A DNA stretch of 64,000 bases from Nocardiopsis listeri NBRC 13360 (GTDB lineage: Bacteria; Actinomycetota; Actinomycetes; Streptosporangiales; Streptosporangiaceae): assembly GCF_001570765.1 (NCBI RefSeq), contig NZ_BCSH01000023.1, forward strand, positions 1 to 64,000. The letters run 5' to 3'. Within the stretch, counting starts at the first letter, position 1, and each line of letters begins with the position of its first letter. Both the position numbers and the translations under genes were made by a program. Below are positions 1 through 64,000 of the stretch, piece by piece. The notes below the pieces were generated by a model, which ran no database searches, was not told the origin of the DNA, and worked only from the letters and a program-made list of their open reading frames with translations.

Positions 1-16
1 CCGGGCGCAATCATCC

Positions 17-520
17 TCAGGGCTTTGGAGTTCCCTCTGGCCACACGCAAGGGGAAGAAGCGCCGATAGAAAGACTCCCCTGGTCGCTTACTCTAAGGGA
101 CATTCTGAAAGCATCTTCCTCGTTTTCAACGCTGATCGACAGTTTTCCAGGACGTTTGTCGTGGAGTACGCGATAGCCGTTAGTGGTCCAATGCTCGTAA
201 AGAAGTTCGGCGTTCTGTTCGTTGTCCTCTGCGGGAAGCCCAGTTAGCCACTGCCTCTGACTGACCGTGACTCGGTCTTTAGAGCCGCCGTCTGTGGGAT
301 CGTCGCAGGAGGCGAAGGCGACCGGTCCGAGGGGTTCGAGTTCAACAGTGTCAGGTAGAGCAGCTACGGCGTCGGTGACGTGTTGTTCGATCTTCTCGGC
401 GGCTTCGTCCTGGGTGATCGTTTCTTCCATGTCTGCTCTCTGTCCGAATCCGATGTTGCAGCCAGTCAAAACAAGGGCGGTCAAGGTGGCGCATGCCACC
501 GCTTTCCATTGGTTCATCAT
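17..520 (-). CDS. Small secreted lipoprotein, repeat unit 1
   Basis: This gene encodes a predicted 167-residue lipoprotein of unknown function. I start it at the ATG at 520 because the lipobox (LTGC, Cys21) then lies at the end of a normal signal peptide; the open frame runs on upstream, but that would bury the signal. The mature protein holds an acidic TITQDEAAEKIEQH stretch and ends SSPCVWPEGTPKP, with two further cysteines. Its closest relative is the next lipoprotein at 1054-1566, which shares the QDEAA segment, the ASCDDPTDGG segment and an identical C terminus. It lies directly downstream of a truncated hydrolase gene on the same strand, 11 bases after its stop, so it is probably co-transcribed. 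Partner or immunity roles are guesses only. Confidence 0.75.
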   Translation of the reverse strand: MMNQWKAVACATLTALVLTGCNIGFGQRADMEETITQDEAAEKIEQHVTDAVAALPDTVELEPLGPVAFASCDDPTDGGSKDRVTVSQRQWLTGLPAEDNEQNAELLYEHWTTNGYRVLHDKRPGKLSISVENEEDAFRMSLRVSDQGSLSIGASSPCVWPEGTPKP

Positions 521-530
521 TTTAGGCGTC

Positions 531-1031
531 CTAGTGTTTTCCAGCGATGACTTCACCCATGTACTCCAATGAATCATTACCTTCTTGGAAGTATTCTGAG
601 TGGGCGGCTCCGAGCGGCCACTGGCCTCCTTCGCTGCCCTCGTTGGATTCGAACACGGTTGCTCCGAATTCGGGGCTGGTGGGGCCGGTGCCGTGTGTCA
701 GATCGGTGAGGCCGGTGATTCCGTCGTTCTTCGCTGTTGTGGCGTGCACGTTCGCAGGAGGGAACCGGAGTTCGGACGCGTGCTGAGCGCTCGTACCAGA
801 GTTGCCCACGAGGACGATCTCGTCGGCGTTATCGTCCGCCTCGTTGGCAGTATCCACAAGCCAGTTCGCTCGGCCCATGTGGGTATCGGTGCTCTGCCAG
901 GTGGTCGTGGCATCTGGGACGAGGGTGGCGACGTTGTCGGCGGTGTCGGGATTGTCGTTGGACACGGTCGCGGTCGTGAGCGTCTCGGCCATCGTTATCT
1001 GCAGTGCAGGGAGTTCCCCGGCCAAGAGCAT
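531..1031 (-). pseudogene. Truncated DUF1023-type alpha/beta hydrolase, copy 1
   Basis: This is a shortened copy of the hydrolase at 1568-3209. The frame is open from an ATG at 1031 and matches the full copy from the NPDTADNVATLVP block onward. It then jumps from the WLVDTANEADD segment straight to DEIVLVGNSGT. The roughly 75 residues in between, which in the full copy hold the GHSYG nucleophile elbow, are missing. The C-terminal 90 residues (STSAQHASELR-like to MGEVIAGKH) are well conserved. Without the serine it cannot be an active hydrolase of this family. The N-terminal large helical domain is absent as well. It may be translated as a 166-residue remnant, but I treat it as a pseudogene. 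Confidence 0.7.
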
Positions 1032-1053
1032 GCCCGGCCGGGCGCAATCATCC

Positions 1054-1566
1054 TCAGGGCTTTGGAGTTCCCTCTGGCCACACGCAAGGGGAAGAAGCGC
1101 CAATCGAGAGGCTGCCCTCGTCGCTGACTTGGACGGATACGTTGAAAGCGTCTGTTTCATTTTCCACGGTCACGAACAGCTCGTCTGGACGTAGATCGTG
1201 AATTACCTGATATCCGTTATTGGCCCAGTAGTCGTGCATTAGTTCGATGTTGGACTCGTTCTCCTCGCTTGGGAGCCCCCGGATCCATAGTCTTTCGCTG
1301 ACGGTAACTCGGTCCTTCGGTCCACCATCAGTTGGATCGTCGCAGGAAGCATAATTCATGCCTTGCCGTGTTTCGAGTTCGGCTTCGTCTGGGAGTGAGG
1401 ACATCACTCCATCAATGTGCTCCTTGACCTTGTCGGCGGCTTCGTCTTGAGTAATTGTTTCTTCCATCGTTGCTCTCTGTCCGGGTTCGGTACTGCAGGC
1501 TGTAAATGTGAGGGAGGTCAGGGTGGCACAGGCCGTAATCTTTAGTCGGTTCATTTTCATAATCAT
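1054..1566 (-). CDS. Small secreted lipoprotein, repeat unit 2
   Basis: This encodes a predicted 170-residue lipoprotein, paralogous to the one at 17-520. There is a lysine-containing N terminus, a hydrophobic core and a lipobox ending FTAC (Cys24 if translation starts at 1566; ATGs at 1560 and 1554 are equally possible). The mature part shares ETITQDEAA, the CDDPTDGG block and the terminal GSLSIGASSPC segment with its neighbour, while the middle differs. The start codon lies one base after the TAG of the upstream hydrolase and has no obvious Shine-Dalgarno sequence, so translational coupling is likely. The function is unknown. Confidence 0.75.
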   Translation of the reverse strand: MIMKMNRLKITACATLTSLTFTACSTEPGQRATMEETITQDEAADKVKEHIDGVMSSLPDEAELETRQGMNYASCDDPTDGGPKDRVTVSERLWIRGLPSEENESNIELMHDYWANNGYQVIHDLRPDELFVTVENETDAFNVSVQVSDEGSLSIGASSPCVWPEGTPKP

Positions 1567-1567
1567 T

Positions 1568-3209
1568 CTAATGTTCTGCAGCGATGACTTCTCCCATGTA
1601 TTTCAGAGAGAGCGAACCATCCTTAAAGTATTCCGAGTGGGCGGCTCCGAGTGGCCGTTGGCCTCCTTCGCTGCCCTCGTTGGATTCGAACACGGTTGCT
1701 CCGAATTCGGGGCTGGTGGGGTCGGCGCCGTGTGTCAGATCGGTGAGGCCGGTGATTCCGTCGTTCTTCGCTGTTGAGGCGTGTACGTTCTCAGGGAGGA
1801 ACCCGAGTTCGGACGCGTGCTGGGCGTTCGTGCCGGGGCTGCCTACCAGGACGATCTCGTCGGCGTTGAGGCCAGCCTCGCTCTGAGCGGTGTGTCCGAC
1901 GACAGGAGCCGTAGCTGTGCCCGATGACGGTGTTGTTCGAGTGTGTGGTGTTCTCGTGGGTGGCACGAAGACCGTCCTGGAACCGGCTCAGCTCATCGAC
2001 CGCACCCTCGGCGCGCCCGGTTCCAGCCGCCTCGGCGAAGTTGGGAGCGTCGTAGCCGATCCAGCTGATCACGGCATGCTCATCGTTCTCCGCTGCGTCG
2101 TTCGCGGACTCCATGAGCGAGTTCGCTCGGCCCATTTGGGCGTCGATGCTTTGCCAGGTGGTGGTGGTGCCCGGGACGAGGGTGGCGACGTTGTCGGCGG
2201 TGTCGGGGTTGCCGTTGGACACGATGGCTCGCCCGCGATCGTTGGGGTCGAGGGCGAGCAGGTACCTGTCGGCGCCCTCGGCGTTGAGGTCCCCGTGCAG
2301 CCTGGTCAGCGTGTCGAGTTCTTCTCGGAGCTTGGCCGGGTCGGTCGGGGGGATGTAGACGTTCTCATCTCCATCACCATCGGAATCACCGATGACTTCA
2401 ACGGCCTCTGCGCGCTCTTGTTCGATGTCCTCGATCTCTTCCTCCAACCGTTCGATCTCCTCGTCCAGGTGGTCCCGGTTGAGTTGGTCGCGGATGGTGG
2501 TGGGGACCCCGTCCAGGTCGCGCAGGAGGTCGGGGTGGTCCTCGATGACCTGTTGTTGTTCGGATTCGTCCAGGGAGTGCCACCAGGTGTTGACGGTGGA
2601 GGGGTGATCGTCCGGGCTGGGAAGATCGTCGGGGAGCATGCCGGGGTAGCTGTCGCCGAAGTAGGAGAGCTGGGTGCCGGTCAACAGCCCGGTTTGGGCC
2701 ATGCGTGCCAAGGCATCTGCTGAGGGTCCGTTCCGCAGGGAGTCGGAGGTTTCCTCGGCCTGGTCCATCAGGGTGTTCCAGTAACCCTGGTGTTCCTCCA
2801 GAAGAAGTTCCTTGGTCCGATCGAGGGGTTTGGCCACGGCGAAAGGATCTTTGACGGCCTCTGCGGAATCAGCAAGGGCCGTGTTGAACCTGTCCTCGAG
2901 GTTGGTGCGCTTGGCCCGGTAGTCCTCGATGTCCTGGGCCCACTGTTTCAAGGTGGCGGCCCCGTAGGTCAGGTCCCGTGTGGTGTCCTCCCACAGGATG
3001 AGTTCGTCGGCGGCGGCCGTGGTGATGTCCCAGGCCACCAGGTCGGTGAACTCGCCCGCGCTGCTACGGAAACCGGCGTCGGTCTCCTCTGTTTGTCCGG
3101 TGAGGGACAGACGCAGCTCTACCAGGGCTTCGGCGCCGGTGCGGATGGTGGCGGGGTCGGCGTCGATGTCGCCGGGAAGCCCCAGCGTGGGGGTGGATCC
3201 AGTCGTCAT
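1568..3209 (-). pseudogene. DUF1023-type alpha/beta hydrolase with frameshift
   Basis: The gene would encode about 546 residues: a long N-terminal helical region (acidic, coiled-coil-like around residues 230-260, rich in Glu) followed by a DUF1023-type alpha/beta hydrolase domain. The N-terminal frame runs from ATG 3209 to the nucleophile elbow VIGHSYGS and then goes out of register. Homologous sequence resumes in another frame as VVGHTAQSEAGLNADEIVLVG and runs to the stop at 1568. The break lies near 1902-1908, and the total length is one base over a multiple of three. The same C-terminal segment is intact in the neighbouring short copy, which supports a real single gene with an indel. It could be decay or a sequencing error. 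Such proteins often sit beside ESX/WXG100-like partners, as here. Confidence 0.75.
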
Positions 3210-3233
3210 GTCGGTGTGCTCTTCTGGTCGGGG

Positions 3234-3560
3234 TCAGAAGTTGACGGGGATGTCCAGCAGGTCCAGGCCGTCGCGGAACTCGTCCGAGGCCTCGTGATCG
3301 GTGGCCGCGATCTCCAGGTCGGCTCCTTGTACGTCTTGGGCGAGGTTCACGGAGTTCTGGGCGAGTTGGCTGATGTTTTCAAAGGTCTTGATCTCAAAGC
3401 TCTCTACGCCGGAGGCGACGTAGGAGGAGACGGCTTCTTTGAGTTCATCGGTGATGTCTTCGAGGGCGGGGGCCGCTGAGATGGTGCGGATGGCGAGTTC
3501 CTCGGCCTGTTCGGCTTCGTTCATCGCTTCGATGGGGTTGACCCCGGTGGCGGTGGACAT
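3234..3560 (-). CDS. Small helical WXG100/ESX-like protein
   Basis: This encodes a 108-residue acidic, mostly helical protein with no signal peptide or membrane segment. I use the ATG at 3560 (MSTATGVNP); the open frame continues 21 codons upstream, but that part is out of character. It lies 24 bases upstream of the hydrolase gene on the same strand, so the two look like an operon. Size, composition and the pairing with a DUF1023 hydrolase that has a helical N-terminal domain resemble actinobacterial WXG100/ESX-associated modules. However, no clear WXG motif is visible, so the assignment rests on context. Confidence 0.6.
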   Translation of the reverse strand: MSTATGVNPIEAMNEAEQAEELAIRTISAAPALEDITDELKEAVSSYVASGVESFEIKTFENISQLAQNSVNLAQDVQGADLEIAATDHEASDEFRDGLDLLDIPVNF

Positions 3561-3787
3561 AGGGATTCCTACTGGTTCAAGGCGTGAGGGAGCAACCAGG
3601 ACGTTACCGTACGTAGCAGCCACGATTCAGGGCGAAACGGTGTTTACTGCTGTCCGGAAACGGCCATGGCTCCGCGAGGTGCGCCCCCACCTGCACCCAC
3701 CTTGTACTGGGGAGCACACCAGGAGCACACAAGCCCCGAAAACGCCGTGAGGACCTCTTTCGAGATCCTCGCTTACCCCTTCTGACC
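3561..3787. other. Gene-free stretch before the island, with arm-like repeat
   Basis: No gene is supported here. The segment 3711-3733 contains two GGAGCACAC-type units. They resemble the GAGCACGAAC-GGAGCACGCAAG motif found just inside both islands (3961-3982 and 10448-10469). It may be chromosomal attachment-flanking DNA or the remnant of an older insertion at the same tRNA. Confidence 0.4.
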
Positions 3788-3797
3788 TGGGGTTTTG

Positions 3798-3842
3798 TGG
3801 CGCACCCGGCAGGATTCGAACCTGCGACCGTCGGATTAGAAG
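3798..3842 (-). repeat. att copy 1: 3' fragment of tRNA-Arg, outer end of island A
   Basis: These 45 bases are identical to the 3' part of the tRNA-Arg gene (17681-17725), from the encoded CCA to the anticodon loop. The ten bases on their left (TGGGGTTTTG) are also shared, so the direct repeat is at least 55 bp. The 5' half of the tRNA is absent, so this is not a functional tRNA. It marks the distal end of island A. Confidence 0.9.
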
Positions 3843-4136
3843 TTCCATGGTCACGTACCGTCACGTGTCACTTCATGCCGTTGTGTCCCACACCATCCGC
3901 ATCCGGGTGCCGTCCTGTGCCACGATGGGCCGTCTGATGTTGTTCCGGTCCAAAGCTGCGGAGCACGAACGGAGCACGCAAGCCTGAAAGAGCGTCCGAT
4001 GGCACCTCGCGAAATCCTCACGAGGAAAAGGCCGTACCCGAGATCGACCTCGAAGCCCCGCAGCCACACCGATCCACTGGCGAGGCATTCTTCACGGGCG
4101 GCACGAGAGACGGCCGGGTACGGCCAAGGAGATCCT
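3843..4136. other. Island A left-end region with putative arm sites
   Basis: No gene is seen. Positions 3945-4002 closely match 10432-10489 at the equivalent place in island B, including GAGCACGAACGGAGCACGCA and GCGTCCGATGG. Conserved short repeats next to an att core are what integrase arm-binding sites look like. Confidence 0.55.
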
Positions 4137-5594
4137 CTACGACGATGCGTCGACGCAGCAGTCACCCTCATCAGATGAGGTAGCCGGCTCTGAGGACACC
4201 ACGCCGCTGCCACCAGCAGAGACCACGGATGATTCGGAGATGGTCGGGGCGGTGCAGCAACCGCTCCCCTCGGCCACAGGCTCCTGCACCGTCTCCGGGA
4301 CAGGACCACAGCAACCTGCTGTGTCGGTTGTGTCGGTGGTGGAGTCTTCGAACAACCCGGCTCCACCGCAGACTCCGCTCTCGGGCAGGGTCAGTTTCAC
4401 GCGGGCTGCACCCTCATGGTCACCGGCCAACCGGGCGGCGATACTGCGCACCTGTTCGAACCCGGTCAGCGCCAAGAAGGTGGGGGCGCGTCCGTAGGAC
4501 TTCATCCCGGCCAGGAAGAAACCCTCCTCGGGATGGGACAGTTCCTTGGCCCCATGGGGGTAGACGGTGCCACAGGAGTGCGCATTGGGATCGATGAGCG
4601 GGGCCAGCTCCACCGGCGCCTGGAGAGTGGGATCCAAGCCCAAGCGCATCTCGGAGAGGAAGGCCAAGTCGGGGCGGAACCCGGTCAGCGCCACGACTTC
4701 GTCCACCGGCTCGCTCTGTCGACCGTCATCGTCGATCAGTACGAAGCGATCATTCTCTGCGCGCACCCGGCCGGTGCGGAACCCCGTCACGACCTCGACA
4801 TGCCCGGCCTCGACCGCGGCCTTGGCGCGCTGTCCGAGTGCACCACGCGCGGCGAGCTGGTCGGCCGCTCCACCGCCGAAAGCGTCACCGATCTCTCCGC
4901 GGCGCAGTACCCACACCGCCTTGGTCCCGGGTTCTTCCTCGGCCAACGCGGACAAGGCGACCAGAGCGGTCAGTGCCGAGTGCCCTCGGCCTACGACCGC
5001 CGTGGTCCGGCCAGCGTATCGCGCTCGAGTACCCGGAACGGTCAGATCGGGGATGCGGTAGGAAACGTGCGTGGCGGCCGTCCCCTCGCCCAGCGCGGGC
5101 AAGCCGTCGCCCCCCAGCGGATTGGGTGACCCCCAGGTGCCCGAGGCGTCCACTACCGCGCGAGCCAGGATCTGCTCCTCACCCTTCGGTGTGCGTACCC
5201 GCACGGTGAAGGGCTGGTCGGTGCGCCCGGAATCCACCACGCGATCCCGACCCTTGCGACTCACGCCGGTCACCTCGGTGCGGAACCGGACCCGATCCGC
5301 GAGGGTATGGGCCAACGGGACCAAATAGGCCTCGACCCACTCACGGCCGGTCGGATAGTGGCTGTCGTCCGGACGCTGCCAACCCGTGATGGTCAGCAGC
5401 TTCTCTGCGGCCGGGGCGACCAGGTCGCGCCACATCGAGAACAGACGCACGTGCCCCCACCCGGCCACCGCCGCACCAGCGGAGTCCCCCTTCTCCAGAA
5501 CCAGGACCGGCACCTTCCGCTCGACCAACTCCGCAGCCGCCGCCAAACCCGTGGGGCCCGCACCGATCACCACAACGGGACGCTCGTCACCCAT
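4137..5594 (-). CDS. ArsO-like flavin-dependent oxidoreductase with Cys-pair tail
   Basis: This encodes a 485-residue flavoprotein. The N terminus has a dinucleotide-binding fold (VVIGAGPTGLAAAAEL, residues 8-23), and a second NAD(P)-binding motif (VVGRGHSALTAL) lies in the middle, as in flavin monooxygenases. It is most like the flavoproteins called ArsO in actinobacterial arsenic operons, whose reaction is not well established. I use ATG 5594, preceded by AAGGGAG; an ATG at 5609 is the alternative. The last 70 residues hold a cysteine-rich tail with VCGG, GCCG, GCCT and DCCVD motifs, a plausible site for soft metal or arsenite. It is divergent from the ArsR-ArsN fusion gene across a 93-base promoter region, so it is probably controlled by that repressor. 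Confidence 0.75.
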   Translation of the reverse strand: MGDERPVVVIGAGPTGLAAAAELVERKVPVLVLEKGDSAGAAVAGWGHVRLFSMWRDLVAPAAEKLLTITGWQRPDDSHYPTGREWVEAYLVPLAHTLADRVRFRTEVTGVSRKGRDRVVDSGRTDQPFTVRVRTPKGEEQILARAVVDASGTWGSPNPLGGDGLPALGEGTAATHVSYRIPDLTVPGTRARYAGRTTAVVGRGHSALTALVALSALAEEEPGTKAVWVLRRGEIGDAFGGGAADQLAARGALGQRAKAAVEAGHVEVVTGFRTGRVRAENDRFVLIDDDGRQSEPVDEVVALTGFRPDLAFLSEMRLGLDPTLQAPVELAPLIDPNAHSCGTVYPHGAKELSHPEEGFFLAGMKSYGRAPTFLALTGFEQVRSIAARLAGDHEGAARVKLTLPESGVCGGAGLFEDSTTDTTDTAGCCGPVPETVQEPVAEGSGCCTAPTISESSVVSAGGSGVVSSEPATSSDEGDCCVDASS

Positions 5595-5636
5595 GACACT
5601 CCCTTTCATCGACGAGGATCTATGATCTGAGACTTT

Positions 5637-5652
5637 ATCGATGGGAATCGAT
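5637..5652. promoter_or_regulatory. Candidate ArsR operator between arsO-like and arsR-arsN
   Basis: The sequence ATCGATGGGAATCGAT has two ATCGAT palindromes four bases apart. It lies in the 93-base divergent promoter region, with its end 35 bases before the ATG of the ArsR fusion. ArsR-family repressors bind such dyads near their own promoters, so it could control both directions. The role is inferred. Confidence 0.5.
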
Positions 5653-5687
5653 GGAAGCAACCATAGGTCTTGGTCGATAATGAGTGC

Positions 5688-6584
5688 ATGACTGCGACGA
5701 CACTCGGACACATCGACCACCTGCTCCCCGCCGCCGACGCCGAGACCTACGCCGCCTGGTTCGCCTGCCTGGCCGAACCCATGCGCGTTCGCCTGCTGCA
5801 CGCCATCGCCACCACTCCCCAAGCGGTCAGTGTGGGGGAGTTGGCCCAGATGGTGGATGTTCGCCAGCCCACGGTCTCCCACCACCTGCGCAAACTCGCC
5901 GACGTGGGGTTCGTGACCCTCACCAAGGTGGGTACCTCCACCAAAGTCGCGGTCAACCCGGCCTGCTGCACCGGCCTGCCGCATGCCGCGGACGCGGTGA
6001 TGGGTGTACTCAACGCCCGTCCCTGCTGCCCCACCGACCTGCCCGGCGACGTCACCACCCGAACCATGGTCGAAGCCGACCTGGAACGGGTACGCGACAT
6101 CTACGCCCAAGGCATCGCCACCGGTGAAGCGACCTTCGAGACCCGAGTCCCTGATCTGGAAGAACTGAAGAACAAGTGGCTCACGGGACACCGATGGGTG
6201 GCCGAGACCGATGATCGCGTCGTCGGCTGGGCCGCTGCTTCACCGGTCTCCACCCGCGAGGTCTATTCCGGGGTGGCTGAAACCTCGGTGTACGTGGCTG
6301 AGGACGCGCGTGGCCGTGGTGTGGGCAAAACCTTGCTGTACCGGCAGGTCACCGAGGCCGACACCGCTGGTCTGTGGATGTTGCAGACCTCGATCTTCCC
6401 TGAGAACCGCGCCTCCTTGTCCCTGCATCATCAGGCCGGCTTTCGCACGGTGGGCGTACGCGAACGCATCGCCCGCCACCACGGCACCTGGCGCGACATC
6501 GTGCTGTTGGAGAGGCGCCGCCCGGACGAGGAGATCGCCCCCGACGCGGTTGCTCACAAGGGCTCCGGCGACCTCAACCCCTGA
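5688..6584 (+). CDS. ArsR repressor fused to ArsN1/PPT-type acetyltransferase
   Basis: This 298-residue protein joins two domains. Residues 1-115 are an ArsR winged helix (DVRQPTVSHHLRKLADVGFV recognition helix) with Cys pairs at 93-94 and 113-114. Residues 123-277 are a GNAT acetyltransferase of the phosphinothricin/ArsN1 type: EADLERVRDIYAQGIATGEATF at the start, acetyl-CoA loop RGRGVG at 208-213, then HHQAGFRTVGVRERIARHHG. Known members of that group acetylate phosphinothricin, methionine sulfoximine or arsinothricin. A single polypeptide would sense trivalent arsenic and detoxify an arsenic antibiotic, but the substrate is inferred. I use ATG 5688 rather than TTG 5670. No good ribosome-binding site is visible, so the message may be leaderless. 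Confidence 0.85.
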   Translation: MTATTLGHIDHLLPAADAETYAAWFACLAEPMRVRLLHAIATTPQAVSVGELAQMVDVRQPTVSHHLRKLADVGFVTLTKVGTSTKVAVNPACCTGLPHAADAVMGVLNARPCCPTDLPGDVTTRTMVEADLERVRDIYAQGIATGEATFETRVPDLEELKNKWLTGHRWVAETDDRVVGWAAASPVSTREVYSGVAETSVYVAEDARGRGVGKTLLYRQVTEADTAGLWMLQTSIFPENRASLSLHHQAGFRTVGVRERIARHHGTWRDIVLLERRRPDEEIAPDAVAHKGSGDLNP

Positions 6585-6639
6585 CCTCGGCCATCGTTTC
6601 CACCAGGAGACGCATGCTTTCGCCTGCCACGTAGCCGCG

Positions 6640-6800
6640 ACGTTGAAGTCGCCGACCCGCCGGATCGCCTGTACCCGCCCGGAACCAAGACGGTCCCACC
6701 CATCCTGGTCCACTTTCATGGCAAAGGACGGATCCTGGGAGATGCGGACTCCTGCTTTGTCGTCTTCGGGCGAGGCCTCGCACACGGGTTCCTAGGACGA
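6640..6800 (+). pseudogene. Alpha/beta hydrolase fragment
   Basis: The 328 bases between the acetyltransferase and arsC hold no intact gene. One frame reads DRLYPPGTKT, then PPILVHFHGKGRILGDADS. That resembles the oxyanion-hole region of hormone-sensitive-lipase-type hydrolases (normally VYFHGGGWVLGD). There is no start, nucleophile or C terminus, so it is a decayed fragment if real. Confidence 0.4.
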
Positions 6801-6912
6801 GAAGCCCACCCGAACTCTCCCTGCTCGGCCACCCGCCGTGCCGGACAGCATGTACGCGACGCGTCCGTGCCAAGGACCGACCACACCGGATGGCCCACTG
6901 CCACGGTGCTCC

Positions 6913-7332
6913 TCAGGTGCGGGGGCGAGCGGTCACTCCCAGCTCCTTCAGGAGCCCGCGAACACGCTGCTCGATGTCATCCCGGATGGGACGTACGGCT
7001 TCCACGCCCTGCCCGGCCGGGTCGGGCAGGTCCCAGTCCAGGTAACGCTTGCCAGGAAAAACCGGGCACACGTCGCCGCAACCCATGGTGATGCACACGT
7101 CGGAGACCTCGACCGCTTCGGTGGTGAGGACCTTGGGGCGCTGGTCGGTGAGGTCGATACCCACCTCGTTCATGGCCTCGATCACCGCGGGGTTGATGCT
7201 TTGGGCCGGGGCCGATCCCGCCGAACGCACCAGTACCCGCTCACCGGCCAGGTGCCGTAGCCAGGCAGCGGCCATCTGGGAGCGGCCCGCGTTGTGCACG
7301 CACACGAAGAGTACGGATGGTGTCTCGGTCAT
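6913..7332 (-). CDS. arsC: Arsenate reductase ArsC (LMW-phosphatase fold)
   Basis: This 139-residue enzyme reduces arsenate to arsenite in the cytoplasm. It has the low-molecular-weight phosphatase loop CVHNAGRS (CX5R, Cys near residue 13), the SAGSAP segment, and a GCGDVCPVFPGKRYLDWDLPDP block with two more cysteines. Whether electrons come from thioredoxin or mycothiol/mycoredoxin cannot be told by eye. I use ATG 7332, with GGTGGAGG six bases upstream; an in-frame GTG lies at 7344. It is divergent from arsR-acr3, with 96 bases between starts. Two further ArsC domains lie in island B, at 10588-10998 and in the chimera at 11012-11818. Confidence 0.92.
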   Translation of the reverse strand: MTETPSVLFVCVHNAGRSQMAAAWLRHLAGERVLVRSAGSAPAQSINPAVIEAMNEVGIDLTDQRPKVLTTEAVEVSDVCITMGCGDVCPVFPGKRYLDWDLPDPAGQGVEAVRPIRDDIEQRVRGLLKELGVTARPRT

Positions 7333-7418
7333 GGAGGCCTCCACCTTCTATCTCGGGCCCGGTTCGATGGTCGGTTCAGGCCGGAGGGGAATTCGCGTCG
7401 GCATCGAATGCTATGTCA

Positions 7419-7438
7419 ATATCAGGGCATGCTGATAT
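7419..7438. promoter_or_regulatory. Palindromic operator over the arsR start codon
   Basis: An inverted repeat, ATATCAG-GGCATG-CTGATAT, has seven-base arms, and the arsR start codon (7429) lies inside it. A related TATCA/TGATA pattern continues just downstream. Such placement would let ArsR block its own transcription or translation initiation, and arsC on the other strand could be co-regulated. Confidence 0.55.
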
Positions 7439-7740
7439 CAGTCGACACTGATTTTATGAGGGTGCTGGCGGACCCTTTGCGCATGCGCATCGTCTCCTTG
7501 CTCGCTCACGAGACCCTGTGCACCACACACCTGATCGAGGAGACCGGCGCAGGCCAGACCAACCTGTCCAACCACCTGCGCGTCCTGCGCGAGGCGGGCC
7601 TGGTCGCGACCGAACCCTGTGGGCGCTACACCTACTACCGGCTCCTGCCCGAAGCCCTGGAAACCTTCGCGGGATCGATGGCCGAACTGGCCCGCACCGC
7701 CCGCTCCCATGCCGCCGCAGACAACAGGAGACCCTGCTGA
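7429..7740 (+). CDS. arsR: ArsR-family arsenic-responsive repressor
   Basis: This 103-residue winged-helix protein is a typical ArsR/SmtB repressor: MRVLADPLRMRIVSLLAHE, then the recognition region TNLSNHLRVLREAGLV and the wing GRYTYYRLLPEAL. Cysteines in ETLCTTHL and EPCGRY may form the As(III) site. The ATG at 7429 lies within a palindrome and has no Shine-Dalgarno sequence, which suggests a leaderless transcript; ATG 7456 is less likely because it would remove helix 1. The stop overlaps the acr3 start (TGATG), so the two genes are translationally coupled. It is a different lineage from the ArsR part of the fusion at 5688, with no Cys pairs. Confidence 0.9.
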   Translation: MLISVDTDFMRVLADPLRMRIVSLLAHETLCTTHLIEETGAGQTNLSNHLRVLREAGLVATEPCGRYTYYRLLPEALETFAGSMAELARTARSHAAADNRRPC

Positions 7741-8816
7741 TGGCCTCTGCCGACACCGCACCGACCACCGCCTCGGTCGCCGCGCGAATGTCCACCCTGG
7801 ATCGCTTCCTGGCCGTGTGGATCCTGCTCGCCATGGCCGTGGGTCTAGGACTGGGGCGCCTGGTCCCAGGCATCGATCAGGCTCTGGCCGCGATGGAGAT
7901 CGGCGGTATCGCCCTGCCCATCGCCCTAGGCCTGCTGGTGATGATGTATCCGGTCCTGGCCAAGGTCCGCTACGACCGCCTGGACACCGTCACCGGTGAC
8001 CGATCCCTGCTCATCTCCTCCCTGGTGGTGAACTGGGTCATCGGCCCGGCGGTGATGTTCGCACTGGCCTGGATCTTCCTGGCCGACCTCCCCGAATACC
8101 GCACCGGACTCATCATCGTCGGCCTGGCCCGATGCATCGCGATGGTCATCATCTGGAACGATCTGGCCTGTGGCAACCGCGAGGCCGCCGCCGTCCTGGT
8201 CGCCCTCAACTCCCTCTTCCAGGTCCTGGCCTTCGGCGTGCTGGGCTGGTTCTACCTGGATCTGCTCCCCGGATGGCTGGGGCTGGACACCGACGGCTTG
8301 GACGTCTCGCCCTGGCTGATCGCGCTCAACGTCGTCATCTTCCTCGGCATCCCGTTGGCCGCGGGGTTCCTGACCCGTTTCCTGGGCGAGCGTCGGATGG
8401 GCCGGGAACGCTATGAAGCGCACTTCCTGCCCAAGATCGGCCCATGGGCGCTCTACGGGCTGCTGTTCACCATCGTGCTGCTCTTCGCCCTCCAAGGCGG
8501 CACCATCACCAGCAGGCCCCTGGACGTGGCGCGCATCGCGACCCCCTTGCTGATCTACTTCGTGCTCATGTGGTTCGGCACCTTCGCCTTCGCCAAGATG
8601 ATCGGCATGTCCTATGACCGCACCACCACCCTGGCGTTCACGGCAGCGGGCAACAACTTCGAACTCGCCATCGCGGTGGCCATCGCCACCTTCGGTGTGG
8701 CCTCCGGTCAGGCCCTGGCAGGGGTGGTCGGGCCGCTGATCGAGGTTCCCGTCCTCGTCGCTTTGGTCTATGTGTCGCTGGCCTGGCGCAAACGGTTCAC
8801 CGCAGACCGAAGGTAA
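7740..8816 (+). CDS. acr3: Acr3-type arsenite efflux permease
   Basis: This 358-residue membrane protein exports arsenite. About ten hydrophobic segments are visible, starting at FLAVWILLAMAVGLGLG. The conserved Acr3 features are present: the YPVLAKVRYD loop, the GLARCIAMVIIWNDLACGNREAA block with the cysteine needed in this family, and the AAGNNFELAIAVAIATFG motif. Length and topology fit a full-length Acr3 of the bile/arsenite/riboflavin transporter superfamily. It starts at ATG 7740, overlapping the arsR stop, and ends 168 bases before the integrase gene. It needs no ATPase. The arsR-acr3 pair with divergent arsC gives a complete minimal arsenate-resistance unit. Confidence 0.95.
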   Translation: MASADTAPTTASVAARMSTLDRFLAVWILLAMAVGLGLGRLVPGIDQALAAMEIGGIALPIALGLLVMMYPVLAKVRYDRLDTVTGDRSLLISSLVVNWVIGPAVMFALAWIFLADLPEYRTGLIIVGLARCIAMVIIWNDLACGNREAAAVLVALNSLFQVLAFGVLGWFYLDLLPGWLGLDTDGLDVSPWLIALNVVIFLGIPLAAGFLTRFLGERRMGRERYEAHFLPKIGPWALYGLLFTIVLLFALQGGTITSRPLDVARIATPLLIYFVLMWFGTFAFAKMIGMSYDRTTTLAFTAAGNNFELAIAVAIATFGVASGQALAGVVGPLIEVPVLVALVYVSLAWRKRFTADRR

Positions 8817-8984
8817 GGCGAGACTCGCTCACCTGGCGTGGGTGTCGTGTCTCGTGCGAGGGAGGCCCCGGCAAACACTGGGCGCCTTCCTCACATCCGG
8901 GTAAGGGGGACTGGACAGGAGAAGATGACGCTCTGAAGCCGGATTCTGGTCCTTGGGCTGATACTGGTTTCAGGGGTGTTGGTC

Positions 8985-10343
8985 ATGTCCGGATCGGGTT
9001 CGGTGTACAAGCGGTGCGGGTGCCGAGGAACCAAGAGCGCGAAGGCCAGAGAGGGGCGCTGCTCTGGACTGGCAAGGCGCGGTCATGGGAGTTGGTACTT
9101 CACCCTGGACTTGGAACACACACCGGGCGGTAGGCGGCGGGTGCGCCGGGGCGGGTTCGTTTCCCGGGAAGCCGCGCGTGAAGGGCTGCGCCAGGCCCGG
9201 GAACTGGAGGGGGTCGATGCCGACCCGGCGGTGTTGACGCTGTCTGCGTGGTTGGAGCGGTGGCTGGCCACCCGTACCCGGTTGCGGCCTTTGACCCGCA
9301 CCAGTTACGCCGAGCACATCCACCGCTACCTCACACCCCATCTGGGTGCGGTGCCGTTGGAGGAGCTGACCCCCACCCTGGTGCAGGAGGCCTTCGAACA
9401 GATCCGTCACCGCACCACACCGGCAGGAGGACAAGTGTCTGCGGCCACGGTGCAGCGGATCCGTGCCACGTTGCGGGCGGCGTTGAACACCGCCGTGCGC
9501 GAAGGGTTGTTGGCCTCTAACCCCGCCCAAGGGCTGCGGTTGGAACCTGGGGCGGCGGAGCGGCCGGTGGTGTGGACCGAGCAGGCCGTGGCCGAATGGG
9601 CCCACGGTGGTGTTCGGCCGGCGGTGGCGGTATGGACGGTGGAGCAGACCCGCCACTTCCTGCAGCATGTGGGTGAGCATCGGTTGTACGCGCTGTTCCA
9701 CCTGGCGGTGATGACCGGGCTGCGGCGCGGTGAGGTGGTGGGCCTGCGCTGGCCTGAGGTTGATCTTGTGGGCGGCACGGTGCGGGTGGTGCGCCAACTC
9801 CAGTGTCACCGGGGTGGGTTGGTGGAGTTGGCGCCCAAGAGCGCGGCGAGTCGCCGTGTGGTGGCGTTGGACCACACCACTTTGGGGGTGTTGCGACGTC
9901 ACCAGTGGCATCAGCAGAACGAGGCCGAAACCCAGGGGCGGGTGTGGGACCCGCGCGGGTGGGTGTTCACGGCTGTGCGGGGTGGACCGATGGCTCCTGA
10001 TCGTCTGTCCCGCCTGTTTCGCACACTCAATTCTGAGAGTGGGTTGCCGCCGGTGCGGTTGCATGATCTGCGGCACGGGGCAGCGACGTTGGCGTTGGCG
10101 GCGGGGGTGGAGTTGAAGGTGGTCCAGGCGATGCTGGGGCACGCGAGCATCGTGTTGACCGCGGACACCTATTCCAGCGTGTTGCCTCAGGTGGCGCGGG
10201 AGGCGGCGGAGCGGACCGCGTGGCTGGTGCTACGTGATGCGGGTAGAACCCATCGGAGGGGGAGTGTGCGCAGGGTGAACAAGGGGCTGGTCCCACCTCG
10301 GTCCCACCCTGGTCCCATCAGTAGAAGGGACCGTTTCAGGTGA
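8985..10343 (+). CDS. Tyrosine recombinase, island A integrase
   Basis: This 452-residue phage-type integrase has an N-terminal arm-binding region (MSGSGSVYKRCGCRG; AP2-like strands around WYFTLDLEHTPGGRRRVRRGGF), a core-binding SAM-like domain (residues about 85-185) and a C-terminal catalytic domain. The catalytic residues are visible: Arg in TGLRRGE, Lys in APKSAASRR, HDLRHG, GHASI and the nucleophile Tyr in TADTYSSV. An unusual GC-rich N terminus carries CGCRG and Cys residues that may bind zinc. I start it at ATG 8985; GTG 8976 is possible. The stop is 31 bases from the att copy at 10375, the normal arrangement for a tRNA-targeting element. It looks intact and could still mobilise island A. 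Confidence 0.93.
   Translation: MSGSGSVYKRCGCRGTKSAKAREGRCSGLARRGHGSWYFTLDLEHTPGGRRRVRRGGFVSREAAREGLRQARELEGVDADPAVLTLSAWLERWLATRTRLRPLTRTSYAEHIHRYLTPHLGAVPLEELTPTLVQEAFEQIRHRTTPAGGQVSAATVQRIRATLRAALNTAVREGLLASNPAQGLRLEPGAAERPVVWTEQAVAEWAHGGVRPAVAVWTVEQTRHFLQHVGEHRLYALFHLAVMTGLRRGEVVGLRWPEVDLVGGTVRVVRQLQCHRGGLVELAPKSAASRRVVALDHTTLGVLRRHQWHQQNEAETQGRVWDPRGWVFTAVRGGPMAPDRLSRLFRTLNSESGLPPVRLHDLRHGAATLALAAGVELKVVQAMLGHASIVLTADTYSSVLPQVAREAAERTAWLVLRDAGRTHRRGSVRRVNKGLVPPRSHPGPISRRDRFR
10289..10318 (+). repeat. Triple GGTCCCA repeat at the integrase 3' end
   Basis: Three GGTCCCA units lie about 11 bases apart inside the last codons of the integrase gene. The same array, with one change, occurs at 17595-17623 beside the tRNA. 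Regular spacing of one helical turn next to an att core suggests integrase arm sites embedded in coding sequence. Confidence 0.5.
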
Positions 10344-10374
10344 GGTGAAGCGACCCCTCTGAACTGGGGTTTTG

Positions 10375-10419
10375 TGGCGCACCCGGCAGGATTCGAACCT
10401 GCGACCGTCGGATTAGAAG
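10375..10419 (-). repeat. att copy 2: tRNA-Arg 3' fragment at the junction of islands A and B
   Basis: These 45 bases are identical to tRNA-Arg positions 17681-17725, and the preceding TGGGGTTTTG is shared too. The sequence then continues GCCCGGTG rather than the tRNA's GTCCGGTG and diverges within a few bases. It is the boundary between the two tandem islands and lies 31 bases after the integrase stop. Confidence 0.9.
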
Positions 10420-10431
10420 CCCGGTGTTGCC

Positions 10432-10489
10432 CCGGTCCAAAACTGCAGAGCACGAACGGAGCACGCAAGCAGGGGATGCGTCCGATGGT
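10432..10489. repeat. Putative arm-site block at the start of island B
   Basis: This block matches 3945-4002 of island A (CCGGTCCAAA, GAGCACGAACGGAGCACGCA, GCGTCCGATGG). The shared block beside each att copy shows that the two islands use related integration machinery. The remaining bases up to the arsC stop at 10588 hold no gene that I can see. Confidence 0.5.
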
Positions 10490-10587
10490 GCAGGGCGAGT
10501 TTTTCGGATTCTCGTACAAGGTGTCCTGCCTTGTGGGTGCGGGGTAGGTGGCCCTGGATGTTGCTGTTGCGCCTGTGGTGGAAACGG

Positions 10588-10998
10588 TTAGTGGGGAAGT
10601 AACTTGCCGATGAGTTCTTCGACGCGCTTGCGGATGTCGTCTCGGATAGGGCGGACGGCGTCCACACCCTGCCCGGCGGGGTCGGGGAGTTCCCAGTCGA
10701 GGTAGCGCTTGCCAGGGAAGATGGGGCAGGTGTCGCCGCAGCCCATCGTCACGCACACGTCGGAGGCCTCGACAGAGTCGGCGGTGAGGACCTTGGGGTT
10801 CTGGTCGGTGATGTCGATACTGACCTCGGCCATGGCCTCGACGACCGCGGGGTTGAGCGTGTCGGCGGGGGCTGATCCTGCCGAGCGGACCTCGGTCCGT
10901 CCCTCGGACAGGTGGCGCAGCCAGGCAGCGGTCATTTGGGAGCGTCCGGCGTTGTGCACGCAGACGAACAGGACGGACGGCTGGTCGGTACCGGTCAT
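10588..10998 (-). CDS. arsC: Arsenate reductase ArsC, island B copy
   Basis: This 136-residue protein is a close paralogue of the island A ArsC. It has CVHNAGRSQ, SAGSAPADTLNPAVVEAM, and the GCGDTCPIFPGKRYLDWELPDPAGQG block with both resolving-cysteine candidates. The start ATG is at 10998. It lies 13 bases downstream of the tape-measure::ArsC chimera on the same strand, so both are likely on one transcript whose promoter lies in phage-derived DNA. All catalytic residues that I can check are present. No arsenite exporter is found in island B, so it would depend on Acr3 of island A or on another pump. Confidence 0.92.
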   Translation of the reverse strand: MTGTDQPSVLFVCVHNAGRSQMTAAWLRHLSEGRTEVRSAGSAPADTLNPAVVEAMAEVSIDITDQNPKVLTADSVEASDVCVTMGCGDTCPIFPGKRYLDWELPDPAGQGVDAVRPIRDDIRKRVEELIGKLLPH

Positions 10999-11011
10999 GG
11001 CGGGTGTTCCC

Positions 11012-11818
11012 CTACTTCGGGTCGACGGTGGTGGGCACGGATGTAGGTGCTGCGATCAGGGACAACAGGTCGCTGACGTGGGTGTCGATCACGTCTCGGA
11101 TACGTCGCAGCTCGGAGGGTGAGGCGCCGTGGGGGTCGGGTGTGGGCCAGTCCAGGTAGCGACGCCCGGGGACCACGGGGCAGGCGTCACCGCAGCCCAG
11201 AGTGATGACGAAGTCGGCCGCCTCGACGACCTCTTCGGTCAGCGGTTTGGGGTAGGCCCGGCCCAGGTCCACGCCGACCTCGGCCAGGATCTCGGCCAGG
11301 TGGGGTTCGAGTTCAGAGGCGGGGTCGGTACCCGCGGAAGAAACCGTGATCGGCTCGGTGGCCCGGTGAGTGAGCAGGGCGTCGGCGATCTGAGAGCGTC
11401 CGGAGTTGTGGCCGCACACGAACAGCACGCGCACGGGCCGGGTAGCGTGCGTCTGCTGCGCGGCGATCAGGGCGCCCAGGCGTTCGGCGAGCACATTCAG
11501 GTGAGTGGTCACCGTGGCGGTGGCGGTGAGCGCGTCGCCCATGCCGGACAGGCTGGCGGCGAGCGTGGAGACCCCTGTGCCGGCGACGAGGGCGGCTGCA
11601 GGTAAGGCGAGAACGGCGCCTGCGGCGGGTCCGGCTGCGGCGGTGAGGGAGGTCAACGCGCTGACGGCGGTTGCGATCGCCGTCATCTTGCCGATGTCGC
11701 CGACCCGGTCGAACCTCTTGATCAGGTTGTCGAGTCCACGGGCGGCCCGTTTGACGCCCTTGTCGAACCTCTTCGAGTCGAGACCCAGCCTGACGAGCAG
11801 GGATGCAACGGTCGCCAT
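11012..11818 (-). CDS. Chimera: phage tape-measure N terminus fused to ArsC
   Basis: This 268-residue frame has two unrelated parts. Residues 1 to about 105 look like the start of a siphophage tape-measure protein: MATVASLLVRLGLDSKRFDKGV, a basic helix, then long Ala/Gly-rich hydrophobic stretches ending TLAASLSGMGDAL. Residues from about 130 onward are a complete arsenate reductase domain with the CX5R loop CGHNSGRS, SAGTDPASELEP and the GCGDACPVVPGRRYLDWPTPDP block. The junction falls around HLNVLAERLGALIAAQQTHATR. Phage tail genes occur upstream on the same strand in the right order, which supports a recombination event inside the tape-measure gene. The two hydrophobic stretches might anchor the protein in the membrane. 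Activity is untested. Confidence 0.8.
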   Translation of the reverse strand: MATVASLLVRLGLDSKRFDKGVKRAARGLDNLIKRFDRVGDIGKMTAIATAVSALTSLTAAAGPAAGAVLALPAAALVAGTGVSTLAASLSGMGDALTATATVTTHLNVLAERLGALIAAQQTHATRPVRVLFVCGHNSGRSQIADALLTHRATEPITVSSAGTDPASELEPHLAEILAEVGVDLGRAYPKPLTEEVVEAADFVITLGCGDACPVVPGRRYLDWPTPDPHGASPSELRRIRDVIDTHVSDLLSLIAAPTSVPTTVDPK

Positions 11819-11941
11819 GCGGGATCACCTCCCGCACGGTCTATTCAGGGTCTCGCTATAAGATTTTATTGATCAGCTGAACCATGTGGTTTTAGCAGAA
11901 ATCAAGGCCAGTATTAATCTGTCGAAGAAGGGGGTGTTTTG

Positions 11942-12919
11942 CTACGCTTCTGGGAGATCGTAGTAAGCGACGGGCCAGTCTACGCGGTCGGATTCTGACG
12001 CGTGCGCTATATGAGCAAGCAGCATGGCTGTAGGGTGATGAAGCGCAAGATCCAAAGACGCCTCTGTCTGTTCGTAGAATGCACTCAGGTCATATTCACG
12101 GTGGTGAATTCCCAGTAGTCTGCAGATGTGTTCGAATTCTTTATTGCGAAAGAATTCGTTTTGCATCTGGTCATGAAGTCGCGATGCGATGTCGAGCATT
12201 GCCTTGCCTTTTTCGGTTAGGCGATAGATGCTCGGCCATCCGGCGAAGTCCCATTCGTGGGAATTGAACCCGCCTGCGCGGTCAACCATGCCCGATAGTT
12301 CAAGGCGAAGGGCTTCCTCTTTGAGGATGGCCACGCTGAAGTCCGTATCCTTTTTCCATCGCGTGTAGTTGCCTACGGGATTGCTTGCCAGGTAAGCCAG
12401 CATCCAGATCGGCATTCCGAATCTACGAGACAAGGTGACATTCAAAACATCTTCAGAATTGAGGCCTCCGAGTGCTACATGCATCAAGAGGTCTCGTCTT
12501 ATCTCCTCGTCCAGGATTCCCTTGACTTGGAGTCGAGCGACTTCATTGTCTGCGTCGAAATCCTCGGGAATCCAGAAAACTCGTAAGCGAGCCAAGCGAT
12601 CACGCATTGGCGAGTTCCTGTAGTCGGACACGACTTCAGAAAGCCTGGCTCTAGTCTTCATTGAGTCTCTGGCGACATAGACGTTCGCCGAAGAATCTGG
12701 GTCGGAAAGAAGAGTTCTTAGGTCCTTGTCTATTCCGTCTCGATCGTGCTTCCAGATGGTCTGTCCAGATATCGCCTTTGACCAAACCCTGGTTATGTCA
12801 CATGCGAAGTCAAACTTCTTGCGTCCGGCTTCGCAATACTTAAAGAGCTGGGATTTTGATGCATTGGAAATCGCATCAAGGGCGGCCCATGTAAGGAACT
12901 CATGTTCTGGGGATGGCAA
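11942..12919 (-). CDS. Unknown 325-residue protein, possible phage cargo gene
   Basis: I do not recognise this protein. It is 325 residues, soluble, with no signal peptide. It has an N-terminal helical region (EFLTWAALDAISNASKSQLFKYCEAGRKKF) and a central acidic/basic domain. Around residues 210-260 there is a possible winged-helix segment (SIYRLTEKGKAMLDIASRLHDQ). It sits where the region between tail-assembly chaperone and tape measure would normally be tight, and its base composition is clearly more AT-rich than its neighbours, with many rare A/T-ending codons. That suggests a later insertion or moron-type cargo. A defence or regulatory role is conceivable but unproven. The 122 bases downstream, before the chimera start, hold nothing recognisable. 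Confidence 0.75.
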   Translation of the reverse strand: MPSPEHEFLTWAALDAISNASKSQLFKYCEAGRKKFDFACDITRVWSKAISGQTIWKHDRDGIDKDLRTLLSDPDSSANVYVARDSMKTRARLSEVVSDYRNSPMRDRLARLRVFWIPEDFDADNEVARLQVKGILDEEIRRDLLMHVALGGLNSEDVLNVTLSRRFGMPIWMLAYLASNPVGNYTRWKKDTDFSVAILKEEALRLELSGMVDRAGGFNSHEWDFAGWPSIYRLTEKGKAMLDIASRLHDQMQNEFFRNKEFEHICRLLGIHHREYDLSAFYEQTEASLDLALHHPTAMLLAHIAHASESDRVDWPVAYYDLPEA

Positions 12920-12990
12920 TGCAGTCTCCGTAAGGCGCTGGGAGCCTCACCATACAGACCGCTACCGACAGTTGCCCGAGAGTCATCCAC

Positions 12991-13692
12991 TTAGGCGATA
13001 TGTCCATTTTCAGTACCCCCCATGGCTGCGTTGGCTTCCCGGATCGCCGCCCACATCTGTTCCTCGGACTGGCAGTCGTCCCAGGTGGGCAGCAATTTCT
13101 CGGGGTCGATGGGCTTCGTGCCCTTGCGCCGGTTGACGTTGTAGACGGCTGCGGCGATGATCGCGGACTGAATGTCTCCCCGGCGTGCGCCGAGGGGTCC
13201 GGCGCGGCGCTCGTAGACGGCCCACTCGGTCAGCTCACGCGAGCTGATCCGGGCGAGCAGTTCGGCGACGGCCATGTTGAGGTGGCCGGCCAAGCGGAAA
13301 TAGAACTCCCGCTCGGGCCGGCGCCTCATTCCCCCCAAGAGCTCGTCGACGTCCTCGTCGGTCAGCCCGGAAAGCCTCTGACACTTCTCGAACACCCTGT
13401 TCAAGACTGCAGCGTTCTTGCGACCCAGGGCGGCGACGTCCGAGTTGCTGAACACAGCGTTGCCCTTGGCGTCGACGATGCACTTCGCGACGAACTTGGC
13501 TCTCACGTTGTCGAGCTTGAGACGCTTGGTGTTGCCAGCGATCTCGGTCTCGAACCGGTCCCTCTCGGTTCCGGCCAGCGCCCTGATCCGCACAGTGCCG
13601 CCCCACTCGGGAACGGGGACGGTGTCATATGCGAGGTCGTCGGCGCCGAGGATGGCGTCGCGGCCGAGGAACTCGGCGGTCTGTGTGGTCAT
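12991..13692 (-). CDS. Phage tail assembly chaperone (G/T-like), remnant
   Basis: This 233-residue protein resembles the fused form of siphophage tail assembly chaperones. The first half (GGTVRIRALAGTERDRFE, LSGLTDEDVDELLGG) is G-like, and the second half (EREFYFRLAGHLNMAVAELLARISSRELTEWAVYERRAGPLGARRGDIQSAIIAA) is the T-like part seen in phage minor tail proteins. In lambda-type phages the two parts are joined by a programmed frameshift. Here one continuous frame encodes both, with MRRRPEREF as the likely start of the T part. The start ATG is at 13692. It is in order between the major tail protein remnant and the tape-measure N terminus. It has no function without the rest of the phage. Confidence 0.75.
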   Translation of the reverse strand: MTTQTAEFLGRDAILGADDLAYDTVPVPEWGGTVRIRALAGTERDRFETEIAGNTKRLKLDNVRAKFVAKCIVDAKGNAVFSNSDVAALGRKNAAVLNRVFEKCQRLSGLTDEDVDELLGGMRRRPEREFYFRLAGHLNMAVAELLARISSRELTEWAVYERRAGPLGARRGDIQSAIIAAAVYNVNRRKGTKPIDPEKLLPTWDDCQSEEQMWAAIREANAAMGGTENGHIA

Positions 13693-13711
13693 CGGTCAGT
13701 CGTCCTTTCGG

Positions 13712-14036
13712 TCAGGGCGCAGGAGTCGGGGCGGGGGTGATGGTGGGTTCGCCGGAGACCTGCCACGTCAGAGTTGCGGCCATCTGCCCGTCGATGGGCA
13801 TCTCGCGCTCGAACCCGGTCAGCAGAGCCTCGAAAGCCCAGAGCTCGCCGGCCGGACTCTCCATCTCGTAGGCGACCGGGTTCGGGTTCTTGAAGTCGCC
13901 ATAGATGACGTCGTGCTTGTCGGGGTCGTAGTGGCACTCGACGGACACCTCGCCGCCGTCGACCAACCCGCCGATGAACTCGCGGAAGTTCGACGGGGTG
14001 TCTCGCGCCGAGTGTGTTGGAGGCTTGAGCGTGTGC
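13712..14036 (-). pseudogene. Phage major tail protein, C-terminal fragment
   Basis: The frame reads THSARDTPSNFREFIGGLVDGGEVSVE, then an acidic-aromatic middle and ends SGEPTITPAPTPAP at a stop at 13712. The FREFIGGL..GGEV pattern is typical of siphophage major tail tube proteins. The N-terminal part is missing: homology stops near 14036, where the transposase wreck begins. An internal ATG-like start cannot restore the missing region, so I call it a truncated remnant. Confidence 0.65.
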
Positions 14037-14051
14037 CGGGATCGCCTCCCG

Positions 14052-14758
14052 TCACTCGAGGTACCGGAACACGGTCATCTGTAAGCGGACCAGTGGCCGG
14101 TAGTATCCCCGGTCTGCAGGGTGGTGAGGCCGGTGGTACCACTGGGCGCGCAGGCCGAGGTTGGTGTTCAGGACCGGCAAGACGCTGGTGACGAGCTTGA
14201 GTTCGTGTACCTGCCTCAGTACAGGAAAGCCCGGCCAGTCCAGCACGTCGTCCACACTCGGTGACGAGCGGGATGTGGGGGCGGTGGGTAGTCCTGGCCT
14301 TGTCCCGGTCTTGGACAGACGCGGCCATCACGCACACCAACAGCCACAACCCCAGGGCGTCGGCGACGATGAATCTCTTGCGGCCGTTGACCTTCTTGCA
14401 CGCGGCATAGCTCCGGAGCCCCTGGCCTATGGTGTTGGCGCCCTTCGTGCTCTGGGAGTCGATGATCCCGCCGAGAGCTCGCCCCCACGTCCGTGCGCGG
14501 TGCGCAGTCAGCGGCGCAAAGCGGACATGATCTGCTCGATGACCTTGGTGTCCTCAGTGGGAGAAGCACCAGTACACGCCTCTGCCAGGGCGGGAAGTCC
14601 ACGGGCAGGTGCTGCCAGGAGCAGCCGGTACGCACCACGTACAAGATTGCGTCCACCACGCTGCGGCGGGGGTGCTTCTCGGGACGGCCGCCGGTGTCGG
14701 CCGGTGGGAGCAGGGCTCGATCAGGGCCCACCAGAGGGAGGGGTAGACCGGTCGTCAT
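14052..14758 (-). pseudogene. IS5-like transposase, multiply frameshifted
   Basis: The N-terminal segment (PLVGPDRALLPP, GGRPEKHPRRSVVDAILYVVRTGCSW, HLPVDFPPWQ) is a typical IS5-family DUF4096 start. Downstream pieces (GLWLLVCVMAASVQDRD) are in a second frame. A third frame, up to a stop at 14052 (YYRPLVRLQMTVFRYLE), looks different and may not be transposase. At least two frameshifts are needed, so it is inactive. Terminal repeats were not identified. Its left end coincides with the truncation of the major tail gene, so insertion or a subsequent deletion probably removed the tail N terminus. Confidence 0.65.
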
Positions 14759-14837
14759 GGCATAGCGTCATGCTCGCGGCCTGGGGAAGCAGTGTAGGGG
14801 CGAAGCACCCGGACTGTTACCCCTTCTCAAACACGAT

Positions 14838-16159
14838 CTAATACTGCAACGACAGGTTGTTGCCTGTGCGTCTGCGGTAGTGACTCATGCGGGCACGCTG
14901 CTGGGATCGGCGTCTGAACAACGACCACGCCAGCACGTGCTCGACCGGATGAGAGATCCGTGCCGCCACCCGGTTGAACAAACGGCGGACCTCGTTGACA
15001 CTCACGGGGACCAGACACACACCCAAGGCGTGTTCTGCCCCCCCTTTTGAACGGCCTGGCGGAGCCGGGCCAGGAACGCCAGTGCGGCCATGGACAAGGT
15101 GATGTGTCGGTACCACGCCCGATAACCACCCACTTGGTAGTGGTCCAGCCCGGTCTCGTTCTTCGCGGCCTGGAAGCATTCCTCGACCGCCCACCGGGAT
15201 GCGGCCACCCGCACCAATTCCGCCAGCGTCGTGTGTTCTGCTGCGAAGCAGATGTAGTAAGCGATATCAGCGGGATCGGTGAGGCTCCGACGAGCCAACA
15301 GCCAATGCCCCTTGCCCGGCTCACGCCAAGGGCGGATCTCGGCTCGGGCCCAGTCATACACGCGTGGCCCGTGCGCCCCATCACCGCAGCTCAGCCGCTC
15401 CCACGCCAGTCCGGGAAGGCCGGCGATCACCTGGTGCGCTCGGGGCATGCGCAGGTCCATCGCCACGACCGTCTGGGACTTGGGCACCGCGACCACATGA
15501 TGGATACCGTGCTGCTCCATCCACATCCGCAACCGGCTCACCTGCCCGTAGGCCTCGTCCGCGGTGACCCATCCGAAAGGGATCTGGGCTTGGACTGCTC
15601 TTTGCAGCATGACCAGGCCGAGTTCGTTCTTGGTGGCGAAGGCGACCTCATCACCGATACCGGCGGCCCGGCACCGGTCGCGGTCCTGGGTCCAGGCCTT
15701 GGGCAGATACAGCTCCCGGTCGATCAACGCCCGCCTCTGGGGTGCGGCGTAGGCCAAGAACACACCGAGCTGGCAGTTCTCGATCCGCCCCGCGGTACCC
15801 GAGTACTGACGGGCCACCCCGGCCGACTTCGTGCCCTTTTTGAGGAATCCGGTGTCGTCCAGGATCAGCACCCCGTCGTGGGGGTCGCCCAGGGCCTCCA
15901 CCACCAAGGTGCGCACGTCATCGCGCAGACCGTCAGTGTCCCAGGCATAGAAGTTCAGCAGGCGCTGGAGGCGTTCGGGGCCCTGTTCGCCGCACATCTC
16001 GGCCAGGGTCCACCCGTTCTTGCGTTCCAGTTCGCTGAGCAGTCCACGCAGGTAGGAGGTGGCCTGGCGGCGGGATTCGACGCGGGGGAAGCGGTGCGCG
16101 AAGGAGGCGGTGAACTCGGCGAAGCACCGCGACCAGGTGTCAAGGTCAGTGATGGCCAC
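14838..16159 (-). CDS. IS701-family transposase, needs a -1 frameshift
   Basis: The first frame (ATG 16159 to 15002) encodes 385 residues of a DDE transposase of the IS701 family: SRCFAEFTASFAHRFPRVESRR, the VLILDDTGFLKKGTKSAGVARQYSGTAG block, WVTADEAYG and WAVEECFQAAKNETGLDHYQVGGYRAWYRHITL. The expected C terminus (EHALGVCLVPVSVNEVRRLF to SHYRRRTGNNLSLQY) is in the -1 frame. The shift point is a run at 15038-15048, which in coding sense reads A AAG GGG GGG, a possible slippery heptamer. The joined product is about 440 residues, normal for the family. Its stop codon TAG uses bases of the target duplication. It could be programmed frameshifting or a homopolymer indel. Confidence 0.8.
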
Positions 16160-16211
16160 ACACGGTTACCTACTGTGCGCGGCTATCACATCGCAACCTG
16201 TCGTTGCAGTA
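14842..16211 (-). mobile_element. IS701-family insertion sequence, about 1370 bp
   Basis: Terminal inverted repeats are visible: TACTGCAACGACAGGTTG at 14842-14859 and its reverse complement at 16194-16211, 18 of 18 identical. CTAA flanks it on both sides (14838-14841 and 16212-16215), the four-base CTAR-type target duplication expected for IS701. It contains one transposase gene. The intact ends and duplication indicate a recent insertion. Confidence 0.9.
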
Positions 16212-16308
16212 CTAAACTGAAAACCCACAGTAGCGGGTCTCGGGGCGCCCCGGGGGTCCGCTGCTCTTCCCCCACTCAGAAACGCAACGTGCATGTGCAG
16301 GAGGCCCC

Positions 16309-17178
16309 GTGTCAAGCCGCACGAGAACTTTTGACCCCAGCTTCAAGTTCCCTGTAAAGCCTGCTCCCCCCAAACCGCTGGAAATTCCGGCTTCCTATCA
16401 AAATTTCAGTATCGGCTCACATCTCCTGCTCCTTGTTGTCTCATTGGTCTCTTTTGTGACAGCCGTGAACATGGCGGATGACAATCCTGGTCTCTTGTTC
16501 CTCCCTTTCCTGCCAATATTTATCGGGATCTATATCGTGGCTCGCATTGTGAGAGGGGGTTGGTACAACTACAGGCTTGGCTGGCACCGGCAGTCGCACG
16601 TTGAATTCGAAAAGGAGAGAAGCCGCTACCAAAGGAATCTGGAGAAGCTCTCCGGCGATGCCTTCGTAGACAGCCAGAACCTCGCCTCCGAGGATCGTTC
16701 CAGGCTGGGCCGGGTTCAGAAGTCCGTGGACTACATCCTGACAAGCGAAATCCACAGGTCCGGCCAGATCCTTGACACCACACGCAACCAAGTCGTCCTA
16801 CGAGACCTGGAGTGGAGAATAGCGAAAGATTCCCTTCGCGCGACTAGGGCCGAACAGAAACTGCGGGAGATCGGCCAACCGAAGAGTGACCACCCGCAGG
16901 CCAAGGACTCTTACGAGCAGGCCCAGAAAGCTCTAAAAACCCTCCGTAGCGAGATCGAGGAACGCGTTACCAAGATCGTCGAGTATGCCGATCAGGTGAG
17001 GTACGCAGGGAACCTCCTGGACGACGACCACCGGGTCGAGGACTACAACGACGTTTTCACCGAGCTCCAGATCGAAACCGCCGCCGGACTCCAGCAGGAC
17101 GCCTCCCTGAATTCACTACTCGAAGCCCAGAAGGTGGGCCTCGAAGTCGTGGAAATGCACACCAAGCTGGGCCTGTGA
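16309..17178 (+). CDS. Unknown two-helix membrane protein with coiled coil
   Basis: I cannot name this 289-residue protein. A basic, proline-rich N terminus (residues 1-30) precedes two hydrophobic segments, about residues 36-54 (HLLLLVVSLVSFVTAVNM) and 60-80 (GLLFLPFLPIFIGIYIVARI). The remaining 200 residues are charged, helical and coiled-coil-like (RYQRNLEKLSGDAF, YEQAQKALKTLRSEIEERVTKIVEYADQVRY). The GTG at 16309 is chosen because CAGGAGG lies five bases upstream. It is the last intact gene of island B before the integrase remnant, and its promoter region was disturbed by the IS701 insertion 94 bases upstream. Cargo of the island, possibly defence-related, but there is no catalytic motif. 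Confidence 0.7.
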   Translation: MSSRTRTFDPSFKFPVKPAPPKPLEIPASYQNFSIGSHLLLLVVSLVSFVTAVNMADDNPGLLFLPFLPIFIGIYIVARIVRGGWYNYRLGWHRQSHVEFEKERSRYQRNLEKLSGDAFVDSQNLASEDRSRLGRVQKSVDYILTSEIHRSGQILDTTRNQVVLRDLEWRIAKDSLRATRAEQKLREIGQPKSDHPQAKDSYEQAQKALKTLRSEIEERVTKIVEYADQVRYAGNLLDDDHRVEDYNDVFTELQIETAAGLQQDASLNSLLEAQKVGLEVVEMHTKLGL

Positions 17179-17201
17179 GCCTTCACCCCAGGGCACGAAC
17201 C

Positions 17202-17292
17202 TCAGCGCACCGGCTTGACCAGCCAGAACTCATTTCCTTCGGCCTCCTGAAGGACCTGGAACGACCCCTGCTCATCGGTGACGAGCTAGGAC
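17202..17292 (-). pseudogene. VOC/glyoxalase-like fragment
   Basis: One minus-strand frame reads LVTDEQGSFQVLQEAEGNEF followed by WLVKPVR and a stop at 17202. It resembles the last strand of glyoxalase/VOC-family proteins (usually VLADPEGNEFCLV). Nothing upstream keeps the match. The rest of 17179-17580 (about 400 bases) contains no gene that I can support. Confidence 0.35.
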
Positions 17293-17580
17293 ATCACGCC
17301 CTGCCTGGTTTGCTCTAGTGGGTCTCGTATGAGGTTCTCCGCTGCCTGTTTTACGTGATCAGACTGGCAAGGTCACCATGAAGACCACCGCTCACTGGGG
17401 CTGAGAGGGCCCTGCGGTGTGTGCCAGGACGGCCTTCTGCCACTCACGGGAGTGGGCTGCTGCTAGGAGGTAAAGTCGCGTGGTGTCTCGTTGCTGACCG
17501 CACAGGAGACGACTGGCTGGTCTTCGTGACTGACGCCGCGGGGCGTCGACAGAGCCCGCCGACAAGGGTATTGGCGAGGC

Positions 17581-17649
17581 ATGAGGGAAGATCTGGCCCC
17601 ACTTCGGTCCCATCCTGGTCCCATCAGTAGAGAAGACCGTTTCAGGTGA
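17581..17649 (+). pseudogene. Residual 3' end of the island B integrase gene
   Basis: The last 22 codons before the TGA at 17647 read MREDLAPLRSHPGPISREDRFR, matching the end of the intact integrase (SHPGPISRRDRFR). The spacing to the att copy is nearly the same, 31 bases. The rest of the gene is missing, so island B has lost its own recombinase. The GGTCCCA-type repeats inside this stretch (17595-17623) are conserved. Confidence 0.75.
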
Positions 17650-17680
17650 GGCGAAGCGTCCCCTCTGAACTGGGGTTTTG

Positions 17681-17756
17681 TGGCGCACCCGGCAGGATTC
17701 GAACCTGCGACCGTCGGATTAGAAGTCCGGTGCTCTATCCACTGAGCTACGGGTGC
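17681..17756 (-). tRNA. tRNA-Arg(UCU), integration target
   Basis: This is a 76-base tRNA with CCA encoded. The acceptor stem GCACCCG pairs with CGGGTGC. The D-arm region is GCTCAGTGGATAGAGC. The anticodon stem CGGA/TCCG encloses the loop CTTCTAA, with anticodon TCT (reads AGA). The T arm is GCAGGTTCGAACCTGC. The intact gene lies at the right edge of the island array; its 3' 45 bases form the att core, so integration leaves the gene functional. Confidence 0.97.
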
Positions 17757-18047
17757 TCGATTTGGTTGTGACCTGACATTGCTGCACGTGATCAGGGTGT
17801 GACGCTTTGTGGGGTGGGGTGGCGGTCCAATGGGTGGCTGGTCTGGGCAGTGGTGTCCCGGGCAGACATTCTAGGGTATTCGTCAGATGTCGCCCACGGG
17901 AGGGCAAAGCTTCACCAACTACGGTGATTCGCCGTTGCGTCTCATTACCACGCGCGCTCCACCAAACCGGTCGCTATGGGCTTCGAGCCCCACGTTACCC
18001 GTGATTAACCCCGGGTGTGCCGCTGCGCGGTCGGTGTTTCGTGAACT
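17757..18047. other. Gene-free stretch upstream of tRNA-Arg
   Basis: I see no gene between the tRNA and the terminator at 18048. It should contain the tRNA promoter near its left end. Base composition is slightly lower in GC than the surrounding coding DNA. Confidence 0.5.
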
Positions 18048-18071
18048 GGCCGCCCCGGCGCGGGGGCGGCC
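18048..18071 (-). terminator. Strong GC hairpin after the 18-codon ORF
   Basis: The stem GGCCGCCCC pairs with GGGGCGGCC around a short GGCGCG-type loop. It begins eight bases after the stop of the small ORF at 18079, on the minus strand. It has no U tract, as is common in actinomycetes. Confidence 0.6.
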
Positions 18072-18078
18072 GGGAGGA

Positions 18079-18135
18079 TCAGAAGACCCACCATTGACCT
18101 GCCAGGACCATCAATGACGCCACCGCGAACAGCAT
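18079..18135 (-). CDS. Candidate 18-residue hydrophobic peptide
   Basis: The frame encodes MLFAVASLMVLAGQWWVF, a single hydrophobic stretch long enough to sit in a membrane, with a double Trp near the end. The support is contextual: a strong purine-rich ribosome-binding site (GGGGAAGGGGAG, about three bases before the ATG) and a strong hairpin terminator directly downstream. It lies between cobD and the tRNA, on the opposite strand to cobD. No function is known to me. It could be a small membrane peptide or a leader peptide whose downstream gene was lost. Confidence 0.45.
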   Translation of the reverse strand: MLFAVASLMVLAGQWWVF

Positions 18136-18231
18136 GCACTCCCCTTCCCCTCGACTCTAGAGCCTCTAGGTGTATGGGCCGTTGCATTGTGTGGTAAACC
18201 CGGGTTTGCTGTGGTTTGGGCACCCTCGTAG

Positions 18232-19167
18232 GTGCTGTTGACTGAGGGGGTGAGACGGGGACTGATCGCGGGATTCGTGCTGGACAGGCTGGTGCCGGAC
18301 CCTAAGAGGGGGCACCCCGTGGCGTTTTTCGGGGCGGCCGCGGGATGGTGTGAACGTCGACTTTACCGGGATTCCGTTGCCGCGGGCGCTCTGTTCGTCG
18401 GGGCGACGGTGTTTCCGGTGGTGGTGGCGGGGTCGCGGCTGCGGGGTCCTGTGCCTACGGCCGTCGCGACCTGGGCGGTCCTGGGCGGCAGCATGTTGGG
18501 GCGAGAAGCCGAACGGGTCGCCGACGCCTTGGAACGTGGGGACCTGGACGAGGCACGCACGTTGGCCGGTGGGCTGTGCGGGCGCGAGCTCGAGCACCTG
18601 GACGCGGACGGGGTGGCGCGGGCCGTGGTCGAGTCGGTCGCGGAGAACACCTCCGACGCGGTGGTCGGGCCGCTGCTGTGGGGAGCGCTGGGCGGCCCCG
18701 CCGGACTGGTGGGGTTCCGGGCGGTCAACACCCTGGACGCCATGGTCGGACACCGAAATGAGCGCTATGAACGGTTCGGCAAGGCCGCCGCGCGCTCGGA
18801 CGACGTGGCCGGTTGGGCGCCGTCGAGGCTGACCGCGCTGCTCGCGATCGCGGCGGCACCGGTGGTGGGTGGAAGCCCCGCACGGGCGTGGCGGGTGTGG
18901 CGAAGGGACGGTGACGCGCATCCGAGCCCGAACGCCGGGCAGTGCGAGGCCGCGTTCGCTGGGGCGTTGGGGCGCAGGTTGGGTGGCACGAACGTCTACG
19001 GGGACCGGGTGGAGCACCGGCCGGTGATGGGGGAGGGGCCCGAGGTGACCGTGGCCGACATCCGGCGGGCCGTGCGTCTGGCACGCGTGGTGAACCTGGG
19101 CGCGTTGTCGGTGGCGGTGGCCGGTGAACGCGGCTCTGGTCGCCGGTACTACCTCGGACGCGGGTAA
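18232..19167 (+). CDS. cobD: Adenosylcobinamide-phosphate synthase CobD (CbiB)
   Basis: This 311-residue membrane protein attaches the aminopropanol arm to adenosylcobyric acid in the late cobalamin pathway. Hallmarks are VLDRLVPDPKRGHPVAFFG at the N terminus, VVESVAENTSDAVVGPLLW, FRAVNTLDAMVGHRNERYERFG and the DAHPSPNAGQCEAAFAGALGRRLGG block. Four to five hydrophobic helices fit the family. I use GTG 18232; a GTG at 18250 directly follows GAGGGG and is possible. Directly downstream is a broken cobQ, its usual partner, so this part of the pathway may be impaired or completed elsewhere. Confidence 0.92.
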   Translation: MLLTEGVRRGLIAGFVLDRLVPDPKRGHPVAFFGAAAGWCERRLYRDSVAAGALFVGATVFPVVVAGSRLRGPVPTAVATWAVLGGSMLGREAERVADALERGDLDEARTLAGGLCGRELEHLDADGVARAVVESVAENTSDAVVGPLLWGALGGPAGLVGFRAVNTLDAMVGHRNERYERFGKAAARSDDVAGWAPSRLTALLAIAAAPVVGGSPARAWRVWRRDGDAHPSPNAGQCEAAFAGALGRRLGGTNVYGDRVEHRPVMGEGPEVTVADIRRAVRLARVVNLGALSVAVAGERGSGRRYYLGRG

Positions 19168-19187
19168 GAGCGTGGTCACGGTGGGCT

Positions 19188-19875
19188 GTGCAGGTGGCCG
19201 GCCCGACAGGGGGGGCGGTTCGTCGCCCCGTTCAAGGCGCAGAACATGTCGTTGAACTCCATGGTGACCTCGGGTGGGGCGGAGATCGGCGGTACCCAGG
19301 CGATGCAGGTCGCCGCCGGCGGGATCGAACCCACCACCGCCGTGAAGCCGGTGTTGCTCGAGTCCGGCGCGGGCGGCCCGACCGAGACCGTCCTGAGGGC
19401 CGGGGCATCGTGAACACGGGACTGGCGCGCGCCGCCGGTCTACCGGTGGTGGTCGGCGATATCGACCGTGGCGGGGTGTTCGCGTCGATGTTCGAGACGC
19501 CGACGATGCTGGAGGAGGACCGGGTACTGGTCGCGGGCCTCGTCGTGAACCGATTCAGGGTCGACCGTTCGCTGTTGGAACCCGACCCGGAGACGTCGTG
19601 GAACCTGACCGGACGCCCGGCGTCGGAGATCTGCGGCGGTCACCAGGTACCGGCCGAGTCCGTCCGCGACGAGGTGGAGTCGAACGTGGGTTCGGTGGCG
19701 GAGTCGGGTCTGCTGCCCACGACGGTGGGGTTCGCGGCCGCTCACGGGGGGGGAGGAGGACCGGACGCCTTGGGGATCGGGTGGCGGGGCACGTGGACAC
19801 CGCCGCGGTGTGGCGACTGCTCGGGAAGGGGGTTCCGAAGGGGGTCTTCTTCATTCCACCGGAGGCGCCCTGCGC
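19188..19875 (+). pseudogene. cobQ: Degenerate cobyric acid synthase
   Basis: Pieces of CobQ occur in two frames with large parts missing. The first piece is [29 protein letters not shown] to [12 protein letters not shown]. In a second frame follows [50 protein letters not shown], to LLEPDPETSWNLTGRP. The sequence then jumps to EICGGHQ, the GATase nucleophile motif, and loses similarity. The N-terminal nucleotide-binding start is absent. It is clearly inactive. Its position just after cobD is the normal cobD-cobQ order. Confidence 0.85.
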
Positions 19876-19924
19876 GTGGTCACCGGGGACGCCCGATCCA
19901 GGGCGCCCCGGGACACGCGAGGGG

Positions 19925-20434
19925 TCAGGCCGCCAGGGATCGGGCGTAGTTGACCTGCTGGTTGATCTGACGCACGAGCACGGGGCTGCTCACCGGGAGT
20001 TGCGTGGCGTGGTACCTGCCGTCGGCCTGCACCGTGACCTGCACGTGCCCGGTGGTCTTGGTCTCCTTCACCAGGAGGATCAACAGGCCCAACAGGCAGG
20101 TCCACCAGAAGATGAGGATGGCGACGATGATGGCCCAGGTGGGGGTGGACTGTTCGGTGCGGCTCATGTCCGACAGGGTCCACACGCTGCCCTTGATGGG
20201 GAAGCGGCCGGCGGGGGTGATGACACTCGTCTGGGTGACGGCGATGTCCCCGATGGTGAGCAGGGTGGGCTCGGGGGCCGGGTGTCCTCCCGGATCGGCC
20301 GGCAGGTAACCACCGGTGGGGTTGCCGTAGGGCTCCAGTTGCCCTCCGATGTGCTGTTGCGGGGGAAGGTCCCAGCCGGGGGCCTGGCCGTCCGGTTGCT
20401 GCCAGGGGCGGCCTTGCTCGGGGTACTCGTTCAT
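19925..20434 (-). CDS. Pro-rich membrane protein, unknown function
   Basis: This 169-residue protein has a Pro/Gly/Gln-rich N terminus (residues 1-55), a central soluble beta-like stretch (LTIGDIAVTQTSVITPAGRFPIKGSVW), one or two membrane segments (TWAIIVAILIFWWTCLLGLLILLV) and a C-terminal basic tail (HVQVTVQADGRYHATQLPV). Proteins of this layout are common in actinomycetes but uncharacterised. It is monocistronic, convergent with the cobQ remnant and divergent from the penicillin-acylase gene. Confidence 0.75.
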   Translation of the reverse strand: MNEYPEQGRPWQQPDGQAPGWDLPPQQHIGGQLEPYGNPTGGYLPADPGGHPAPEPTLLTIGDIAVTQTSVITPAGRFPIKGSVWTLSDMSRTEQSTPTWAIIVAILIFWWTCLLGLLILLVKETKTTGHVQVTVQADGRYHATQLPVSSPVLVRQINQQVNYARSLAA

Positions 20435-20711
20435 GTGGGGATTGTGTCAAAGCCCCTGTCCCGGTCGATGCCCGGCGGACGGTCGGGTGTGGATCGTGGC
20501 CGGTTGTGGCCAATCTTCGACGTTGAGTGGTGTGGCGGGTACGGGCTGTACGCAGACGTTTCGGCTGGTGTGGCGTGCGTCACCGCAAACGTGACGCTCC
20601 GAACCCGTGCGCGATGGACCCTCCCGAAAAACATGAAAGTCTTTCGCGATTTCCTTACTCGTGCGTAGCCTTTCGCTGATCCATCGCCCGCACCCCCAGG
20701 TGGTGACGTAT

Positions 20712-23660
20712 ATGTCTCCCGCACCCCCGCCCCTTCGACCCTCCTCGCGCAGGGCCCCCTTCCGCGCCGGCGCCATGGGAGCGGCCCTGGCCGCCACGGC
20801 CTCCCTCGCCGCCGCCCTACCGGCCACTCCGGTCATAGCCGAGTCGGTCACCTACGAGGACTACTGCGCGCCCTCGGGGTGCCACGACGTCCTTCCCCCG
20901 GGCCAGAACGGCGGCGCCACCCTGACCGAGATCCTCGGCCACCAGGTCTTCGGTACCCGCCCCGAGCACTCCTCCAGCCAACTCGACATGTACGACGACC
21001 TCGTGCACCACTACGACGGACTCACCGAGGAAGGTCTCGACGACTTCTTCCAGGACGCCTCCTACGGTGTCGACGAGGACGAGGTCGACCGCGAGTACCG
21101 GCCACGCGATGACGTCACCATCGTCCGCGACGCGGCGCACGGCATTCCGCACATCACCGGCACCACGCGCGAGGGCACCATGTTCGGTGCCGGGTACGCG
21201 GCCGGTGAGGACCGCCTCTTCCTCATGGACATCTTGCGCCGGGTCGGTCGCGGTGAGCTCACCTCCTTCGCCGGCGGAGCGGAGGGCAACCGGGGCCTCG
21301 AACAGGACCTGTGGGCCACCGCCCCCTACACCGAGGAGGACAAGCAGGCCCAGGTCGACCGGGTCGCGAGCGAGGGCGGCGAACGTGGCGTTCAGGCCCT
21401 CGCCGACGTCGACTCCTACCTGGAGGGCGTCAACGCCTACATCGAAGAGGCCGACAGCGGGCGCTACTTTCCCGGCGAGTACGTGCTGACCGGGCACAAG
21501 GACGCCATCACCAACGCTGGCGAGATCGAGCCCTTCACCACAACGGACGTCGTGGGCATCGCCGCCATGGTCGGTGGCATCTTCGGTGGTGGTGGCGGCG
21601 GTGAGGTCCACTCCGCGATCGTCCTGGCCAACTTCCAGGATCGTTACGGTGCCGAGGAGGGCCTGGAGCTCTGGCGGGCCTGGCGCATGGAGAACGATCC
21701 CGAGGCCTCCGTGACCGTCGATGGCGAGTTCCCCTACTCCCAGACCCCCGACGATCCGGTCGGTCAGGTCGTCCCCGACCCCGGCTCGGTCGAGCCCTAC
21801 GACATCGTCCACGACGAGTACGGTTCGGCGGCCCCGGACGCCGCGTCCCGGGCCGCCACCTCCCAGGCCCCTGAGGTCCCCGAGGCCGAGGCGCCCACCG
21901 TGGAGGAACTCACCGAGGATCAACAGGCCGAACTGGAGGAGATGGTCGAGGAGGGCGACCTGTCCGCCGCCGAGGGCATCTTCGACGACGGAGTGCTGCC
22001 CGAAGGCTTCATGGACCCGCGCGGCATGTCCAACGCCCTGTTGGTGTCCGGCGAGCACACCGAGAGCGGTAACCCCGTCGCGGTGATGGGGCCGCAGACC
22101 GGCTACTTCTCCCCGCAGTTGCTCATGCTCCAGGAGCTCCAGGGGCCGGGCATCAGCGCGCGCGGCGCCTCCTTCGCGGGCGTGAGCTTCTACGTCCAGA
22201 TGGGTCGCGGGGTCGACTACGCCTGGAGCGCCACCTCGGCGGGCCAGGACATCACCGACACCTTCGCCGTGGACCTGTGCGAGACCGACGGCTCCGAGCC
22301 CACCACCGCATCGCGTTCCTACGTGGACTCCTCCGGCGACTGCGTGGACTTCGAGGCCCTGAGCGTCAGCAACGACTGGACGCCCACAGTCGCCGACGGC
22401 ACCGAGGTGGGTGGATACACGCTCACCTCGCTGCGTTCCGAACACGGCCTGGTGAGTTCCTTCGCCACTGTCGACGGAGCACCGGTGGCCTTCACCGAGC
22501 TGCGGTCCACCTACATGCGCGAGGTCGACTCCATCATCGGGTTCCAGAAGTTCAACGACCCCGACCTGATCGACTCGGCGGAGACCTTCACCGAGGCCGC
22601 CTACGACATCGCCTACGCGTTCAACTGGCACTACGTCGACGACCAGGACATCGCGTTCATCAACTCCGGCGACAACCCCGTCCGGACCGAGGGCACCGAC
22701 CCCAACATGCCCATCGACGCCTATTCCGACGCAGGCTGGTCCGGTTGGGACCCGGCCACCAACGGAGCCGACTACCACCCACAGTCCGACCACCCGCAGC
22801 AGATCAACCCGGACTACATCGTCAACTGGAACAACAAGCCGGCCCAGGGCTACACGTCGGGCTGGTCGACCGGTTCGGTGCACCGAAACGACCTGCTGGA
22901 CGGTCGCGTCTCCGGTCTCATCGAGGACGGACACCGCTTCACCACGGCCTCCCTCACCGGCGCGATGATGGATGCCGGGGTCGCCGACCTGCGCGCCGAA
23001 CAGGTCCTTCCGCTGCTGTTGGAGGTCATCGACACCGCGCAGGTGGAGGACCCCGAACTCGCCGAGACGGTCGAGTCCCTGCGCACCTGGGCGGACTCGG
23101 GGGCCCTGCGCCGCGAACCCCGACGCGACGCCGGGCACTACGAGCACGCCGACGCCATCCGGGTACTGGACGCCTGGTGGCCGATCCTGGTGCGGGCCCA
23201 GTTCGAACCCGGTCTGGGTGAGGGCCTGTACGAGGAGTTGACCCACGCCGTCCAGACCGATGAGTCGCCCTCCGGCTCCATCGGCGGCGGCGAACCGGGC
23301 AGTGTCGACCAGGGGCAGCCGCACCGTGGTTCGGCGTTCCAGTACGGCTGGTGGTCGTACGTGCACAAGGACCTGCGCACGGCCTTGGGTCAAGAGGTCG
23401 ACGGCGCGCTCGGTGACCGGGCCTACTGCGGCGAGGGCGACCTCGGCGACTGCCGGACGGTGGTGTTGGACAGCCTCGCCGAGGCCGCGGCCACCCCGGC
23501 CGAGGAGATCTACCCCGGGGACGAACACTGCGCGGCAGGTGACCAGCTGTGCGCGGACACCGTGATCCACCAGTCGGTGGGCGGGATCGACATGTGGCCG
23601 ATCGCCTGGCAGAACCGGCCCACCTACCAGTTGGTCTACGAGTTCTCCGGTGGTCGGTGA
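20712..23660 (+). CDS. Secreted penicillin-acylase-family Ntn hydrolase
   Basis: This 982-residue enzyme belongs to the penicillin amidase family, which hydrolyses acyl amides such as beta-lactam side chains or acyl-homoserine lactones. A signal peptide covers about residues 1-42 (Arg-rich, then GAMGAALAATASLAAALPAT). The alpha-subunit region starts around DDVTIVRDAAHGIPHITG. The expected autocleavage point precedes the nucleophile Ser at about residue 440 in GMSNALLVSG. An acidic Glu-rich linker (EVPEAEAPTVEELTEDQQ) lies just before it, probably removed on maturation. The beta region contains FNWHYVDDQDIAFINSGDNP and later YGWWSYVHKDLR. I use ATG 20712. It is monocistronic with a terminator after it. 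The substrate is unknown. Confidence 0.88.
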   Translation: MSPAPPPLRPSSRRAPFRAGAMGAALAATASLAAALPATPVIAESVTYEDYCAPSGCHDVLPPGQNGGATLTEILGHQVFGTRPEHSSSQLDMYDDLVHHYDGLTEEGLDDFFQDASYGVDEDEVDREYRPRDDVTIVRDAAHGIPHITGTTREGTMFGAGYAAGEDRLFLMDILRRVGRGELTSFAGGAEGNRGLEQDLWATAPYTEEDKQAQVDRVASEGGERGVQALADVDSYLEGVNAYIEEADSGRYFPGEYVLTGHKDAITNAGEIEPFTTTDVVGIAAMVGGIFGGGGGGEVHSAIVLANFQDRYGAEEGLELWRAWRMENDPEASVTVDGEFPYSQTPDDPVGQVVPDPGSVEPYDIVHDEYGSAAPDAASRAATSQAPEVPEAEAPTVEELTEDQQAELEEMVEEGDLSAAEGIFDDGVLPEGFMDPRGMSNALLVSGEHTESGNPVAVMGPQTGYFSPQLLMLQELQGPGISARGASFAGVSFYVQMGRGVDYAWSATSAGQDITDTFAVDLCETDGSEPTTASRSYVDSSGDCVDFEALSVSNDWTPTVADGTEVGGYTLTSLRSEHGLVSSFATVDGAPVAFTELRSTYMREVDSIIGFQKFNDPDLIDSAETFTEAAYDIAYAFNWHYVDDQDIAFINSGDNPVRTEGTDPNMPIDAYSDAGWSGWDPATNGADYHPQSDHPQQINPDYIVNWNNKPAQGYTSGWSTGSVHRNDLLDGRVSGLIEDGHRFTTASLTGAMMDAGVADLRAEQVLPLLLEVIDTAQVEDPELAETVESLRTWADSGALRREPRRDAGHYEHADAIRVLDAWWPILVRAQFEPGLGEGLYEELTHAVQTDESPSGSIGGGEPGSVDQGQPHRGSAFQYGWWSYVHKDLRTALGQEVDGALGDRAYCGEGDLGDCRTVVLDSLAEAAATPAEEIYPGDEHCAAGDQLCADTVIHQSVGGIDMWPIAWQNRPTYQLVYEFSGGR

Positions 23661-23690
23661 CACCCACCGCAGGCACATAGGGGACGAGAG

Positions 23691-23717
23691 CGGCCCGTGG
23701 CGTCCCGCCACGGGCCG
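23691..23717 (+). terminator. Hairpin after penicillin-acylase-family gene
   Basis: A perfect 12-bp stem (CGGCCCGTGGCG with its complement) with a three-base loop begins 30 bases after the stop codon. Confidence 0.75.
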
Positions 23718-23813
23718 CGATCCTGTATCCATTACCGGATTCTTGTGGTTCGCCAGGGTTGTGTGGGTAGCTTAAGGACTACCCGAAACCACAGCGGGAG
23801 GGCCGACAGGAAC

Positions 23814-24317
23814 ATGCCTGCTTGGCTGATCTGGATCATCCTCGCGGCCGCCCTCGGGGCCGCCGAGTTCTTCACCCTGACCTTCGTCCTGGGGTTGCTG
23901 GCCACCGCCGCACTGGTCGCCGGCCTCCTGGGGGCCCTGGGACTACCGGTGGTCGTGCAGATCATCGGGTTCGCCGCCGCCTCCGCCGCCGGGGTCTGGC
24001 TGGTCAAACCGATCATGGACCGGCAGATCACCCGCGGCCCGGACGTTCGTTCCGGCACGGCCGCTCTGGTGGGGCGATCCGCCCTGGTCCTGGAACCGGT
24101 CGACGCCGATCACGGACTCGTCAAGCTCGGCGGGGAGGAATGGTCGGCGCGATCCATCGACGAGGACCTCGTCATCCCGGTGGGCGCGCACGTCGACGTC
24201 GTGGAGATCGACGGAGCCACCGCCCTGGTCTATCCGCGCGAGGCGTTGCCCGAACCCATCGAGCCGAACGGGCCCGACCAGACCAGGCCGGGACAGGACC
24301 GCCCGGAAGCGGACTGA
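23814..24317 (+). CDS. NfeD-family membrane protein
   Basis: This 167-residue NfeD-like protein has an N-terminal membrane part with about three helices (WLIWIILAAALGAAEFFTLTFVLGLLATAAL to IIGFAAASAAGVWLV) and a C-terminal OB-fold-like domain (GTAALVGRSALVLEPVDADHGLVKLGGEEWSARS to VEIDGATALVYP). ATG 23814 is used. It stands 70 bases upstream of the SPFH gene; NfeD/SPFH pairs act together in membrane microdomain organisation and protein quality control. Confidence 0.9.
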   Translation: MPAWLIWIILAAALGAAEFFTLTFVLGLLATAALVAGLLGALGLPVVVQIIGFAAASAAGVWLVKPIMDRQITRGPDVRSGTAALVGRSALVLEPVDADHGLVKLGGEEWSARSIDEDLVIPVGAHVDVVEIDGATALVYPREALPEPIEPNGPDQTRPGQDRPEAD

Positions 24318-24387
24318 ACCCGGCCACCACGACCATCCGAGACCGAGCCGCGCAAGCCACCAATCGACCTAGGCACAGGTACAGAAG

Positions 24388-25470
24388 ATGGACCCTGCGA
24401 TACCGCTCATCATCATCGCCGTTCTCCTGGTCGCCATCGCTTTGTCGGCGATCCGTATCGTTCCCCAGGCCCGCGCCTACAACATCGAGCGCTTCGGCCG
24501 TTACATCCGCACCCTCGACCCCGGACTGAACTTCATCATTCCGGGGGTGGACCGGGTCAATTCCAAGTTCGACCTGCGCGAACAGGTCTTCAGCTCGCGT
24601 CCCCAACCCGTGATCACCGAGGACAACCTGGTGGTCAACATAGACACCGTCCTCTACTACCAGGTGACCCAGCCCAAGGCCGCCGCCTACGAGGTCGCCA
24701 ACTACATCCAGGCCATAGACCAGCTCACCGTCACCACGCTGCGCAACGTCATCGGTTCCATGGACCTGGAACGCACGTTGACCTCCCGGGAGGAGATCAA
24801 CACCCGCCTGCGCGGGGTTCTCGACGAGACCACCGGCAAGTGGGGCATTCGCATCAACCGGGTCGAGATCAAGGCGATCGACCCGCCGCCGACCATCAAG
24901 GAGGCGATGGAGAAGCAGATGCGGGCCGACCGCGACAAGCGCGCGGCCATCCTGCACGCCGAGGGTGAACGCCAGTCCCGCATCCTCAAGGCGGAGGGCG
25001 CCCGCCAGCAGGCCATCCTGGAGGCTCAGGGTGACCAGCAGGCGGCGATCCTGCGCGCCGACGGTGAGGCCAAGGCGATCGAGCAGGTCTTCCAGGCCGT
25101 GCACGCCAACGACGCCGACGCCAAGCTGCTCGCCTACAAGTACCTGGAGACCCTGCCGAGCCTCGCCGAGGGCGAGGGCAACACGTTCTGGGTGATCCCC
25201 GGCGAGTTCACCGAGGCGGTCAAGAACGTCTCCCACGCCTTCGCCGGCGACGCCGCCAAGACGGCTCCGTCCACGGAGAAGGGACAGCGGGAGGAGGGTG
25301 ACTCGGGCCCCGCGCAGATCACCGGACCGGACCCGGCCAGGTCCACCTCGTCTCAGGCGGCGGCGCAGGCGGCGGAGGCCGCCGAGAAGGCGGTCGCCGA
25401 TGCCCGGGACGACGTTCGCCGGGCCGGGGCCAACATGGGTTCGACCCCGTCCCAGCGCAAGGGCGAGTGA
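24388..25470 (+). CDS. SPFH/band 7 (stomatin/QmcA-like) membrane protein
   Basis: This 360-residue protein has one N-terminal membrane segment (IPLIIIAVLLVAIALSAI) and a band 7/SPFH domain (RAYNIERFGRYIRTLDPGLNFIIPGVDRV to ELSGMS-type ERTLTSREEINTRL). A long coiled coil follows (KEAMEKQMRADRDKRAAILHAEGERQSRILKAEG). It then shows the usual alanine-rich C terminus and a variable acidic tail rich in Ala/Lys. This arrangement is typical of the QmcA/stomatin group that forms oligomeric membrane scaffolds. It forms an operon with the NfeD gene upstream. The last 70 residues (AAQAAEAAEKAVADARDDV) are low complexity. Confidence 0.92.
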   Translation: MDPAIPLIIIAVLLVAIALSAIRIVPQARAYNIERFGRYIRTLDPGLNFIIPGVDRVNSKFDLREQVFSSRPQPVITEDNLVVNIDTVLYYQVTQPKAAAYEVANYIQAIDQLTVTTLRNVIGSMDLERTLTSREEINTRLRGVLDETTGKWGIRINRVEIKAIDPPPTIKEAMEKQMRADRDKRAAILHAEGERQSRILKAEGARQQAILEAQGDQQAAILRADGEAKAIEQVFQAVHANDADAKLLAYKYLETLPSLAEGEGNTFWVIPGEFTEAVKNVSHAFAGDAAKTAPSTEKGQREEGDSGPAQITGPDPARSTSSQAAAQAAEAAEKAVADARDDVRRAGANMGSTPSQRKGE

Positions 25471-25502
25471 GGCCGACCGGACGGAAACGACGACGATGAC
25501 GG

Positions 25503-25527
25503 TGGCCGCCCCGACAACGGGCGGCCA
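25503..25527. terminator. Convergent hairpin between the SPFH and reductase genes
   Basis: TGGCCGCCC pairs with GGGCGGCCA around a six-base loop, lying between the two convergent genes. It could terminate both. Confidence 0.6.
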
Positions 25528-25545
25528 TCGCCATCGCGTGGGTCC

Positions 25546-26511
25546 TCAGACCAGCAGCAGTTTGCCGGTGGTGGTGCGCGAGGTGAGGTCCTCGTGTGCC
25601 CGGGCCGCTTCCTCCAACGGGTAGCGGCCGCCGACCCGCACGTCCAGACGCCCCTGCTCGACCAGCTCGAACAGGTCGCGGGCCCGGCCCAGCAGCTCCT
25701 CGCGGTCGGTGACGAAGTGCGCGAGGGAGGGGCGGCTGAGGTAGACCGAACCGGCGCTGTTGAGCCGCTGCGGGTCCACCGGTTCCACCAGGCCGCTGGA
25801 CTGCCCGAATAGGGCCAACACCCCGCGTGGGCGCAGCGAGGCCAGGCTCGCGTCGAAGGTGTCCTTGCCGACGCCGTCGTAGACCGCCGCGACGCCTTCG
25901 CCGTCGGTGAGGTCACGGACGGCTTCGGCCACCGGGGTCTCGGTGTAACGAACGATCTCGTCGGCGCCGGCCGCGCGGGCGATGGCCTCCTTGGCCTCCG
26001 TGGAGACGGTGCCGATCACCCGGGCGCCACGGGCCTTGGCCAGCTGGGTGATGAGCAGTCCGGTGCCGCCCGCGGCTGCGTGCACCAGGATGGTCTCGCC
26101 CTCGGCCACCGGGTGCACCGAGTAGGTGAGGTAGTGGGCGGTCATGCCCTGGAGCAGCAGCGCGGCGGCCTGTTCGTCGGCGACCCCGTCGGGGACGGGG
26201 ACCGCCAGGTCGGCGTCGACGGTGGCGCGGTCGGCGTACCCGCCGGGTGACATCGCCCAGCCTACGCGTTGCCCCACCTTCAGGTCGGTGACACCATCAC
26301 CGACCGCCGTGATCGTGCCCGAGGCCTCCATGCCCGGAACGAACGGCAGGTCCACCTTGTAGACGCCGCTGCGTTGGTAGACGTCGATGAAGTTGACGCC
26401 CCGGGCGGCCACGTCCAGGAGGACCTGGCCCGGTCCTGGGGTCGGGTCGTCGATCTCCTGTGTGCGTAGGACCTCGGGTCCGCCGAACTCCTCCATCACG
26501 ATGGCGCGCAT
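25546..26511 (-). CDS. NADPH:quinone oxidoreductase (zinc-free MDR family)
   Basis: This 321-residue member of the medium-chain reductase family catalyses NADPH-dependent reduction of quinones or similar substrates. Family signatures visible are MRAIVMEEFGGPEVL, the GVNFIDVYQRSGVY segment (no zinc ligands), FVPGMEASGTI, the ALLLQGMTAHYL segment and the nucleotide-binding AAAGGTGLLITQLAKARGARVIGT. The C terminus IPLEEAARAHEDL-type (YPLEEAARAHEDLTSRTTTGKLLLV) is standard. It starts at ATG 26511. It is monocistronic and convergent with the SPFH gene. The exact substrate is unknown. Confidence 0.92.
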   Translation of the reverse strand: MRAIVMEEFGGPEVLRTQEIDDPTPGPGQVLLDVAARGVNFIDVYQRSGVYKVDLPFVPGMEASGTITAVGDGVTDLKVGQRVGWAMSPGGYADRATVDADLAVPVPDGVADEQAAALLLQGMTAHYLTYSVHPVAEGETILVHAAAGGTGLLITQLAKARGARVIGTVSTEAKEAIARAAGADEIVRYTETPVAEAVRDLTDGEGVAAVYDGVGKDTFDASLASLRPRGVLALFGQSSGLVEPVDPQRLNSAGSVYLSRPSLAHFVTDREELLGRARDLFELVEQGRLDVRVGGRYPLEEAARAHEDLTSRTTTGKLLLV

Positions 26512-26617
26512 GTCGTCTCGTCCTCCCTGTCGCGGTGACCGTGGCCCCGACGCTAACGCGCCCGCCGCCGGGATGGAACGCTCACCTCGGGGCCGGGCGG
26601 TATCGAGGACGGGCCCG

Positions 26618-28801
26618 CTACTCGGCGTCGATGCGGTGCAGTGCGAAGTCGGTGTAGGCCACGACGATCGATTCGTTGCCGGAGGCGGCCCGTTGGATCA
26701 GCCCGATCTGGCGTCGCTCCTCATCGTCCAGGTCGGTGTCGTCCGGTAGCGGTTGCTCGTCCACGGTGCTCAGCGCGAGCTCGTCGTTGATCCACAGCCG
26801 CAGGTCCATGTACGGGTCATCGCCCTCCTCGCTCACGTGCTCGCAGGAGAACTTGAGGTTGTTGGTGACCAGGTCGCTCAGGTTCGCGTCATAGGGCAGA
26901 CCGGTGACCTCGGTCTCCTCGTCGAACAGGTCGTAGGTTCGGAAACCCTTGATCTCGGTGCTGGAGGCGAGCGCGGTGCTGCCGCTCTCCTCGGTCACCC
27001 GACGGATCTGCGCCTCGCCGCCGTCCAGGCGGACCTGCGCTTCGTACAGGGTGTCCTCATCGCTCTCTTGGCCCCAGCAGTAGGCGCCCGTGGTGGCTTC
27101 GTTCGGGCCCGAGAGGGGCGCCAAGGTGGTGCTGATGAGGACCCGTGGGGGTGTCTCCCCGTTGAAGGGGACGAGCGTGCTCTGGCTTTCCTGGAAGGAG
27201 GAGTTGATCGCGAGCAGCATGGCGTTCTGCTCGTCCCAGTATCCGACGTTGTTCATGTCGGAGATCTGGGGATCGAAGTTGTAGGCTCCTGGCCAGTCGG
27301 GATCCGTGGCGAAATCGGTCGTGTAGATACTCGTGCTGTTCTCCGGAGGGGACTCCGAGCCGGAGAACAACACGACGCCACCGACCGTGGCGATCAGCAG
27401 CAGCGCGGCCACACCACCGCCGACGAGCATGAGCTTGCGGCGGCCGCCACCGGAGGCACCGTTCACCGGCCGTCCGGGAGCGTTCGGGCCGCTGGGAACA
27501 CCGGGTCCGCCCGGACCTCCGTGCATCCCGTACACGGGCTGCGCGTGGCCGCCGTTGGGCCACTGCCGACCCTGTCCGGGGGCCGGAACGTGTCCGCCAT
27601 GGGGCCCTTGGCCGTGTTGGGGACCCGACCGTGGGTTGGCGCCGTGCGTCCCCATCGGAGCCTGCGGTCCCTGCGCTCCCTGTTGGTGGGCCTGGTGCTG
27701 TGGGAAGGCCTGGGCCCCGGACGGCCCCTGGAACCCGGGCGGTCCCTGTGGAGCCGGACCGTTCTGGTGCGTCTGCTGTGTGTTCGGTGCGGTCGGCCGC
27801 ACCATGGTGGGCGGTACGGCAGGGACGGGGGCCCTTCCCTGGTCGCCGGGGACGGGGGCCGTTCGCTGCGGACCGGATTCCTCCGGCGGCGGGGTGCCCG
27901 CCACCGGAGCGCTGCTGGGCGGGGCCCAGGAGGTGCTGATGGTCCGTCGTACCTCCGACTCCTCAGGGTCCTCCTGGCCGGTCAGCTTGGCCAGTAGTTG
28001 CTGGGAGGAGGGACGGTTGGCGGGGTTCTTGTCCAGCGCGGTCCCGACCAGTTCCAACAGGCTCGGGTCCAACCCGTCCAGCTTGGGTGCGGCGGAGGAG
28101 ATGTTGTGCAGGACCGCCGGGACCGTCGCCGCGTCGAAGGGTGCCTCGCCGGTGCCGGCGAACGCCACCAGGCACCCCCAGGCGAAGATGTCCGCGGCCG
28201 GTGTGGCCCGCTCGCCCAGGATCAGCTCCGGTGCCATGTAGGAGGGCGTACCCATGAGCTGACTGGAACGGGTGATGCCGCCGCCGGCGTCGTCCATGGC
28301 GCGGGCGATGCCGAAGTCGATCACCTTCGGGCCCACCGTGGACAGGAGGACGTTGGCGGGCTTGAGGTCGCGGTGGACCACCCCGGAACCGTGGATGGCG
28401 GTCAACGCCGCGGCCACGCCCATCGCCAGACCTTCGAGGGTGCCGCCGTGCATCGGACCCTGCGCGCGCACCGCCTCGTCCAGGTTCGGGCCGGCCACGT
28501 ACTCCGACACGATGAACAGTGGCTCGCCCTCCAACCGGGCGTCGATGACCCCGGCCGTGGAGAAACGGGCGACCCGTCGCGCCGAGTCCACCTCGCGGGC
28601 GAACCGCTTGCGGAACGACTCGTCGTCGGCGAGGTCCGGGTGGATCAGCTTGACGGCGACGGGGCGGCCGCCGGGACCCTCGGCGAGGTAGACGGTGCCC
28701 ATGCCACCGCGTCCGAGCCGACCGACGATGCGGTAACCGTCGAGTTCACGCGGGTCGCCCGCGCGCAGGGGTTTGCCGCTTGAGTGGCCGTTGGACGTCA
28801 C
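26618..28801 (-). CDS. Transmembrane Ser/Thr protein kinase
   Basis: This 727-residue PASTA-less eukaryotic-type kinase has its kinase domain at about residues 20-280: GRLGRGGMGTVYLA glycine loop, VAVKLI lysine, VVHRDLKPANVLL catalytic loop, DFGIARA and APELI. A long Pro/Gln/Gly-rich linker (290-450) leads to a single membrane helix near 456-480 (KLMLVGGGVAALLLIATVGGVVLF) and an extracellular domain of about 245 residues with several cysteines, which probably senses a ligand. The start ATG is at 28801. A perfect 16-base palindrome lies just upstream. It is monocistronic. Substrates are unknown. Confidence 0.93.
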   Translation of the reverse strand: MTSNGHSSGKPLRAGDPRELDGYRIVGRLGRGGMGTVYLAEGPGGRPVAVKLIHPDLADDESFRKRFAREVDSARRVARFSTAGVIDARLEGEPLFIVSEYVAGPNLDEAVRAQGPMHGGTLEGLAMGVAAALTAIHGSGVVHRDLKPANVLLSTVGPKVIDFGIARAMDDAGGGITRSSQLMGTPSYMAPELILGERATPAADIFAWGCLVAFAGTGEAPFDAATVPAVLHNISSAAPKLDGLDPSLLELVGTALDKNPANRPSSQQLLAKLTGQEDPEESEVRRTISTSWAPPSSAPVAGTPPPEESGPQRTAPVPGDQGRAPVPAVPPTMVRPTAPNTQQTHQNGPAPQGPPGFQGPSGAQAFPQHQAHQQGAQGPQAPMGTHGANPRSGPQHGQGPHGGHVPAPGQGRQWPNGGHAQPVYGMHGGPGGPGVPSGPNAPGRPVNGASGGGRRKLMLVGGGVAALLLIATVGGVVLFSGSESPPENSTSIYTTDFATDPDWPGAYNFDPQISDMNNVGYWDEQNAMLLAINSSFQESQSTLVPFNGETPPRVLISTTLAPLSGPNEATTGAYCWGQESDEDTLYEAQVRLDGGEAQIRRVTEESGSTALASSTEIKGFRTYDLFDEETEVTGLPYDANLSDLVTNNLKFSCEHVSEEGDDPYMDLRLWINDELALSTVDEQPLPDDTDLDDEERRQIGLIQRAASGNESIVVAYTDFALHRIDAE

Positions 28802-28825
28802 AGTCGAGGGTCCTCACAAATCGTG

Positions 28826-28841
28826 TGATAAGCGCTTATCA
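28826..28841. promoter_or_regulatory. Perfect 16-bp palindrome upstream of the kinase gene
   Basis: TGATAAGCGCTTATCA is a perfect palindrome centred about 32 bases before the kinase start codon. Its position and symmetry fit a dimeric repressor operator. The regulator is unknown. Confidence 0.45.
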
Positions 28842-29091
28842 GCGTACCGACGCCGGCACCGGGCGTGTTCCGAAGGGGTGTGATCCCACCGAAGTCGAAA
28901 CGGTTCTGTCCGCGGTGGTCGTCGAGGTGGGGGAAAGCGGGGGTGGTGCCGTGGCCGGTCGTCGAGGATCTCATCGCCCCGGAAGCTCTCGAACAGCATC
29001 CGGAGCGGTGACGTGCTCTGGTCCCGGGAGAACGGCACGGCCTGGCGCCGGGTTCCAGGGTGATCGCGGGTCCGTGGCCCGGGGGTTCCTC

Positions 29092-29146
29092 GGTTCCACG
29101 GATGGTTCCACGGGTGGTGACGTCGTCGCGGTGGAAACAGTTCCAC
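29092..29146. repeat. Repeated TTCCACGG motifs with an inverted repeat
   Basis: TTCCACGG occurs three times (29094-29101, 29106-29113, 29141-29148), and the last copy is part of the inverted repeat GTGGAAACAGTTCCAC (29131-29146). All lie in the intergenic region before the DUF6504 gene. Regulatory binding is possible but unproven. The rest of 28842-29091 holds nothing that I can support. Confidence 0.35.
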
Positions 29147-29168
29147 GGAGGCTTCCCCTTCGCTAGTA

Positions 29169-29186
29169 TTCGATCACACGTTCGAA
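29169..29186 (+). promoter_or_regulatory. SOS/LexA-like box upstream of the DUF6504 gene
   Basis: TTCGATCACACGTTCGAA differs by one base from the actinobacterial LexA consensus of the form TCGAAC-N4-GTTCGA. It lies about 80 bases before the DUF6504 start codon, so it would suit a DNA-damage-inducible promoter. Confidence 0.5.
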
Positions 29187-29266
29187 TGCCTGTTCGTACT
29201 TCCCCGCGGGTGGGCACCCCGGCGGTGCGCCCTGACGCCGCCGGACGCCGAACGAGGAGTCGGTCG

Positions 29267-29554
29267 ATGCTTGGGGGAACGGTTGTGGGGCGGTACTACG
29301 GATCGGACGTCACGGTCGTGGAGGACGACGGCAGACCCACCCGCTTCGTGTGGGACGGGCGGGTCTACGGGGTGCGCAGGATCATCGACCAGTGGGTGAC
29401 CCTGCGTCGTGACTGGACACCGGGTGAGAGCTCCCAGGTGCCCGAATGCCGGCACTGGAGGGTCGAGGCCGGTTCGGCCTACTCCCAGGGGGTGTACGAA
29501 CTCCGGCACGACACCACCACCGGTGGGTGGCTGCTCTCCCGGGTGTGGGGATGA
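29267..29554 (+). CDS. DUF6504-family small protein
   Basis: This is a 95-residue protein of a compact, beta-rich type: GRYYGSDVTVVEDDGRPTRFVWDGRVYGVRRIIDQWVTLRRDW, then HWRVEA and YELRHDTTTGGWLLSRVWG. I recall DUF6504 genes in actinobacteria next to error-prone DNA polymerase genes (Y-family/ImuB), which makes the LexA-like box upstream meaningful; here it stands alone. I use ATG 29267, with GAGGAG about eight bases upstream. The open frame extends much further back but is not coding-like. It is followed by a terminator. Confidence 0.8.
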   Translation: MLGGTVVGRYYGSDVTVVEDDGRPTRFVWDGRVYGVRRIIDQWVTLRRDWTPGESSQVPECRHWRVEAGSAYSQGVYELRHDTTTGGWLLSRVWG

Positions 29555-29569
29555 TCCGGGAGGTAAGAC

Positions 29570-29609
29570 GGGACGGCCGGGCCGGTGCCACCACCGACCC
29601 GGCCGTCCC
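29570..29609. terminator. Hairpin between the DUF6504 and GNAT genes
   Basis: A perfect 12-bp stem (GGGACGGCCGGG with its complement) with a 16-base loop lies between two convergent genes, immediately next to the GNAT stop codon. Confidence 0.7.
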
Positions 29610-29612
29610 CGT

Positions 29613-30197
29613 CTATGGCGTCGTCTTCAGGTCCGTCGGCAGGAGACTGTAGACGGCCAGGTCGGTGCGGCCCTCGTTCAACGGCATCGCGTTGCGCTCC
29701 ACCCCCTCGTGGACGAATCCGGTGGACTCGGCCACCCGACGAGAGGCGATGTTGCCCACCGCGGCCTTCAGTTCGATCCGTTGGAATCCTTGGTCGATCG
29801 CCCAGCGGGACACCGCCACGACCGCTTCGGCGGCGTAGCCACGGCCCCGCCCCCACGGCGAGATCCAGTAGCCGACCTCGGTCACCTTCGCAGGCCACTC
29901 GGTGCGCAGCAGGGCCAACGAACCGACGAACCGGCCGCCCTCGCGCTCCAGCAGGGCCCAGTGCTGGCCGTCACCGGAGGTACGGATGCCCGGCGCCAGG
30001 CGTAGGCAGAAGTCCTCCGCGTTCTCCCGGGTGTAGGGCTCTCCGGGGGCCGGCAGCGGAACCCACCGCTGAAGGTCGGGGTCCACACACGATGTGTACA
30101 CGTCGTCGATGTCGCGTTCGAGTACCGATCGCAGCCGGAGCCGCTCGGTCTCCAGGATGACCGAGGGCATGGTCGGCGTGCTCTGAACGGTGGTCAT
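29613..30197 (-). CDS. GNAT acetyltransferase, RimJ/RimL-like
   Basis: This 194-residue protein has the RimJ/RimL type GNAT layout: ILETERLRLRSVLERDIDDVYTSCVDPDLQRWVPLP, EVGYWISPWGRGRGYAAEAVVAVSRWAIDQGFQRIELKAAVGNIASRRVAESTGFVHEG. The acetyl-CoA-binding loop is RGRGYA. Such enzymes acetylate ribosomal-protein N termini, amino acids or antibiotics, and the substrate cannot be told here. I use ATG 30197; the frame is open further upstream but without a coding pattern. It is convergent with the DUF6504 gene. Confidence 0.85.
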   Translation of the reverse strand: MTTVQSTPTMPSVILETERLRLRSVLERDIDDVYTSCVDPDLQRWVPLPAPGEPYTRENAEDFCLRLAPGIRTSGDGQHWALLEREGGRFVGSLALLRTEWPAKVTEVGYWISPWGRGRGYAAEAVVAVSRWAIDQGFQRIELKAAVGNIASRRVAESTGFVHEGVERNAMPLNEGRTDLAVYSLLPTDLKTTP

Positions 30198-30364
30198 GGT
30201 GGAGTCGAACCCTCTTTCCTCGAATCGCGCCGCGCACCCACGGCGTGGCGGCGGCTGCTCACGATAGCCGCGCCGGCCATGGCCGGCGCAACCGGATATC
30301 GCGAGGATCACCGCCGTGACCTGCGGTGGGAGAAATCCGCCACAGGGGCCGCGCGAGACGTTCC

Positions 30365-31480
30365 CTAGAGCAGGCCGTGTGCCACCCGCTCTCGGATGGC
30401 CGAGTCGAACACGTCGGCGAAGGCGTTGCCGGGGCATTCGGTGTCCAACCAGTCCCGGTGCCGGGCCAGTGCCTCCTGCGGGGTGACCGCGCCGGTGTCC
30501 GGGTTCACGTACTCGATCTCCCGGGCCGGGTCCACGCCGGTCAGCGCGCACAGCACCCGCAGCACCGTCACCAGCGAATCCTGGGCGGCACGTGTGGGCA
30601 CCTCGTGGGTGAAGTCGCCGAGCAGACACACCCCGACGTTGGCGTGGTTGAAGCCCGCCGCGTGGCCGGCGGTCACCGAACGGGCGCGGCCGGGCAGCGG
30701 TACTCCGGAGAAGACCGGGATCCCGTCCTCGCCCGAGTGCCGACCCTCGTAGACCACGCCGTCGGGGTCGATGAGCAGGTGGTAACCGATGTCGCCCCAA
30801 GCCTGCTCGGCCGCGTGGAGCCGATACACCGCACGCACGTCGGCGGCGTGGTCGTCGGTGGTCGCCATGGCCGTGTGGTGCACGGTCAACGCCTGGACCC
30901 GGTGGAACTCGGCCGGCCACAGGTCGTCGCCGTCCTCGTCGAAGCGCAGGGATTCGTCCGCGCCCCAGCCCGCCCGCGTGCGCACCGGCAACAGGGAGGT
31001 GCCCGACAACGACCGGTACTCGCCGCCCTCGGCGCGGAGCGTGGTCCGCTCCGGCCCACCGAAGGCGAGCGGTTCGCCGTCGCGGACGTTCACCGCGGTC
31101 AGGTCGGAACCGTCGGCGCCGCGTACCTGGTAGCCGATCGCGCCTTCCGGGGCGCGCACCATCGCGGTCGAGTCCGGGTCGAGGTGGTCCGGTCCTTCTG
31201 TGTGGAAGCGCAGGTCACGCCAGGACCCCCACCCGTCGGGGAGCTCGAAGCGCACCGACGCGCCGGAGACCCGCTCCGGCGACCGGGAGACGGAGACCAG
31301 GTCGAAGCGGCGGTCGGGGCGTACGGGGGAGCCGGTGGAGGTGGTGGTCTCGGTGAGCACGCGGGGGACGGCCCGGGTGTCGGAGCCCTGCGCCGAAGCG
31401 GCCGTAGGGGTGAGCAACGCGGGGGCCAAGGAGCCGAGGCCCGCCGCCGTGGCGGTGGTCAGGAAGGTGCGCCGTCGCAT
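30365..31480 (-). CDS. Tat-exported N-acetylmuramoyl-L-alanine amidase (PGRP-like)
   Basis: This 371-residue secreted enzyme cleaves the bond between muramic acid and the stem peptide. A Tat signal is clear (MRRRTFLTTATAAGLGSLAPALL, cut after about residue 30). The first 150 residues form a beta-rich extra domain, and the amidase_2/PGRP domain covers residues about 160-350. It has TVHHTAMATTDDHAADVRAVYRLHAAEQAWGDIGYHLLIDPDGVVYEGR, the GHAAGFNHANVGVCLLGDF block, and RHRDWLDTECPGNAF. The zinc ligands His (VHHT), His (GHA) and the Cys-Pro segment follow the PGRP pattern. The start is ATG 31480. It is probably involved in cell-wall turnover. Confidence 0.9.
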   Translation of the reverse strand: MRRRTFLTTATAAGLGSLAPALLTPTAASAQGSDTRAVPRVLTETTTSTGSPVRPDRRFDLVSVSRSPERVSGASVRFELPDGWGSWRDLRFHTEGPDHLDPDSTAMVRAPEGAIGYQVRGADGSDLTAVNVRDGEPLAFGGPERTTLRAEGGEYRSLSGTSLLPVRTRAGWGADESLRFDEDGDDLWPAEFHRVQALTVHHTAMATTDDHAADVRAVYRLHAAEQAWGDIGYHLLIDPDGVVYEGRHSGEDGIPVFSGVPLPGRARSVTAGHAAGFNHANVGVCLLGDFTHEVPTRAAQDSLVTVLRVLCALTGVDPAREIEYVNPDTGAVTPQEALARHRDWLDTECPGNAFADVFDSAIRERVAHGLL

Positions 31481-31712
31481 GTGTGTCCGTTCTGTTCGCC
31501 GACTGTGTTCATCGCGGGGCAGGGCGTCAGGGGGACGGGGACCGCAACAGCCTGCCACATGCCTGTGACGTACGACACGTGAGTGCTTCCTGGGGGTCCG
31601 AAGTGACCGGAGGCGGAGACGGCGAGCACGGAGGAGAGGGCCACCACGACCTGCGCCACCACGGCGACACGGAGGGGGACCCGGTCTGATCGACCTGACC
31701 GGGGAACGTCGC

Positions 31713-31955
31713 GTGCCCACCGAGGACCTGGAAAACCACGGACCCACCGTCATCCCTTGCTCGAGAGCATCATTTTCGCTGGTCAAAGCATTGGGCGGGG
31801 AATCGCTGTGGCTTCGCTCGAGCGAGGAGGGCATCGCGGTCCGCCGCGGTGACGGCTTTCCGGTCCTGGGGCCGGAACGGTTCCGTGGAATGGTGCGGGA
31901 CTCCGGTACACGGCGCGCGCTGACGCGGACTCTGGCACAGTTGACGGTGACTTGA
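31713..31955 (+). CDS. Uncertain 80-residue ORF
   Basis: This frame encodes a hydrophilic protein (VPTEDLENHGPTVIPCSR to RALTRTLAQLTVT) with no recognisable domain. The frame is open upstream through LIDLTGERR. A strong GGAGGGGG at 31671-31678 precedes a CTG at 31686, so a non-standard start may be in use; otherwise GTG 31713 has no clear ribosome-binding site. It lies between divergent amidase and bluB-cobT genes, where the sequence could also be non-coding. Confidence 0.3.
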   Translation: MPTEDLENHGPTVIPCSRASFSLVKALGGESLWLRSSEEGIAVRRGDGFPVLGPERFRGMVRDSGTRRALTRTLAQLTVT

Positions 31956-32104
31956 GGGCCCGGCGGTGTGCCGGGAACGGGTTGCCCGGGGTCGGCAGGA
32001 CCCCCGCTGAGCGGCGCGAACGCCGCGGACTACGCTGGTCCGGATCCATCTCGGACAGGGCCCGAACGGGCAGCCCACGGACCTCATGCCTTCGGGGAGC
32101 GACC

Positions 32105-34570
32105 ATGACCAACGATGACCGCGAGGAAGCCCGTCACACGGAGGGCGATCCCTCCGAACCACGACGCGGCAAGCCCTCGCCGGGCCTCGGCCCGCGCCTG
32201 GGAGGTCTGCTCGACGGGCTGCCGGAGAGCGGCAAGGGAGCCCAGGGCGCTCCCTCCGTACCGGCCCCGCAGGGGGAGGAGCCGCGGTCCGTACCGGGCA
32301 ACCCCTTCCGCAGACCCCTCCAGGAACCGGCGGCGCCCACCCGGCAGGTGCGTCCGGCGAACCCGCCCGCGCCACCCGCGCCGCCCGGGAACGTGACACC
32401 CGAACCCGAACCCGAACCCGCTCCGGAGCCGGAACCCGAGGCCGCGCCGGAACCCGAGCCCGAACCCGTGTCCACACGGGCGCCGGTCACCGCCCGCGAT
32501 CCGCGACCGAACGTCATCCCCTTCCGCGGCGGCCCCCACCCGGCGGCACGGCCACAGGAGCCCCTCGCACCCGAGGCCGACCCCCCGGGAGGAGAACCCG
32601 CACAAGAACCAACCCCCGCGCAGGGTTCCACCGAATCCGACGCAGCCACGAACACCGGCCACGTGGACCAGGTCCCCGCGGCCGCCGAACCAGCGGAGCA
32701 GAGCGACACCGTGCACGCACACGAAGCAGCGGCCTCCTTCTCGGAGCCGCAGCACACCGGGCCGCCCCGGGTGGGAGAACCGGCCGGGGACGTCCGCGGC
32801 CGACCCGCCCCGGCCCCCGAAGCGCCCGCCGACGACGCCTGGCGACACACCGGCCATGACTTCGACGACGCCGAACGCGCCGCCGTCTACCGTGCCATCC
32901 GCGAACGTCGCGACGTCCGAGCGGGTTTCCGGCCCGACCCGATCCCCGCCGAAGTGCTCACCCGCGTCCTGGAGGCAGCCCACCAGGCGCCCAGCATCGG
33001 ACACACCCAGCCCTGGGACTTCCTGGTCATCGACGACACGGAACTGCGCGCACGGGTCCGTGACCTCGCCGAACAGGAACGGGACTCCCATTCCGGGGAC
33101 CGTCCCGGCGCTCGCGCCCACGCCTTCTCCGGTCTCAAGGTCGAGGCGATCCTGGACAGCCCGCTCAACATCGCGGTGACGGTCGACCCGACCCGCGGAG
33201 CGCAGGCGCCCGGACGCCACGCCAAGCCCGCCTCCTACTCGGCCGCGCTCGCCGTCGAGAACCTGTGGCTGGCCGCCCGCGCCGAGGGACTGGGCGTAGG
33301 TTGGGTCGGGATCACCGACGAGCGCGGTGTCGCCGACGTGCTCGCCTTGCCCTCCCACTTGGAGGTCGTCGCCTACCTGTGCGTCGGCTACGTCGACGAG
33401 TTCCCCACCGAACCCGAGCTCGGCCTCAGCGGCTGGGTGAAGGGACGTCCCCTGTCCTGGGCGGTGCACCGTGACCGCTACGGTCACCGCGGTCTGCCCG
33501 GTCAGGAGCCCACCACCCTCCTGGAGGAGACCATCACCGCCATCGGAGCGCTGAACGCCCGCGCCGTGGAGGAGGCCAGGGACCGGCAGGCCAGGATGAC
33601 CAAGCCGCTGGGGTCCCTCGGCGTGCTGGAGGACGTGTCGGTACGGCTCGCCGGGTTGGCGGGGGAGTGCCCTCCGCCCATCCCCGAACCGGCCGCCGTC
33701 GCGGTGTTCGCCGGTGACCACGGCGTGTACGCCCAGGGGGTGACCGCCTGGCCACAGGAGGTCACCGCGCAGATGGTGCAGAACTTCATCGACGGCGGTG
33801 CCGTGGTCAACGCCTTCGCAGAGCAGGTGGGCGCCGAGGTGACCGTCGTGGACGTGGGTGTGGTCGGTGACCTGCCCCCGGCCGCCGGTCTGCTGCCCCG
33901 CAAGGTCGCGCGGGGGACCGCCGACTTCACCCAGGGGCCGGCGATGAGCCGCGAGCAGGCGCTACAGGCCCTGGAAGGCGGAATCGAGGTGGCCCGCGAC
34001 CTGGTTTCGGCGGGCAATCGCTGCCTGATCACCGGGGACATGGGGATCGGCAACACGACCCCCGCCGCGGCGCTGGTGTGCGCCTTCACCGGAGCCGATC
34101 CGGCCGAGGCCACCGGGCGGGGCACCGGTGTGGACGACGCCACCTACGAACACAAGGTCGAGGTGGTTCGCAAGGCCTTGGCGGCCAACCCGGTGGATTC
34201 CGAGGACCCGATCGGAACCCTGGCGGCCCTGGGCGGCTTGGAGCACGCCGCGTTGGCCGGATTCATCCTGGGCGCCTCGGCGCTGCGGATCCCGGTGTTG
34301 TTGGACGGGGTCATCGCCGGTTCGGCCGCGCTGGCCGCCGCCGCGATCTCCCCGGAGTCGCTGAGCGCCTGCTTCGCCGGGCACCGTTCCACCGAGCCCG
34401 GTCACGGTGTGGTCCTGCACCACCTGGGTCTGACCCCGCTGGTGGACCTGGAGATGCGGCTGGGCGAGGGGTCCGGTGCGCTGCTGGCGCTGCCTCTGCT
34501 GCAGGGTTCGGCGCGGGCGCTGCGCACCGTCGCCACCTTCGACTCCGCGGGGGTCTCCACGGACCGGTGA
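32105..34570 (+). CDS. BluB-CobT fusion with disordered N terminus
   Basis: This 821-residue protein has three parts. Residues 1 to about 250 are Pro/Glu-rich and probably disordered (PEPEPEPAPEPEPEAAPEPE). Residues about 255-455 are BluB, which makes 5,6-dimethylbenzimidazole from reduced flavin: VYRAIRERRDVRAGFRPD, APSIGHTQPWDF and ALAVENLWLAARAEGLGVGWVG. Residues about 465-821 are CobT, nicotinate-nucleotide:dimethylbenzimidazole phosphoribosyltransferase: RMTKPLGSLGVLEDVSVRLAGL, VAVFAGDHGVYAQGVTAWPQ, NRCLITGDMGIGNTT and the C-terminal Glu-containing HRSTEPGHGVVLHHLGLTPL segment. It would make and activate the lower ligand in one polypeptide. ATG 32105 has GGGGAG upstream. Confidence 0.9.
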   Translation: MTNDDREEARHTEGDPSEPRRGKPSPGLGPRLGGLLDGLPESGKGAQGAPSVPAPQGEEPRSVPGNPFRRPLQEPAAPTRQVRPANPPAPPAPPGNVTPEPEPEPAPEPEPEAAPEPEPEPVSTRAPVTARDPRPNVIPFRGGPHPAARPQEPLAPEADPPGGEPAQEPTPAQGSTESDAATNTGHVDQVPAAAEPAEQSDTVHAHEAAASFSEPQHTGPPRVGEPAGDVRGRPAPAPEAPADDAWRHTGHDFDDAERAAVYRAIRERRDVRAGFRPDPIPAEVLTRVLEAAHQAPSIGHTQPWDFLVIDDTELRARVRDLAEQERDSHSGDRPGARAHAFSGLKVEAILDSPLNIAVTVDPTRGAQAPGRHAKPASYSAALAVENLWLAARAEGLGVGWVGITDERGVADVLALPSHLEVVAYLCVGYVDEFPTEPELGLSGWVKGRPLSWAVHRDRYGHRGLPGQEPTTLLEETITAIGALNARAVEEARDRQARMTKPLGSLGVLEDVSVRLAGLAGECPPPIPEPAAVAVFAGDHGVYAQGVTAWPQEVTAQMVQNFIDGGAVVNAFAEQVGAEVTVVDVGVVGDLPPAAGLLPRKVARGTADFTQGPAMSREQALQALEGGIEVARDLVSAGNRCLITGDMGIGNTTPAAALVCAFTGADPAEATGRGTGVDDATYEHKVEVVRKALAANPVDSEDPIGTLAALGGLEHAALAGFILGASALRIPVLLDGVIAGSAALAAAAISPESLSACFAGHRSTEPGHGVVLHHLGLTPLVDLEMRLGEGSGALLALPLLQGSARALRTVATFDSAGVSTDR

Positions 34571-34607
34571 TCCGGTCGGGCCGTGACGGTGGTCCGTGCC
34601 CTGGAAC

Positions 34608-34647
34608 GAGGGCGCCCCGCCACCAGAGGAGGTGGTGGGGCGCCCTC
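34608..34647. terminator. Terminator after the BluB-CobT gene
   Basis: A 17-bp perfect stem (GAGGGCGCCCCGCCACC and its complement) with a six-base loop starts 38 bases after the stop codon. Confidence 0.8.
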
Positions 34648-34831
34648 GCGTCGATGCGGCGGGAGTCACCCCGCTCTGTGCTCACCCCTTTACCCGGCTG
34701 TAACACCGCTTTGACAAGGTGTTTTGGAGTAATCGCCGAAATTCTCCGGCGGCGTGCCGGGACATCGGTCCCGCGCGCACCCCGCCGCCGATGTCGGGGG
34801 CCGGTACGGACGACCATGAGGGGTACGATCC

Positions 34832-36112
34832 GTGACCTATCTCCTTGGCCTGCGCATGCGGGACCGTGATGTGCTGATTGTGGGCGGCGGAAGGGTCGCC
34901 CAACGTCGGGTACCCGTCCTCCTTGGGGCCGGTGCCCGGGTCACCCTCGTCTCTCCGAAGGCGTCCGCCGCGCTGGAGGACCTCGCCGACGCGGGACGTC
35001 TCACCTGGGTGCGTCGCCCCTTCGAACCCGGTGACGTGGTCGGCCCCGACGCCCCCGCCTACTGGCTGGTACACGCCGCCACCGATTCCGCCGAGGTCAA
35101 CGCCGCCGTGGCCGCCGAGGCCGAGGACTCCCGGATCTGGTGTGTGCGCGCCGACGACCGGCACACCTCCTCCGCCTGGACCCCGGCCAGTGGTGACTCC
35201 GGTGGGATCACCGTGGGCGTGGTGGCCTCCGGCGACCCCAAGCGTTCGGCCGGGGTACGCGACGCCATCATCGAGGGCTTGGCCGAGGGCGCTCTGGACG
35301 ACCGGCGCGGGCGTGAACGCCTCAGCGGCGTCGCCCTCGTCGGTGGTGGCCCGGGCGACCCGGGCCTGATCACGGTCCGTGGCCGCCGGCTCCTGTCCCA
35401 GGCGGACGTGGTGGTGGTCGATCGACTCGCTCCCACCTCCCTGTTGGACGCCCTGCCCTCGGACGTGGAGATCGTGGACGCCGCGAAGATCCCCTACGGC
35501 CGTTCCATGGCCCAGGAGGAGATCAACTCCGTCCTCGTCGAACGGGCCAAGGAGGGGAAGTTCGTCGTCCGGCTCAAGGGCGGTGACTCCTTCCTGTTCG
35601 GTCGAGGTGGAGAGGAGGCGGCCGCGTGCGCCGCCGCCGGCGTCCCGGTCATCGTGGTCCCCGGGGTCACCAGCGCGCTGGCGGCCCCGGCCGGCGCGGG
35701 CATCCCCGCCACCCACCGCGGAGTGACGCAGGACGTGCACATCGTCTCCGCGCACGTCGCCCCGGGCGACGCGCGCTCGACCGTTGATTGGGCAGGCCTG
35801 GCCCGTTCCAACGGTACGATCGTCGCTCTCATGGGTCTGGAACGGATCGAGGCGATCGTCGAGGCGTTGACCTCGAACGGTCGTTGCGGGGACACCCCCG
35901 TCGCCGTGGTCCAGGAAGCGACCCTGCCGTCGCAACGAACCGTGACCGGTACGCTGGCGGACATCGCAGCCACGGTTCGATCGGCCGGAATGCGGCCCCC
36001 CGCGGTGGTGATCATCGGAGAAGTGGTCCGAACAGCGCGGGAACTTGACATACTGCACACGGGAACCCAGAGCGAGCTGGATCGTCTGGCGACCGGGCGC
36101 GATCTCGAGTGA
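34832..36112 (+). CDS. cobA: CysG-like precorrin-2 dehydrogenase/uroporphyrinogen-III methyltransferase
   Basis: This 426-residue bifunctional enzyme serves siroheme and corrinoid synthesis. The N-terminal 150 residues are the precorrin-2 dehydrogenase/ferrochelatase-like part (DVLIVGGGRVAQRRVPVLLGAGARVTLVS). Residues about 170-410 are the SAM-dependent methyltransferase: GVALVGGGPGDPGLITVRGRRLLSQADVVVVDRL, VRLKGGDSFLFGRGGEEA, VPGVTSALAAPAGAGIPATHRG and GTIVALMG. The start at 34832 is GTG. A siroheme-lyase step is not separately evident. It follows bluB-cobT by 262 bases, with a terminator between, so it has its own promoter. Siroheme is needed for sulfite and nitrite reductases. Confidence 0.92.
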   Translation: MTYLLGLRMRDRDVLIVGGGRVAQRRVPVLLGAGARVTLVSPKASAALEDLADAGRLTWVRRPFEPGDVVGPDAPAYWLVHAATDSAEVNAAVAAEAEDSRIWCVRADDRHTSSAWTPASGDSGGITVGVVASGDPKRSAGVRDAIIEGLAEGALDDRRGRERLSGVALVGGGPGDPGLITVRGRRLLSQADVVVVDRLAPTSLLDALPSDVEIVDAAKIPYGRSMAQEEINSVLVERAKEGKFVVRLKGGDSFLFGRGGEEAAACAAAGVPVIVVPGVTSALAAPAGAGIPATHRGVTQDVHIVSAHVAPGDARSTVDWAGLARSNGTIVALMGLERIEAIVEALTSNGRCGDTPVAVVQEATLPSQRTVTGTLADIAATVRSAGMRPPAVVIIGEVVRTARELDILHTGTQSELDRLATGRDLE

Positions 36113-36184
36113 GACCTCCGACGGCGGAGCACGCCAGGCCCGTCGACGGGGACCATCAGCAGTGATGAGGAGGGCATACCGATC

Positions 36185-38077
36185 ATGACCCGGCCGTCGG
36201 CCGCACCGGACACCTCCGGTTCCGATGCCCCGGACCGGTTCACCACCGGACCGGACGCCACCTCCGCGCGATCCACCGCGGACCCCTCAGCCGTGTACGG
36301 GGCCGAGACCCCGGACAGCGGTCGCCGGGGTCCCACCGTCCCCGTGCCCTCCGGGCCGGCCAAACATCGGGCGCCCGGCAACGAGGACGACCGTTTCGAG
36401 CAGGTCCTGGAGTCGCTGCGCAAGCAGATCCGCGATCTGCGTTTCGCCGAGGGACTGGCCGGCGCCGACGATGGCAAGGCCCTTCAGGAGGACGTGCTCG
36501 CCCAGCTGTCCGACTACGTACTGCCGCGGGTGCGCCGCCCCGACATCCCCCTGCTCATCGCCGTGGCCGGTTCTACCGGCGCCGGTAAGTCCACGCTGGT
36601 CAACAGCCTGGTCGGCGAGCAGGTGACCACCACGGGAGTGCGTCGCCCCACCACCAACAGTCCGGTACTGGCCTGCAATCCGGCCGACGTGGACTGGTTC
36701 AGCGAGGCCTCCTTCATTCCCACCCTGCCGCGAGTACGCCAGCAGGGTCTGGCCATGCCAGGCAAGGACGGCATGCTGGTGCTGGCCGCCACCGAGGCCA
36801 TGCCCGCGGGGGTGGCGCTGCTGGACACCCCCGACGTCGACTCCGCGGTGGCCGCCCACCACGAGTTCGCCGCCAAGTTCCTGGACGCCGCCGACCTGTG
36901 GGTGTTCGTCACCACCAGCGGCCGCTACGCCGACGCGCGGGTCTGGGAGTTCCTCCAGGTCGCCAGGGACCGGGACACCTCCCTGGCCGTGGTGCTCTCC
37001 CGAGTGCCGCGCAAGGGCCGTCGCCAGTTGCTCGACCACTTCGGCGCCATGCTGGAGGCCAACGGTCTGAGCAACGCCTCCCGGTTCGCGATCCCCGAGA
37101 CCGACCAGATCGAGGGCGAACGCTTCACCTCCAACGTCGCCGACCACGTTCGCGACTTCCTCGCGAACGTGGCCGGAGAAGCGGAGCAGCGTGACCGGGT
37201 CTCCCGGCGTACCTTCATCGGTGTCATCGACAGCTTCCGCACCCGGGTGCCGGAACTGGCCCGCCAGGTCGAGGCGCAGATCGAGACCGGCCGCACTCTG
37301 GGGTCCGCCGTCGACGACGCCTACGCGGCGGCCGAGAAGCACATCGAGACCTCCCTGGCCGACGGTTCGCTGCTGCGCGGCTCGCTGTCGGCCCGCTGGC
37401 AGGAGCTCGCCGCGGGCGGAGAACTCGCCAAGAGCATGCGTCCACGCAAGAAGAAGCGCTCCCGCAAGGCCCGTGAGGTCCAGGTGGAGCGCGGCGAGCG
37501 GATCCAGGCCCTGGAACGCGCGGTGCGCGACTCGTTGGAGGCGCTGATCGTCTCCAGCAGTGAGCGCGCCGCCGAACAGGTCGAACAGCGTTGGCGTCAG
37601 GTGGCCGGCGGCGGCGACCTGGCCACCAAGGCGCTGGAGATGCCCGGAAGCGGGATGCTGGCCCAGGAGATCCGCCAGGAGATCGACGAGTGGCGGGGCG
37701 AGATCGCGGAGATGACCACGGCCGAGGGCGCCACCAAGCGTTCGGTCGCCCGTTTCGTCACCTTCGACCACGATGTCGTCGCCCTGGTCATGATCATCGA
37801 CCTACTGGGCTACGAACGTTCACACTCCGGGGGCGGCGCCCACGCCGCCGACACCTCGGGTGCGTCTCCGCAACGTCTGTTGAAGGGGCTCTTCGCCGCG
37901 CAGTCGCTGCGCGGCATCGGCCGGTCGGCGCGGGAGAACCTGCACCGACGCGTGCTGGGTCTGCTCGCCCGGGAACGGGTCCCCTTCGACACCGCCCTGT
38001 CCTCCGCCGGCATTCCGTCCGACGACAGCGCCGTCCAGCTCTATCAGGCCACGTACAACCTCGAGATTGCCAGATGA
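36185..38077 (+). CDS. Dynamin-like GTPase, first of a pair
   Basis: This 630-residue protein has a disordered N terminus (about 70 residues) and a GTPase domain: LIAVAGSTGAGKSTLVNSLVG (P-loop), LLDTPDVDSAV (G3) and VFVTTSGRYADARVWEFL. The remainder is helical with a basic KKKRSRKAR patch near residue 425 and a C-terminal membrane-like/amphipathic region (VARFVTFDHDVVALVMIIDLLGY). It is related to the ERA/dynamin family found in tandem in actinomycetes. Its stop overlaps the start of the second GTPase (ATGA), so both are translated together. Tandem dynamin-like pairs in Streptomyces are reported to support sporulation-septum formation; I infer a similar membrane role. Confidence 0.85.
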   Translation: MTRPSAAPDTSGSDAPDRFTTGPDATSARSTADPSAVYGAETPDSGRRGPTVPVPSGPAKHRAPGNEDDRFEQVLESLRKQIRDLRFAEGLAGADDGKALQEDVLAQLSDYVLPRVRRPDIPLLIAVAGSTGAGKSTLVNSLVGEQVTTTGVRRPTTNSPVLACNPADVDWFSEASFIPTLPRVRQQGLAMPGKDGMLVLAATEAMPAGVALLDTPDVDSAVAAHHEFAAKFLDAADLWVFVTTSGRYADARVWEFLQVARDRDTSLAVVLSRVPRKGRRQLLDHFGAMLEANGLSNASRFAIPETDQIEGERFTSNVADHVRDFLANVAGEAEQRDRVSRRTFIGVIDSFRTRVPELARQVEAQIETGRTLGSAVDDAYAAAEKHIETSLADGSLLRGSLSARWQELAAGGELAKSMRPRKKKRSRKAREVQVERGERIQALERAVRDSLEALIVSSSERAAEQVEQRWRQVAGGGDLATKALEMPGSGMLAQEIRQEIDEWRGEIAEMTTAEGATKRSVARFVTFDHDVVALVMIIDLLGYERSHSGGGAHAADTSGASPQRLLKGLFAAQSLRGIGRSARENLHRRVLGLLARERVPFDTALSSAGIPSDDSAVQLYQATYNLEIAR

Positions 38078-40716
38078 CGACTCAGTGGAACTCCGCCCAG
38101 GCGGGGGACAGCGGCCCCGGGGAGTCGAACACCCCAGGTGAGGACACCGAGCGCGAGAGCTCGTCGACCCCCGAACCTTGGGCGGACGAGCAGGCGCCGG
38201 AGCCTTATCAGAGTGGCCCATGGCGTGGTTACACCATGCCGGTGCCCGAACATCCCGAGCATGCTCGGGAAAGGATTCGCGGCGTGGAGGAACCCGCCGC
38301 CTACGACGGCATCACCGGTTACCCGGATCCGTCCGGGGCGGGTGCCGCCCTCGGCGGACTCCAGAACCCCGGTGTGTCACGGAACCCCGCCGAGAACGAG
38401 CGTCGGGACGAGCCCAGGGAAGAGCCCGAGGAGCGGGACCGGGGAGCGCAGCGGCGCGGCCGGCACACCCGTCTCGCCGCGGGGCAGCCCGGTGCCGGAC
38501 GCCGTGCCCCGGGTGACGAGGCGCGCGAGGATGATCCGGACAACCTCGCGGGTTGGGTCGGCAGCCTCAGCAAGGCCGCCGACGACACTCGCATCGCCGG
38601 TCGTCACACCGGGTCCTTCCCGGTCGTGTGCCCCGACGAGGTGGATTCCCCGGGCGATCCCGACACCGAGAAGGCCTCGGGCGAGGGATCCGAGCGCGAC
38701 GTTCCCCGTGCCGAGCGGGGCCGCACGGTGGGCTCCGGGTCCGGGCACGCCGAACCCGAGGCCACCGTCGTCACTCGGGTGGGACCCGGCGACGTCGACG
38801 AGGGGACGAGCGTCGCCCACACCGACGGTGGTGACGTCCTGGCGCCCTCCGAGGACACGAGCGCGTCCCGCCCGGAACGGGTCGAGGTCGCCGAATCGGC
38901 CGACGAGACCGGCGAGGCCGCGGACGACGCGCCCCCGCCGCTGCCACGCAGGGTCCCCGGACCCTCCGCGGTATCCGGGGCCTTCCGGGCCATCGGGAAC
39001 GACACCGCCACTTCGGCGGCGGAGGATTCCGCGGCCGACGAGGCCCCCTCCACCGACGACGAGGAGTACCGGCCCACCAACCACGACCGGTGGCAGCCCA
39101 CCAGCAACACCAGCCGCGCCGAACTCATCGAACGCCTGGACGCGTTGAGCACCCTGGTCGAGATCGGCAAGGACGATCTGCCCGAGGAGGTGCTGGGTCG
39201 GGCCGGACAGTTGCTCGACCACGCCGGGGCGAGGTTGCGCCTGTCCGGCGACCACACGGTCGTGGCCCTGGCCGGGGGAACCGGGAGCGGTAAGTCCTCC
39301 CTGTTCAACGCCTTGTGCGGGCTGGAACTGTCGCAGACCGGCGTCACCCGCCCCACCACCTCCAACGCGCACGCCTGCGTGTGGGGACACGAGGGCGCCG
39401 ACGCCCTGCTGAGCTGGCTGGGCGTGCCCACCCGCTACCGTCATTCCCGCACCAGCGTCCTGGACAGCGGTGAATCCGGGCTGACCGGCCTGGTCCTGCT
39501 GGACCTGCCCGACCACGACTCGGTGCGCAGCATGCACACCGCCGAGGCGGACCGGCTCATCGGCTCGGTGGACCTTCTGGTGTGGGTGCTGGACCCGCAG
39601 AAGTACGCCGACGCGGCCGTGCACCACCGCTACCTGGCCAACATGGCCGGGCACGGGGCCGTCACCGTCGCGGTGCTCAACCAGGTCGACAAGGTCGAGC
39701 CGGAGGAACTGGAGGAGCTCCTCACCGACCTGCGTCGCCTGCTGGAGACCGAGTCCGGGGTGCACCCGCGGGTGATCACCACCTCCACCATCACCGACCA
39801 CGGCATCGACGAGCTGCGTGAGTTCCTCAGCGAGTCGGTGACCGAGAAGCACGCCCTGGTGGACCGCCTGGTCGCCGACCTGGACCAGGTCGTCGAACCG
39901 TTCGAGGAGTTCCACGGCGGGACCGAACCCGACGGGACCGTGCCCGCCCAGGTGCGGTCACGGATCCAGCAGGGGCTGTCCGACGCCGCCGGTGTGTCCG
40001 CCGTGGCGGACGTGGTGGAGACCAACGACGTGCGTCGCGGGCGACGCCGGGTCGGTTGGCCCGTGGCCCGCCGTGCGATGAAGCTGCGCAAGGACCCGCT
40101 CACCGCGGTGCGGTTGGAGTTCCTGCGCCGGGACACCCCCGGTGTGGGTGGCCCGGTCGACGCGCACGAGGCCGAACTGGAGACGGTCCTGGGCGAGGTC
40201 GCCGACGAGGTGTCGGAGGGTATGCCCGCGGTGTGGCGTCGGCGGATGCGCGGCGCCGCCCGGAGCGGGGTGTCGGAGCTGCCGGCGGAGCTGGGTGAGG
40301 CGGTGACCTCCGCGGTCGGCGATCCGGATCGCAGCCCTTCCTGGTGGAAGATCGCGCGCATGGTGCAGTACGCGCTGTTGACCGTGGCCGGTGTCGGTCT
40401 GCTGTGGACGTTGGCGTCCTTGGCCAGTTGGTCGGGCGGTGGCATCACCGGTCTGGTGTTGTTCGACGACCCGGCCGCGATGGCCTACGCGGGCGCGGTG
40501 GCCGTGGCGAGCCTGTTGGTGGGCTGGCTGACGGGGGTGGGGTGCGGCAACCTCGTGGAGGTCGCCGCGGTCCAGCGCCGAGAGGACGTGGAGCGTGACG
40601 CCCGGGAACGGGTCCGCGAGATCGCGGGAGTGCGCGTGGTGACACCGATGGAGGACGAGTTGGCGCGACACCGTGCTTTCCGTGCCGCCTACGAGGTGGC
40701 TCGACCCAGGGATTGA
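38074..40716 (+). CDS. Dynamin-like GTPase (YfjP family), second of the pair
   Basis: This 880-residue protein begins at the ATG overlapping the upstream stop. Residues 1-340 are acidic and probably disordered (EEPEERDRGAQRRGRHTRL). The GTPase domain follows: TVVALAGGTGSGKSSLFNALCGLELS, VLLDLPDHDSVRSMHTAEADRL and LLVWVLDPQKYADAAVHHRYL, with VAVLNQVDKVEP as NKxD-like G4. The C-terminal region contains two membrane helices (YALLTVAGVGLLWTLASLASW and YAGAVAVASLLVGWLTGVG) and a basic tail. Membrane anchors together with the paired upstream gene fit a membrane-remodelling complex. It is followed by a terminator. Confidence 0.87.
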   Translation: MTTQWNSAQAGDSGPGESNTPGEDTERESSSTPEPWADEQAPEPYQSGPWRGYTMPVPEHPEHARERIRGVEEPAAYDGITGYPDPSGAGAALGGLQNPGVSRNPAENERRDEPREEPEERDRGAQRRGRHTRLAAGQPGAGRRAPGDEAREDDPDNLAGWVGSLSKAADDTRIAGRHTGSFPVVCPDEVDSPGDPDTEKASGEGSERDVPRAERGRTVGSGSGHAEPEATVVTRVGPGDVDEGTSVAHTDGGDVLAPSEDTSASRPERVEVAESADETGEAADDAPPPLPRRVPGPSAVSGAFRAIGNDTATSAAEDSAADEAPSTDDEEYRPTNHDRWQPTSNTSRAELIERLDALSTLVEIGKDDLPEEVLGRAGQLLDHAGARLRLSGDHTVVALAGGTGSGKSSLFNALCGLELSQTGVTRPTTSNAHACVWGHEGADALLSWLGVPTRYRHSRTSVLDSGESGLTGLVLLDLPDHDSVRSMHTAEADRLIGSVDLLVWVLDPQKYADAAVHHRYLANMAGHGAVTVAVLNQVDKVEPEELEELLTDLRRLLETESGVHPRVITTSTITDHGIDELREFLSESVTEKHALVDRLVADLDQVVEPFEEFHGGTEPDGTVPAQVRSRIQQGLSDAAGVSAVADVVETNDVRRGRRRVGWPVARRAMKLRKDPLTAVRLEFLRRDTPGVGGPVDAHEAELETVLGEVADEVSEGMPAVWRRRMRGAARSGVSELPAELGEAVTSAVGDPDRSPSWWKIARMVQYALLTVAGVGLLWTLASLASWSGGGITGLVLFDDPAAMAYAGAVAVASLLVGWLTGVGCGNLVEVAAVQRREDVERDARERVREIAGVRVVTPMEDELARHRAFRAAYEVARPRD

Positions 40717-40746
40717 CCCGGGCGGGTTCGAGGAATCGCCGTGCGG

Positions 40747-40779
40747 ACGGGGACGGATGCCGATGGGCACCGTCCCCGT
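40747..40779 (+). terminator. Terminator after the GTPase pair
   Basis: ACGGGGACGG and its complement CCGTCCCCGT form a 10-bp stem with a 13-base loop, starting 30 bases after the stop codon. Confidence 0.7.
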
Positions 40780-40907
40780 TCGTGTGTCCGGGGAAGATTC
40801 ACGGCCAGTAGAGGACAAATCGTGACGCTTGTAAATGCCCCAGAGACACAGGGTGACGGCTACCGTAGGCTCAACCTGCGGGCTACATACAATCGGCGAT
40901 TAAGTTA

Positions 40908-40920
40908 TTACCCAAAGTAA
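40908..40920. promoter_or_regulatory. BldD-like box upstream of the diguanylate cyclase gene
   Basis: TTACCCAAAGTAA fits the BldD pattern TNAC-N5-GTNA at every fixed position. It sits in an AT-rich patch about 200 bases before the GGDEF-protein start. BldD, bound to c-di-GMP, represses many developmental genes in Streptomyces, including cyclase genes. The remaining bases of 40780-41116 hold no gene. Confidence 0.5.
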
Positions 40921-41116
40921 TGTAAAGTGAGGGGGGTGTGCTTGCCGGTCTTCGAATCGGAGTTTCTCCGTCGGACCCGGTGACCGAGCGGCACCGCGGG
41001 GGAACGGGAGGCGAGTCCGGTTCGTCGTAGTGAGAACCGTGAGAGGCGGTGGGCACATCAGAGTCGGTAGTCGCGTACGGACGACAGAGGGCGTGGCGGG
41101 AAGGGAGGACGGAGCG

Positions 41117-42466
41117 GTGAGCATCTCGGAGAAGCCGATGGCCCCCGAGGAGAATCCGCCCGGGCAGCGACGACGGTCCTGGCAGGTCTTCCAACAGCCC
41201 CGTGGGCTGGTCGTCTACCTCGTCCTGCTGGTGACCTCGGCACTGTTCCTGATCGGCGTGGCCGTCGCCCAGACGACCATCACGAGCTTCGACGTCGTAC
41301 TCTTCGCCGCCCTCGTCCTGTGCGCACTGGTGTGCCTGGAGGCGATACGTCGTATCGGCGTGCCCGAGGGGCTGAGCCGCGATCTGTTGGGCGCGTGGTG
41401 GCTCCCCGCCATGCTCCTGCTGCCACCCCTGTACTCCCTGCTCATCCCCATCCCGGTCTTCTTGCTCTAACGCCGCAAACGGCGCGCGATGTTGCACCGC
41501 CAGATGTTCAACATGGCCGCGGTCGGCGTCTCCGGGTTCGTGGCCTCGCTGCTCTGGCACGGTGCGCAGAGCGGACCGGTCGCGGGGCTAGGGGGATCCA
41601 CCACCGCGCACGCCACCCTCGCCAGTGTCAACGGAGTCTTCCTCGCCCTGCTGTGCTGCGTCGTCTTCACCCTCTTCAACACGGCGCTGGTGTTCCTGGC
41701 GGCCCGGCTCAGCCCCGACGGCGGGGCGCCGAGCCTGTGGGACCGTGAGGCCTTCCTGGTGGACTGCGTTGAGTTATGTGTCGGCGTCACCGTCGCCATC
41801 CTGGCCCAGCTCTCCCTGTTCCTCCTGGTCATCGCCGTCCCGCCGGTCCTGTTGCTACAGCGGAGCCTCGTCTACCAGCAGTTGCAGACCGCGGCGCGGA
41901 CCGACCCCAAGACCGGGCTGCTCAACGCGCCCACCTGGGAGCGGGAGGCGGCGAGTCAGATCGCTCGGGCACGGGAGTCCCGAGGTCGGGCCGCGGTGCT
42001 GATCGTCGACATCGACCACTTCAAAAGGGTCAACGACACCTACGGACACCTGTTCGGTGACCAGGTCCTGTTGGGTGTGGCCACCACGATCTCCCAACAG
42101 CTGCGGGAATCGGACCTGCTGGGCAGGTTCGGTGGCGAGGAGTTCGTCGTCCTGCTGCCGGGCTCCGACGTCACCGAGGCCTGGCAGGCGGCGGAGCGGC
42201 TACGTTCCCAGGTCGGCCGGATGGAGATCGCGGTGGATGAGGTCCCCGTCTCGATCACCATCTCGATCGGTGTGGCGGTGGTCGGCGACCACGGAGACGA
42301 CCTCGTCGAGTTGCTGACCGCAGCCGATCTGGCGCTGTACCGGGCCAAGGAGACCGGCCGCGACCGTGTGTGCCTGCCCGCCGGTCGGCCCGAGGTGAGC
42401 AGGCGGATACCCGGACCGCGCGAGGGCGGCGTCTACGATGGCGGAAGCGCCGATAACCGGCCCTGA
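41117..42466 (+). pseudogene. Membrane GGDEF diguanylate cyclase with internal TAA
   Basis: The gene would encode a 449-residue c-di-GMP synthase. It starts at GTG 41117, with AAGGGAGG upstream. Several membrane helices are followed by a GGDEF domain: DPKTGLLNAPTWEREA, VDIDHFKRVNDTYGHLFGD, RESDLLGRFGGEEFVVLLPG. The RESD before GGEEF matches the allosteric I-site RxxD spacing. The frame is cut by a TAA at 41468-41470 between VFLL and RRKRRAMLHR, in register on both sides. One base change from TAC (Tyr) would explain it. A downstream ATG at 41489 lacks a ribosome-binding site. Either a nonsense mutation, a sequencing error or a small amount of restart could apply. Confidence 0.85.
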
Positions 42467-42555
42467 CCCGCTGTCGCCTCCGGGCCGGTGTGAGTTTTCC
42501 ACAGGCTCGGAGGACGCCGCTTGCCGTGTGGGCTTCGGTGACCGAACGTGAATAC

Positions 42556-43755
42556 ATGCCCTGTGATCAGCATGGACACGACGACGGCGCATCCTCCCGA
42601 CACGGTCACGCCCGCCCCGGTGCGCGGGCCGTCCCTCCACCCCGCTTCGTTACCCCACCCGCCCACCTGGCCGACCCACGGGCCTTCCTGGCCGCCCTGC
42701 CCACCATGGCACGGCGTTCGGTGCGTGACTCCGTGCTGGTCCTGGTCGTCGACCGGGGTGACCCCCGCGGGTTGCTGCACGGCACCCTCGACCGATTGGA
42801 CCATGTCCTGACCGCCGCGCGCAGCGGTGCGGTGGCCGTTCGGGCCGCGCTGGAACTGTCCGGCGGCGCGGCCCTGGTGGCCGGGTTCGGCCCGCCCGAA
42901 CGGGTGGACCCGCATGTCAGGTCGTTCCTGACCGAGGCGGCCGCGGCGGGCCTGCCGGTCCTGGCGGCCTACCGAGCGACGGGGGACCGGTTCTGGTCCT
43001 ACCTGTGCGAGGACGAGGACTGTTGCCCCGCGGAGGGGGCGTCCTTCGAACCGCAAGCTCGCACCACCCTGTGGAAACCTCCGGACCCGGTAGCCGAACG
43101 ACGCAACGGGTCGGCGCGACCGATGGAGCGCGAAGCCGTGGAGTCCGAGGCCGTGGAGTCGGAGGAGACGGACCCGGCCCGGGTCCGGGCGCTGCTGGAA
43201 CCCGTGGTGGGCGAGCAACGGGCGGCCGTCGCCGAGTCCGCGGCGCTCCTGGAGGAACGGTTCCGAGCGGAACGCGGCCGGGAGGCCTCACGGAGTCGGA
43301 TCCGGCGGGTGCGGTCGGTGGTGCGCCGGGAGGTGAGCGAGCGGATTCGCGACCCCGACACCTTGGCGATGCTCGGCGTCGCCCTCCTGGACCTGCGGGT
43401 ACGTGACGCGGTGTGGGCCCGGATCACCCCGGAGGAGGCCCCGCTGCACCGGCGATTGTGGTCCCGGGTGACCCGGCACGTCCCGCACCGGCACCGGGCC
43501 GGGCCGGCCTCCCTGCTGGCCGTGGCCGCCTGGCAGGCCGGCGACATGGCCCTGGCCCGGGCCGCGGTCCAGAGCGCCCTGGCGGCGCGACCCGGATACG
43601 CGATGGCGGTGTTGATGGAACGGGCGCTGGGCTGGGGGTTGTCGGCCGAGCGCTGGGCCCGGCACATGGCCGAGAACGCTGACCGGTTCGAGTTCGAGCC
43701 AGGGGTCGAGGACGGGGAGGAACCCGGTTCGGGTCGGGTCCCACCGTCACGTTGA
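42556..43755 (+). CDS. DUF4192-family protein
   Basis: This roughly 399-residue protein resembles actinobacterial DUF4192 proteins: FVTPPAHLADPRAFLAALPTMARRSVRDSVLVLVV near the start, GGAALVAGFGPPERVD, and a C-terminal helical part ending with repeat-like LLAVAAWQAGDMALARAAVQSALAARPGYAMAVLMERALGWGL. The function of the family is unknown. The start is unclear. I use ATG 42556 (MPCDQHGHDD); GTG 42490 is open too, and neither has a good ribosome-binding site. An acidic/basic middle (ESEAVESEETDPARVRALLEPVVGEQ) looks like a linker. It lies upstream of ettA. Confidence 0.75.
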   Translation: MPCDQHGHDDGASSRHGHARPGARAVPPPRFVTPPAHLADPRAFLAALPTMARRSVRDSVLVLVVDRGDPRGLLHGTLDRLDHVLTAARSGAVAVRAALELSGGAALVAGFGPPERVDPHVRSFLTEAAAAGLPVLAAYRATGDRFWSYLCEDEDCCPAEGASFEPQARTTLWKPPDPVAERRNGSARPMEREAVESEAVESEETDPARVRALLEPVVGEQRAAVAESAALLEERFRAERGREASRSRIRRVRSVVRREVSERIRDPDTLAMLGVALLDLRVRDAVWARITPEEAPLHRRLWSRVTRHVPHRHRAGPASLLAVAAWQAGDMALARAAVQSALAARPGYAMAVLMERALGWGLSAERWARHMAENADRFEFEPGVEDGEEPGSGRVPPSR

Positions 43756-43855
43756 CCTCGTGCCCGCATCCGGCGTCGGCCGGGTGTGGGCACGGGTTCC
43801 GCGCTCCGAGACGGAAGTGGCGGGGGCACGGTCCGACACGGCCTAGGCTGGGGGC

Positions 43856-45520
43856 ATGCCGGAGTACATCTACACCATGCAAAACGTGCGCAAGGCGCAC
43901 GGCGACAAGGTCGTCCTGGACAACGTTTCGGGTTCGTTCCTGCCCGGAGCCAAGATCGGCGTCGTGGGCCCCAACGGCTCGGGTAAGTCGACGCTGCTGA
44001 AGATCATGGCCGGCATCGAGCAGCCGTCCAACGGCGAGGCGCGACTCATGCCCGGCTTCACCGTGGGCCTGCTCGCCCAGGAACCGCACCTGGACGAGAC
44101 CAAGACCGTCCTGGAGAACGTCGAGGACGGTGTCGCCGAGACCAAGGCGATGCTGAACCGCTTCAACGAGATCGCCGAGCAGATGGCGACGGACTACTCC
44201 GACGCCCTGCTCGAGGAGATGGGCAAGCTCCAGGAGCAGCTCGACCACCGCAACGCCTGGGACCTGGACAGCCAGCTCGAGCAGGCGATGGACGCGCTGC
44301 GCTGCCCGCCCGGGGACGCCGACGTCACCCAGCTCTCCGGTGGTGAGAAGCGCCGGGTCGCCCTGTGCAAGATCCTGCTCGAGGCCCCCGACCTGCTGCT
44401 TCTCGATGAGCCCACCAACCACCTGGACGCCGAGAGCGTGAACTGGCTGGAGCAGCACCTGGCCAACTACGCCGGTACCATCATCGCGATCACTCACGAC
44501 AGGTACTTCCTGGACCACGTCGCCACCTGGATCCTGGAGCTGGACCGCGGCCAGTTCTACCCCTACGAGGGCAACTACAGCACCTACCTGGAGACCAAGC
44601 AGGCCCGCCTGAAGGTCGAGGGGCAAAAGGACGCCAAGAAGTCCCGGCGCCTCAAGGAGGAGCTGGAGTGGGTCCGCTCCAACGCCAAGGCCCGCCAGAC
44701 CAAGAGCAAGTCCCGTCTGGCCCGCTACGAGGAGATGGCCGCCGAGGCCGACAAGACCCGCAAGCTGGACTTCGAGGAGATCCAGATCCCTCCGGGTCCG
44801 CGTCTGGGCAACACCGTGGTCGAGGTCAAGAACCTCACCAAGGGCTTCGACGACCGTGTCCTGATCGAGGACCTCAGCTTCTCGCTGCCGCCCAACGGCA
44901 TCGTCGGCATCATCGGCCCCAACGGTGTCGGTAAGACCACCCTGTTCAAGATGATCGTGGGGGAGGAGACTCCGGACGAGGGCAAGATCACCGTCGGTGA
45001 CACCGTCGAGATCTCCTACGTCGACCAGTACCGGGGTCGGATCGACGACACCAAGAACGTCTGGGAGAGCATCTCCGACGGCGAGAGCTTCATCCAGGTC
45101 GGCAAGGTCGAGATCCCCAGCCGCGCCTACGTGGCCGCCTTCGGTTTCAAGGGCTCCGACCAGCAGAAGGCCTCCGGTGTGCTCTCGGGTGGTGAGCGCA
45201 ACCGGGTCAACCTGGCGCTCACCCTCAAGCAGGGGGGCAACCTGCTGCTCCTGGACGAGCCCACCAACGACCTGGACGTGGAGACCCTCGGGTCGCTGGA
45301 GAACGCCATCCTGGACTTCCCGGGCTGCGCAGTGATCACCTCCCACGACCGCTGGTTCCTGGACCGCGTCGCCACCCACATCCTCGCCTGGGAGGGTGGC
45401 GCCAACTGGTTCTGGTTCGAGGGCAACTTCGAGTCCTACGAGAAGAACAAGATCGAGCGCCTGGGCCCCGAAGCCGCGCGCCCGCACGCGGTCACCCACC
45501 GCAAGCTCACCCGCGACTGA
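43856..45520 (+). CDS. ettA: ABC-F translation factor EttA
   Basis: This 554-residue ABC-F protein binds the ribosomal E site and throttles translation in response to ADP/ATP. Two ATPase cassettes are present: GPNGSGKSTLLK, LSGGEKRRVALCKILLEAPDLLLLDEPTNHLD; and GPNGVGKTTLFK, LSGGERNRVNLALTLKQGGNLLLLDEPTNDLD. The linker (KQARLKVEGQKDAKKSRRLKEELEW, the P-site-tRNA-interacting arm) fits EttA rather than UvrA-type ATPases. The start ATG 43856 is well placed. It has no membrane segments. It is followed by a strong terminator. Confidence 0.95.
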   Translation: MPEYIYTMQNVRKAHGDKVVLDNVSGSFLPGAKIGVVGPNGSGKSTLLKIMAGIEQPSNGEARLMPGFTVGLLAQEPHLDETKTVLENVEDGVAETKAMLNRFNEIAEQMATDYSDALLEEMGKLQEQLDHRNAWDLDSQLEQAMDALRCPPGDADVTQLSGGEKRRVALCKILLEAPDLLLLDEPTNHLDAESVNWLEQHLANYAGTIIAITHDRYFLDHVATWILELDRGQFYPYEGNYSTYLETKQARLKVEGQKDAKKSRRLKEELEWVRSNAKARQTKSKSRLARYEEMAAEADKTRKLDFEEIQIPPGPRLGNTVVEVKNLTKGFDDRVLIEDLSFSLPPNGIVGIIGPNGVGKTTLFKMIVGEETPDEGKITVGDTVEISYVDQYRGRIDDTKNVWESISDGESFIQVGKVEIPSRAYVAAFGFKGSDQQKASGVLSGGERNRVNLALTLKQGGNLLLLDEPTNDLDVETLGSLENAILDFPGCAVITSHDRWFLDRVATHILAWEGGANWFWFEGNFESYEKNKIERLGPEAARPHAVTHRKLTRD

Positions 45521-45531
45521 TCGCGGTAGCC

Positions 45532-45585
45532 GACGACGAAGGCCTCGCCACCCGGAACCATCCGGTCGGCGGGGCCTTCGTCGTC
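45532..45585 (+). terminator. Terminator after ettA
   Basis: An 18-bp near-perfect stem (GACGACGAAGGCCTCGCC with GGCGGGGCCTTCGTCGTC, one mismatch) starts 12 bases after the stop codon. Confidence 0.8.
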
Positions 45586-45690
45586 CCGAAGCGAGGGAAC
45601 TTCGGCCCTGGTGCGGAGGTGACCTGTGCTGTCGTTCCCCGGGCCCTGGGCCCCGGAGGGGCTCGGTGAACGTCGCATACCCTGGTGACG

Positions 45691-46242
45691 ATGAGTTCCG
45701 CGCGTGATGACCACCAGGGCGCCGGCGAAGAGCCCGCGCAGATGACGTTCTATGAGGCCGTTGGCGGCGAGGACACCTTCGTCCGCCTGGTCCGTCGTTT
45801 CTACGAGGAAGTGGCCGAGGACCCCGAACTTCGGCCCATGTACCCGGAGGAGGACCTCGGCCCCGCCGAGGAGCGCCTCCGGCTGTTCCTCATCCAGTAT
45901 TGGGGTGGGCCCCGTACCTACAACGAGAGGCGTGGGCACCCCCGCCTGCGCATGCGCCACGTCCCGTTCCGCATCGGTGCCGCCGAGCGGGACATCTGGC
46001 TCAAGCACATGCGTGTGGCCATGGACTCCCTGGAGCTGCCCGAGGCTCTGGACCGCCAGATGTGGGAGTACATGGTCATGGCCGCGCACAGCATGGTCAA
46101 CGTCGCGGAGGAGGCCACGCCGCCGGCGGTGGCCCGACCCACCTCGATGACCATCGGTAGTGACGGCCAGGCCCGCAAGGAGAGCCGCCGCGACGACGGC
46201 GACGACGATGGTGAGGCCATCACCATCTCCTTGAAGCGGTGA
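45691..46242 (+). CDS. glbO: Group II truncated haemoglobin
   Basis: This 183-residue globin has the group II pattern: [55 protein letters not shown], then [23 protein letters not shown], with Tyr at B10 and Trp at G8. It may handle oxygen or reactive nitrogen species. An acidic C-terminal tail of about 45 residues ([17 protein letters not shown]) is outside the globin fold. I use ATG 45691; the frame begins at a GTG two codons earlier. It is convergent with the thioesterase gene and lies 170 bases after ettA. Confidence 0.93.
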
Positions 46243-46251
46243 CCGGTCGGT

Positions 46252-46683
46252 TCAGGAGTATTCGGCGAGCAGGGCGCGCTCGGTGTCGTTCAGACGCCGA
46301 GCGCTCTGCGTCGGTACGTCGAAACCGACCAGGACGGTCTTGGCGCGCAGGTAGACCTTCTCGTCGTCCAGGATCTCGTAGGCCAGGGTGCAGCTGGCGT
46401 TGCGCACCTCGGTGACCCACAGCTCCACGCGCACCGGCTCGCCGCGGGGCAGTAGCGGGGCGACGTAGTCGGCCTCCTGCCGGGCCACCACCATGGCGCC
46501 GAACCCCTCGCCGCCGGCCATCCCTCCGTAGTTGAGGAACGAGACCCGGGCGTCCTCCAGGTAGGTCAGCATCCGCACGTTGTTGACGTGCTGCTGCGGG
46601 TCCAGGTCGGCGTAGCGCACCTGCTGGTGGTGCACGTGCCGCTTGGGGGCGGTGGTGGCGACCTCGTCCTGGATCTGGGTCAC
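46252..46683 (-). CDS. Hotdog-fold acyl-CoA thioesterase
   Basis: This 143-residue 4-hydroxybenzoyl-CoA-thioesterase-type protein has HHQQVRYADLDPQQHVNNVRMLTYLEDARV (the Asp/Asn-containing active-site helix of the hotdog fold), then ELWVTEVRNASCTLAYEIL and TVLVGFD. It begins at GTG 46683, with AGAGGA about nine bases upstream; the earlier part of the open frame is not coding-like. Its stop is 10 bases from the convergent globin gene. The substrate is not clear. Confidence 0.88.
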   Translation of the reverse strand: MTQIQDEVATTAPKRHVHHQQVRYADLDPQQHVNNVRMLTYLEDARVSFLNYGGMAGGEGFGAMVVARQEADYVAPLLPRGEPVRVELWVTEVRNASCTLAYEILDDEKVYLRAKTVLVGFDVPTQSARRLNDTERALLAEYS

Positions 46684-46796
46684 TTCTGGGGTCCTCTCCC
46701 TGGGGAGCCCCCGAGAACGGGAGCCGTGCGCGGGCGTCGCCCGGCGCGGTGCGCACGGGGACGGCCATCCGCCCATTCTCGCAAAGGGGGAGGCCA

Positions 46797-46839
46797 CGGG
46801 GCCCGGGTGAGCTTGTGTCCTTGCTCTCCCCGGGCCCCG
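46797..46839. terminator. Hairpin after the prolyl oligopeptidase gene
   Basis: CGGGGCCCGGG pairs with CCCGGGCCCCG around a loop of about 21 bases, starting 20 bases after the stop of the prolyl oligopeptidase gene. Confidence 0.6.
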
Positions 46840-46858
46840 AACCATGCGATGACCGGAC

Positions 46859-48955
46859 CTACCGGCCCACTTCCAGCCCCAGGTGGTGGGCGAGGAAGGC
46901 CAACTGGTCGGCGCTGAGCGCCACGCTCCGGCTCACCGAGCGGGAGCTGTGTCCGACCTGGGCCTCGGCGCGCAGCAACACCGGGCGTTCCTCGACCGGG
47001 GCCGAGGTGGCGTGCTGAAGTGCCGCGCACAGCTTGCGGGCGTGCAGTGGGTCCACCCGGGTGTCGTTGTCGAACACCGTGAACAGGATCGCCGGGTACC
47101 GGGTGCCCTCGCGCACGTTGTGGTACGGCGAGTAGCCCAACAACCAGCCCAGCTGTTCGGCGTCGTCGGCGGTGCCGTACTCGACGTTCCACAGCTGTCC
47201 CAGGCCGAAGCGCTCGTAGCGCACCATGTCCAGCAAGGGCGCCGAGCACACGGCCGCGCGGAACAGGTCCGGGCGCTGGGTCACCATCGAGCCCACGAGC
47301 AGCCCGCCGTTGCTGCCGCCCATGACGGCGAGCCGGTCGCGGTCGGTCACTCCGGTGTCGATGAGGTGCTCGGCGGCCGCGGCGCAGTCGTCGAACACGT
47401 TCTGTTTGGCGGCGAGCATGCCGCCGCGATGCCAGGCCTCGCCCTCCTCCAACCCACCGCGCAGGTTGGCGACCGCGTAGACGCCGCCTGCCCGCACCCA
47501 TGACAGGATCGTCGCGGAGTAGGCGGGGGTCAGCGAGATCTGGAAGCCGCCATAGCCGTACAGGATGGTCGGCCGAGGCCCGTCCGCCGCCTCGGGTGGG
47601 GAAACCACCAGCATCCGCACCGTGGTTCCGTCCTTGGAGGTGAACGCGACCTGTTCGGTGCGCACCTCCGGAACGTCGATGTCACCGGGTGCGCGCTCCC
47701 ACAGTTCCACCGCGCCGGTGCGGGCGTCGTAGTGGTACACCGACGAAGGGTGGGTGTTGTCGGTGTAGCCGAACCACGCCTCGTGGCCGCCCTCGGGGCG
47801 TGAGGTGAGACCGGCGAGGCTGCCCAGACCCGGCATGGGCACCGCACCCAGGAGGGTGCCGTCGGCCGGGTCGTGCCGGGTGATCTCGCTGATCGCGTGC
47901 CGGCTCCAGGTGGCCAGGAGCTCGGGCGATTCGAGCCCGTCCCCGTCCAGGAGGGCGAAACCGTCCAGGACGGCCTCGGGGTCCTCGGCGACCAGCGTGG
48001 TCCAGTTCTCATAGGCCGGATCGGCGGGGTCGACGACGCACAGGCGCCCACGCGAGGCGTCACGGTCGGTGAGTAGGTACAGACGTCCGTCCCGACCCAC
48101 ATGGGGGCTCAGGTCGGCGTCCACACCCTCTTGGACGGTGCGCAGGAGGGGACTCTCCAGCGGGCTCATGCTCAGGTCGGCGATCCACGCCTCGGTGGCG
48201 GACGAGGTGCCCCGTACCGAGGTCAGGGTCAGCCAGCGACCGTCGCGGCTGAGGGAGACACCGAAGTAGTCGGTCTTGTCCCGGCCTTCGCCGAAGACGA
48301 TGGGGTCCTCCTCCACCGGGGTGCCCAGACGGTGTAGGTAGACGCGGCGGTGGTAGGCCTCCTCACCGTCGGGAACCTGTTCCTCGGGTAGGCGACACAC
48401 GTAGTAGAACGCCGAGCCGTCGGGTAGCCACGCCACCGGGCTGTACCGGGTGCGGGGGATGGGGACGTCGACGGGTTCGCCGGTCTCCACGTCCATGATC
48501 CGCAGTAGTGACTCCTCGTCACCGCCCTCGGAGAGCTGGTAGGAGAGCAGTCGGCCATCAGGAGAGGGCCGCCAGGAGTCCAGGGTGGTCAGCCCGGAGG
48601 GGTCCATCGCTCCGGGGTCGATGAGCGTACGTTCGGGCCCCTCGCCGTCGCGCACGTACAGCACGGCGTGCTCTTGACCGGGGTCGCGTCGTACGCCGAA
48701 ACGGCGGTCGCCCCGCCACAGTGGTACACCGACGCCGCCGGCTCCCATGAGGGAACGCAGCCGTTCCGCGAACACCTCACGGGAGTCTTGGTCGACGCCG
48801 ATCCTTTGATACAGGGTGTCCTGCGCCGAGGCCCACTCCTTGGTGGAAGCGGCGTCGGCGTCCTCCAACCACCGGTAGGGATCGTGGACCGTGTGGCCGT
48901 GCAGGTTCTCTTCGATGTCCAGCCGTTCGGCCGGGGGATAGCGGAGTTCGCGCAT
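46859..48955 (-). CDS. Prolyl oligopeptidase family serine peptidase
   Basis: This 698-residue cytosolic peptidase of family S9A cleaves after Pro in short peptides. The N-terminal beta-propeller includes HDPYRWLEDADAASTKEWASAQ. The C-terminal alpha/beta hydrolase has the nucleophile Ser in GGSNGGLLVG, Asp in FDNDTRVDP and His in AQVGHSSRS. RPTILYGYGGFQISLTPAYS and AVANLRGGLEEGEAWH are family-typical. It starts at ATG 48955; the open frame continues far upstream, but only from antisense mirror sequence. It is probably monocistronic. The 208 bases upstream, up to the small ORF at 49164, are non-coding. Confidence 0.93.
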   Translation of the reverse strand: MRELRYPPAERLDIEENLHGHTVHDPYRWLEDADAASTKEWASAQDTLYQRIGVDQDSREVFAERLRSLMGAGGVGVPLWRGDRRFGVRRDPGQEHAVLYVRDGEGPERTLIDPGAMDPSGLTTLDSWRPSPDGRLLSYQLSEGGDEESLLRIMDVETGEPVDVPIPRTRYSPVAWLPDGSAFYYVCRLPEEQVPDGEEAYHRRVYLHRLGTPVEEDPIVFGEGRDKTDYFGVSLSRDGRWLTLTSVRGTSSATEAWIADLSMSPLESPLLRTVQEGVDADLSPHVGRDGRLYLLTDRDASRGRLCVVDPADPAYENWTTLVAEDPEAVLDGFALLDGDGLESPELLATWSRHAISEITRHDPADGTLLGAVPMPGLGSLAGLTSRPEGGHEAWFGYTDNTHPSSVYHYDARTGAVELWERAPGDIDVPEVRTEQVAFTSKDGTTVRMLVVSPPEAADGPRPTILYGYGGFQISLTPAYSATILSWVRAGGVYAVANLRGGLEEGEAWHRGGMLAAKQNVFDDCAAAAEHLIDTGVTDRDRLAVMGGSNGGLLVGSMVTQRPDLFRAAVCSAPLLDMVRYERFGLGQLWNVEYGTADDAEQLGWLLGYSPYHNVREGTRYPAILFTVFDNDTRVDPLHARKLCAALQHATSAPVEERPVLLRAEAQVGHSSRSVSRSVALSADQLAFLAHHLGLEVGR

Positions 48956-49163
48956 GCTTTGCACCCTATCCACCCATATCTCACCCTGCGTGTTCGGCGC
49001 GGCGTCACTATGGAACTCACCGTGCCGGCCGCACAATGGGTTCGAGAAAGCGACAACAGACGTTTTCTGGGCAGCCCAGCGTAAATTGGGGTGGCGCTGG
49101 AGTGCTTCCACCAAGCAGACTGATTGCGGGACGCAACTCGGCGGGAACCACCGGGAGGTCCGT

Positions 49164-49286
49164 GTGGCAAGGCGTAAGAAGACACCGATCCTGGGATCGG
49201 TGCACAGGGAGGTCTCCTGGCTGGCCGATCGGCTGGCCGGGGAAGAGACACGGCGGTCGTTCGCGACGGCCGAGGTGACGCGATGA
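49164..49286 (+). CDS. 40-residue basic protein coupled to HNH gene
   Basis: A GTG at 49164, with GGGAGG five bases upstream, opens a 40-codon frame: MARRKKTPILGSVHREVSW, then LADRLAGEETRRSFATAEVTR. Its TGA overlaps the ATG of the HNH endonuclease (ATGA), a classical coupling arrangement. The N terminus is very basic. There is no domain that I know. The overlap and ribosome-binding site argue for a real gene. Confidence 0.55.
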   Translation: MARRKKTPILGSVHREVSWLADRLAGEETRRSFATAEVTR

Positions 49287-49834
49287 GCGGCCGGTGCGGC
49301 AGGGAGGGCGGTCCAGGCGCCGCTCGACGCCACGTGCTGCTGCTCAACGCCAGTTTTGAACCACTGACGACACTTCCACTGCGCAGAGCGATTCTGCTCG
49401 TGCTCCGAGAGAAGGCGGACGTCGTGCACGAGGACGGCACCGGAGCGATGCTGCACTCGGCGACGCGAGCCTACGACGTGCCGTCCGTGATCAGGCTGCG
49501 GCGTTACATCAGTGTTCCGTACAGCCGCAGGGTCCCGCTCACCCGCGTCGCACTGATGCGGCGGGACCGGCACACGTGTGGGTACTGCGGAAAGAAGGCC
49601 GAGACGATCGACCACGTCATCCCGCGCAGCCGCGGTGGCGCGCACGTATGGGAGAACGTCGTGGCCGCCTGCAAGCCGTGCAACCACCGCAAGGCGGACA
49701 AGTTCCTCGACGAGATCGGCTGGGAACTGCACATCACCCCCAAGGTGCCCAAGGGTCCCCACTGGCGGTTGATCAACGGCGACCTGCACGGTGACCCACA
49801 GTGGGAGCCGTACATGGCGCACTTGGCCGCCTGA
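49283..49834 (+). CDS. HNH endonuclease
   Basis: This 183-residue protein belongs to the widely conserved actinobacterial HNH family: LLLNASFEPLTTLPLRRAILLVLREKADVVHEDG, then CGYCGKKAETIDHVIPRSRGGAHVWENVVAACKPCNHRKADK. The HNH core has His (DHV), Asn (WENV) and His (NHRK), with two CxxC zinc knuckles. It lacks a restriction partner. The first 45 residues are an additional DNA-binding-like segment. The start ATG overlaps the stop of the small ORF upstream, so it depends on that gene for translation. Confidence 0.9.
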   Translation: MSGRCGREGGPGAARRHVLLLNASFEPLTTLPLRRAILLVLREKADVVHEDGTGAMLHSATRAYDVPSVIRLRRYISVPYSRRVPLTRVALMRRDRHTCGYCGKKAETIDHVIPRSRGGAHVWENVVAACKPCNHRKADKFLDEIGWELHITPKVPKGPHWRLINGDLHGDPQWEPYMAHLAA

Positions 49835-49992
49835 CGCGGCCTGTGAGGGTCGGAGTACCGGGCGTCCCAACACCCGGCCCCTCAGACGCCTCCGGGATCG
49901 AATTCCCTTCGACCCCGGGGGCGTCCCCCTTTCCCGGAGGTTCGGGCCCGTAGGCCTCCCACACGTGGTGGGCGGCGTCCTATTCTGGGGAC

Positions 49993-50199
49993 ATGCCCAG
50001 ATACGACTTCCGCTGCCGTGAGTGCGGCGACACCTTCGAACTGTCCCGCCCGATGGCCGAGTCCGACGGCCCCGCCGCCTGCCCGCAGGGGCACGACGAC
50101 ACCGTGCGTCTTCTGTCCACCGTCGCCGTGGGCGGTCGTGCCGCGGCACCGGCTCCCTCCGGGGGAGGTGGCTGCTGCGGGGGTGGCTGCTGCGGCTGA
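49993..50199 (+). CDS. FmdB-family zinc-ribbon protein
   Basis: This 68-residue protein has the FmdB/CxxC-SSSS zinc ribbon at its N terminus: MPRYDFRCRECGDTFELSRPMAES, with Cys at CRECG and ACPQGH. The second half is low complexity and ends GGGGCCGGGCCG, with two Cys pairs. FmdB is described as a putative regulatory protein in C1/formamide genes, but the family is broad. It starts at ATG 49993, about 160 bases after the HNH gene, and is followed by a terminator. The Cys pairs may bind metal; this is only a suggestion. Confidence 0.85.
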   Translation: MPRYDFRCRECGDTFELSRPMAESDGPAACPQGHDDTVRLLSTVAVGGRAAAPAPSGGGGCCGGGCCG

Positions 50200-50289
50200 G
50201 CCCTACGCCGTTCCCGTGTCCGGGGCGCCCGCGACCACGCGTTGCCCACGGCAGCGCGTCGTCCGTGGCCACCCGTTGCCCACGGACGA

Positions 50290-50318
50290 AGGGGGCGGCC
50301 CCGGTGGGACCGCCCCCT
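50290..50318. terminator. Hairpin between fmdB-like and ilvD genes
   Basis: AGGGGGCGG pairs with CCGCCCCCT around an 11-base loop, between the convergent FmdB-like and ilvD genes. Confidence 0.7.
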
Positions 50319-50339
50319 ATCCATGCTCGGACTCGTCCT

Positions 50340-52202
50340 CTACTTCTCGATCTGGGTGACGTCGCGAGCGGCCCCGGTGGAAGCGGACGTGGCCATCGCG
50401 GCGTAGGCGCGCAGCGCCGCCGTCACCGGACGCTGCCGGTCGCGCGGCTGGAACCGGCCCAGCTCCTTGAGCAGCCGCTCACGCCGGGTGTCCAGCTCGT
50501 CCTCGGGGACCTCCAGCACCAGACCCCGGTTCGGGATGTCGATGCTGATGGTGTCGCCGTCCTCGACCAGGGCGATGTCGCCGCCGGCCGCCGCCTCGGG
50601 GGAGGCGTGACCGATGGACAGCCCCGAGGTTCCGCCGGAGAAGCGTCCGTCGGTGATGAGCGCGCACGCCTTGCCCAGGCCGCGTCCCTTGAGGAAGCTC
50701 GTCGGGTACAGCATCTCCTGCATGCCGGGGCCGCCCTTGGGGCCCTCGTAGCGGATGACGACCACGTCACCGGGCTCGATCCGCTTGTTGAGGATGCCGT
50801 CGACGGCGTCCTCCTGGGACTCGAACACCTTGGCGGGACCGGAGAAGGTCCACAGCTCCTCCTCCACGCCGGCGGTCTTGACGATCGCGCCGTCGGGGGC
50901 GAGATTGCCGAACAGCACGGCCAGGCCGCCGTCCTTGGTGTAGGCGTGCTCCACCGAGCGGACGCAGCCCTTCTCCCGGTCGGTGTCCAGGGTCTCCCAA
51001 CGGGTGCTCTGCGAGTAGGCCTTGGTGGTGCGGCGGCCACCGGGCGCGGCGTGGAACAGCTCCACGGCCACGTCACTGGCGGTGTCGGTGGTGATGTCCC
51101 ACTCGGCGATGAACTCACCGATGGTCTTGCCGTGCACGGTCGGCAGGGAGGTGTCCAAAAGCCCGCCACGGGCCAGTGAACCCAGGATGGCGGGGATGCC
51201 GCCCGCCCGGTGCACGTCCTCGACGTGGTACTTCTCGGTGTTCGGCGCGACCTTGCACAGGCACGGGACGCGTCGGGAGACCTCGTCGATCTCGGGCAGC
51301 CCGAAGTCCACTCCGGCCTCGGTGGCGGTGGCCAGCAGGTGCAGGATCGTGTTGGTGGAACCGCCCATGGCCACGTCCAGCGCCATGGCGTTGCCGAAGG
51401 CGGCCGGGGTGGCGATGGACAGCGGCAGCACCGAGTCGTCGTCGTCCTCGTAGTAGCGCTTGGCGGCCTCCACGACCAGCCGACCGGCGTCCTCGTACAG
51501 GGCGCGACGAGCGGTGTGGGTGGCCAGCACCGTGCCGTTTCCGGGCAGGGCCAGCCCCATCGCCTCGGTGAGGCAGTTCATGGAGTTGGCGGTGAACATG
51601 CCCGAACAGGAACCACAGGTCGGGCAGGCGTTCTCCTCCATCTCGTCCAGCTCGGCCTGTGAGACGCTCTCGTCCGCGGCGGCGATCATCGGGTTGATCA
51701 GGTCGAGCTTCTTGACGGTGGTGGCGGTACCGTTCACCACCGTGACCTTACCGGCCTCCATGGGGCCGCCGGAGACGAACACGGTGGGGATGTTCAGGCG
51801 CATCGCCGCGAGCAGCATGCCCGGGGTGATCTTGTCGCAGTTGGACACGCAGACAAGGGCGTCGGCGCAGTGCGCGTTGACCATGTACTCCAGTGAGTCC
51901 GCGATGAGTTCGCGGCTGGGCAGCGAGTACAGCATCCCGCCGTGCCCCATGGCGATGCCGTCGTCGACGGCGATCGAATTGAACTCGCGCGGTACGCCAC
52001 CGGCCTCGCGGATGGCGTTGGCGACGACCTCGGCGACCTCGCGCAGATGCACGTGGCCGGGCACGAACTCGGTGAAACTGTTGGCCACGGCCACGATGGG
52101 CTTGCCGAAGTCCTCGCGCTCCACACCGGTCGCGCGCATGAGAGCGCGTGCGCCGGCCATGTTCCTGCCGTGGGTGACCGTACGTGAACGTAGGGGCGGC
52201 AT
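50340..52202 (-). CDS. ilvD: Dihydroxy-acid dehydratase IlvD
   Basis: This 620-residue iron-sulfur enzyme dehydrates dihydroxy-acids in valine, leucine and isoleucine synthesis. Family features: [59 protein letters not shown], the cluster-ligand [47 protein letters not shown] and [22 protein letters not shown]. Three cysteines that would ligate the cluster are present. The start ATG is at 52202. It is monocistronic, with its own upstream region of 277 bases that also holds the NERD gene terminator. Confidence 0.95.
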
Positions 52203-52420
52203 GGGTGGACTCCCATCGTTACGGGTGTTTCCCTGCGATGGTAGTCCCCTTTCAGGGCCGCTTCGGTCTCGCCCGGGAAGACAGGTGTTCCGGATAATGA
52301 GACATCGGGGTGGATTCTCCCCGGTCAGGTCCCTGGCCTCCAGTCCGGCGGCGGTCTGGTTCGCGCACCGGACGACCCCTGCTCACCGGCCGGTGTCCCT
52401 TCGGTCCCGGGCATACGTAA

Positions 52421-52457
52421 GGCCCGGAACCACGGCGTTGTGGGGCTTTTCCGGGCC
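52421..52457 (-). terminator. Terminator after the NERD protein gene
   Basis: GGCCCGGAA and TTCCGGGCC form a perfect 9-bp stem with a 19-base loop, starting 23 bases after the stop of the NERD gene on the minus strand. Confidence 0.65.
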
Positions 52458-52479
52458 GAGTGGCGGCGGGGGATCGAAG

Positions 52480-53304
52480 TCAATATCGTGGTGGTAGGGC
52501 CTTCCTCGCGGCCTGGTAGATCTCCTCGATCTCGGATTCGCTGAGCCGGTCGCGGCCGGTGCGCAGCCACTTGCGGACCTTGGTGCCGGTGATGATGTCC
52601 ACTCCGCGCAGGCGGTGGCTGTCCCAGGGCATACCGGGACCGTAGATGGCGAGCGAGGCGCGGACCTTGATCTCGCGGCCGAGCTCCTTGCCGACGAGTT
52701 CCGCCGCGCGCTCGGCCTCTTCCAGGGCCTCGTCGATCCGTTCGTTCTTGCTGAACCGACCGTGGTACAGCTTCTCCAGCTTGTTGCGCAACGGAAGACG
52801 CTTGTCCCAGGACTCGGAGTCGATGGCGAAGGCGCCGCGGCGGCCGACGATGAAGTGGTCGATCTGCCCGTTGCCGCCGGGTACGGCGCGCGCGTGCAGG
52901 ACGCGGTAGCCGAGCTGCTTCATGACCTTGAGCTGGGCCTCGGTGCGACGCTGTGCCGCCGAGGGTTTGCGCCAGCGCGGGATCTCCGACTCCCGGCGCG
53001 AGCTCCAGACCATGACGGAGACCAGGGCGACCAACCCGAAAGTGACGCCGACCCGCCAGTCCCCGGTGAGCATGCCGATGCCGCCGGCGACGATCGCGGC
53101 GATCGTGCTCCGGATGATCCACCGGCGGAGGGCGTCGTTGGACTTGAGGGCCCCGTACAGGGCCTTGCCGCCGATTCCGTCGGTCCTGCGTTGGTTGGGG
53201 AAGAAGAGGGCGTTGTTTCCTTCGGGTTCGGACCCTCCGGAAGATGAGTTGTGACTGTTCACTCTGGTTGCCGATTCCACGACGGACAGGTTAGTTCCAT
53301 CCAT
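52480..53304 (-). CDS. NERD (nuclease-related) domain membrane protein
   Basis: This 274-residue protein has two membrane helices (residues about 62-96, IIRSTIAAIVAGGIGMLTG and VTFGLVALVSVMVW) followed by a NERD domain: LKVMKQLGYRVLHARAVPGGNGQIDHFIVGRRGAFAIDSESWDKRL. The acidic Asp in QIDHFIV and Glu/Asp downstream are the nuclease-like residues. NERD proteins are usually associated with DNA or RNA processing, but most are uncharacterised. It starts at ATG 53304. The N terminus (first 60 residues) is Ser/Asn-rich and probably disordered. It is divergent from the amidase gene across 169 bases. Confidence 0.85.
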   Translation of the reverse strand: MDGTNLSVVESATRVNSHNSSSGGSEPEGNNALFFPNQRRTDGIGGKALYGALKSNDALRRWIIRSTIAAIVAGGIGMLTGDWRVGVTFGLVALVSVMVWSSRRESEIPRWRKPSAAQRRTEAQLKVMKQLGYRVLHARAVPGGNGQIDHFIVGRRGAFAIDSESWDKRLPLRNKLEKLYHGRFSKNERIDEALEEAERAAELVGKELGREIKVRASLAIYGPGMPWDSHRLRGVDIITGTKVRKWLRTGRDRLSESEIEEIYQAARKALPPRY

Positions 53305-53473
53305 ATCCGAGTCCTAGTGCATTACTTCTCACACTTTTCTTACCTTGCGCCCTTGCTGTCGCGCGTGTTCGGATGCCGAAAAAGGGGAAGGATTGCTTTT
53401 TTGTCGTCTCTCTAGAGAAGACCGACCTCATTCGCGTGGTGCCCGTTGCCTTACCCCGTTAATCTCTGGCGGT

Positions 53474-54913
53474 ATGACCCGGATGCACGAACTTCCCCTT
53501 CATCGGCTCGTGGCATTGGTCCGCAGTCGTGAGCTGTCGCCTGTTGAGATCACTGAGCACTATCTGACGAGGATTCGCAGGTTCGACGAACGTTCCGGCG
53601 CCTATATTTCGGTCCTTGAAGAAAGCGCGCTGGAGCAGGCCCGAAATGCGGAGAGGCGGGTCGTGTCCGACACGCCGGCCACTCTTCCACCCCTGCTGGG
53701 GATCCCCCTGCCCATCAAGGACCTGGACCCCCTGGCCGGTGCACCCGTCACCTTCGGCTCGCGCCTGTACACCGGCCTCACCGCCCCCACCGACTCCGCC
53801 GTGGTCGCCCGACTCCGCGAGTCCGGCGCGGTCTTCCTCGGCAAGACCAACACCCCCGAGTTCGGATCGACCTGCTACACCGAGAACGACATCGCCCCGC
53901 CCACCCGCAACCCCTGGGACACCCGGCTGTCGGCCGGTGGCTCCAGCGGGGGCGCCGCGGCCGCGGTGGCCGCCGGACTCGCCCCGGCGGCGCAGGGGAG
54001 CGACGGTGGCGGGTCGATCCGCATCCCCGCCTCGGCCTGCGGACTGTTCGGACTCAAACCCACTCGCGGTCGGGTCTCCGGTGGCCCCGACCGGGTGGAC
54101 CTGTTCGGCCTGTCCACCTCCGGTCCGATCGCCCGCACCGTCCTGGACGCGGCCCTGCTCCTGGACGTCATGACCGCCGATCACCCCGGCGACGTATACG
54201 CGGCCCCGCCCCTGGCGCCCGGCGAGACCTTCGCCGACCACGCCCGACGCGAACCGGGGCGGCTGCGGATCGGCCGCTACGCCGACACCGGCTCCACTGG
54301 TATCCCCGTCCACCCCGACGTACTGGACGCCTACGAGGAGACGACCACGCTCCTGGTGGAATTGGGGCACGAGGTGACGCGGATCGAGGCCCCCGTCGAC
54401 GCCCACTTCGCCGGCACCTACGCCGACGACTTCCAGTACCTGTGGGAGGCGATGAGCGCGGCCACCCCCGTGGACCCCGCCCGCGAGGGCGAACTCACCC
54501 CCATCAACCGTTGGCTGCGCGAACGCGCCGGGGCCACCTCCGCGCCCGACCTCGTCGCCGCCTGGGCCCGGCTCCAACGCGGCGTGCGTTCACTGTCGGC
54601 CGCCACCGAGCCCTACGACGCGGTCCTGAGCCCCACCCTGGCCGCGCCCCCGGTCCCCATCGGCCACTTCACCGGCGACGGCCCCGAGGCCGAATTCCGA
54701 CGGATGACGGAGTTCACACCGTTCACCTCGGTCTACAACGTGAGCGGGCAGCCGTCGGTGAACGTGCCGCTGCACTGGTCCGAGCGGGGTCTGCCGATCG
54801 GTGTGATGCTCACGGGTCGCATGGGCGCAGAGGGGACCCTGCTGTCCCTGTCGGCCCAATTGGAGAGGGCGCGTCCATGGGCGCACCGCTTCCCGCCGGG
54901 CTGGGAGGACTGA
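53474..54913 (+). CDS. Amidase-signature family enzyme
   Basis: This 479-residue member of the amidase-signature family hydrolyses carboxamides and may resemble the GatA-like amidases. The catalytic Ser-Ser-Lys triad is seen: Lys in GIPLPIKDLDPL, Ser in LSAGGSSGGAAAAVAAGLAPAAQGSDGGGSIRIPASACGLFGLKPTRGRVSGG (both serines). The C-terminal QPSVNVPLHWSERGLPIGVMLTGRMGAEGTLLSLSAQLE is standard. ATG 53474 is used; ATG 53483 is possible. There is no GatB/C here, so transamidosome function is unlikely. The last 104 bases overlap the 3' end of the convergent MFS gene. Confidence 0.9.
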   Translation: MTRMHELPLHRLVALVRSRELSPVEITEHYLTRIRRFDERSGAYISVLEESALEQARNAERRVVSDTPATLPPLLGIPLPIKDLDPLAGAPVTFGSRLYTGLTAPTDSAVVARLRESGAVFLGKTNTPEFGSTCYTENDIAPPTRNPWDTRLSAGGSSGGAAAAVAAGLAPAAQGSDGGGSIRIPASACGLFGLKPTRGRVSGGPDRVDLFGLSTSGPIARTVLDAALLLDVMTADHPGDVYAAPPLAPGETFADHARREPGRLRIGRYADTGSTGIPVHPDVLDAYEETTTLLVELGHEVTRIEAPVDAHFAGTYADDFQYLWEAMSAATPVDPAREGELTPINRWLRERAGATSAPDLVAAWARLQRGVRSLSAATEPYDAVLSPTLAAPPVPIGHFTGDGPEAEFRRMTEFTPFTSVYNVSGQPSVNVPLHWSERGLPIGVMLTGRMGAEGTLLSLSAQLERARPWAHRFPPGWED

Positions 54914-56183
54914 CCTCGGAAGGGTCGCCTGGGGCCTCCGCCACGGACAAGGCCTCCTCCCCGGTGGGTGGACGGCGCAGGAACAGGGTGAGCACCGCGG
55001 CCAGCGTCACCAGACCGACAGCGCCCGACACTCCGCCGACGATGCCGTTGGAGTCCACCAGCGCGCCGGTCAGCGGAGCGGCCACGGCGCCACCCGTGCT
55101 CATGGCCGTGGCCATCCACCCGAACGCCTCCGCCCGCCGGTGCGAGGGCGCGGTGTCGCCCAGCCGTCCCATCACCGCGGCCAACGTCGGGGCCAGCGCG
55201 AGCCCGGCCACGAACAGCAGCGGGGTGATGAGCAGGGGCGTGGGCAGATGCGTGATGGGCGGCACGAACGGAACCAGGAGCGCGATGCCGGCCGCGGCGC
55301 CGAACGCCCGCAGCGGCAGACGCGGCACGCCCTTCAACCCGCCGGCGACGGCACCGCCCACCAACGAGCCCAGGGCGAACACCGAGGCCAGCACCATCAC
55401 GTACCGGGGTGCGTTCAGCTCGTTGGCCCACGCCACGATCACCAGGTCCATGCCCACCACACCGGAGACGATGAGCAGGCACATCACGAAGAGCAGGCAC
55501 AGCGCGGGGGAGGACAACAGACTCCGTCGCCGCGCCGTCTTCCGAGCGGGATCGGCTCCGGCACCGTCGGACGCCTCCTGCCCGACCGGCCCCGGGCCGG
55601 TGACCCCGGCGCGCCGCAGCGCCCACGCGAACCCCACAGCACCCGCCAACCCCAGCAGCCCCAACATCAACAGGGCGTATCGGGGGCCGGCCATCGCCAC
55701 CACGGCGGCGGTGAGGATCGGGGAGAAGACGAACAACAACTCCTGGGTGGTGGCCTCGGCCGCGTAGATGGCCTGACGTTCGGGCCCCCGGGTCAACCGA
55801 GGCCACAGCGCCCGCACGATCTGGTTGGCCGGGGTGCCGAACAGGCCGGTACCCAGCGCCAACGGCAACGACAGCCACCACCACGACGCGGGCAGCAGCG
55901 CCATGGTCGTCGAACCCACGGTGAACACCACGCCGCACACCAGTACCAGCCGGTCGCCGCCGCCACGGTCCGCCATGCGCCCTCGTAGCGGCCCCACCAG
56001 AGCCATGCCCAGGGTGAAGGCGCCCGCGACCAGGCCCGCCAGGGTGTAGGAATCGGTCCATCCCTGCACCAGGAAGGTGACCGCGATCATCAGCCCCGGG
56101 GTGTAGAACCGCGCGATGAGGGACCACATGAGCAGGGACGTGACGTGGGGCACGGCGAAGAGCCGTCGGTAGTTGGCGAGCAC
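54810..56183 (-). CDS. MFS transporter
   Basis: This 457-residue permease has about 12 hydrophobic segments: LANYRRLFAVPHVTSLLMWSLIARFYTPGLMIAVTFLVQG, GMALVGPLRGRMADRGGGDRLVL (the loop motif), and a long internal loop with QEASDGAGADPARKTARRRSL. It may export drugs or small molecules, but the substrate is unknown. I use GTG 56183, which gives the usual start; the frame continues upstream into non-coding DNA. The C-terminal 30 residues overlap the amidase gene on the other strand. The upstream region is divergent from malQ. Confidence 0.87.
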   Translation of the reverse strand: MLANYRRLFAVPHVTSLLMWSLIARFYTPGLMIAVTFLVQGWTDSYTLAGLVAGAFTLGMALVGPLRGRMADRGGGDRLVLVCGVVFTVGSTTMALLPASWWWLSLPLALGTGLFGTPANQIVRALWPRLTRGPERQAIYAAEATTQELLFVFSPILTAAVVAMAGPRYALLMLGLLGLAGAVGFAWALRRAGVTGPGPVGQEASDGAGADPARKTARRRSLLSSPALCLLFVMCLLIVSGVVGMDLVIVAWANELNAPRYVMVLASVFALGSLVGGAVAGGLKGVPRLPLRAFGAAAGIALLVPFVPPITHLPTPLLITPLLFVAGLALAPTLAAVMGRLGDTAPSHRRAEAFGWMATAMSTGGAVAAPLTGALVDSNGIVGGVSGAVGLVTLAAVLTLFLRRPPTGEEALSVAEAPGDPSEVSPPSPAGSGAPMDAPSPIGPTGTAGSPLRPCDP

Positions 56184-56381
56184 GCTCCCGATTATGCAGT
56201 CGGTCGGGGAGGGCCGAGACGGAACGAGCGGACCGTGTGGTCGAGGCCACCGCTCGTACCGGAAAGCCACCGAAAAGTCGGAGTCACGTTCGGGCCGGTC
56301 GGAAAATCGACGACGGGCTTTCGCCCCACGCCGGGGCGACCTCCGGTGTACGCACGTCCTGGTGGGGCATGATCGGTTTCT

Positions 56382-58415
56382 GTGAGGGACGTTCAGCTGG
56401 CCCGGGTGGCCGAGCAGTACGGGATCGCGACGACGTACGAGGACTGGCGGGGACGACATGTGCCCGTCGGCCTCGACACGATCCGTCATGTCCTGGCGGC
56501 GATGGGGGTGGACCCGGCCGACCCCGAGCCGGGCCCGAAGAGAGGGCCGTTGCCACCGGCGGTCGTGCTCCGCGAGCGAAAGGCACCCGACCTGGTGCTG
56601 CCCGACGGCGCGCATGCCGTCGTGGAGACCACGGACGGGGCGCTGCTGCCCTTCGACCCGGGCCTGCCACTGGGCGTGCACACCCTGCGGGTCACCGACA
56701 ACGGCGCCGACCACGCCGCTCCACTACTGGTGGTCCCCGACCGGATCGAACCCACCGCGCTGAGCCGGAACCCGCGACTGTGGGGCCTGATGGCCCAGGT
56801 CTACAGCGTGCGCTCGCGCGCGTCCTGGGGCACCGGCGACCTACGCGACCTCACCGAACTCGCGGACTGGAGCGCCCGAGACCTGGGCGCCGACTTCACC
56901 CTGATCAACCCCCTGCACGCCATCGAACCGACCGCCCCCATCGAACCCTCGCCGTACCTGCCGGTGAGCCGTCGCTACGGGAGCCCGCTCTACATCAGGA
57001 TCGAGGACGTGCCCGAGTACGCGCGGCTCGATCCGGCCCAACGCGAAGGTGTCCAACGCCTGGCCCGGCCGCTGCGCGAACGTGGACGGACCGCCGATCT
57101 CCTCGACCGCGACGCCGTCTGGGAGGCCAAGAAGGCCGCCTTGGAGGTCCTCTTCCAGGTGCCGCGCGCACCCGGCCGCGAGGAGGTCCTACGCCGGTAC
57201 CTGGACGATGAGGGGCAGGCACTGGTCGAGTTCGCCACCTGGTCCGCGTTGGCCGAGGAGTACGGCTCCGACCACCGGGCCTGGCCCGCGCACCTACGCG
57301 ACGTCGGCGCGCTCGCCGTCGGCAAGGAGGCGCTCCGGCGCTGGCCACGGGTGGAGTTCCACCGCTGGTTGCAGTGGATCCTCGACGAGCAACTCGCCCT
57401 CACCCAGAACGGCGCCCTCAACGCCGGGATGAGTCTGGGCATCGTGCACGACCTGGCCATCGGGGTGCAGCCCGGCGGCGCCGACGCCTGGATGTTCCAG
57501 GACACGCTGGTGCGGGGGCTGCACGTGGGCGCGCCCCCGGACGAGTTCAACCGCCTCGGGCAGGACTGGGGACAGCCGCCCTGGCACCCCACGGCCCTGG
57601 CCCGCCAGGGGTACGGTCCGTTGCACCAGATCCTCGCCCACAACCTGCGGCACGCGGGCGGCCTGCGGATGGACCACGTGATGGGTCTGTTCCGGCTGTG
57701 GTGCGTACCGGAGGGAGCCTCCGCCGACCAGGGCACCTACCTCGAGTACGACCACGAGGGCATGGTGGGCGTCCTGGCCCTGGCCGCGCGCGAGGCGGAC
57801 GCGGTCATCGTCGGCGAGGACCTGGGCACGGTGGAGCCGTGGGTGCGCGAACACTTGTCGGACCGGGGGATCTTCGGCACCTCGGTGCTGTGGTTCGAGA
57901 ACGACGAACAGGGGCGGCCGCGCACCCCCGACCGTTGGCGTGCCGACTGCCTGGCCACCGTCGCCACCCACGACCTGCCGCCGGTGGCGTCGTTCCTGTC
58001 GGCCGAACACGTGGAGCTGCGCGACCGTCTGGGACTGCTCGACCGGCCCGTGGCCGAGGAACGGGCGGACTCCGAGGAACGCGTGGGCCGGTGGTGCCGG
58101 ACGCTCGTGGAACTGGGCTTCCTGGACGCCGACGTCGACCCGCTGACCGATCCGGCGGCGGTGATCGCGGCCATGCACGCCTACCTGGAGGCCACCCCGG
58201 CCCGCATGCTCGGGGTCGCACTCACCGAAGTGGTGGGGGAGCGACGCATGCAGAACCAGCCGGGCACCAGCACCGAGTACCCCAACTGGCGGATTCCACT
58301 GACCAGTGGCGAGGGCGAACCGGTGCTGGTGGACGAGCTGCTCGCCGATCCGCGGACGGTGGGCCGGATCCGGCGCACCCTGGGCCCACTGGGTGGCCCC
58401 GGGCGCCTCCTTTAG
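56382..58415 (+). CDS. malQ: 4-alpha-glucanotransferase MalQ
   Basis: This 677-residue enzyme transfers maltodextrin segments in glycogen and maltose metabolism. It has the bacterial MalQ layout: an N-terminal beta-rich region of about 135 residues, then LWGLMAQVYSVRSRASWGTGDLRDLTELADWSARDLGADFTLINPLHAIEPT, HNLRHAGGLRMDHVMGLFRLWCVPEG (catalytic Asp in the RMDH motif), ADAVIVGEDLGTVEPWVREHL (Glu) and ATHDLPPVASFL. The C-terminal QNQPGTSTEYPNWRIPL motif is typical. The start GTG at 56382 directly follows a GTTTCTGTGAGG stretch with a poor ribosome-binding site. It is monocistronic. Confidence 0.94.
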   Translation: MRDVQLARVAEQYGIATTYEDWRGRHVPVGLDTIRHVLAAMGVDPADPEPGPKRGPLPPAVVLRERKAPDLVLPDGAHAVVETTDGALLPFDPGLPLGVHTLRVTDNGADHAAPLLVVPDRIEPTALSRNPRLWGLMAQVYSVRSRASWGTGDLRDLTELADWSARDLGADFTLINPLHAIEPTAPIEPSPYLPVSRRYGSPLYIRIEDVPEYARLDPAQREGVQRLARPLRERGRTADLLDRDAVWEAKKAALEVLFQVPRAPGREEVLRRYLDDEGQALVEFATWSALAEEYGSDHRAWPAHLRDVGALAVGKEALRRWPRVEFHRWLQWILDEQLALTQNGALNAGMSLGIVHDLAIGVQPGGADAWMFQDTLVRGLHVGAPPDEFNRLGQDWGQPPWHPTALARQGYGPLHQILAHNLRHAGGLRMDHVMGLFRLWCVPEGASADQGTYLEYDHEGMVGVLALAAREADAVIVGEDLGTVEPWVREHLSDRGIFGTSVLWFENDEQGRPRTPDRWRADCLATVATHDLPPVASFLSAEHVELRDRLGLLDRPVAEERADSEERVGRWCRTLVELGFLDADVDPLTDPAAVIAAMHAYLEATPARMLGVALTEVVGERRMQNQPGTSTEYPNWRIPLTSGEGEPVLVDELLADPRTVGRIRRTLGPLGGPGRLL

Positions 58416-58675
58416 GCAGTGTTCTTCAGAGCCTCCGCTAGCGCTTCGGCCCGACCATCGCCCGCCACCACCCTCAACGGACGGCCTGACGGCCGATGAT
58501 CCTCCTTCTTTCGGGCACCCCCGAAAAGTCAGGAACCTTCGGTGCCTACGGTGTGATCCTCGTTCCTCGGATCCCACCTACGACACCTCCCCGGGTTTGC
58601 GGAGGACAGGGCCTGACGGCGCCCGAACGGGTGACCCCCGTGGCTCACAAAACAGAACCTGGACCCGAAGGACTC

Positions 58676-58710
58676 CGGCCCCGGAAGGGGGAAGATCCCT
58701 TCCGGGGCCG
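58676..58710. terminator. Terminator between malQ and pepN
   Basis: A perfect stem of about 14 bp, CGGCCCCGGAAGGG with its complement, has a seven-base loop. It lies between the convergent genes, closer to pepN. The remaining bases of 58416-58675 show no gene. Confidence 0.8.
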
Positions 58711-58729
58711 TCGTGTGTTCGACCCGGCG

Positions 58730-61270
58730 TCAGGCCTGACCGGCGGCGATGTCCGTGGCGCGAGCGCGCAGGGCGCGCTCCACCCCGGCCTTGCCCTCGA
58801 TCAACAGCCGGCGCAGCGCGGGGGCGGGGGAGCGCTCGGCGATGTAGGCGTCCGTGCGCTCCAGGGTCCCCTCCTCGACCAGGTGGCTCGGGTAGGCGAC
58901 CTCGGCGAAGGTCTGGGCGAACTCACCGGTCCACTTGTCCCAGGCCGGGGCCAACTGCGTGAAGTACCGGTCCAGGAAGGGACGGTACAGGTCCGACTGC
59001 AGCGGCTCGGTGAAGCCCAGCAGCACCGAGCGGAACTCGGCGTTGGCCAGGTCGCCACCGACGATCCGTTCCCAGGCGGCCTCCTTGGCCTCCGAGGTGG
59101 GCACGGCGGCCCGGGCACCGGCGGCGTTGCGCTGACCCGCGGCGGTGGGGTCGGCCTTCAGCTCGGCGGCGATCTCGGTCTCACCCGCCTCACCGGCGGT
59201 GACCAGACGGTGCAGCAGGGTCCAGCGCAGGTCGGTGTCGACGGTCAGCCCTTCCACGGTGAGCGCGCCGTCCAGCAGCCCACGCAGCAGCGACAGGTCG
59301 GCCTCGGTGACCGCCACCGCCGCGAGCGCGTTGACGTAGGCCAACTGCAGGTCGCCACCGGGCTCGGCGGAGGACAGCAGCTCGCGCAGGCGGGTCCCCA
59401 GCCTCTCGAAGCCGACGGGACGCCAGGCCGGGTCGGCGTAGTTGACGATGGCGCCCGCGGCCTGCCGCAGCAGGGTCTGGGCGACCATGACGTCGCTCAC
59501 GCCGCTGATTCCGGCGATGACCAGCTCGACGTAGTCGCGGGCGGCCATCTCACCGTCGCGGGTCATGTCCCAGGCGGCGCCGAAGGCCAGAGCCCGGGGC
59601 AGCGACTCGCGGATCTCGCCGACGCTCTCGACCACGGTGCGCAGGGAACGCTCGTCCAACCGGATCTTGGTGAAGGTGAGGTCGTCGTCGTTGATCAGCA
59701 CCAGGTCGGGGCGGGCCTTACCGACCAGCTCGGGCACCTCGGTACGCTCGCCGCTCACGTCCAGCTCCACGCGCTCACGACGCACGACGCCGTTCTCGGT
59801 GCGGTCGTACAGGCCGACGGCCAGACGGTGCGAGCGCAGAGTCGGGTGCTCGGCGGGGGCCTCCTGCAGGACCGCGAAGGACGTGAAGTTCCCGTCGGCG
59901 TCCACCTCGAACTCCGGGCGCATGGTGTTGACGCCCGTGGTCTCCAGCCACTCGCGCGACCAACCGGACAGGTCCCGACCCGAAGCGGCCTCCAAATGCT
60001 TGAAGAGGTCCTTCAGCTCGGTGTTTCCGAACGCGTTCTCCTTGAAGTAGGCGCGAACGCCCGCGAAGAAGTCGTCCACGCCCACGTACGCCGCGAGCTG
60101 CTTGAGCACCGAGGCGCCCTTGGCGTAGGTGATGCCGTCGAAGTTGACCTCGACCGCCTGGATGTCGACCATGTCGGCGGCGATCGGGTGGGTGGAGGGC
60201 AGCTGGTCCTGGCGCAGCGCCCACGCCTTCTCGACGTTGGCGAAGGTGGTCCACGCGTCGGTCCACTTGGTGGCGTTGGCCTGGCAGTAGACGCTGGCGT
60301 AGGTCGCGAAGGACTCGTTCAGCCACAGGTCGTCCCACCAGCGCATGGTGACCAGGTCACCGAACCACATGTGCGCCATCTCGTGCAGGATGGTCTCGGC
60401 GCGACGCTCGTAGCGGGCGTCGGTGACCCGGGACCGGAAGACGTAGTCCTCCAGGAAGGTGACGGCGCCGGCGTTCTCCATCGCCCCGGCGTTGAACTCC
60501 GGCACGAACAGCTGGTCGTACTTGCCGAAGGCGTAGCGCACGTCGAACAGGCCATGGAAGAAGTCGAAGCCCTGCTTGGTGACCTCGAACAGGGCGTCGG
60601 AGTCCAGGTGCTCGGCCAGGGACGCGCGGCAGTACAGGCCCAACGGGATGCCGTCGTGCTCGTCACGGACCACGTGGTAGGGGCCGGCGATGAGCGCCGT
60701 GATGTAGGTGGACATCACCGGGGTGGCGGGGAAGTGCCAGCGCACGCGCTCGTCCCCGGCCGCCTCGCGCTCGACGTCGGGAGCGCTGTTGGACACGACC
60801 TCCCAGGACGGCGGCGCGTACACGGTCAGCTCGAACGTGCCCTTCAGGTCGGGCTGGTCGAAGCAGGTGAACATCCGCTGCGCGTCGGCGGTCTCGAACT
60901 GTGAGTACAGGTACACGGCCTCGTCGACCGGGTCGACGAATCGGTGCAGACCCTCGCCGGTGCGCATGTAGGCGGCGTCGGCGACCACGGTCAGCTCGTT
61001 GTCGGCCGCGACGTCGGGCAGGGCCAACCGCTCACCGTCGAACAGCGCGGCCACGTCGAGCTCCACGCCGTTGAGATTGGCCTTCCGCACCGTGGGCGCG
61101 ACCAGGTCGATGAAGGTACGGGCACCCGGTTCGGAGGAGGAGAAACGCACCGTGGTGGTGGACCGGAAGGTCTCGCCCCCGGTCGTCAGGTCCAGCTCCA
61201 CGTCGTAGGAGTCGACGCTGAGGATGCGCGCCCGCTCCCGGGCCTCGTCCCTTGTGAGGTTCCCTGCCAC
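58730..61270 (-). CDS. pepN: Aminopeptidase N (M1 family)
   Basis: This 846-residue zinc aminopeptidase removes N-terminal residues from peptides. The GAMEN motif (NAGAMENAGAVTF), the zinc site HEMAHMWFGD and its Glu in NESFATYASVYCQ, and the downstream Tyr region (GVSVLKQLAAYVG-like: AKGASVLKQLAAYVGVDDF) are visible. The N-terminal saddle-like beta domain and the C-terminal helical domain make up the usual length. It starts at ATG 61270 (MAGNLTRDEARERARIL). There is no signal peptide, so it is cytosolic. It is divergent from the DsbA-like gene. Confidence 0.95.
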   Translation of the reverse strand: MAGNLTRDEARERARILSVDSYDVELDLTTGGETFRSTTTVRFSSSEPGARTFIDLVAPTVRKANLNGVELDVAALFDGERLALPDVAADNELTVVADAAYMRTGEGLHRFVDPVDEAVYLYSQFETADAQRMFTCFDQPDLKGTFELTVYAPPSWEVVSNSAPDVEREAAGDERVRWHFPATPVMSTYITALIAGPYHVVRDEHDGIPLGLYCRASLAEHLDSDALFEVTKQGFDFFHGLFDVRYAFGKYDQLFVPEFNAGAMENAGAVTFLEDYVFRSRVTDARYERRAETILHEMAHMWFGDLVTMRWWDDLWLNESFATYASVYCQANATKWTDAWTTFANVEKAWALRQDQLPSTHPIAADMVDIQAVEVNFDGITYAKGASVLKQLAAYVGVDDFFAGVRAYFKENAFGNTELKDLFKHLEAASGRDLSGWSREWLETTGVNTMRPEFEVDADGNFTSFAVLQEAPAEHPTLRSHRLAVGLYDRTENGVVRRERVELDVSGERTEVPELVGKARPDLVLINDDDLTFTKIRLDERSLRTVVESVGEIRESLPRALAFGAAWDMTRDGEMAARDYVELVIAGISGVSDVMVAQTLLRQAAGAIVNYADPAWRPVGFERLGTRLRELLSSAEPGGDLQLAYVNALAAVAVTEADLSLLRGLLDGALTVEGLTVDTDLRWTLLHRLVTAGEAGETEIAAELKADPTAAGQRNAAGARAAVPTSEAKEAAWERIVGGDLANAEFRSVLLGFTEPLQSDLYRPFLDRYFTQLAPAWDKWTGEFAQTFAEVAYPSHLVEEGTLERTDAYIAERSPAPALRRLLIEGKAGVERALRARATDIAAGQA

Positions 61271-61494
61271 GCAAAGCTCCCTTCGCGGCCGCCGTCTTCG
61301 CCGGCCGGAGTCTCATTGCCGGTCACGGCGAGCCCACCGACCAGCGGATCAGCCGGGGGCGGGCCTCGTCGGGCCGGAGGTCGTCCATCGGCTTCGATCC
61401 TGTCACGCGCGGGTGCGGAATGCGCAACCGATGGGCGGGGTTGTGGATCTACGCGGTGAAAGTTCGCGACCCATTCGACGAGGAGTACCGGAAA

Positions 61495-62127
61495 ATGACG
61501 CAGACCCCCGAACAGCAGGGCGATCAGGTCGCCTGGGCCGACATGTGGTTCGATCCCGCGTGCCCGTGGGCCTGGATGACCTCTCGCTGGCTGTTGGAGG
61601 TGGAGAAGGTGCGACAGGTGAGGGTGCGTTGGCACGTGATGAGCCTGGGCGTCCTCAACGAGGGGCGGGATCTTCCCGAGGAGTACAAGAAGGGGATCGA
61701 ACGCTCTTGGAACGCGGTGCGCGTGTGCGTCGCCGCCGAACAGCGCTTCGGATCCGAGGTCCTGGACCGCCTCTACACGGCGCTGGGTACCCGCTTCCAC
61801 AACAAGGGCGAGCCCCAGTCCATCGAGACGATCCGCGCCGCGTTGGCCGACGCCGACCTGCCGGTGGACCTGGCCGAGGCCGCGGACTCCGCCGAGTACG
61901 ATGAGGCCCTGCGCGCTTCGCACGCCGAGGCGATGAAGCTGGTCGGGGAGGACGTCGGTACCCCCGTGGTCCAGGTCGAGGGTGTCTCGTTCTTCGGCCC
62001 CGTCGTCTCCCCCACGCCGCGTGGCGAGGAGGCCGGGAAGCTGTGGGACGGCGTGCGTCTGGTCGCCGGGACCGACGGGTTCTTCGAGCTCAAGCGCACC
62101 CGCACCCGCGACCCCATCTTCGACTGA
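61495..62127 (+). CDS. Rv2466c-like DsbA-family protein, CPWA variant
   Basis: This 210-residue protein matches Mycobacterium tuberculosis Rv2466c, a mycothiol-dependent nitroreductase/oxidoreductase: VAWADMWFDPACPWAWMTSRWLLEVEKVR, HVMSLGVLNE, EDVGTPVVQVEGVSFFGPVVSPTPRGEEAGKLWDG and ELKRTRTRDPIFD at the end. The active site reads CPWA, whereas Rv2466c has CPWC, so the resolving cysteine is missing and a monothiol mechanism is likely. I use ATG 61495; the frame opens 25 codons earlier with a weaker start. It precedes a small acidic gene by 18 bases. Confidence 0.88.
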   Translation: MTQTPEQQGDQVAWADMWFDPACPWAWMTSRWLLEVEKVRQVRVRWHVMSLGVLNEGRDLPEEYKKGIERSWNAVRVCVAAEQRFGSEVLDRLYTALGTRFHNKGEPQSIETIRAALADADLPVDLAEAADSAEYDEALRASHAEAMKLVGEDVGTPVVQVEGVSFFGPVVSPTPRGEEAGKLWDGVRLVAGTDGFFELKRTRTRDPIFD

Positions 62128-62145
62128 CCCACCCTGGAGGAACCC

Positions 62146-62301
62146 ATGCCCGGGCCAGATGAGGACCGTCGCGTCGACTTCTTCGACGACCTGGAGATCC
62201 TGCCCGACATCACCGGCGACGAGCGCGCCGAGGGATGGGGCGACACCGAGGAGGACTCCACGGCGCGACTGATCGCCGACCGCCCCCCGCACTGGGGCTG
62301 A
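62146..62301 (+). CDS. Small acidic protein, 51 residues
   Basis: This is a short gene with a GGAGGAACCC ribosome-binding site directly before the ATG at 62146. The product ([22 protein letters not shown], then a [12 protein letters not shown] stretch and RPPHWG at the end) is very acidic. Short actinobacterial proteins with a DRPPHWG-type ending are familiar to me as uncharacterised. It begins 18 bases after the DsbA-like gene, so the two are probably one operon, followed by a strong terminator. Confidence 0.7.
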
Positions 62302-62334
62302 GCCGGCCCGACGCTCTTTGGAAGCGGAACGCCT

Positions 62335-62370
62335 CGGCCCGGTATCCGTCAAAGCACGGATACCGGGCCG
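62335..62370 (+). terminator. Terminator after the acidic-protein gene
   Basis: A 15-bp perfect stem (CGGCCCGGTATCCGT and complement) with a six-base loop separates this operon from the aldehyde dehydrogenase gene. Confidence 0.85.
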
Positions 62371-62422
62371 TTCACCGCCGAGGGTATGGCCAACCCGAAT
62401 CCCGTTCTGCGAAGGTGGTGCC

Positions 62423-63844
62423 ATGCGATCCCTCTACATCGATGGCGCCTGGCGCGAGTCCACCTCCGACGAGGCCGTGGACGTGATCAATCCTGCGACC
62501 GAGCAGGTCATCGACACGGTTCCGGCCGGATCCACCGCTGATGTCGACGCCGCGGTCGATGCCGCGGCCACCGCGTTCGAGGGGTGGTCCGCGCTCACCC
62601 CGGGGCAGCGCGTCACCCACCTGACCAAGGCCTTGGAGCTGTTCACCGCGCGGCAGAAGGACATAGCCGCGATCATGACCGAGGACATGGGCGCGCCCGC
62701 CGGCTTCGCAGCCAAGGTGCAGGTCGGCCTCCCCTCCCTGATGTTCAGCACCTACATCGACCTGGTGGAGCAGCACGGGGAGCACTACTTCACCGGTGAG
62801 AAGGTCGGCAACTCCCTGGTGGTGCACGAACCGATCGGCGTGGTCGGCGCCATCACCCCGTGGAACTATCCGCTGCACCAGATCGTGCTCAAGGTGATTC
62901 CCGCCCTGTTGGCGGGCAACACCGTGGTGCTCAAGCCCAGTGAGGTCGCCCCGCTGGGCGCCTACGCCCTGACCGCGGTGTTCGACGAGGCCGGACTCCC
63001 GGCCGGTGTGTTCAACCTGGTCAGCGGAACGGGACCGGTGGTGGGCGAGGCGATCGCCGCGCACCCGAAGGTCGACATGGTCTCCTTCACCGGCTCCACC
63101 CGCGCCGGGACCCGGGTGTCCCAGGTGGCGGCCGAGACGGTCAAGCGGGTCGCCCTGGAACTGGGTGGAAAGTCGCCCAACGTGATCCTGCCCGGCGCCG
63201 ACCTGACACAGGCGGTCAAGCGCGGTGTCGCCGACGTCATGCGCAACACCGGGCAGAGCTGCAACGCGCTCACTCGCATGTTGGTACACCGCGACTCCTA
63301 CGAGGAGGCCGTGGAACTGGCCGCCGCGTCCGTCGCCAAGTACGTCCCGGGCGACCCGACCGACGAGGGCACCCGTCTGGGCCCGTTGGTCTCCGCCGCC
63401 CAGTTGGAGAAGGTCCGTTCCTACATCGACCTCGGTGTGGAGGAGGGAGCTCGCCTGGTCACCGGCGGCTCCGAGCCGGTGGAGGGCCACGAGAAGGGCT
63501 ACTTCGTGCGGGCGACGGTCTTCGCGGACGTGCGCAACGACATGCGCATCGCCCAGGAGGAGATCTTCGGCCCGGTCCTGGCGCTCATCCCCTACGACAC
63601 GGTGGAGGAGGCGGTCACCATCGCCAACGACACCGTCTACGGCCTCAGCGCGGCCGTGTGGTCGGGCGACTCCGAGCAGGGGCTGGAGGTGGCCCGCAGG
63701 CTGCGCGCCGGCCAGGTCGAGCTCAACGGAGGAGCCCTCAACCCGCTCGCGCCCTTCGGCGGCTACAAGCGCTCGGGTAACGGACGTGAGTGGGGTCTGC
63801 CCGGCCTGGTGGAGTTCTGCGAGGTCAAGGCCGTGCAGATGTAG
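62423..63844 (+). CDS. NAD(P)-dependent aldehyde dehydrogenase
   Basis: This 473-residue enzyme oxidises aldehydes to acids. The ALDH signatures are present: [73 protein letters not shown] (Glu in ELGGKSP) and [16 protein letters not shown] (catalytic Cys). ATG 62423 is used ([12 protein letters not shown]); the frame begins earlier, but that part matches no family. The substrate is unknown. It begins 53 bases after a terminator, so it has its own promoter. Downstream (63845-64000) I see no complete gene; a TTG at 63994 could begin one that runs off the window. Confidence 0.93.
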
Positions 63845-64000
63845 TACCCGGGGACGTGGTGGCCGGGATGTCTGTGGGAGGGGTCACCTCGTGGGCCCAC
63901 GTTCGCGGGGAATCACCCCCGGTGAAGAGTGCGTTGTGCGGTGTGGGAAGATCCCGATCGGGCATCCCTGGTCGAAACCAAACGAGGTGTGAGTTGAGCA

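Follow-up and report, generated by a model that had tools for sequence, protein, structure and literature searches.

The minus strand of the window (the whole analysed stretch of 64,000 nucleotides from Nocardiopsis listeri NBRC 13360, a soil actinomycete) contains an open reading frame (ORF) in which residues 1 to about 99 correspond to the start of a siphophage tape-measure protein (TMP) and the residues from about 100 onwards to an arsenate reductase (ArsC) (Table 1). Read along that strand, a truncated tail-tube gene and a tail-assembly chaperone gene are followed by a 1.17-kb stretch, the chimera, 13 bp and a second arsC (arsC2). An initial annotation of this DNA, which gave no strand for the chimera, had correctly recorded the 13-bp gap as well as the tail-chaperone and major-tail remnants upstream on the same strand. 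Nocardiopsis prophages have the same order of tail tube, chaperone and TMP, with the chaperone and TMP matches 15 bp apart in the phage relative described below, whereas here the 1.17-kb stretch is inserted upstream of the chimera. The low-GC ORF within this stretch has no Pfam, PHROG, PADLOC or NCBIfam match at the limits used and turned up in just one of 40 Nocardiopsis genomes, the one it comes from. The chaperone gene is one continuous frame, and related copies (L024, L025 and L046) differ from it by one base in a G run, at which the two overlapping frames of the L024 copy meet; frameshift-made G/GT chaperones occur in other siphophages.

The surroundings apparently consist of two tandem integrated elements at a tRNA-Arg gene, spanning 3.8–10.35 kb and 10.35–17.7 kb. 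We read the first as carrying an integrase, arsR, acr3, an arsC and further ars-type genes, and the second as decayed, with arsC2, the chimera and the phage remains. At 5670-6584 (plus strand), a regulator domain of ArsR type (57.0 bits, cut-off 55) and an N-acetyltransferase domain resembling ArsN1 share a single frame; the latter scores 145.3 bits against ArsN1 family A, below the cut-off of 170. The related prophage contig has no match to the integrase or att sequence of the locus and therefore does not show how the phage part reached this site.

Table 1 Features at the chimeric locus (positions are those of the window).
Feature	Position	Strand	Remarks
Chimeric ORF, 268 aa, ATG to TAG: TMP N terminus and ArsC	11012-11818	minus	
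Phage part, residues 1-99 (tape-measure start)	11522-11818	minus	74% aa identity to TMP of G029; DNA match 11518-11839 to L024, 76%
arsC-derived part: end of PF21234 bundle and complete LMWPc catalytic domain	11015-11518	minus	
Junction zone, 22 bp	11512-11533	minus	GCGCTCACCGCCACCGCCACGG; from pairwise DNA alignments
Shine-Dalgarno-like sequence GGAGGTGATC	11823-11832	minus	identical in intact phage TMP gene
Second arsC (arsC2), single domain	10588-10998	minus	13 bp downstream of chimera; same spacing in N. metallicus
Third arsC, single domain	6913-7344	minus	
arsR and acr3 (ArsR/SmtB regulator, ACR3 efflux transporter)	7294-8816	plus	
Insert stretch between chaperone and TMP	11840-13009		1.17 kb, ~51% GC in main part; no match in phage relative
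Orphan ORF, 325 aa, low GC	11942-12919	minus	within the 1.17-kb stretch
Tail-assembly chaperone, one continuous frame	12991-13692	minus	phrog_344, 7.5e-27
Major tail (tube) protein remnant, 5' truncated	13712-13966	minus	phrog_158, 5.9e-9; starts inside gene
DDE transposase (PF13546)	15002-16159	minus	between phage remnant and tRNA-Arg
Tyrosine integrase, neighbouring element	8976-10343	plus	
Integrase C-terminal remnant beside tRNA-Arg	17500-17646	plus	51% aa identity to end of integrase 8976-10343
Intact tRNA-Arg (TCT)	17681-17756	minus	
tRNA-Arg 3'-end copy (putative att site)	10354-10429	minus	adjoins integrase 8976-10343
Further tRNA-Arg 3'-end copies	3777-3852; 17660-17735		second copy within intact tRNA

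An intact relative of the phage half, a 768-aa TMP (L024:6117-8423, minus strand), is encoded by another Nocardiopsis on a contig of 32,034 bases (genome G029, contig C28; also in IMG/VR as UViG_2839061667), and its first 99 residues are 74% identical to those of the chimera. This bears out the earlier proposal that the ORF opens as a tape-measure protein, but not its limit at residue 105, given that the boundary falls at about residue 96-101. The 768-aa protein matches PHROG tape-measure families (best E=2.9e-81). With TMPs annotated in named phages it shares 27-30% identity; in the 10 matches listed, the alignment always starts at its residue 93 or later, outside the fused piece. By itself the 99-aa piece matches PHROG TMP families weakly (best E=1.7e-4), and when the whole chimera is searched against named phages at E≤1e-5 the match is confined to the ArsC part in all 10 records; the TMP identification therefore rests on the intact relatives. 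With the Nocardiopsis prophage TMPs (G029 contig C28, G018 contig C796 and UViG_2554235034) the chimera has the first 99 residues and the ribosome-binding site in common, whereas the remaining ~670 residues, and with them the full-length tape and the C-terminal part, are missing (99 of 768 residues are present). Two distant TMP rows (L049 and L050) stood in the first TMP alignment (A1) and were dropped from the later one (A3). In a class-wide sample of 394 genomes, with at most 12 candidates scored per genome, the fused phage piece was matched at E≤1e-5 in five, its own and four others, in all four of which the match lies in an open frame of 770-1197 codons; the match in G018, from the genus search, lies in an open frame of 745 codons.

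Residues 97-268 are 85% identical (best segment) to an ArsC of N. metallicus (L023:4524-5189, 221 aa), which has PF21234 at residues 18-71 (62.4 bits) and PF01451 at residues 84-205, a two-domain build that the initial annotation missed. In the chimera, PF01451 (LMWPc) is present at residues 131-252 (E=3.7e-17; 63.3 bits, cut-off 23.2), PF21234 is reduced to profile positions 30-48 (15.4 bits, below the cut-off of 27), and the three-helix bundle dimerization domain NF046112, which scores 37.5 bits in the native protein (cut-off 25), is not matched. More than half of this N-terminal bundle (PF21234/NF046112) has given way to the phage segment, and by DNA alignment a further 15 bp (5 aa) are deleted after the join, in what remains of it. 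The description of the ArsC as complete thus stands for the catalytic domain, which we judge to be whole from the retained domain and residues, but not for the enzyme, of whose 221 native residues about the first 45-48 are lost and 5 more after them. At 53-61 bits the chimera also stays below the NCBIfam arsenate-reductase equivalog and subfamily cut-offs (157.6-215), a failure that does not discriminate because the native N. metallicus ArsC and both neighbouring ArsCs fail too.

The predicted active site agrees with what had been reported for this ORF, namely a CX5R motif (C135 to R141) and further cysteines (C209 and C213); D228 is kept as well by alignment, and the ORF retains the cysteine trio of thioredoxin-coupled ArsC1' enzymes. 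The closest solved chain for the ArsC part is 3t38 ('Arsenate Reductase'), which we take to be C. glutamicum ArsC1'; it aligns with residues 18-205 of the native ArsC, and the match begins at 3t38 residue 44 for the chimera and at 18 for the native protein. Chimera residues C135, C209 and C213 correspond to C88, C162 and C166, which the accessible part of PMC6514093 gives as the catalytic cysteines of Cg_ArsC1', an enzyme of the actinobacterial two-domain, thioredoxin-coupled class; in the chimera, unlike that enzyme, over half of the bundle is gone and 99 residues of phage origin stand in its place. Among the 14 two-domain ArsCs aligned (13 relatives and N. metallicus, with rows L031 and L038-L044 cut from open frames by alignment and not at a start codon), 42 columns are invariant and 38 of these are kept. 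Of the other four, G27 and T33 belong to the part that was replaced, E60 to the 15-bp deletion, and A71 is changed to Ile; all four lie ahead of the catalytic domain. Single-domain arsenate reductases occur among the structure matches to the native ArsC, and those of the S. aureus pI258 family work without the bundle.

We carried out the check, suggested earlier, of whether residues 1-110 are a common N-terminal domain of ArsC proteins, and this is excluded: residues 1-99 are found in none of the 14 two-domain rows, the common domain of this ArsC type being PF21234 (shown for N. metallicus). Nine ArsC places (eight from the genus and family searches, and L027) match early in the query, at residues 47-69, and none of them matches residues 1-99 at E<0.05, the best value (0.064) falling elsewhere in that locus. 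Eight of the nine hold the ArsC catalytic domain, two also have a clear native-type N-terminal domain, and one (G006) matched neither half.

At the DNA level, the phage relative matches from 11839 to 11518, and the arsC block of N. metallicus matches from 11522 to 10590. The motif CCGCCAC at the junction occurs in the TMP relative as well as in the ArsC relative, and the chimera is 6 bp longer there than native arsC; hence the exact crossover base is ambiguous. As microhomology, these 7 nt would be weak evidence, being short for GC-rich DNA. Third codon positions have a GC of 0.85 on one side of the join and 0.84 on the other. Given two independent matches that meet in one 22-bp zone, and intact relatives of each half, the in-frame fusion of a phage TMP N terminus and an ArsC is, on the sequence evidence, real, and we infer a deletion as the simplest reading of its origin. 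Elsewhere in the genome, neither the TMP nor the 5' part of arsC has a match. A comparison of the genome with 20 kb of the related 32-kb prophage contig (best 40 of 510 candidates scored) showed the two stretches of the window and, on other contigs, at least nine matches that are weaker (67-85% over 48-291 bp). In N. metallicus, arsC2 likewise follows the ArsC gene after 13 bp, which suggests that the 3' side of the chimera is ancestral; there the arsC1-arsC2 pair is divergent from the arsR-acr3 block, a context that the chimera has lost.

As far as searched, the fusion appears to be single. Both halves stand in one frame in 1 of 40 genus genomes, its own, and in G029 and G018 the TMP start and an arsC lie at separate places. 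In a family sample of 298 genomes (8 first-look candidates scored per genome), 247 match at E≤1e-30 and, among the matches listed, only that of its own genome covers residues 1-268; the genus, family and class sets overlap, and the latter two are drawn samples. None of 10 matching phage records, none of 625 plasmid records and none of the viral contigs covers 80% of the chimera, in collections that, like the search for N. metallicus matches, may omit the genome itself. The literature searched, whose coverage leaves out most subscription papers, yielded no TMP-ArsC fusion. Recurring ArsC fusions are Acr3-ArsC (Mycobacterium/Mycolicibacterium) and ArsR-ArsC (several genera), in which an ArsC domain likewise sits within a longer polypeptide; in the cases described in the accessible part of PMC6514093 the partners are arsenic-related, whereas the partner here is a phage structural protein in a single case. 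A Pfam and NCBIfam profile search found no Acr3 or ArsR domain in the chimera.

The chimera is most likely a deletion scar with an ArsC domain that may still be working; it would lie in the remains of a prophage, next to tandem ars islands at tRNA-Arg. Within the array of tandem integrated elements, a deletion would have taken the rest of the prophage TMP gene, the DNA downstream and the 5' fifth of a same-strand arsC of ArsC1' type, so that TMP codons 1 to ~99 now run on in frame into arsC at about codon 49 (45-49). Transcription, if any, would come by readthrough from the upstream insert gene or from a local promoter, and the transcript would then be translated from the phage ribosome-binding site. 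The ArsC domain, which is probably still competent, would use thioredoxin to reduce arsenate, in the manner of single-domain ArsCs, and the phage N terminus would be a passenger. Taken as a whole, we consider this sequence of a deletion fusion, a working ArsC domain and a passenger segment reasonably probable. The three tRNA-Arg copies, the integrase and the integrase remnant count in its favour, as does the dN/dS of the ArsC part; against it we count the 5-aa deletion in the rest of the bundle, the short microhomology, the empty minus-strand promoter scan and two aspects of the substitution pattern given below.

The translation signals appear to be phage-derived, and by eye no similar sequence precedes any of the in-frame internal starts listed after the join. 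Since the start of arsC2 lies 13 bp beyond the chimera, translation of arsC2 may also be kept up by the fusion. Placement under phage late-gene control, as the initial annotation had it, is not supported in that form: the phage match stops at ~14010, the transposase lies beyond it, the genome has no other TMP, and what is kept of the phage signals is the ribosome-binding site. A sigma-70-type scan of the minus strand at 10400-14200 found no promoter-like site, and such scans miss many actinomycete promoters.

The main rival to a working enzyme, which we hold to be unlikely, is an inert relic: the deletion scar would be real, the ORF not usefully expressed or its protein misfolded, and the intact arsC2 and third arsC would serve instead. 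Such redundancy, the loss of a dimerization-type bundle, the further 5-aa deletion and the decayed surroundings with truncated tail-tube gene, transposase and insert all point that way, whereas the frame is open through the join and the catalytic residues and a strong-looking ribosome-binding site are kept. Selection was compared pairwise, so the values may mostly reflect time before the fusion: the ArsC part and N. metallicus give a dN/dS of 0.29 (dN 0.070, dS 0.237, 168 codons), above the 0.11 of the arsC2 pair (dN 0.039, dS 0.348, 136 codons), and the TMP part and L024 give 0.35 (dN 0.212, dS 0.616, 99 codons). The excess over arsC2 fits a relic. With nine outgroup rows (L043, L026, L028 and L020 left out) and residues 101-268 only, the 20 amino-acid differences between the ArsC part and N. 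metallicus divide into 8 derived in the chimera, 4 derived in N. metallicus and 8 without an assigned side. Eight against four (binomial p=0.39) neither shows nor excludes relaxed selection; two of the eight (I118 and D146) stand where all nine comparison rows have Ala, which again speaks for a relic.

Less probable still is a new working architecture, in which the TMP segment would insert into the membrane, lie on it or oligomerise, replacing the lost bundle and bringing ArsC near Acr3 efflux; we give it a low probability. Residues 1-44 are basic (11 K+R against 5 D+E), residues 45-92 are 48 hydrophobic residues without a charge, and the 19-aa hydropathy maximum of the chimera (up to 1.84) is close to that of the first 300 residues of the intact TMP (1.94) and above that of native ArsC (1.46). 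Hydrophobic helices are, however, ordinary in TMPs and need not be membrane-inserted, and the arrangement is seen in one genome only. A natural coupling of reductase and efflux exists in the ArsC-Acr3 fusions, as far as the accessible part of PMC6514093 describes them. Finally, an assembly artefact joining two unrelated pieces would suit a draft genome of 154 contigs, but we reject it as extremely improbable given that the join is in frame and both flanks lie within one tRNA-Arg element array, and a repeat is unlikely to have misled the assembler because a search of the genome turned up neither half a second time.

If the deletion fusion is correctly read, the locus offers a clean case of a metabolic enzyme that acquired a phage-derived N terminus and ribosome-binding site, seemingly via one deletion; relatives of each parent can be recognised by sequence within the genus. 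The chimera could show if ArsC1' activity depends on the bundle and if a soluble enzyme can tolerate or use a TMP segment. An inactive protein would make it a mere deletion scar; true co-option would make it a new ArsC architecture and a rare phage structural segment within a detoxification enzyme.

Elsewhere in the window, a weak PADLOC match to Cas12c at 16309-17178 (E=0.0018, 14.2 bits) was taken as chance. Positions 1-1850 contain two tandem, diverged copies of a ~1-kb segment (repeat families D1, D3 and D7), which carry similar small ORFs that look lipoprotein-like by eye.
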